Below, piece after piece: positions 1 to 22,130 of a stretch of 22,130 nt of DNA. Source of the DNA: Actinomycetes bacterium. GTDB taxonomy: Bacteria > Actinomycetota > Acidimicrobiia > Acidimicrobiales > Microtrichaceae. The DNA lies in contig JAFAFN010000114.1 in assembly GCA_023423475.1 (NCBI GenBank), positions 1-22,130 on the forward strand, in the 5' to 3' direction. Both the position numbers and the translations under genes were made by a program. The notes beneath the pieces were generated by a model. The model was not told where the DNA came from, made no database searches, and saw only the letters and a list, made by a program, of their open reading frames with translations. How positions within the stretch are numbered: position 1 is the first letter of the stretch; every line of letters starts with the position of its first letter.

Positions 1-332
1 GTCGGTGCCGCGTCCGGGGCGCTGTCGCCGACCTCGCCGGCCTGGTCCCCTTCGGGACGGTCCCCGAGCACCACGGCATCGAAGTACATCGTCAGGTCGT
101 GGGCCCCGTCGCCCAGCGCCTCGGCCCACCCGACGAACGGGCCGCAGAGGGCATCCAGGCCGCCCTGGTCCCCCACGAGCCGCACGACGGCCTCGGCGAG
201 CAGCTCGTCGTCGCGGACCTCGCCGCACGGCACGCTCCACGTGCCGGCGGCGGCACCGTGGCCGTGGCGCACCATCAGCAGCTCGTCACCCCGGAGGCAG
301 ATCGCACCGACCCTGACCCGGGGACCGCTCAT
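1..332 (-). CDS. Nudix-fold protein, 3' end cut by window edge
   Basis: The visible 110 residues start MSGPRVRVGAICLRGDELLM and continue with HGHGAAAGTWSVPCGEV, the beta-strand plus glycine-loop entry of a Nudix domain. Nudix enzymes hydrolyse nucleoside diphosphates linked to another moiety, using Mg held by glutamates of the box Gx5Ex7REUxEExGU. Here the box region reads GEVRDDE, seven residues, then RLVGDQGGL. The first Gly, the first Glu and the Arg are kept, but the three metal-binding glutamates align with Leu, Asp and Gln, so activity may be weak or lost. The ATG overlaps the stop of the upstream GNAT gene as ATGA, which indicates translational coupling. The fold call is fairly firm; the substrate is unknown and the C-terminus lies outside the window. 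Confidence 0.75.
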   Translation of the reverse strand, partial: MSGPRVRVGAICLRGDELLMVRHGHGAAAGTWSVPCGEVRDDELLAEAVVRLVGDQGGLDALCGPFVGWAEALGDGAHDLTMYFDAVVLGDRPEGDQAGEVGDSAPDAAP

Positions 333-832
333 GATCCGCCGAGCTCCCGGTGCACCGTGATGGCCCTGGCGACCAGTCCGTGGGACTCGAAGAAGTTCTT
401 GGTGTGCCGATCACCCGGCATGGCGTGGGCGTCGATGCCCACGCAGTGCTGAGCGACGGCCCACGCCACCGCATCGTCCATCAGTGCGGCACCCACTCCC
501 ACGTCACGAGCGGGCGGCTCGACGAAGATGTCGGACACCTCGGCCACCAGCCGTCCGTCGCCGAGCACGACGAGTCGGACGACGGCGTAGCCGACGGCCA
601 CGCTGCCGATGCAGCCGAGGCTCACTCGGGCGTCCGGGTCGTCCAGGTCGGCGCGCAGGCTGTCGAGCGGCGGGTCCGGCCGGGCCGAACGCAGCAGGTG
701 GACGACGCCCCCTCGTTGGGCGTGCAGGTGTGCTCGGGCGGCGGTGTCGAGGCGGACGAGCTCGTCGAGGTCGTCGGTGGTCGCGGCGCGGACCACGGGA
801 CCGAGCGGCTCCGCGACGACGTCGGTGTCCAT
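329..832 (-). CDS. GNAT family N-acetyltransferase
   Basis: The 167-residue protein has the size and layout of a single GNAT domain, which transfers an acetyl group from acetyl-CoA to an amine. The N-terminal part (VRAATTDDLDELVRLD) is a typical first strand and helix. Motif A is clear at roughly residues 107-122: VSDIFVEPPARDVGVGAAL, with the R-x-x-G-x-G pyrophosphate loop that binds CoA. The C-terminal NFFESHGLVAR is the usual final helix and strand. The ATG start lies 15 bases after the stop of the DUF8129-like gene, and the stop overlaps the Nudix start as ATGA. These three genes therefore look like one transcription unit. The acceptor substrate cannot be told from sequence. Confidence 0.85.
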   Translation of the reverse strand: MDTDVVAEPLGPVVRAATTDDLDELVRLDTAARAHLHAQRGGVVHLLRSARPDPPLDSLRADLDDPDARVSLGCIGSVAVGYAVVRLVVLGDGRLVAEVSDIFVEPPARDVGVGAALMDDAVAWAVAQHCVGIDAHAMPGDRHTKNFFESHGLVARAITVHRELGGS

Positions 833-847
833 CGACAGCCCGGCCGC

Positions 848-1345
848 TCAGCCGGCGAGCAGCTGTGCGACGCGGTTGAGGATCGTCTGACGGTTGCGGT
901 GGGCCAGCTCGTAGGCCTGTACCGCCAGGAGCTCGTCGGTCTCGAGCGTCGCCAGTCGGGGCACCACCTGCGACGCCGCCAGGCTGTCGTAGTCCTGCAC
1001 CGGCAGCTCGGACTCCGCTGGCGCTGCGCGCAGCGGAGTGACCTCCGCGATCTCGGCGACGGGGTCATCGGCCGCTGGCGGATCCTCGACGACCGTCAGA
1101 TCGGGGACGTCGGCATCGAGCACCGACAGCACGTCCACGCGCTCGGGGGTCGGACGACCTGCGGGCTCATCCGACGGGCTGGGTGCGAGGAACCCGAGGC
1201 ACGGTGCCATCGCCGCGAGCGACCGGGCGAGGGCCGCCTGCTGGCGGGTGCGCTCGATGAGCTTCGGCACGGCGCCCACCACGGCCTCGACCACGTCGAG
1301 GGGCAACGGTCGCGAGGTGGACTCGGAGGTGGGCGTCTCGGTCAT
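848..1345 (-). CDS. Conserved actinobacterial protein with DUF8129-like C-terminus
   Basis: This is a 165-residue protein of unknown function. The N-terminal part (about 14-50) is an amphipathic helical segment, DVVEAVVGAVPKLIERTRQQ, followed by an acidic, proline-rich linker. The C-terminal 45 residues, with YDSLAASQVVPRL, then LETDELLAVQAYE and HRNRQTILNRVAQL, resemble a short helical domain seen at the end of many actinobacterial proteins. I associate it with DUF8129 and lipid-droplet-associated proteins, from memory only. I chose ATG 1345 because GGAAG precedes it and conserved-looking sequence begins there; the open frame runs further upstream, but that part is Arg/Pro-rich and has no family character. 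It sits between the acidic zinc protein and the GNAT gene on the same strand. Confidence 0.65.
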   Translation of the reverse strand: MTETPTSESTSRPLPLDVVEAVVGAVPKLIERTRQQAALARSLAAMAPCLGFLAPSPSDEPAGRPTPERVDVLSVLDADVPDLTVVEDPPAADDPVAEIAEVTPLRAAPAESELPVQDYDSLAASQVVPRLATLETDELLAVQAYELAHRNRQTILNRVAQLLAG

Positions 1346-1404
1346 GTGCTTCCAGCTTGCCTCGTCGGGGCCCGACGAGGCGGTCGGAGTCCGGTGTCCC
1401 GGAG

Positions 1405-1911
1405 CTACTTCTTGGCGGCGACCTTGAGTCGCTTCTCGACGATGGGGATCGACGGGCACGGGTCGTACCCCTCGGGGCACTCGAGACGGCCCAGTCGGCC
1501 GAACTGGCGCGGGTGCACGATCATGAAGCAACCCGTGCAGGTGAACTCCTCGGCCGACTTGGCGGCGACGCGTTCTCCGACGTCGGGGTCGCTGGTCCCC
1601 TCCGGGACCTCGTCCTCTTCTTCTTCGTCATCGGTGCCCGCAGCGATGCGGTCCTTGAGGATCGCATCGAGGTCGGCCTCGACGTCGTCGGGGTCGAGAT
1701 CTTCGTCGTCGTCCTCGTCGTCGTCGCCAGCGGGCTTGCGGCGCGCGGTGGGGACGTCGTCCTCGTCCTCGTCATCGTCGGCTCCCTCGGCGTCGTCCTC
1801 GACGCCCGGGAGGTCGACGGCGTCGTCGAGCTCGTCGTCGAGGTCCTCCTCGGAGAGTTCCTCTTCTTCACTGTCGACGTCGTCGGCATCGATGTCGATG
1901 TCTTCGTCCAA
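1405..1911 (-). CDS. Acidic DUF4193-like protein with C-terminal zinc-binding cysteines
   Basis: The 168-residue protein is extremely acidic over residues 1-105, with long Asp/Glu runs. Its C-terminal third is a small domain with Cys125-x-x-Cys128, Cys145 and Cys152, probably one zinc site. The segment EEFTCTGCFMIVHPRQF resembles the DUF4193 family of actinobacteria (EFTCSSCFLVHHRSQL from memory), whose function is unknown. The start is a TTG: a stop lies two codons upstream in frame and no ATG or GTG occurs in the N-terminal half. GGACGGA sits six bases before the TTG as a plausible ribosome site. The acidic part is longer than I recall for DUF4193. It may be a nucleic-acid mimic or an RNA polymerase-associated factor, but that is speculation. 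Confidence 0.65.
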   Translation of the reverse strand: MDEDIDIDADDVDSEEEELSEEDLDDELDDAVDLPGVEDDAEGADDDEDEDDVPTARRKPAGDDDEDDDEDLDPDDVEADLDAILKDRIAAGTDDEEEEDEVPEGTSDPDVGERVAAKSAEEFTCTGCFMIVHPRQFGRLGRLECPEGYDPCPSIPIVEKRLKVAAKK

Positions 1912-1966
1912 GATCTATCCGTCCACTCACACGGTCGCGGCCGCTTCCGGCTGGAAGTCGGGCCGC

Positions 1967-1972
1967 ATCATA
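1967..1972 (-). promoter_or_regulatory. Candidate -10 element (TATGAT) upstream of acidic zinc protein
   Basis: Read on the minus strand, TATGAT differs from TATAAT at one base and lies in the 86-base spacer between the ThyX-like stop and the TTG at 1911. A start about seven bases downstream would give a leader of about 49 bases. No convincing -35 hexamer is present at 16-18 bases, so this is a moderate call. Confidence 0.4.
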
Positions 1973-1997
1973 GACACACATCGTGTCGGGCGCAGCG

Positions 1998-3623
1998 TCA
2001 GTTGGTGCTGGCCCTACGCTCCTCTGCGCGTCGCTCGGCCTGGAGACGTTCGAGGTCGGGGCCGGCGCTGTGGTCGACGAAGGTCATCATCTCGGCGATG
2101 GCTCGATGACCTGCCTGTTCGGCGATGAGCCGGTGCATCTCCTGGCCGACGGAGCGGTAGCTGGGATGGCCCTGGACCGACGTGCGGAGCTCGATCAGGT
2201 GCATGGCCTCTCGGGCGTTGAACTGCATGACGTAGCGGATCCGATAGGCCAGCGACACCGCATAGGCAGCTCGCTCGGGGAAGCGCTCCGCGAGGTCGCT
2301 CCACAGGTTGGCCGACGTCTCCATCGCCTCGTCGAAGCGTCCGGACAGACCTGCTTCGTCGATGGCGACCGGCCGCGTGTAGCCGTGTCGGGGGGTGAGC
2401 TCCTGCCACTCGATGGTCATCAGGCGGTGGCGTTGCAGGTCGCGGAACGCGCCGTAGTCGGACACGACGTCGAAGCGGTAGTCGGTGCGCTCGAGCGCCC
2501 TGCCCGGCTTGTGGCGTCGGTTGGACCGCTCACCGACGTAGGACCGGACGATCGAGATCCGGTCGTCGGTCGACATCTGGCGAACCCGGTCGAGCAGCTG
2601 CGTCTCGGCGAGCCCGGTGTAGGGATAGAGCATCGCGGCGATCGCCTTGACCTCGCCCTCGGGGTCCCAGTCGACGAGGGTGACCGTCGGAGCGGACGGA
2701 GCGGTGACCTCGTCGCCGGCGAGCAGCTCGTAGGCGGTGGTCTCCATGGCCCGGCGGTTCGAGGCCATGTACTCCGAGGTCGCCTGGCCCCGGTCGGGCA
2801 GGTCGACCCTGCGCAGGAAGCTGGGCACGACCTTGCGGAGCTCGACGAGCATCAGCTCGGCGTACTGGCGGGCCTCCGGCAGCGGATGGGCCCGCATGCG
2901 CAGCAGCAGCGACTCGAAGCCCTGGCCCGAGCCGTAGATGCCCACGTTCGACAGCGACGCCGCGGGCAGGATGCCCCGGGTCGCGTCGAGTGCCTTGGCG
3001 CGGATCGCCTGGCGGTAGACGAAGTCGGAGTCCTGCTCGCTCTTGGGATGGCGTTCCCTGAAGTGGTCCTGCAGCGTCCGGGCGAGCTCGCCGTAGGTGT
3101 CGAAGAGCCGGTCCATGTCGCCGACGTAGCGCGCGCCGAGGTTGGACGCGAGGACCTCGGGATCCCGGTGGTAGCGGTAGCGACCGCCCAGTCGCTCGTC
3201 GTAGGGGATGTAGCGGGTCGACTGCTCCAGGTAGGACATGAGCCGTCCCCACTCGAGCACCTTGGTGAGGAGGTTCGAGGCCTGTTCGCACGCCAGGTGC
3301 ACTCCCCCGAGTTGGGCCACGCTGTCGTCGCCGTACTCGAAGAAGACGCGGTCGTAGAGCTGCTCGGCGCGCTCGACGCCGACGGTGGCGTCCGCGCTCT
3401 CGTCGTCGGTGATGTCGAGGTCGCCGACGAACTCGTCGAGGAACAGCCGGCGGAGCGACTTCGCGGAGCGCGAGTAGCGGGCGAACAGCGCGCCCTTGAC
3501 CACCTCTGGCAGGTTGACCAGCGCGAAGACGGGCCCGTCGAGGTTGGAGAAGTACCGACGGAGCACGGAACGCTCATCGTCGGTGAACTGCTCGGTCACA
3601 TACGTCGGAACAGGCGCATTCAC
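1998..3623 (-). CDS. Tandem ThyX-like (FAD-dependent thymidylate synthase family) protein
   Basis: The protein has 541 residues, about twice a normal ThyX (about 220-250). ThyX makes dTMP from dUMP with FAD and methylenetetrahydrofolate, using the motif RHRxxSxNExSxR. Both halves look ThyX-like. In the first half, WGRLMSYLEQSTRY (125-138) matches the motif, but RHR has become WGR. In the second half, LQRHR (396-400) keeps RHR, followed by a divergent LMTIEWQELTPRHGY. The second half also has NAREAMHLIELR (469-480), matching the conserved Asn and Arg near the ThyX C-terminus; the first half has a weaker counterpart near 232-243 (SGQGFESLLLRM). Each half thus keeps different catalytic parts. 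The GTG start at 3623 lies seven bases after TAGTCT, which fits leaderless initiation. Whether it makes dTMP is uncertain, so no gene symbol is given. Confidence 0.85.
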   Translation of the reverse strand: MNAPVPTYVTEQFTDDERSVLRRYFSNLDGPVFALVNLPEVVKGALFARYSRSAKSLRRLFLDEFVGDLDITDDESADATVGVERAEQLYDRVFFEYGDDSVAQLGGVHLACEQASNLLTKVLEWGRLMSYLEQSTRYIPYDERLGGRYRYHRDPEVLASNLGARYVGDMDRLFDTYGELARTLQDHFRERHPKSEQDSDFVYRQAIRAKALDATRGILPAASLSNVGIYGSGQGFESLLLRMRAHPLPEARQYAELMLVELRKVVPSFLRRVDLPDRGQATSEYMASNRRAMETTAYELLAGDEVTAPSAPTVTLVDWDPEGEVKAIAAMLYPYTGLAETQLLDRVRQMSTDDRISIVRSYVGERSNRRHKPGRALERTDYRFDVVSDYGAFRDLQRHRLMTIEWQELTPRHGYTRPVAIDEAGLSGRFDEAMETSANLWSDLAERFPERAAYAVSLAYRIRYVMQFNAREAMHLIELRTSVQGHPSYRSVGQEMHRLIAEQAGHRAIAEMMTFVDHSAGPDLERLQAERRAEERRASTN

Positions 3624-3630
3624 GCCGCTG

Positions 3631-3636
3631 AGACTA
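3631..3636 (-). promoter_or_regulatory. Candidate -10 (TAGTCT) for leaderless ThyX-like mRNA
   Basis: TAGTCT on the minus strand fits TAnnnT, and the next seven bases end exactly at the GTG start, so transcription would begin at or next to the start codon. There is no Shine-Dalgarno in this seven-base spacer. The same geometry recurs at several other starts in the window. No clear -35 is seen. Confidence 0.55.
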
Positions 3637-3674
3637 GGGCCCGGCCGCCGATGCGCCGGTGATGCCCGGTAGCC

Positions 3675-4823
3675 TCAGACGAGGCGTTCGAGGGGGTCGA
3701 GCCAGCAGTCGACGATGGTCGCGGCCATCGCCTTCGCCCCGTCGATCACGGCACGATCGCCGGCGTCGCCACGGGCGTGCGCTGCGAACTCGGGGGTGTG
3801 GATGGACACCCCCGGCGGGGCGACCGCCACGAGCGGGTGGATCGACGGAACCAGGTGGCTGACGTTGCCCATGTCGGTGCTGCCGACGACGTGACCGACG
3901 ACGTCGGGATCGGCGAAGGGGCGTCCGAGGTCGGTCGCGTGGCGGTGGTAGCGCTCGAGCAGTCGCGGATCGTCGACCATGTCGTCGTAGGGCGGGTCGA
4001 CCCAGCGGTGGGTCATGGTGCAACCCGCGGCGCGCGCCCCGGCGTCGAGGCACTCGAGGACCCGCGCCTTGAGCGATTCGAGCCCGGCGACCGTCGGTGA
4101 CCGCACGTACCACTCGGCGGCTGCATGGCGCGGCACGATGTTCGGCTGCTCGCCCGCCTCGGTGAAGATGCCGTGCACCCGCTCGTCGTCACGGATGTGC
4201 TGGCGCAGCGCGGCGACGTTGACGTAGCCGAGCACCGCCGCGTCGAGCGCGTTGCGTCCCAGGTGCGGAGCCGCCGCGGCGTGCGAGGCCCTGCCGTCGT
4301 ACTCGACGATCAAGCGCTGGATGGCGAGCGTTGTGAGCGTGGGCAGGTCGTGGTCGGCCGGATGCACCATCATCGCGACGTCGACGTCCGAGAACGCACC
4401 GTCGCGGATCATGAAGACCTTGCCGCCGCCGCCCTCCTCGGCCGGGGTCCCGAGGATCCGCAGGCGTCCGCCGAGGCGTTCCGCGAGCGTCGCCGCGGCG
4501 AGACCGGCGCCGAGTCCTGCCGCCGCGATCACGTTGTGGCCACAGGCGTGGCCGATGTCGGGCAGGGCGTCGTACTCGCAGATGACGGCCACCGTGGGGC
4601 CCGTCGTCCCGACCGACGCGCTGAAGGCGGTGTCGAGTCCGTGGGCGTGACGGATGGTCTCGATGCCCTCGGCCTCGATCACGTCGCAGAGCAGGTCATG
4701 GGCGTGGTGCTCGGCGAAGCAGAGCTCCGGGTCGTCCCAGATGCGGTGCGACACGTCGAGCAGCACGTCCGCTCGGCGGTCGACCTCGGCGAGCACGGCG
4801 GCGCGGGCCTCGTCGGGGGTCAT
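3675..4823 (-). CDS. M20-family amidohydrolase (PM20D2/AbgB-like)
   Basis: The 382-residue protein has the full length of a single-chain M20 metallo-amidohydrolase. These enzymes use two metal ions to cleave amide bonds of acylated or aminobenzoyl amino acids or of dipeptides. Metal and catalytic motifs are visible: DIGHACGHN (89-97), PAEEGGGGK (127-135) with the catalytic Glu, MMVHP (151-155), and a dimerisation-domain entry GRASHAAAAPHLGRNALDA. The last metal ligand is probably in SHLVPSIHP. CGHN rather than CGHD points to the PM20D2/AbgB-like branch. The ATG start is preceded by GGAAGAG and follows the MDR gene by 42 bases on the same strand, so the two are probably cotranscribed. The exact substrate is unknown. 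Confidence 0.88.
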   Translation of the reverse strand: MTPDEARAAVLAEVDRRADVLLDVSHRIWDDPELCFAEHHAHDLLCDVIEAEGIETIRHAHGLDTAFSASVGTTGPTVAVICEYDALPDIGHACGHNVIAAAGLGAGLAAATLAERLGGRLRILGTPAEEGGGGKVFMIRDGAFSDVDVAMMVHPADHDLPTLTTLAIQRLIVEYDGRASHAAAAPHLGRNALDAAVLGYVNVAALRQHIRDDERVHGIFTEAGEQPNIVPRHAAAEWYVRSPTVAGLESLKARVLECLDAGARAAGCTMTHRWVDPPYDDMVDDPRLLERYHRHATDLGRPFADPDVVGHVVGSTDMGNVSHLVPSIHPLVAVAPPGVSIHTPEFAAHARGDAGDRAVIDGAKAMAATIVDCWLDPLERLV

Positions 4824-4865
4824 CGACTCACTCTTCCACGGACGGGACGGTCGCAGCCGCCACGT

Positions 4866-5852
4866 TCACTCGGGATGCTCGAGCACGATCTTGCCGAGCT
4901 GATCGGCACTGCGCAGACGGTCGAGTGCACGTGGGTACTCCGAGAGGGGCAGCACCTCGTCGATGACCACCGGGAGCCCCTCGCCCATCAGCTCGGTGAC
5001 GTGGCGGAACTCCGTCTGGCTGCCACAGCTCGCCCCGATGATGTCGAGCTGCTTGAAGAACAGCCGTGGCAGGTTCAGCTCGACCTTGGGGCCGGACGTC
5101 CCGCCGCACACGCACATGCGCCCGCCGTGGCGCAACGTCCGCACCGCGAACTCCCAGGTGGCCGGACCGACGCTGTCGACGACGATGTCGGCGGTCACCG
5201 GGTACGGCTTGGTGGAGTCGAACCAGTCGGTCGCGCCGAGCTCGACCGCACGGCGACCCTTGGCGGCATCTCGTGAGGTGACGTAGACGTTGCAGCCGAT
5301 CTGTCGGGCGAGGATCAGCGCCCACGTCGCCACACCGCCGCCGATGCCCGTGACGAGCACCGTGTCGGACGGCTGGATGCGCGCACGACGCAGCAGCCGC
5401 CATGCGGTCGTGCCGCACACGGGGTACGACGCGGCTTCGGCCCAGCTGCGATGCGGCGGCTTGCGCTCGAGCTGGTGTGCACCGACCACGCAGAACTCGC
5501 CGTGGCCACCCCAGCAGTGCTCGCCGAGGAGCCGCATGCCCGGATCGAGCACCGAGTCGTCGCCGCGCTCCAGCGCCTCGGCGGGCACGAGCGCGGTGTT
5601 CACGACGACCTCGTCGCCGACCTGCCAGTCGGTCACGCCCTCGCCGACCGATTCGACGACCCCGGCGACGTCGTTGCCGGGCACGTGGGGGAACGCAGGA
5701 GGCTTCGGCAGACCGGTCGTGAGCCACAGGTCCATGTGGTTCAGCGCCGAGGCCCGAACCGCCACCCGGACCTGCCCGGGGCCGGCGATCGGATCGGGGA
5801 CCTCGCCCCACACGTACTGGCCGGGCGACTCCGGCAGGTGCCATGCATACAT
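4866..5852 (-). CDS. Zinc-independent MDR oxidoreductase (quinone-reductase-like)
   Basis: This is a 328-residue medium-chain dehydrogenase/reductase. The N-terminal catalytic domain has ASALNHMDLW and PGNDVAGVVESVGEG. The positions of the catalytic zinc ligands (usually Cys and the His of GHE) are Asn and Asn, so it resembles quinone oxidoreductases or enoyl reductases that use NADPH without zinc. The Rossmann part has VTGIGGGVATWALILARQIG (about 161-180) and then TSRDAAKG, where Ser-Arg suggests NADPH preference. The frame is open far upstream, but ATG 5852 starts the family-like sequence MYAWHLPE and lies seven bases after TACCCT, consistent with a leaderless mRNA. It heads a likely pair with the M20 amidohydrolase. 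The substrate is unknown. Confidence 0.85.
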   Translation of the reverse strand: MYAWHLPESPGQYVWGEVPDPIAGPGQVRVAVRASALNHMDLWLTTGLPKPPAFPHVPGNDVAGVVESVGEGVTDWQVGDEVVVNTALVPAEALERGDDSVLDPGMRLLGEHCWGGHGEFCVVGAHQLERKPPHRSWAEAASYPVCGTTAWRLLRRARIQPSDTVLVTGIGGGVATWALILARQIGCNVYVTSRDAAKGRRAVELGATDWFDSTKPYPVTADIVVDSVGPATWEFAVRTLRHGGRMCVCGGTSGPKVELNLPRLFFKQLDIIGASCGSQTEFRHVTELMGEGLPVVIDEVLPLSEYPRALDRLRSADQLGKIVLEHPE

Positions 5853-5859
5853 GTCGTGC

Positions 5860-5865
5860 AGGGTA
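5860..5865 (-). promoter_or_regulatory. Candidate -10 (TACCCT) for leaderless MDR mRNA
   Basis: On the minus strand TACCCT is followed by seven bases and then the ATG at 5852. It fits the TAnnnT-plus-seven geometry seen at other starts here. No Shine-Dalgarno precedes the ATG and no -35 is evident. Confidence 0.45.
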
Positions 5866-5904
5866 CCGAGAAGGCTGCGGGACGCGTCCCGCGGTCGCGT
5901 CGAT

Positions 5905-6531
5905 TCAGACGACGACCGTGACGGCGTCGGGAATGCACTCGACGCGGAGGCCGGCGACCCGCCCCATCGGCGCGCCGTCGAGCCACACGTGGTGCGGCCC
6001 GTCGAGCTCGAAGGTCGTGACACGCCGCGTCGTGAGATCCGGATGCGGCACGTGGGTCCCGGTGCGTGCCCTGGCTCGCCCGGTGCGTCGTTGGCCGGCG
6101 GGCAGCGATCCCTCGGTGAGGTCGAAGCGGCCGTCGCCGGGATGCGCCCGTGGGCCGAGGTCGTAGGGCCCGACGAACGAGCCGTTGACGATGATCCATG
6201 TGGGTCCCGCCCAGAGCCGCCCGGAGCGGTGTTCCGTCGCGACGAGGTGGGCAACGAGCACGTCCCGTCGACCGTCGAGCTCGACCACGCCGAGATCGAC
6301 GGGGAATCGGACTCCCGACCCGGAGCGCAGCACGACCGCATCGTGGCGTGGTGCTCCCAGCGAGCGGTGCAGGTCGCCGCCGGTCAGCCCGATCTCGGGA
6401 CGGCCGTCCGAGGTCGTCCACGACGGCAGTCCGCTGAGGAACTCGCCGGCGGCACGGTCCGAGTCGAACACCGGCGCGTCCGGTGCGAGTGGCCCGGGCT
6501 CGCCCCAGGACTCGCCCTTGCGGATGCTCAC
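5905..6531 (-). CDS. DAGK/YegS-like C-terminal domain protein
   Basis: The 208-residue protein resembles the C-terminal beta-sandwich part of diacylglycerol kinase/YegS-type lipid kinases. Supporting segments are IIVNGSFVGPYDLGPRAHPGDG, where lipid kinases have N-x(5)-G and A-x-x-x-DG, and the end LDGAPMGRVAGLRVECIPDAVTVVV, which matches the usual DGE-plus-final-strands ending. The N-terminal ATP-binding part with its GGDGT motif is absent; a GGDL occurs instead at about residue 52. It may therefore be a non-catalytic or redefined member, and I do not assign kinase activity. The GTG start overlaps the helY stop as GTGA, so it is translationally coupled and is the last gene of the tat-helY operon. 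Confidence 0.65.
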   Translation of the reverse strand: MSIRKGESWGEPGPLAPDAPVFDSDRAAGEFLSGLPSWTTSDGRPEIGLTGGDLHRSLGAPRHDAVVLRSGSGVRFPVDLGVVELDGRRDVLVAHLVATEHRSGRLWAGPTWIIVNGSFVGPYDLGPRAHPGDGRFDLTEGSLPAGQRRTGRARARTGTHVPHPDLTTRRVTTFELDGPHHVWLDGAPMGRVAGLRVECIPDAVTVVV

Positions 6532-9275
6532 GGCCCGGTCTCGTCGGTGATCCCGGACTCGTCGGTGATCCCGGACTCGTCGGTGATCCCGGTCTCGTCG
6601 GTCTCGTCGTCCTCGCCGGGCCGTGACGACGCGGCGATCACTCCCCGGACGAGCGCGCCGGCGGCGGACCGAGCCGATGCCCTGGTCGTCGCGTCGGGCG
6701 CGACCTCGGCGACCTGTCCGAGCAGGTCGACGAGCTGTCGGACGTTGCGGACGAAGTCGCCGCCGGTCAGGTCCTCGTCGAGGATGTGATCGAGGTGCTG
6801 GCCGGTCGCCCAGGACCACGCGGCCGACGCGAAGCCCCCTTCGGGAGCACGGGTGCGGGGCACGCGGTGGCGCTGCTCGAGCGATCCGAGCGCGTCCGCC
6901 ACCTGGCCGAGACGTCGGTAGCGATCCCGCACCGCGAGCGTGGGCAGCACCGGCTCGGGCGGTGGTTCGGCACTGCGGTGCTCGTAGGTGATGCAGCTGA
7001 GGGTCGCGGCGAGCTCCGCCGGCTCGAGTCCGTCGAAGATGCCGCGGTCGATCGCCATCGAGATGAGCAGGTCGCACTCGTGGTAGATCCGACGGAGCCG
7101 CTCGCCCGACGCGGTCAGCCGCCACCCGTCGACGTGGTCCGTCGCCCGCAGCACCGACACGACGTCGTCGAAGCGCGCCACCAGTCCGCCGCCCCTGCGC
7201 TCGATCTCGGACTCGATGTCCGCGATCTCGCGATCGAAGCGCGACAGCGCACCGTGGGCATCGAGCAGACGACGCCGGTCCGGGTGGTGGTGCAGCGGAT
7301 GGTCCTCGAGCGCACGTCGGGGGTCGACCTCGAGGTCGGACCGGGCCGCGCCCGCGGTGCTCGCTCCGATGGCATCGGGGTCGGCGGGTTCGGGGGCGGA
7401 TGCGTCGTCGCGCTCGGGCAGCCTCGCGTCACGCAGCGCGGCCGCGGCCGCACGGCGGTACTTCGGCTCCTGCGGCTTGTTCGGGGTGGGCAACCGGACG
7501 TGCGCGACGGCGACCACCGGTTCGGTGACGTTGCCCGCGTCGAGGGTGACCAGGTTCGCCCGGTGGTTGGTGGCGCGGACCCGCACCGCTCCCCCACGTC
7601 GGTGCGAGACGGCCAGCACGACGAGGCGTCGTCGGCCGTGCGGTGTGCGGCGCTCGATGACGTCCCCGGGCCGGAGCCCTCGGAGCGAAGCGTCGATCGC
7701 TGCTCGACCGCCCTGACGGCGTCGTCGCCGCTCCTCCTGCACCGCGGACTCCAGCTCGGCGTAGCCGGCGACGTCGAAGACTCGGTGCTCGGTGGTGGTC
7801 GACGGGTCCTCGAGCGCGGCCCGTTCGTCGACGAGTCGGTCCTGTCGTGCCCGGAGCCGCACCACCGCACGGTCCGCCTGGAACTGTGCGAAGGACCTGG
7901 CGAGCACCTCGTGGGCCTGCTCACGGTCGTAGCGCTCCACCAGGTTCGCCGACATGTTGTAGGTCGGGCGGAACGACGACGACAGCGGGAACTCCCGGCT
8001 CGCGGCCAGGTTCGCCACCTGTTCGAAGGTCGCGAACGGGCTCCACAGCACCACCGCCGCGCCGGTGTCGTCGATGCCACGGCGACCTGCTCGACCGGTC
8101 AGCTGGGTGAACTGCCCCGGGGAGAGGAACTCGTGGCGTTCGCCGTTGTACTTGCTGAGGCGTTCGATGACGACCGCACGTGCCGGCATGTTGATGCCGA
8201 CGGCGAGCGTCTCGGTCGCGAACACGACCTTGAGCAGCCCGAGGTTGAAGCACTCCTCGACGGTCTCGCGGAACGCTGGGATCATGCCGGCGTGGTGCGC
8301 CGCGACGCCGGCCTCGAGGGTCGCCAGCCAGCGCTCGTAGCCGAGCACGTCGAGATCGTCGTCGCTCAGCGCCGTGGTGCGGCGTTCGGCGATCGAGCGG
8401 ATGCGGTCCCGCACCGCTGCGTCGGTCAGGCGGACGCCGGCGTCGAGCAGCGCCCGAGCGGCTTCGTCGCAGCCATTGCGGCTGAAGATGAAGTAGATCG
8501 CCGGCAGCAGGCCCTCGTCGTCGAGCCGCTCGACGGTCTCGAGTCGCCTCGGCGTGACGAAGCGCGAGCGGCGTCGGCGCCCGTCCTGCTGTCGCTGGCG
8601 GTGCTGGTCCGCGTCGAAGCGGTGCCCTTCGGGGTTGCTGCGCCCGTCGACGAGCAGCGGGATCAGGTGGTCCCGCTCGGCGCTCCGGTCGCCGATCAGC
8701 ATCAGCGGATCGAGCCGGATCGGCCGTTCGTGCTCGATGACGATCTCGGTGGGGCCGCGCAGTGCGGTGATCCACTCCCCCAGCTCGACCGCGTTCGACA
8801 CCGTCGCCGAGAGGCAGACGAAGCCGGCGTGTCGCGGCGCGTGGATCAGGACCTCCTCCCAGACCGGACCGCGGTACGCGTCCTGGAGGAAGTGCACCTC
8901 GTCGAGCACGATCCAGCGGAGGCCGTCGAGCGTCGGCGAGGACGCGTAGATCATGTTGCGCAGCACCTCGGTGGTCATCACGACCACGGGCGCGTCGCCG
9001 TTGATCGCGTGGTCACCGGTGAGCAGGCCGACGCGGTCATCGCCCAGCACGGCACGGAGGTCGTGGAACTTCTGGTTGGACAGCGCCTTGATCGGGGCGG
9101 TGTAGAAGCACTTCGAACCCTCTGCGACGGCGAGCTCCACCGCGTGCTCGGCCACGACGGTCTTGCCGGCACCGGTCGGCGCGGCGACGAGCACGTTCGA
9201 GCCGGCGTCGAGGGCCTCGATCGCCGCCTGCTGGAACCCGTCCAGCCCGAACCGGTGGTCGAACAGGGCGCTCAG
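6528..9275 (-). CDS. helY: HelY, Ski2-like DEAD/DEAH-box RNA helicase
   Basis: With the proposed start the protein has 915 residues, the usual size of actinobacterial HelY, a Ski2/Mtr4-type ATP-dependent RNA helicase. Motifs in order: Q-motif region FGLDGFQQ (about 9-16), Walker A APTGAGKT (32-39), DEVH (125-128), SAT (156-158), and motif VI QLTGRAGRRGID (391-402). A DSHCT-type helical domain fills the C-terminus. The gene order tatA/B-tatC-helY matches the one known from Mycobacterium. The start is unusual: no ATG, GTG or TTG precedes the Q motif in frame, and the first option after it is GTG 9194. A CTG at 9275 overlaps the tatC stop as CTGA and keeps the Q motif, so I chose it. The stop overlaps the next gene as GTGA. 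Confidence 0.85.
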   Translation of the reverse strand: MSALFDHRFGLDGFQQAAIEALDAGSNVLVAAPTGAGKTVVAEHAVELAVAEGSKCFYTAPIKALSNQKFHDLRAVLGDDRVGLLTGDHAINGDAPVVVMTTEVLRNMIYASSPTLDGLRWIVLDEVHFLQDAYRGPVWEEVLIHAPRHAGFVCLSATVSNAVELGEWITALRGPTEIVIEHERPIRLDPLMLIGDRSAERDHLIPLLVDGRSNPEGHRFDADQHRQRQQDGRRRRSRFVTPRRLETVERLDDEGLLPAIYFIFSRNGCDEAARALLDAGVRLTDAAVRDRIRSIAERRTTALSDDDLDVLGYERWLATLEAGVAAHHAGMIPAFRETVEECFNLGLLKVVFATETLAVGINMPARAVVIERLSKYNGERHEFLSPGQFTQLTGRAGRRGIDDTGAAVVLWSPFATFEQVANLAASREFPLSSSFRPTYNMSANLVERYDREQAHEVLARSFAQFQADRAVVRLRARQDRLVDERAALEDPSTTTEHRVFDVAGYAELESAVQEERRRRRQGGRAAIDASLRGLRPGDVIERRTPHGRRRLVVLAVSHRRGGAVRVRATNHRANLVTLDAGNVTEPVVAVAHVRLPTPNKPQEPKYRRAAAAALRDARLPERDDASAPEPADPDAIGASTAGAARSDLEVDPRRALEDHPLHHHPDRRRLLDAHGALSRFDREIADIESEIERRGGGLVARFDDVVSVLRATDHVDGWRLTASGERLRRIYHECDLLISMAIDRGIFDGLEPAELAATLSCITYEHRSAEPPPEPVLPTLAVRDRYRRLGQVADALGSLEQRHRVPRTRAPEGGFASAAWSWATGQHLDHILDEDLTGGDFVRNVRQLVDLLGQVAEVAPDATTRASARSAAGALVRGVIAASSRPGEDDETDETGITDESGITDESGITDETGP
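6541..6594. repeat. Three 18-bp tandem repeats near the helY 3' end
   Basis: Three units of TCGTCGGTGATCCCGGAC follow one another, the third with one base changed. They sit at the 3' end of helY and encode repeated ITDESG-type hexapeptides just before the stop. The 18-base period preserves frame. This acidic tail lies outside the helicase core. Confidence 0.9.
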
Positions 9276-10072
9276 GTGGCGGCGCCCGAGCTCATCTCGG
9301 CGCGTCGTCGTCGCCGCAGGAAGAGCCGACCCAGCAGGATCGACAGTTCGTAGAAGAGGTACATCGGCACCGACAGCGCAGCCAGCGAGACCGGGTCGCC
9401 CGAGGGTGTGATCGCTGCGGCGAGCACCACGATGATGAGCACCGTCGGCCGTCGCCAGCTGGAGAGCTGCTGGGGAGTGACGATGCCGATCAGCTGGAGG
9501 CTGACCAACAGGATGGGGAACTCGAAGCCCACGCCGAAGGCCATCATCATGAACAACGACAGCCGGACGAACTCGGTGGGCCCGGAGCGGATGTCGATGT
9601 CGTCACCGCCGACACGGACCAGGAAGTCGACCGCCTGGGTGAGCGTGAAGTAGGCGACGACGGCGCCGAGCAGGAACAGCAGGAACGCGGACGCCGTGAA
9701 GGCGATGGCGTATCGGCGCTCACGCTTGTAGAGCCCCGGTGCGATGAACCGCCAGAGCTGCCACAGGATGATCGGCATGGCCAGGAAGACCCCGCCGTAG
9801 CCCGCGACCTTGAGTCGCAGGCTGAACGGGTCGAGCAGGTTCGTCACCAGGAAGTTGCAGTCCGCCGCGCCGTTCACGTTCTGCAGCGCCGAGCAGTAGG
9901 GCTGGTTCAGGGTGTCGATGAACAGCGGGTACAGGAACCACGCGGGGATCATCAACAGGAAGACCGCACCCGCGCAGATGATCAGGCGCTTGCGCAGCTC
10001 GCGCAGGTGGTCGCCGAGTGTCATCTCGGCTCCCTCGCGTTCGGCGCCCTTGAGGATCGTGGGTCGCTTCAT
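9272..10072 (-). CDS. tatC: Twin-arginine translocase subunit TatC
   Basis: TatC is the polytopic receptor of the Tat pathway, which exports folded proteins carrying twin-arginine signals. The 266 residues hold the six membrane spans expected. Conserved features are the cytoplasmic HLRELRKRL (22-30), PFSLRLKV at the end of the first periplasmic region, and FGVGFEFP with the functionally important Glu. A basic tail RLFLRRRRR follows the last span. The ATG at 10072 overlaps the tatB stop as ATGA. A second in-frame ATG at 10024 is preceded by GAGGGAG at good spacing and starts directly at MTLGDHLREL, so the true N-terminus may be 16 residues shorter. The stop overlaps the proposed helY start. 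Confidence 0.95.
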   Translation of the reverse strand: MKRPTILKGAEREGAEMTLGDHLRELRKRLIICAGAVFLLMIPAWFLYPLFIDTLNQPYCSALQNVNGAADCNFLVTNLLDPFSLRLKVAGYGGVFLAMPIILWQLWRFIAPGLYKRERRYAIAFTASAFLLFLLGAVVAYFTLTQAVDFLVRVGGDDIDIRSGPTEFVRLSLFMMMAFGVGFEFPILLVSLQLIGIVTPQQLSSWRRPTVLIIVVLAAAITPSGDPVSLAALSVPMYLFYELSILLGRLFLRRRRRAEMSSGAAT

Positions 10073-10554
10073 CGCTCCGGCGTGGTCTCGGTGCCGGTGT
10101 CGGCCGCGACGTCGGTCGCGTCGTCGGTGGTGCCGTCGGTCGTGTCGTCGGTCGCATCCGCGGTCGTGTGCTCGGGCGAGTCCGACGCCGCAGCGTCACC
10201 GGCAGCGTCCGTCGCCGCCGCAGCTTCGGCCGCATCTGCCGCGGCATCGGCAGCGTCGGCCGCCGCCTGGGCCTCGGCCTCCTTGCGCGCCCGCTCCTCT
10301 GCCTCGGCCTCGAGGGCGTATTCCGCCAGCTTCTGGCGGGGGCGTGCGGCGAGCTCGCCGAGCTCCTTCAGAGGCTGCATCGAAGGGTCGTCCATGACGC
10401 CCTTGACGTCGTCACCGAGCCCGTCGGCCATCGTGCGCAGCTTGTGCAGCATCTTGCCGGCGCTCCTGGCCATCTCCGGGAGACGATCGGGGCCGAGGAC
10501 CACGAGCGCGACGATGAGGATGATGAAGAACTCACCGGCGGTGAAGTTGCCCAT
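10069..10554 (-). CDS. tatB: Sec-independent translocase protein TatB (TatA/B family)
   Basis: The 161-residue protein has the TatA/B layout: an N-terminal membrane helix (about 5-20, EFFIILIVALVVLG), a short hinge, an amphipathic helix and a hydrophilic tail. The hinge reads LGPDRLPEMAR; GP-x-x-LP is characteristic of TatB rather than TatA, which usually has FG. TatB works with TatC in recognising twin-arginine substrates. The tail from about residue 80 is Ala/Glu-rich and then Asp/Thr-rich low-complexity sequence. It starts eight bases after the small membrane gene, and its stop overlaps tatC as ATGA. No separate tatA is visible here; one may lie elsewhere in the genome, or this protein may serve both roles. 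Confidence 0.88.
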   Translation of the reverse strand: MGNFTAGEFFIILIVALVVLGPDRLPEMARSAGKMLHKLRTMADGLGDDVKGVMDDPSMQPLKELGELAARPRQKLAEYALEAEAEERARKEAEAQAAADAADAAADAAEAAAATDAAGDAAASDSPEHTTADATDDTTDGTTDDATDVAADTGTETTPER

Positions 10555-10562
10555 CTCGGTCG

Positions 10563-10757
10563 CTACTGTCCCAGTCGGTCCTGGATCTCCCGGCGGAGAC
10601 CGTCGGAGGCGTGCTCGATGACGTCGGCTGCACGATGCAGCTCGCCGGTGTCGACCGAGATCAGCACCGCCGCGCTGCGCTCGAGTGCACGCGTGGCGCG
10701 CAGCACGAGGAGTCCCGTGACCACGAGCATCAGCAGTGTCGAGACGACGACGAGCAT
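10563..10757 (-). CDS. Small single-span membrane protein at the head of the tat operon
   Basis: This 64-residue ORF begins MLVVVSTLLMLVVTGLLVLR, a single hydrophobic span with a positive flank, followed by a soluble helical part containing two cysteine-free amphipathic stretches (ERSAAVLISVDTGELHRAADV, split by SVD). I do not recognise a family. It starts at an ATG seven bases after TAGCGT, which suggests a leaderless transcript, and ends eight bases before tatB. Its position makes it the first gene of the tatB-tatC-helY operon. The topology superficially resembles a TatA/B subunit, but the GP/FG hinge motif is absent. A role in Tat assembly is only a guess from position. Confidence 0.6.
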   Translation of the reverse strand: MLVVVSTLLMLVVTGLLVLRATRALERSAAVLISVDTGELHRAADVIEHASDGLRREIQDRLGQ

Positions 10758-10764
10758 GCCAGGA

Positions 10765-10770
10765 ACGCTA
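10765..10770 (-). promoter_or_regulatory. Candidate -10 (TAGCGT) for the tat-helY operon
   Basis: TAGCGT on the minus strand is followed by seven bases and then the ATG at 10757. This would be a leaderless promoter for the whole operon. No Shine-Dalgarno or clear -35 is seen. Confidence 0.5.
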
Positions 10771-10797
10771 GCCCGACCTGCGGACCCCGGACGCGCA

Positions 10798-10830
10798 GGA
10801 CGCCCCGGCAAGAAGTGCGGCAGGGCGTCC
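10798..10830 (-). terminator. Hairpin downstream of the zinc-ribbon gene
   Basis: Perfect 8-bp arms GGACGCCC and GGGCGTCC (10798-10805 and 10823-10830) flank a 17-base loop that can pair a little further. It lies 40 bases past the stop of the minus-strand zinc-ribbon gene and upstream of the tat operon promoter, the right place for a terminator separating them. There is no U-tract, as is often the case in high-GC actinobacteria. Confidence 0.5.
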
Positions 10831-10870
10831 CAGAGGTGCTGACATCGGAGTCGGGCGGCGGCCCGAGGTC

Positions 10871-11200
10871 TCAGCGGTCGGTCATGGTGGCGAGTGTCAC
10901 GAACCAGTCGGGGGTCGTGAGCAGGTCGTGGAAGTCGAGCACGTCGTCGTGGGAGATCGACGCGCCGCCCTTCTGCTCGGAGAGCTCGGCGGGGAGACGC
11001 CACTCCTCGGAGTCGACGCCGGCGGCGAGCAGCACGTCGACGACGTGCGATTCGGCCGGTCGGACCTCGATCATCCGGCACACCGGGCAGCGGAAGAGGT
11101 AGGTGGCTTCGCCGTTGTCGAGGCACGTCCGCACCCGGAGATCACGGGATCGAAGTTCCACATCACCACAGTCGCTACAGGTCGCACGGATGAGCGCCAT
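10871..11200 (-). CDS. Conserved zinc-ribbon protein
   Basis: The 109-residue protein opens with a zinc-ribbon: Cys8-x-x-Cys11 and Cys38-x-x-Cys41 (RATCSDCGDVEL, then YLFRCPVC), with an extra Cys26 between. The C-terminal half is helical, with WRLPAELSEQ and ISHDDVLDFHDLL. I recall similar short zinc-ribbon proteins in actinobacteria but no assigned function. ATG 11200 is preceded by AGGAGA at six bases, a clear ribosome site, so the longer upstream frame is rejected. The gene is divergent from the GDPD gene across about 150 bases and is followed by a hairpin. Nucleic-acid or protein binding is possible. Confidence 0.75.
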   Translation of the reverse strand: MALIRATCSDCGDVELRSRDLRVRTCLDNGEATYLFRCPVCRMIEVRPAESHVVDVLLAAGVDSEEWRLPAELSEQKGGASISHDDVLDFHDLLTTPDWFVTLATMTDR

Positions 11201-11352
11201 CAGAGTTCTCCTCGTTTCACGTACCCCCTCTACTTCGGCTCGGACCCCCTCCGGGTTGACCTTTCGCGCCGAATCCGGGCCGTTCGGCCCCTCTCCGAGT
11301 GCGGCGTGGGTACTTGTTCCCGAGCCCTTCGCCGAATGGCAACATGGGGCCG

Positions 11353-12057
11353 ATGTCGCCGAGCTACGAGTCCCTGGACGGCCCTGCGGTCCTGTTCGCC
11401 CACCGTGGTGCACGGGCACACGCCCCGGAGAACACGATCGAGGCGTTCACCCTGGGGCTGCGGCTGGGCGCGACGGGCCTCGAGAGCGATGTCTGGCTGA
11501 CCTCGGACGGCGTCGCCGTGCTCGACCACGACGGTGTCGTCGGTGGGATGCTCCGCCGCAAGCAGATCGCGAACCTCGAGCGGGCGGACCTGCCCGACCA
11601 CATCCCCTCGCTCTCGGAGCTCTACGAGGCCTGCGGGAGCGCTTTCGAGCTGTCCCTCGACGTCAAGGACCCTGCGGCCGTCGACGAGGTGCTGCGGGCC
11701 GCCACGGCGGCAGGTGCGCTGGAACGGCTCTGGCTCTGCCATCCCGACATCGACCTGCTCGGCGCCTGGCGGGAGCGCTCCGAGGCGCCGAAGCTCGTCA
11801 ACTCGACCCGGCTCGCAGTGCTCGAGCACGGTCCGGAGCGCCGGGCGGCGCAGCTACGCGAGCGGGGCATCGACGCGCTGAACCTGCACCACTCGGAGTG
11901 GAGTGCCGGCACCGTGGCCCTGTTGCACCGGTTCCGTCGACGCTGCTTCGGCTGGGACGCGCAGCACCTTCGTGTGATCTCTGCGCTGCTCGACATGGGC
12001 ATCGACGGGGTCTACAGCGACCACGTCGACCGACTCGTCGACGCCGCCGCCGTCTGA
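11353..12057 (+). CDS. Glycerophosphodiester phosphodiesterase family protein
   Basis: The 234-residue protein is a compact GDPD TIM barrel. GDPD enzymes hydrolyse glycerophosphodiesters to glycerol-3-phosphate and an alcohol. Active-site signatures are HRG (17-19), ENTIEAF (26-32), Glu44-Ser-Asp46 as metal ligands, and His59 in LDHDG. The C-terminus has MGIDGVYSDHVDRLVD, the usual last strand and helix. ATG 11353 was preferred because it is closest to the domain and AACAT stands seven bases upstream as a weak leaderless -10; ATG 11344 and GTG 11299 in the same frame remain possible. There is no signal peptide, so a cytoplasmic enzyme is likely. The exact phosphodiester is unknown. Confidence 0.88.
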   Translation: MSPSYESLDGPAVLFAHRGARAHAPENTIEAFTLGLRLGATGLESDVWLTSDGVAVLDHDGVVGGMLRRKQIANLERADLPDHIPSLSELYEACGSAFELSLDVKDPAAVDEVLRAATAAGALERLWLCHPDIDLLGAWRERSEAPKLVNSTRLAVLEHGPERRAAQLRERGIDALNLHHSEWSAGTVALLHRFRRRCFGWDAQHLRVISALLDMGIDGVYSDHVDRLVDAAAV

Positions 12058-12134
12058 GCCCGAAGGCGGCCTGAGTCCCGCTGACGTCCAGACCTACCGC
12101 CATCCGGGCCATGCAGCTCCGGCCGGCGCCGAGC

Positions 12135-12152
12135 GGGCGCGGCGGAGCGCCC
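12135..12152. terminator. Possible bidirectional terminator between convergent genes
   Basis: Arms GGGCGC and GCGCCC enclose a six-base loop in the 174-base spacer between the GDPD stop and the HNH stop. The position suits termination of both convergent genes. The stem is short and the region very GC-rich, so it may be chance. I see nothing else in this spacer. Confidence 0.3.
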
Positions 12153-12231
12153 CGAGCCGCGGTGCGGCCGGGGTGACGCTCACCAACTGGGCCCTGGTGG
12201 TGGGTCGGGCTGTGTCCGGGCGCTGTGTCCG

Positions 12232-13646
12232 TCAGTCGTGGTCGAGACCGAGTTGTTGGATGAGGGGTCGAGCTTGTCCGTGGCGTTGGGTGCGGAGGTC
12301 TCGTCGGTCGGGGGTGGTGATGATGAACCCTTGGTCGAGGTGGTGGGTGTCCGGGTCCGGTTCGACCGACCAGCCGTCGGTGTGCCAGAGGTGGTGGTGC
12401 TGTGAGCATGCGGGCAGCCCGTTGGTCTGATCGGTCGGTCCGTCGTGTTCCCAGTGTTCGACGTGATGGATCTGGCACCATTCGAACGGGACATCACACC
12501 CGGGGTGTCCGCAGCCACCGTCGCGGACCATGATGTTCCGCTTCTGTTCGGGCTGGAAGAGCCGAGCCGCTTGGCCTTGGTCGATCGGCACACCGAGGTG
12601 ATCGACGACCACCGCGCGGAACACCGCATCGCAGAGGAGTTCTCGGTGGTGCCGTCCTGGATGCGCACACCGTCGGGTGTGCGGGCGTCGAGCGGGCCCG
12701 TCGCTTGGACGATGAGGGTGACGTCGGTGACGGGTGAGGGTGCGTTCGGCCGTGCTCCGCAGCCTCTGACGATGAGCGCGATGAGGGCTTCGGCGTAGAG
12801 GTCGTTGCGGCCGGGGAACTGCTCGAACCCCGCGTGATCTTCCGTGCCGTCGTCACAGCACCCGTCGGTGACGGTGTGGGCCTTGTTGTTGCGGCAGTGC
12901 TCCCGGTAGCGGCGCTCGGACTCTTCCATCACCGCGGCACGGAACCGCTGCGCATCCGCACCGACCAGGTCCATGTCGACATGCAGGGCGCCGCCGAGGC
13001 CGTCGACCATCCGCAACCGATTCCGAGGCTCACCCAACGGTCCGGGGCCGTCCTGATCGGCGAGTGACACGAGCCCTTGGACGTCCTTGGACCACGCATC
13101 GAAGCGTTCCAACTGGGCGAGCTCGATGAAGCGTTCCTGCAACTCCACGACATAGGGCTCGACCCTGGGAGTGCACAAGCGTGCGACGAACACCGCGTGA
13201 TCCATCGAGATCGCCCCATCCGAGAGCGCCCGCGCGATCTCGGGCAGTACGAGCCGCAGCTTCTTCGCGGTGTTCACCCGGGCCGCCGCGGTCGCGCCCG
13301 CGACGTGGTGCTCGTCGAGCAACCAGGCCTTCAGTCTGAGCCCGGTCCGGCGTTCGGTCACATGACGTGCCGCGGTCTCACCGAGCAGCTCCAAGCGCGC
13401 CGCGTCGAGCGCGCGTTGTTCCAACTCGAGCGCGTGCAATGCGTCGAGCAGCTCGTCGTCCGACGCTGCTGCGACATCGAGCGGTGGTCGAACGAGTGGT
13501 GGTGGATGATCGAGCAACGCCACGGGCGCGCCTCCCCAACAAGTCGTGAAGTCCAGCGGTGCCACGACGAGTCGGTGACACGACGACCAGCCGTCCAACA
13601 CCCACCGAACACGGCAGGTCTGGGGAAGTGAACGACCTGCAACCAA
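12232..13646 (-). pseudogene. DUF222-HNH endonuclease (13E12 family), frameshifted
   Basis: Two frames together make one DUF222-HNH protein. The first (from about 13646) encodes the helical DUF222 domain, for example AISMDHAVFVARL and MVDGLGGALHVDMDL. The second, readable from about 12640 to 12232, encodes an intact HNH nuclease domain: CGHPGCDVPFEWCQIHHVEHW, then NGLPACSQHHHLWHTDGW. The switch falls near 12640-12650, where GGCACCACCGAGAACTC would read through as T-T-R-E-L-L-C-D-A-V if one C were restored. A single-base loss, real or a sequencing error, therefore separates the domains. No slippery heptamer is seen. Candidate starts are TTG 13646, GTG 13601 and GTG 13565; none is decisive. The family is multicopy in actinobacteria and probably mobile-associated. 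Confidence 0.8.
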
Positions 13647-13689
13647 CCCTACGGATCGGGTGTGACAGCGAAGCCGGCTCGCCGGTTGC

Positions 13690-14139
13690 TCAGGGGTCGG
13701 TCGGGTCCTCTGGCTCGGCCAGCTGGGGGCCGATCGCGCCGATCGCCTCGTAGTACTCGAGCTCGACGTCGAGGATGGTCACGACGTCGGCGTCGCTCAG
13801 GTCGAGGCTGGCCTCTTCGACCTTGCCGAGCACCCAGGCGGTCGGCTCGTCGTCGGGCACCACCACGAGCGCGGTGCCGATGTCGTCCGCGGTCTTCTCT
13901 GACGCCACGCCCTTCTCGGCGAGGTAGTCGCAGTGGAAGAGCAGCACGCTGCGCACGTCGTCGAACGAGATCCGGGCGGTCAGGTCGTCGGGCAGACGAT
14001 CCGCGACGAAGTCGACGGCCTCTTCGATGTCGTACACGCTGCGACGCGGTCGAGCCGCGAGCGAGCCGCTGACCACGCCGATCGACACCGCAGCGATGAC
14101 GAACGTGCAGATCGCCGCGAGCACCACCCACAACCACAT
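13690..14139 (-). CDS. Membrane-anchored acidic protein of unknown function
   Basis: The 149-residue protein begins with one strongly hydrophobic span (about 2-25, MWLWVVLAAICTFVIAAVS). It is followed by a basic ARPRR stop-transfer segment and a soluble acidic domain of about 115 residues containing YDIEEAVDFVADRLP, SFDDVRSVLLFHCDYLAEKGV and VTILDVELEYYEAIGAIGP. I do not recognise a named family, though the soluble part looks conserved and helical. The start at ATG 14139 lies seven bases after TACCAT, suggesting a leaderless mRNA; the open frame upstream is poor in family character. It is divergent from the F420-type oxidoreductase gene. Confidence 0.7.
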   Translation of the reverse strand: MWLWVVLAAICTFVIAAVSIGVVSGSLAARPRRSVYDIEEAVDFVADRLPDDLTARISFDDVRSVLLFHCDYLAEKGVASEKTADDIGTALVVVPDDEPTAWVLGKVEEASLDLSDADVVTILDVELEYYEAIGAIGPQLAEPEDPTDP

Positions 14140-14146
14140 GCCCGGG

Positions 14147-14152
14147 ATGGTA
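14147..14152 (-). promoter_or_regulatory. Candidate -10 (TACCAT) for leaderless membrane-anchored protein mRNA
   Basis: TACCAT on the minus strand is followed by seven bases and the ATG at 14139, matching TAnnnT. No Shine-Dalgarno is present in the short spacer. Confidence 0.5.
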
Positions 14153-14237
14153 CCGGCCACGTGCGACGCCGCCGGTGCGTCACACTGGGGCCCGACGGCT
14201 CCCGGCGAACGCCGCCGCCGCTCCGAGGAGGACCACG

Positions 14238-15185
14238 ATGCCGCATCCACGCAGATTCAGGTTCGGCGCCCAGCTGCACCAACCGCTGCCGGGACTGACC
14301 TGGTTGCAGAGCGCCCGACGGATCGAAGAGCTCGGCTACTCGACGTTGTTCGTGCCCGATCACTTCGGCGAGCAGCTGGCCCCCATCACCGCAATGGCGA
14401 CCGCCGCAGCAGCGACCGACCGGCTCTCGGTCGGCTCGCTGGTCTTCGACAACGACTACCGGCACCCTGTGGTCCTGGCCAAGGAGATGGCGTCGATCGA
14501 CTCGGTCTTCTCGGGCCGTACCGAGGTGGGCATCGGCGCCGGCTGGATGGCGTCGGACTACCGCGAGTCGGGCATCGCGATGGACGCGCCGAAGGTGCGG
14601 GTCGACCGTCTGATCGAGGCGGTCGAGATCATCCGTGGGCTCTGGTCGGGCGAGCCGGTCGACTTCCACGGCGAGCACTACGACATCACCGGTCTCGTGG
14701 GGCACCCTGCGCCGCACACCCCCGGTGGGCCGCCGCTGATCATCGCCGGTGGCTCTCCGAGGATGCTGCGCTTCGCCGGCGCCCACGCCGACATCGTCGG
14801 CGTCAACCCGTCGATCCACTCCGGCGAGATCGATGCTGACGCCGCCCGTGACGGCCTGGCCGACCGGATGGACCGCAAGTTCGAGTGGGTCGCCGAGGGT
14901 GCGGGCGACCGCATGGCCGAGCTCGAGTTCAACGCATGGGTCCCGGTCGTGGCGATCACCGACGACGCGCAGGCGGTCGCCGAGATGGTGGCACCCGGCT
15001 TCGGGCTCGCCCCCGAGCAGGCGGGCGAGGCGCTGGAGTCACCGATGGCGATCGTCGGCACCGAGGACGAGATCGTCGAGCGGCTCGAGGGTCGACGCGA
15101 CCGCTGGGGCTTCTCGTACTTCGTGGTGCAGAACGAGTCGGCGCTCGCCCTCGAGCCGATCGTCGCCCGCCTCACCGGACACTGA
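14238..15185 (+). CDS. F420-type LLM oxidoreductase (MSMEG_2516-like)
   Basis: The 315-residue protein is a luciferase-like monooxygenase-fold enzyme, a TIM barrel that in actinobacteria usually binds coenzyme F420. RFGAQLHQPLPGLTWLQSARR and GYSTLFVPDHFGEQLAP are the first barrel strands. Further signatures are EVGIGAGWMASDYRESGI, the region that contacts the deazaflavin, and PLIIAGGSPRMLRFAGAHADIVG. The pattern matches what I remember of the TIGR03621 (MSMEG_2516) family. ATG 14238 is preceded by GAGGAGG at a standard distance, so the longer frame is rejected. No genes of F420 synthesis are in the window, and FMN use cannot be ruled out. The substrate is unknown. Confidence 0.85.
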   Translation: MPHPRRFRFGAQLHQPLPGLTWLQSARRIEELGYSTLFVPDHFGEQLAPITAMATAAAATDRLSVGSLVFDNDYRHPVVLAKEMASIDSVFSGRTEVGIGAGWMASDYRESGIAMDAPKVRVDRLIEAVEIIRGLWSGEPVDFHGEHYDITGLVGHPAPHTPGGPPLIIAGGSPRMLRFAGAHADIVGVNPSIHSGEIDADAARDGLADRMDRKFEWVAEGAGDRMAELEFNAWVPVVAITDDAQAVAEMVAPGFGLAPEQAGEALESPMAIVGTEDEIVERLEGRRDRWGFSYFVVQNESALALEPIVARLTGH

Positions 15186-15204
15186 CCCGCCGCGGACCAC
15201 GAAC

Positions 15205-15246
15205 TCCTCCTCGTTCTCGATGTGATCACGGCGAGAACGAGGAGGA
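15205..15246 (+). terminator. Long perfect hairpin after the LLM gene
   Basis: Two perfect 15-bp arms (15205-15219 and 15232-15246; left arm TCCTCCTCGTTCTCG) enclose a 12-base loop that itself contains the palindrome GTGATCAC. It starts 20 bases past the LLM stop and precedes the tetR promoter, so termination is the simplest role. No T-run follows. Confidence 0.65.
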
Positions 15247-15252
15247 TCTGGC

Positions 15253-15300
15253 GACGGCGACGGCGACGGTGACGGTGACGGTGACGGTGACGGTGACGGT
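15253..15300 (+). repeat. Hexamer tandem repeat abutting the tetR -35
   Basis: Eight uninterrupted six-base units: two GACGGC and six GACGGT. The last T of the array is the first base of the tetR -35 hexamer. Such arrays can change copy number by slippage. Confidence 0.95.
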
Positions 15301-15328
15301 GGACACATTAAGGCATGTGCCTTAGAGT
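15300..15328 (+). promoter_or_regulatory. tetR promoter (TGGACA - 17 - TAGAGT), leaderless
   Basis: TGGACA (one mismatch to TTGACA) is separated by exactly 17 bases from TAGAGT, a TAnnnT -10. The ATG at 15335 follows six bases later, with no ribosome site, so transcription and translation should start together. This is the best-formed sigma-70-type promoter of the window. Confidence 0.75.
15309..15324 (+). promoter_or_regulatory. Palindromic operator inside the tetR promoter
   Basis: TAAGGCA-TG-TGCCTTA has perfect 7-bp arms and a two-base centre. It lies between the -35 and -10 and overlaps the first two bases of the -10, where a bound dimer would block RNA polymerase. The natural candidate ligand is the TetR protein encoded six bases after the promoter, giving autorepression. 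Confidence 0.7.
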
Positions 15329-15334
15329 CGACAC

Positions 15335-16060
15335 ATGGCCATCCCGACGACTCCCTCCGCTCCGGCGACGACCGCTCCGGCAACGACCGACGCGTCCCGG
15401 CCGGCGCGGGCGTCGATGATCGCCGCGGCCGAGCGGATCGTCGCCGAACGCGGCCTCTCGGCCATGTCCCTCCGTGTCGTGCAGCAGGAGTCGGGGCAGC
15501 GCAACAAGTCCGCCGCGCAGTACCACTTCGGATCCCGCGACGGCCTGATCGAGGCCGTGCTGACGACCCGCATGGCCGAGGTCAACGAACGCCGCGCCCA
15601 GCTGCTCGTCGAGATCCCCGCTGATGGCAGCACCGACAGCGGGACCGTCATCCGCCAGCTCGTCGAGGCGCTGATCCGACCGGTGGCGGAGCAGACGGTG
15701 ATGCGTCCCGAGAGCGCGTGGGCACGGTTCGTGGTGCAGGCCGGCAACGACCCGACCGTCGCCGAGACGGTGCGTCGCAGCGTCGAGGGCGAGCCCTACC
15801 GCGAGCTCGTGGACCGACTGGGTGCGGCGATGGCCCAGGTCCCGACCCCACTGCGGCGCCTCCGCATCGACCGGGCGGTCGGACTGGTCTTCACCTCGCT
15901 GGCCGCCGGCGAACACGCCCGGGACGCGGGCCGATCGTCCTCGACCGACCGCGGGCAGATCGACCTGACCGCCCGCATCGAGGACCTGATCGACGCCACC
16001 ACCGCCCTGCTCGCGGCAGCACCCTCTGCGACGACGCTCGCCGCCCTGCGCGACACCTGA
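15335..16060 (+). CDS. TetR family transcriptional regulator
   Basis: The 241-residue protein has a TetR N-terminal DNA-binding domain at about 24-77 (ARASMIAAAERIVAERG, then SLRVVQQESGQRNKSAAQYHFGSRDGLIEAVL). The helix-turn-helix is about 45-65 and YHFGSRDGL is the family signature. It is preceded by a 20-residue Ala/Thr/Pro tail. The rest is the ligand-binding and dimer domain, which is not informative about the inducer. The gene starts directly after a leaderless promoter that contains a palindrome, so autoregulation is likely. The TauD-like dioxygenase begins 89 bases downstream on the same strand and is the likely regulated partner. Confidence 0.9.
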   Translation: MAIPTTPSAPATTAPATTDASRPARASMIAAAERIVAERGLSAMSLRVVQQESGQRNKSAAQYHFGSRDGLIEAVLTTRMAEVNERRAQLLVEIPADGSTDSGTVIRQLVEALIRPVAEQTVMRPESAWARFVVQAGNDPTVAETVRRSVEGEPYRELVDRLGAAMAQVPTPLRRLRIDRAVGLVFTSLAAGEHARDAGRSSSTDRGQIDLTARIEDLIDATTALLAAAPSATTLAALRDT

Positions 16061-16087
16061 CCCGCTGCTCGGCACCTGACCCGCTGC
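16054..16087 (+). repeat. Direct duplication of the tetR stop region
   Basis: The 15-mer CACCTGACCCGCTGC, which includes the tetR stop codon, occurs at 16054-16068 and again at 16073-16087, a 19-base period. The second copy is untranslated. Confidence 0.9.
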
Positions 16088-16101
16088 GCGACCGCCCGCC
16101 T

Positions 16102-16133
16102 GACCGACAGACCGACCGACCGACAGACCGACC
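16102..16133 (+). repeat. 16-bp perfect tandem repeat between tetR and tauD-like gene
   Basis: GACCGACAGACCGACC is present twice back to back, itself built from GACC/GACA tetramers. It lies 16 bases before the dioxygenase start, inside the intergenic leader. Confidence 0.9.
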
Positions 16134-16149
16134 GACCACTGGAGCCGAC

Positions 16150-17061
16150 ATGTTCACCGTCAACGACCACCTCCGCATCGGCGCCAGCACGGCGCCCAGG
16201 GTCCCGGATGGCTTCGAGCTCCGCCCCTACGACCGCTTCACGATCGACCCGCTCTCCCCCACCATCGGTGCGGTCATCGGCGGGGTGGACCTGGGCGACG
16301 TCGACGACGAGCTGCACGACGAGCTGCACCGAGCCCTGCTCGAGTGGAAGGTGCTGTTCTTCCGCGACCAGGTGATCACGCGCGACCAGCAGCGCGATCT
16401 CGCGCTGTCGTGGGGTGAGATCGAACGCCACCCGTTCTACGCCTTCGTGCAGCCCGACCAGCCCGACGCCGACGTGGTCCGCCTGGCGAAGGACGCGATG
16501 AGCAGCGGCGTCGAGAACGTCTGGCACGCGGACCTGACCTGGCACGAGCGGCCGTCGTTCGGCGCGGTGCTGCGCGCGGTCGAGGTGCCCGACGTAGGTG
16601 GCGACACGCTGTGGGCCGATGCGGGCGCGGCCTACGACGAGCTCCCGGAGGAGATGAAGGAGCGCATCGACGGACTCGTCGCAGTGCACGACTGGCGCCG
16701 CACGTTCGGACTCGCGATGCCCGAGGAGGACCGCGATCGCCTGAGCGGGCAGTTCCCGCTCGTGCAGCACCCGGTCGTCAGGATCCACCCGGAGACCGGC
16801 CGGCGGACGCTGTTCGTGAACGCGATCTTCACCTCGCACCTCGTCGACGTCGACCACGACGAGAGCGAGCGGATCCTCACCGCGCTCTACGCCCAGATGC
16901 ACCGACCCGAGTTCCAGTGCAGGTTCCGCTGGCTGCCCGGCTCCGTCGCGATCTGGGACAACCGGTCGACGCAGCACTACGCGGCGAGCGACTACGCACC
17001 GGCGCCGCGAGTGATGGAGCGCATCAGCATCGCGGGGGACGTGCCCTACGGGCCCAGCTGA
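16150..17061 (+). CDS. TauD/TfdA-type Fe(II)/2-oxoglutarate dioxygenase
   Basis: The 303-residue protein matches the TauD/TfdA family, which couples oxidation of 2-oxoglutarate to hydroxylation of a substrate such as taurine, alkyl sulfates or aryloxyacids. The N-terminus has SPTIGAVIGGVDL, followed by WKVLFFRDQ. The iron triad is His126-x-Asp128 (VWHADLTW) and His276 (STQHYAASDY). Arg291 in RVMERISIAG is the expected 2-oxoglutarate anchor. ATG 16150 is preceded by GGAG and opens family-like sequence, so the longer upstream frame is rejected. The gene follows tetR and is probably in its operon. No sulfonate transporter is nearby, so taurine itself should not be assumed. Confidence 0.88.
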   Translation: MFTVNDHLRIGASTAPRVPDGFELRPYDRFTIDPLSPTIGAVIGGVDLGDVDDELHDELHRALLEWKVLFFRDQVITRDQQRDLALSWGEIERHPFYAFVQPDQPDADVVRLAKDAMSSGVENVWHADLTWHERPSFGAVLRAVEVPDVGGDTLWADAGAAYDELPEEMKERIDGLVAVHDWRRTFGLAMPEEDRDRLSGQFPLVQHPVVRIHPETGRRTLFVNAIFTSHLVDVDHDESERILTALYAQMHRPEFQCRFRWLPGSVAIWDNRSTQHYAASDYAPAPRVMERISIAGDVPYGPS

Positions 17062-17078
17062 CGGCGCGGGTCGGGTGA

Positions 17079-18545
<1,467 letters not shown>

Positions 18546-18546
18546 A

Positions 18547-19413
18547 TCAGCCGACCGCGAGCACCGGTTCGGGCTCGACGATCACGAAGCCGCCGGGCGA
18601 GAACTCGAGCTGGAACGCCTCACCCGAGCCCCGTCCGATCAGCGCGCCGGCGCTCATCGACGACTTGGTCGTGATCTGCAGACCAGCGGACCAGGCGACG
18701 ACCGCGTTCGGGTCGACGCAGGTCCTGGCCTCGGAGGTGTCGAGCACGACGGGCCAGTCGCTCGCGAGGATCACCGTGCCGGGGCCGGTGAGCGTCACGT
18801 TGAACAGGCCGCCGGCGGCCATCGCGCCGATGCCGCCCTTGATCATCTGGATGCTCCACTCGACGCTCGCGTCGAAGCCGAGCAGGGCCCGCGACGATGC
18901 CGAGAGCTGCTCGCCCGGGCCGAGCTCGAGCAGGTGCAGCTTCTTGCCGGCGTGGGAGACGAAGAGCTCGCCCGACCCCTCGCACGTCATCAACTTCAGG
19001 CCCTCGCCCGTCGCCATCGACTTGAGGTACTTGGCTGCGCCGGAGCCCTTGTAGGCGAAGGTCACGTCGCCCTGGAAGGCGATCATGGCGCCGCGGGTGA
19101 CCTGCAGCGGTGCGCCGAGGGTGACCTTGACCACCGCGGGGTTCTGTCGTGTCATCCGGCCGGTCGTCGCGACCTCCATGTTCTCCGATGAGAACAGCGA
19201 CGAGGACTTCATGTACGAGGGCATCTGGTGTGCGACGCCGTAGCCGCCACCGGTCCCCTCGGTCGTGACGGGAGCAGCGGCGGCCGCCTCCGCGGTCGCA
19301 CCATCGGCGCCCTGGCTCGCGGGTGCGACGTGCTCGGTCCACGCGTTGCCGTCCCAGTAGCGCTGCAGCGTCGGGTCCTGTGGGTCGGGATACCAGTTGG
19401 CCGGGGTGCTCAT
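18547..19413 (-). CDS. DUF2510-AIM24 family protein
   Basis: The 288-residue protein has two parts. Residues about 6-30 (WYPDPQDPTLQRYWDGNAW) form a DUF2510 domain, a short Trp-rich module common at the N-terminus of actinobacterial proteins. After an Ala/Thr/Gly linker, residues about 75-285 are an AIM24/TIGR00266-type beta-rich domain, with GAMIAFQGDVTFAYKG, GLFNVTLTGPGTVILASD and a final EFSPGGFVIVEPEP. AIM24 homologues are named after a yeast mitochondrial biogenesis gene; the bacterial role is not known. There is no membrane span. ATG 19413 is preceded by GGTGA at five bases. It is divergent from the substrate-binding-protein gene. Confidence 0.85.
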   Translation of the reverse strand: MSTPANWYPDPQDPTLQRYWDGNAWTEHVAPASQGADGATAEAAAAAPVTTEGTGGGYGVAHQMPSYMKSSSLFSSENMEVATTGRMTRQNPAVVKVTLGAPLQVTRGAMIAFQGDVTFAYKGSGAAKYLKSMATGEGLKLMTCEGSGELFVSHAGKKLHLLELGPGEQLSASSRALLGFDASVEWSIQMIKGGIGAMAAGGLFNVTLTGPGTVILASDWPVVLDTSEARTCVDPNAVVAWSAGLQITTKSSMSAGALIGRGSGEAFQLEFSPGGFVIVEPEPVLAVG

Positions 19414-19502
19414 GTCGCTCACCTTGCCACGTACCGGCCTGCCCGCGGAGTGCACCTCGGGCGCCGAGGTCACACCGATCGGACACTCCTGCGTCGTGAC
19501 CG

Positions 19503-19530
19503 TGGACACACGCGTCGTCGTGCATATACT
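19503..19530 (+). promoter_or_regulatory. Promoter of the substrate-binding protein gene (TGGACA - 16 - TATACT)
   Basis: TGGACA at 19503-19508 and TATACT at 19525-19530 are separated by 16 bases. The -35 is identical to that of tetR. Transcription would begin near 19537, leaving a leader of about 55 bases before GTG 19592. Confidence 0.65.
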
Positions 19531-19531
19531 C

Positions 19532-19567
19532 GGACAGGTGTCTGGACATCTGTCCAGATGTCTGTCC
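19532..19567 (+). promoter_or_regulatory. Nested symmetric operator-like array of GGACA/TGTCC half-sites
   Basis: The arrangement is GGACA-N7-GGACA-N2-TGTCC-N7-TGTCC. The inner element is a perfect palindrome with 8-bp arms (TCTGGACA, two bases, TGTCCAGA at 19541-19558). The outer half-sites are placed symmetrically, each 12 bases away. It begins two bases after the -10 and covers the expected transcription start, which fits repression by two stacked dimers. If transcribed it could also fold as a hairpin. Confidence 0.65.
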
Positions 19568-19591
19568 AACTCAGTTCGGGGGGATTCCGAC

Positions 19592-21010
19592 GTGCGACGG
19601 TTCGTGATGGTTCCAGTGGTGTGCCTGGCGCTCGTGGCGGGCGCCTGCGGCGCGAGCGGCGACGCAGCAGAAGAGGGCGCACCGGCGACGACCGAAGCCG
19701 AGTCCGGAGCGACAGCCGAGTCGGCCTCGTTCGGATCGCTCGACGACCTGTGCGGACCGGGCGACTTCACGATCGCCGAGGACGAGGCCGGATCCCGCGG
19801 TGGCGACCAGCTCCGGATCGGCATCGCGACCGACCGGGCCTCGACGGTGCGCCCCGGGCTCAACAAGGAGATGTGGGACGCCTCGATCGCCTTCGTCGAC
19901 TGGTGCAACGAGCAGGGTGGCGTCGGCGGACTCCAGATCGACCCGGTCGAGCTGAGCGGCGCGCTGTTCGACGTCGAGGCGGCGATGACCACCGCGTGCA
20001 CCGACGTGTTCGCGATGGTCGGCGGCGGCTACGCCCAGGACGACCTCGAGTTCTCCGGCAAGGACGGTTCCGACTTCCACAAGTGCGGGATGATCGACAT
20101 CCCGGGCTACGCCGTGTCACCGCAGAAGGCCGACTCGAACGGCCAGGTGCAGCCGGTCCCCAACCCCGGCACGACGATGGCCAACACGTGGATCCGTGAC
20201 TTCGCCGAGCTCTACCCCGAGGCCGCGGAGAAGGCCGTCGTGGTCTACGGCGAGCTGCCGGCACTGGAGCAGATCAAGGACTCCTACGTCACCATGCTCG
20301 ACGAGCTCGAGATCCCGATGGCCGGCACGTTCCCCTACCAGGTGGTCGGCATGAGCGACTGGACACCGCTCGCCCGCCGGATCATCGACACCGGTGCCAC
20401 CACGATGCTCTTCGTCGGCGAGCCGGCCAACGCGACCGCGCTGACGGCCACGCTCACCCAGCAGGGCTGGGAGGGGCGGCCGCTGTTCGAGACGAACATG
20501 TACGACGAGCAGATCTTCGTCCAGGGCGCCGAGGCGGTCGAGGGCTCGGTGATCCGGATGACCTCGGGACCGCTCGAGGAGGCCGACCGTCAGCCGGCGA
20601 CGCAGGCCTACCTCGACCTGATCGCTGATCGGGTCGAGGACGGCAAGGTCGGCACGCTCGGCCTCCACGCGGTCAGCGCTTGGCTGCTCTTCGTCACCGC
20701 GGCGAACGCGTGCGGCGAGATGAACGACGGCGTGCTCGATCGGACCTGCATCCTCGAACAGGCTGCGGAGCAGGAGGACTGGACCGCCGGCGGACTGCAC
20801 GGACCCACCGACCCGGCGCGTCAGGGCGAGGCCGAGACGTCGCCGTGCGGACTGCTCGTCATCGCGAAGGACGGCAAGTTCGAGCGCCTGTACCCGGAGC
20901 TCGGCGGAGAGGGCGACGACGGCGACGGCTACCACTGCCCCGACGACGGCGTGAGCCGCATCCCCGACAACGAGGGCAAGGCCGTCATCGATCCGGACCG
21001 GCCCATCTGA
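19592..21010 (+). CDS. Lipoprotein substrate-binding protein of an ABC importer (Leu/urea type)
   Basis: The 472-residue protein has a lipoprotein-type signal: RRF, a hydrophobic core and Cys19 in LVAGACG. A 25-residue Ala/Glu/Thr linker follows, so it should be anchored outside the membrane. The mature part resembles type I periplasmic-binding proteins of branched-chain amino acid, amide or urea importers: LRIGIATDRASTVRPGLNKEMWD, FVDWCNEQGGVGG as the usual first helix, and later ATTMLFVGEPANATALTATL. Several cysteines in the C-terminal half may form disulfides. GTG 19592 follows GGGGGG; ATG 19607 is an alternative but shortens the signal. No permease or ATPase genes are in view; the next gene is an acyl-D-amino-acid amidohydrolase. 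The ligand is unknown. Confidence 0.83.
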   Translation: MRRFVMVPVVCLALVAGACGASGDAAEEGAPATTEAESGATAESASFGSLDDLCGPGDFTIAEDEAGSRGGDQLRIGIATDRASTVRPGLNKEMWDASIAFVDWCNEQGGVGGLQIDPVELSGALFDVEAAMTTACTDVFAMVGGGYAQDDLEFSGKDGSDFHKCGMIDIPGYAVSPQKADSNGQVQPVPNPGTTMANTWIRDFAELYPEAAEKAVVVYGELPALEQIKDSYVTMLDELEIPMAGTFPYQVVGMSDWTPLARRIIDTGATTMLFVGEPANATALTATLTQQGWEGRPLFETNMYDEQIFVQGAEAVEGSVIRMTSGPLEEADRQPATQAYLDLIADRVEDGKVGTLGLHAVSAWLLFVTAANACGEMNDGVLDRTCILEQAAEQEDWTAGGLHGPTDPARQGEAETSPCGLLVIAKDGKFERLYPELGGEGDDGDGYHCPDDGVSRIPDNEGKAVIDPDRPI

Positions 21011-21063
21011 ACGGACGGACCACTCGGCGGGAGTGAGGCAGACCCGGACCGACCCATCTGAAC
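20990..21063 (+). repeat. Direct repeat of the substrate-binding-protein stop region
   Basis: A 23-base segment containing the last codons and stop (20990-21012) recurs at 21041-21063 with two mismatches, 51 bases downstream. The core GACC(G/A)... CCATCTGAAC is shared. The second copy is untranslated. Confidence 0.85.
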
Positions 21064-21110
21064 TGCCGCGTAGGCTCCGCTCGCGGGACACGACGAACCT
21101 GGAGGACCCG

Positions 21111-22130
21111 ATGACGACGACGTTGGTGCACGGCGGCACGGTGTACGACGGCACCGAGTCCCCCGGACGACGCGCCGACGTGCTCGTCGTCGACGGCGTC
21201 GTCACCGAGATCGGTCCCGACCTGACGGCCCCCGCCGACGCCGCCCGCATCGATGCGACCGGCTGCTGGGTCACGCCAGGTTTCATCGACCTGCACACCC
21301 ACTACGACGCCGAGATCGAGCTCGACCCGTCGTTGTCGGAGTCGGTCCGCCACGGCGTGACGACGGTGCTGGTCGGGTCGTGCGGCCTGTCGTTCGCCAT
21401 CGGTGACCCGACGGACCTCGCCGACATGTTCTGCCGGGTCGAGGGTGTCCCCCGCCAGGACGTGCTCCCCCTGCTGGAGCGCATCCAGGACTGGGACTCC
21501 CCCGCCGGGTACCTCGACCACCTCGACCGCCGGCCGCTCGGGCCGAACGTCACATCGTTCCTCGGCCACTCGGCGATCCGGGCGCACGTGATGGGACTCG
21601 GCCGCTCGCTCGACGACGATGTCGAACCCAGCGCGACCGAGCTCGACGAGATGGCCGACATGCTGGACGAGGCACTCGACGCCGGCTACCTGGGGCTGTC
21701 GATCAACACGTTGCCGTGGGACAAGATGGACGGCGATCGCTTCCGCAGCCTGCCGACGCCGTCGGTGTTCGCGAAGTGGTCCGAGTACCGCCGCCTGGGC
21801 CGGGTGCTGCGTCGCCGCGGCGCAGTGTTCCAGGGCGTGCCCGACATCTCGGCGCGCTGGAACGTCGCGCTGTTCATCGCGATGGCATCCGGCATCGGCC
21901 GGGCTCCGCTCAAGACGTCGATCATCTCGATGATGGACGTCAAGGCGGCGCCGGGCACCTACAAGATGTTCGCCGGCGCGGCGGCGTTCGCCCGGCGCTG
22001 GTTCGGCGCCGACGTACGGCTGCAGGCGCTGCCCCAGCCGTTCCGGTTGTGGACCGACGGCCTGGAGAACCCGGTGATCGAGGAGATCGGCGCCGGGACC
22101 GAGGCGCTGCACCTGGCCGGACGGGCGCGC
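21111..22130 (+). CDS. N-acyl-D-amino-acid deacylase-like amidohydrolase, 3' end cut by window edge
   Basis: The visible 340 residues start MTTTLVHGGTVYDGTESPGR, the small beta-sandwich of urease-superfamily amidohydrolases. Then comes TPGFIDLHTHYDAEIELDP (55-73), with His62-x-His64 as metal ligands. VLVGSCGLSF (87-96) supplies the Cys that bridges the metal site in D-aminoacylases in place of a carboxylated Lys. FLGHSAIRAHVMG and GYLGLSINTLPWD continue the family pattern. D-aminoacylases release D-amino acids from N-acyl forms, but the family also contains other N-substituted amide hydrolases. ATG 21111 has GGAGG five bases upstream. The gene follows the binding protein by 100 bases on the same strand and may be cotranscribed. 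The remaining third is outside the window. Confidence 0.87.
   Translation, partial: MTTTLVHGGTVYDGTESPGRRADVLVVDGVVTEIGPDLTAPADAARIDATGCWVTPGFIDLHTHYDAEIELDPSLSESVRHGVTTVLVGSCGLSFAIGDPTDLADMFCRVEGVPRQDVLPLLERIQDWDSPAGYLDHLDRRPLGPNVTSFLGHSAIRAHVMGLGRSLDDDVEPSATELDEMADMLDEALDAGYLGLSINTLPWDKMDGDRFRSLPTPSVFAKWSEYRRLGRVLRRRGAVFQGVPDISARWNVALFIAMASGIGRAPLKTSIISMMDVKAAPGTYKMFAGAAAFARRWFGADVRLQALPQPFRLWTDGLENPVIEEIGAGTEALHLAGRAR

Follow-up and report, generated by a model that had tools for sequence, protein, structure and literature searches.

The gene at 1998..3623 (reverse strand) of the window, by which is meant the whole 22,130-nucleotide stretch of actinobacterial DNA that was analysed, encodes what is most probably a thymidylate synthase of ThyX chemistry, a covalent pseudo-heterodimer in which two fused and specialised ThyX domains would build one composite active site per pair of halves. 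The chain holds two ThyX-related domains, active-site residues are divided between these domains in an invariant manner, and the gene and that for ThyA tend to exclude each other in related genomes. The three-dimensional site, the dimer and the reaction set out below would follow from these observations.

Domain architecture and branches of the double ThyX family

The gene and its two halves are arranged as follows.

1998..3623, reverse strand: whole gene, two-domain ThyX-like protein of 541 amino acids, GTG start at 3623, stop included
2829..3491, reverse strand: first (N-terminal) half, a divergent ThyX domain, residues 45-265 (profile alignment to canonical ThyX, E 6e-6)
2067..2699, reverse strand: second (C-terminal) half, ThyX fold, residues 309-519

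The Pfam Thy1 model (PF02511) matches the protein in two stretches and gives 112 bits for the whole protein against a cut-off of 24.8. The NCBIfam ThyX equivalog TIGR02170 likewise matches two stretches, and the protein misses its cut-off (46.6 versus 87.9 bits). Ten canonical ThyX sequences align with the second half by profile at E 2e-13, and structural alignment reveals the ThyX fold in this half at about 16% identity to ThyX. Structure prediction of the full chain, a step that the preliminary description had proposed, produced a model with a pLDDT of 87.1 and a pTM of 0.86, in which residues 121-140 form a block of lower pLDDT (69) than the remainder and the first half shows the same succession of helices and strands. 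Folded alone, the first half gave a poor model (pLDDT 62, pTM 0.42). A PDB sequence search with the whole protein returned no match at E 1, and a scan of the window for tRNAs found none.

Proteins of this architecture, with two Thy1 domains per chain and homologous half by half to the window protein, are widespread. In a protein search that scored only the 8000 candidates with the most words in common, all 8000 passed E 1e-3, and the 120 matches listed are 533-590 amino acids in length. Scanning of species genomes turned up 583 relatives; the best 80 of 583, which were kept, bear titles mostly of Acidimicrobiia or unclassified Actinomycetota. Chance motifs and a local assembly fault are both ruled out as explanations by double-length relatives on many contigs. 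Four loci titled as Bifidobacterium breve MAG (L001, L007, L018, L020) hold the gene together with Acidimicrobiia-like neighbours, and these titles look wrong. Searches by tblastn added ten plasmid records (Euzebya, Miltoncostaea, a Parabacteroides distasonis record, Bacillus and Paenibacillus), one phage (Tunturi_5) and a few viral contigs; a viral scan with the Tunturi_5 protein as query found no match. The Parabacteroides distasonis record (L199, NZ_OY725790.1, called a plasmid) encodes a double ThyX that is 46-47% identical to that of the window and has nine key residues, defined below, intact; the occurrence of the gene in this Bacteroidota record is likely the result of horizontal transfer.

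A second branch of the family was recovered with a Bacillus form of the protein as query, which found 897 proteins. Many of the best 120 of 897 lie on contigs of Bacillus type with lengths near 200 kb; other sources include Thermoactinomyces, Laceyella and Desmospora. These firmicute and phage relatives are 20-28% identical to the window protein (median 24%). In profile comparisons the first halves of the two branches match each other with E 2.4e-32 and the second halves with E 1.4e-22, whereas matches of first to second halves are weak (E 0.002 and 0.013), and therefore the halves are orthologous between the branches and one duplication and fusion is common to both branches. The firmicute first half also matches canonical ThyX (E 1.8e-15, profile comparison) in addition to the first half of the window branch, and both halves therefore appear to be ThyX. 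Five firmicute or phage double ThyX proteins of 858-900 amino acids (P0272, P0286, P0288, P0292, P0295) contain an extra PF14528 domain, one of them also PF05204, and we take this insert to be an intein with a homing endonuclease.

Distribution of active-site residues between the halves

Residues are numbered as in the window protein, with the equivalents in T. maritima ThyX in brackets, and the halves were mapped on ThyX by profile alignment against the ten canonical sequences. For the actinobacterial branch, 408 loci and proteins with a domain match were freed of duplicates and of sequences below 500 amino acids, leaving 375, which with the window protein form an alignment of 376 sequences (39-100% identity; the window and its own database entry, P0001, are both included). 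The firmicute set of 115 consists of 120 matches minus the five long proteins with an endonuclease domain. The positions of interest, all on the reverse strand, are these.

3327..3329, reverse strand: D99 at the position of T. maritima H53; Asp in 376/376, His in 115/115 firmicute relatives
3243..3251, reverse strand: W125-G126-R127 at the first-half RHR position; R78 and H79 lost, R80 kept
3210..3236, reverse strand: SYLEQSTRY, residues 130-138, active-site loop with E133/S135/R137/Y138 (E86/S88/R90/Y91)
2976..2978, reverse strand: R216 (R147), a dUMP phosphate contact in PolB (R166') according to the available text of PMC5003785; 376/376 and 115/115
2499..2522, reverse strand: NRRHKPGR, residues 368-375, a motif conserved in the actinobacterial branch and absent in the firmicute branch
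2424..2432, reverse strand: R398-H399-R400, the RHR motif (R78-H79-R80); 376/376
2262..2264, reverse strand: Y454 at the second-half position of R147, where Arg is lost; Arg in 0/376 and 0/115
2184..2219, reverse strand: NAREAMHLIELR, residues 469-480, with R480 (R174) in 376/376 and 115/115

Nine of these residues (E133, S135, R137, Y138, R216, R398, H399, R400 and R480) are identical in all 376 aligned sequences. The same nine occur in 115/115 firmicute and phage relatives, in which one residue is inserted inside RHR to give R-H-x-R (RHNR in 112, RHMR in 2, RHCR in 1), and in 6/6 plasmid and phage records. RHR and a downstream S-x-x-E-x-S-x-R-Y never occur in one domain of the window protein, as RHR is in the second half and E-x-S-x-R-Y in the first half only. 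The preliminary description had proposed a double-length ThyX-like protein with complementary, split motifs, and the two Thy1 stretches and the invariance of the motif residues (376/376) bear this out. It had also noted WGR in place of RHR in the first half, which is correct with the refinement that the last arginine of RHR is kept as R127; across the 376 sequences this position reads W (338), R (36) or H (2), then G (371) or P (5), then R in every case.

The division between halves parallels the division between monomers in structures of related enzymes. In the available text of PMC5003785, PolB is a UMP/dUMP methylase of polyoxin biosynthesis, an instance of a ThyX relative able to change its substrate, and its complex with 5-Br dUMP draws Arg82, His83, Arg86 and Arg193 from one monomer and Glu94', Ser96', Arg98' and Arg166' from the neighbour. 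When PolB residues are matched to those of T. maritima (a matching made in the present analysis and not in PMC5003785), the first half of the double ThyX has all of the neighbour's residues (4/4), and three of the four residues of the other set are found in the second half (R394, R398, R480), with D395 in place of H83. The reciprocal site retains only 1/4 (R242) and 0/4 of the same contacts. Similarly, the text seen of PMC3498832 has Gln75 and Arg182 of PBCV-1 ThyX coming from monomer A and Ser88 from monomer B, and the portion of PMC8316439 at hand reports that mutation of S88, R90 or Y91 makes T. maritima ThyX react much more slowly and that R174 assists dUMP activation.

By this parallel, the second half would take the part of the monomer that supplies RHR and R174, on the flavin and uracil side, and the first half that of the monomer supplying the E-x-S-x-R-Y loop and R147, on the side of the nucleotide ribose and phosphate. 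One composite dUMP/FAD site would result per pair of halves, with the reciprocal site presumably dead. In ThyX, H53 comes from a third monomer, contacts folate and flavin, and is held by N85, as described in the accessible part of PMC11940539. The H53 position also falls in the first half, and the twofold axes of a tetramer would assign the H53 role and the E-x-S-x-R-Y role to different monomers. With H53 on a third monomer in ThyX and the equivalent position within the first half here, a complete site probably draws on two chains. Symmetry suggests that two double chains would pair as a dimer with two active sites, each combining a single second half with the first halves of both chains. The earlier idea of a fused pseudo-dimer with a shared site therefore agrees with the residue partition, and is modified in that the site is probably not contained in one chain.

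The partition between halves has exceptions. In the actinobacterial branch the first half keeps R127 in 376/376 and R242, which profile alignment places on R174, in 366/376; in the firmicute branch R127 is lost and the R242 position is Arg in only 30/115. Arginine stands at the first-half R78 position in 36/376 and is never followed by His, and the letters E.S.R are found by pattern in the second-half loop region of 6/376 and 1/115 sequences. The equivalents of N163 and R165 are N469 and R471 (second half) in the window branch versus N232 and R234 (first half) in firmicutes, and because the halves are swapped between branches these two residues are left out of the partition. The suggestion that each half kept only the residues it supplies is thus upheld by the monomer split in structures, by conservation across branches of 20-28% identity and by genome content, except for R127 and R242, which the first half has kept as well.

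The folate side of the site differs between branches. H53 is replaced by D99 and N85 by L132 in the actinobacterial branch, and the N85 position is Thr in the firmicute branch. Within NRRHKPGR, R369, R370, P373 and R375 are found in 376/376 and H371 in 357/376, and position 371 is a gap in all 115 firmicute sequences. One reading, compatible with two fused ThyX domains sharing a composite site, is a thymidylate synthase whose folate or methylene-donor site has changed in the actinobacterial branch, where the folate-stacking H53 is Asp in 376/376 (His in 115/115 firmicute sequences) and Leu replaces N85. Another residue, such as H371 of NRRHxPGR, may however stand in for the lost histidine, and such a change is rather unlikely.

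Genome content and gene neighbourhood

A sample of 197 Acidimicrobiia genomes, for which completeness is unreported, was searched with Pfam models for Thy1 (PF02511), ThyA (PF00303), thymidine kinase (PF00265) and FolA (PF00186), and all counts given here for this sample are among the matches listed. Thy1 is present in 177/197 and the double ThyX in 169/197; two sample genomes (G028 and G128), each with a single partial Thy1 match, were left out of the doubles. Ordinary ThyX of 220-229 amino acids is found in 8/197 genomes, all of which are without the double. PF00303 is matched in 4/177 Thy1-positive versus 19/20 Thy1-negative genomes (Fisher p 1.3e-21, with kinship ignored), and in 163/197 genomes the double ThyX occurs without a PF00303 match. 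The two occur together as a full-length ThyA in G108, as two pieces in G021 and as partial matches in G069 and G175. In G108 the full-length ThyA (contig 8, 48396-49669) is followed after 8 bases by FolA, an arrangement like a thyA-folA pair. One genome (G205) has neither Thy1 nor PF00303, but a thymidine kinase is present. This pattern of exclusion in the class sample is that of a ThyX-type stand-in for ThyA.

Thymidine kinase (PF00265) is found in 101/197 class genomes. Salvage of thymidine alone is ruled out as an explanation, as PF00265 is missing in 79/163 genomes with the double ThyX and without ThyA. ThyX gives back THF and hence spares FolA, and the occurrence of FolA is consistent with this: PF00186 is found in 13/197 genomes, comprising 11/23 with PF00303 versus 2/174 others (Fisher p 2.9e-10, kinship ignored). 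FolA is only partly informative, because PF00186 was not found in 10/19 genomes with ThyA only.

The search for an ordinary ThyX or ThyA that the preliminary description had called for was carried out on related genomes, with ThyA in 4/177 Thy1-positive class genomes, as given above, and in 0/12 genomes of relatives. In these 12, which include the complete chromosome of Aquihabitans sp. G128 (Acidimicrobiia), the sole Thy1 matches are to the two halves of a single long frame. Among the matches listed for a phylum sample of 296 genomes, 88 have the double ThyX (94 genomes were matched, of which six were set aside because their match was short and confined to the second half), and PF00303 is found in 3/88 genomes with the double versus 78/208 others, many of the 78 matches being weak.

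The double ThyX very probably carries out thymidylate synthesis in Acidimicrobiia, because it is usually alone, with the other known enzymes absent, in the sampled class genomes. The initial alternatives were a thymidylate synthase or a new flavin reaction, and genome content points to the first of these. A flavin enzyme that has exchanged thymidylate synthesis for another reaction, for example the methylation of a different nucleotide (UMP in the case of PolB), would account for the replacement of H53 and N85, the new conserved NRRHxPGR motif and the score under the TIGR02170 cut-off, and PolB provides a precedent for substrate change in the available text of PMC5003785. The neighbouring monomer's dUMP contacts are nevertheless all kept, 163/197 class genomes have the double ThyX without a PF00303 match, and ordinary ThyX occurs, among the matches listed, only where the double is missing, so that a change of reaction appears improbable. 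That the second half alone is catalytic and assembles like ordinary ThyX, with the first half a structural leftover, is hardly credible, because E86, S88, R90, Y91 and R147 are missing from the second half and a leftover would not hold these residues invariant, as the first half does in 376/376 and 115/115 sequences.

The gene for the double ThyX lies in a stable housekeeping stretch, with these immediate neighbours.

1405..1911, reverse strand: downstream neighbour, DUF4193-like acidic protein (weak Pfam match below cut-off; relative in 69/80 loci)
3675..4823, reverse strand: upstream neighbour, M20 amidohydrolase (relative in 59/80 loci)

On the reverse strand of the window, 1405-10554 encodes TatA/B-like, TatC, DSHCT helicase, zinc-type alcohol dehydrogenase-like, M20, double ThyX and DUF4193-like proteins, and this run is largely conserved. 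Among 80 loci, many of which end within the flank, nearby relatives on the same strand are the DUF4193-like protein (69), a GNAT protein (66), the DSHCT helicase (64), M20 (59) and TatC (47). Phage Tunturi_5 (L194, 460-4548) has a dUTPase, a helicase, a dCMP deaminase and then a double ThyX of 518 amino acids; the dCMP deaminase directly precedes the double ThyX, the dUTPase lies two genes ahead of the deaminase, and the cluster is a phage gene set for dTMP synthesis. The Euzebya plasmid has dcd three genes ahead of its double ThyX.

Relation to known enzymes and significance

The double ThyX resembles the ThyX of T. maritima (TM0449), PBCV-1 and M. tuberculosis in the fold of its second half, in Thy1 matches to both halves, in its active-site residues and in the replacement of ThyA. 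It differs from them in consisting of two fused domains with RHR and ExSxRY on separate domains, in its identity of about 16% in structural alignment and in its score under the TIGR02170 cut-off. It also differs from PolB, which is, in the text available of PMC5003785, a single-domain homotetramer in an antibiotic pathway. The existence of double ThyX was already known: according to Valas and Bourne (2009, PMC3224940), in the text available, the only ThyX of most Chloroflexi is a domain-duplicated form, called uncharacterised, and that text makes no mention of split active-site residues. The Chloroflexi protein, as described in that source, is likely of the same family as the window protein. 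No later study of double ThyX or description of its partition was found in the open-access literature searched (subscription journals being mostly outside this scope), and the partition and the class-wide role appear new.

Tentatively, the double ThyX may be obligately pseudo-heterodimeric, with half as many sites as ThyX, and its folate side may also have been rebuilt in the actinobacterial branch through D99 and L132 and the addition of NRRHxPGR to the second half. If so, its handling of CH2THF or its methylene transfer would set it apart from all ThyX enzymes studied, and inhibitors directed at ordinary ThyX would not be transferable to it.

The sites of ThyX are formed by three identical monomers, and therefore one mutation hits every role at once. 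With roles divided between halves, the double ThyX could allow single site residues to be altered separately for each monomer role, and the two branches do differ, with H53 in one and Asp in the other and with N163 and R165 in one half or the other. The double ThyX would thus be a record of a homo-oligomeric enzyme becoming a half-of-sites pseudo-heterodimer, and a poorly studied protein would be the thymidylate synthase for much of Acidimicrobiia.
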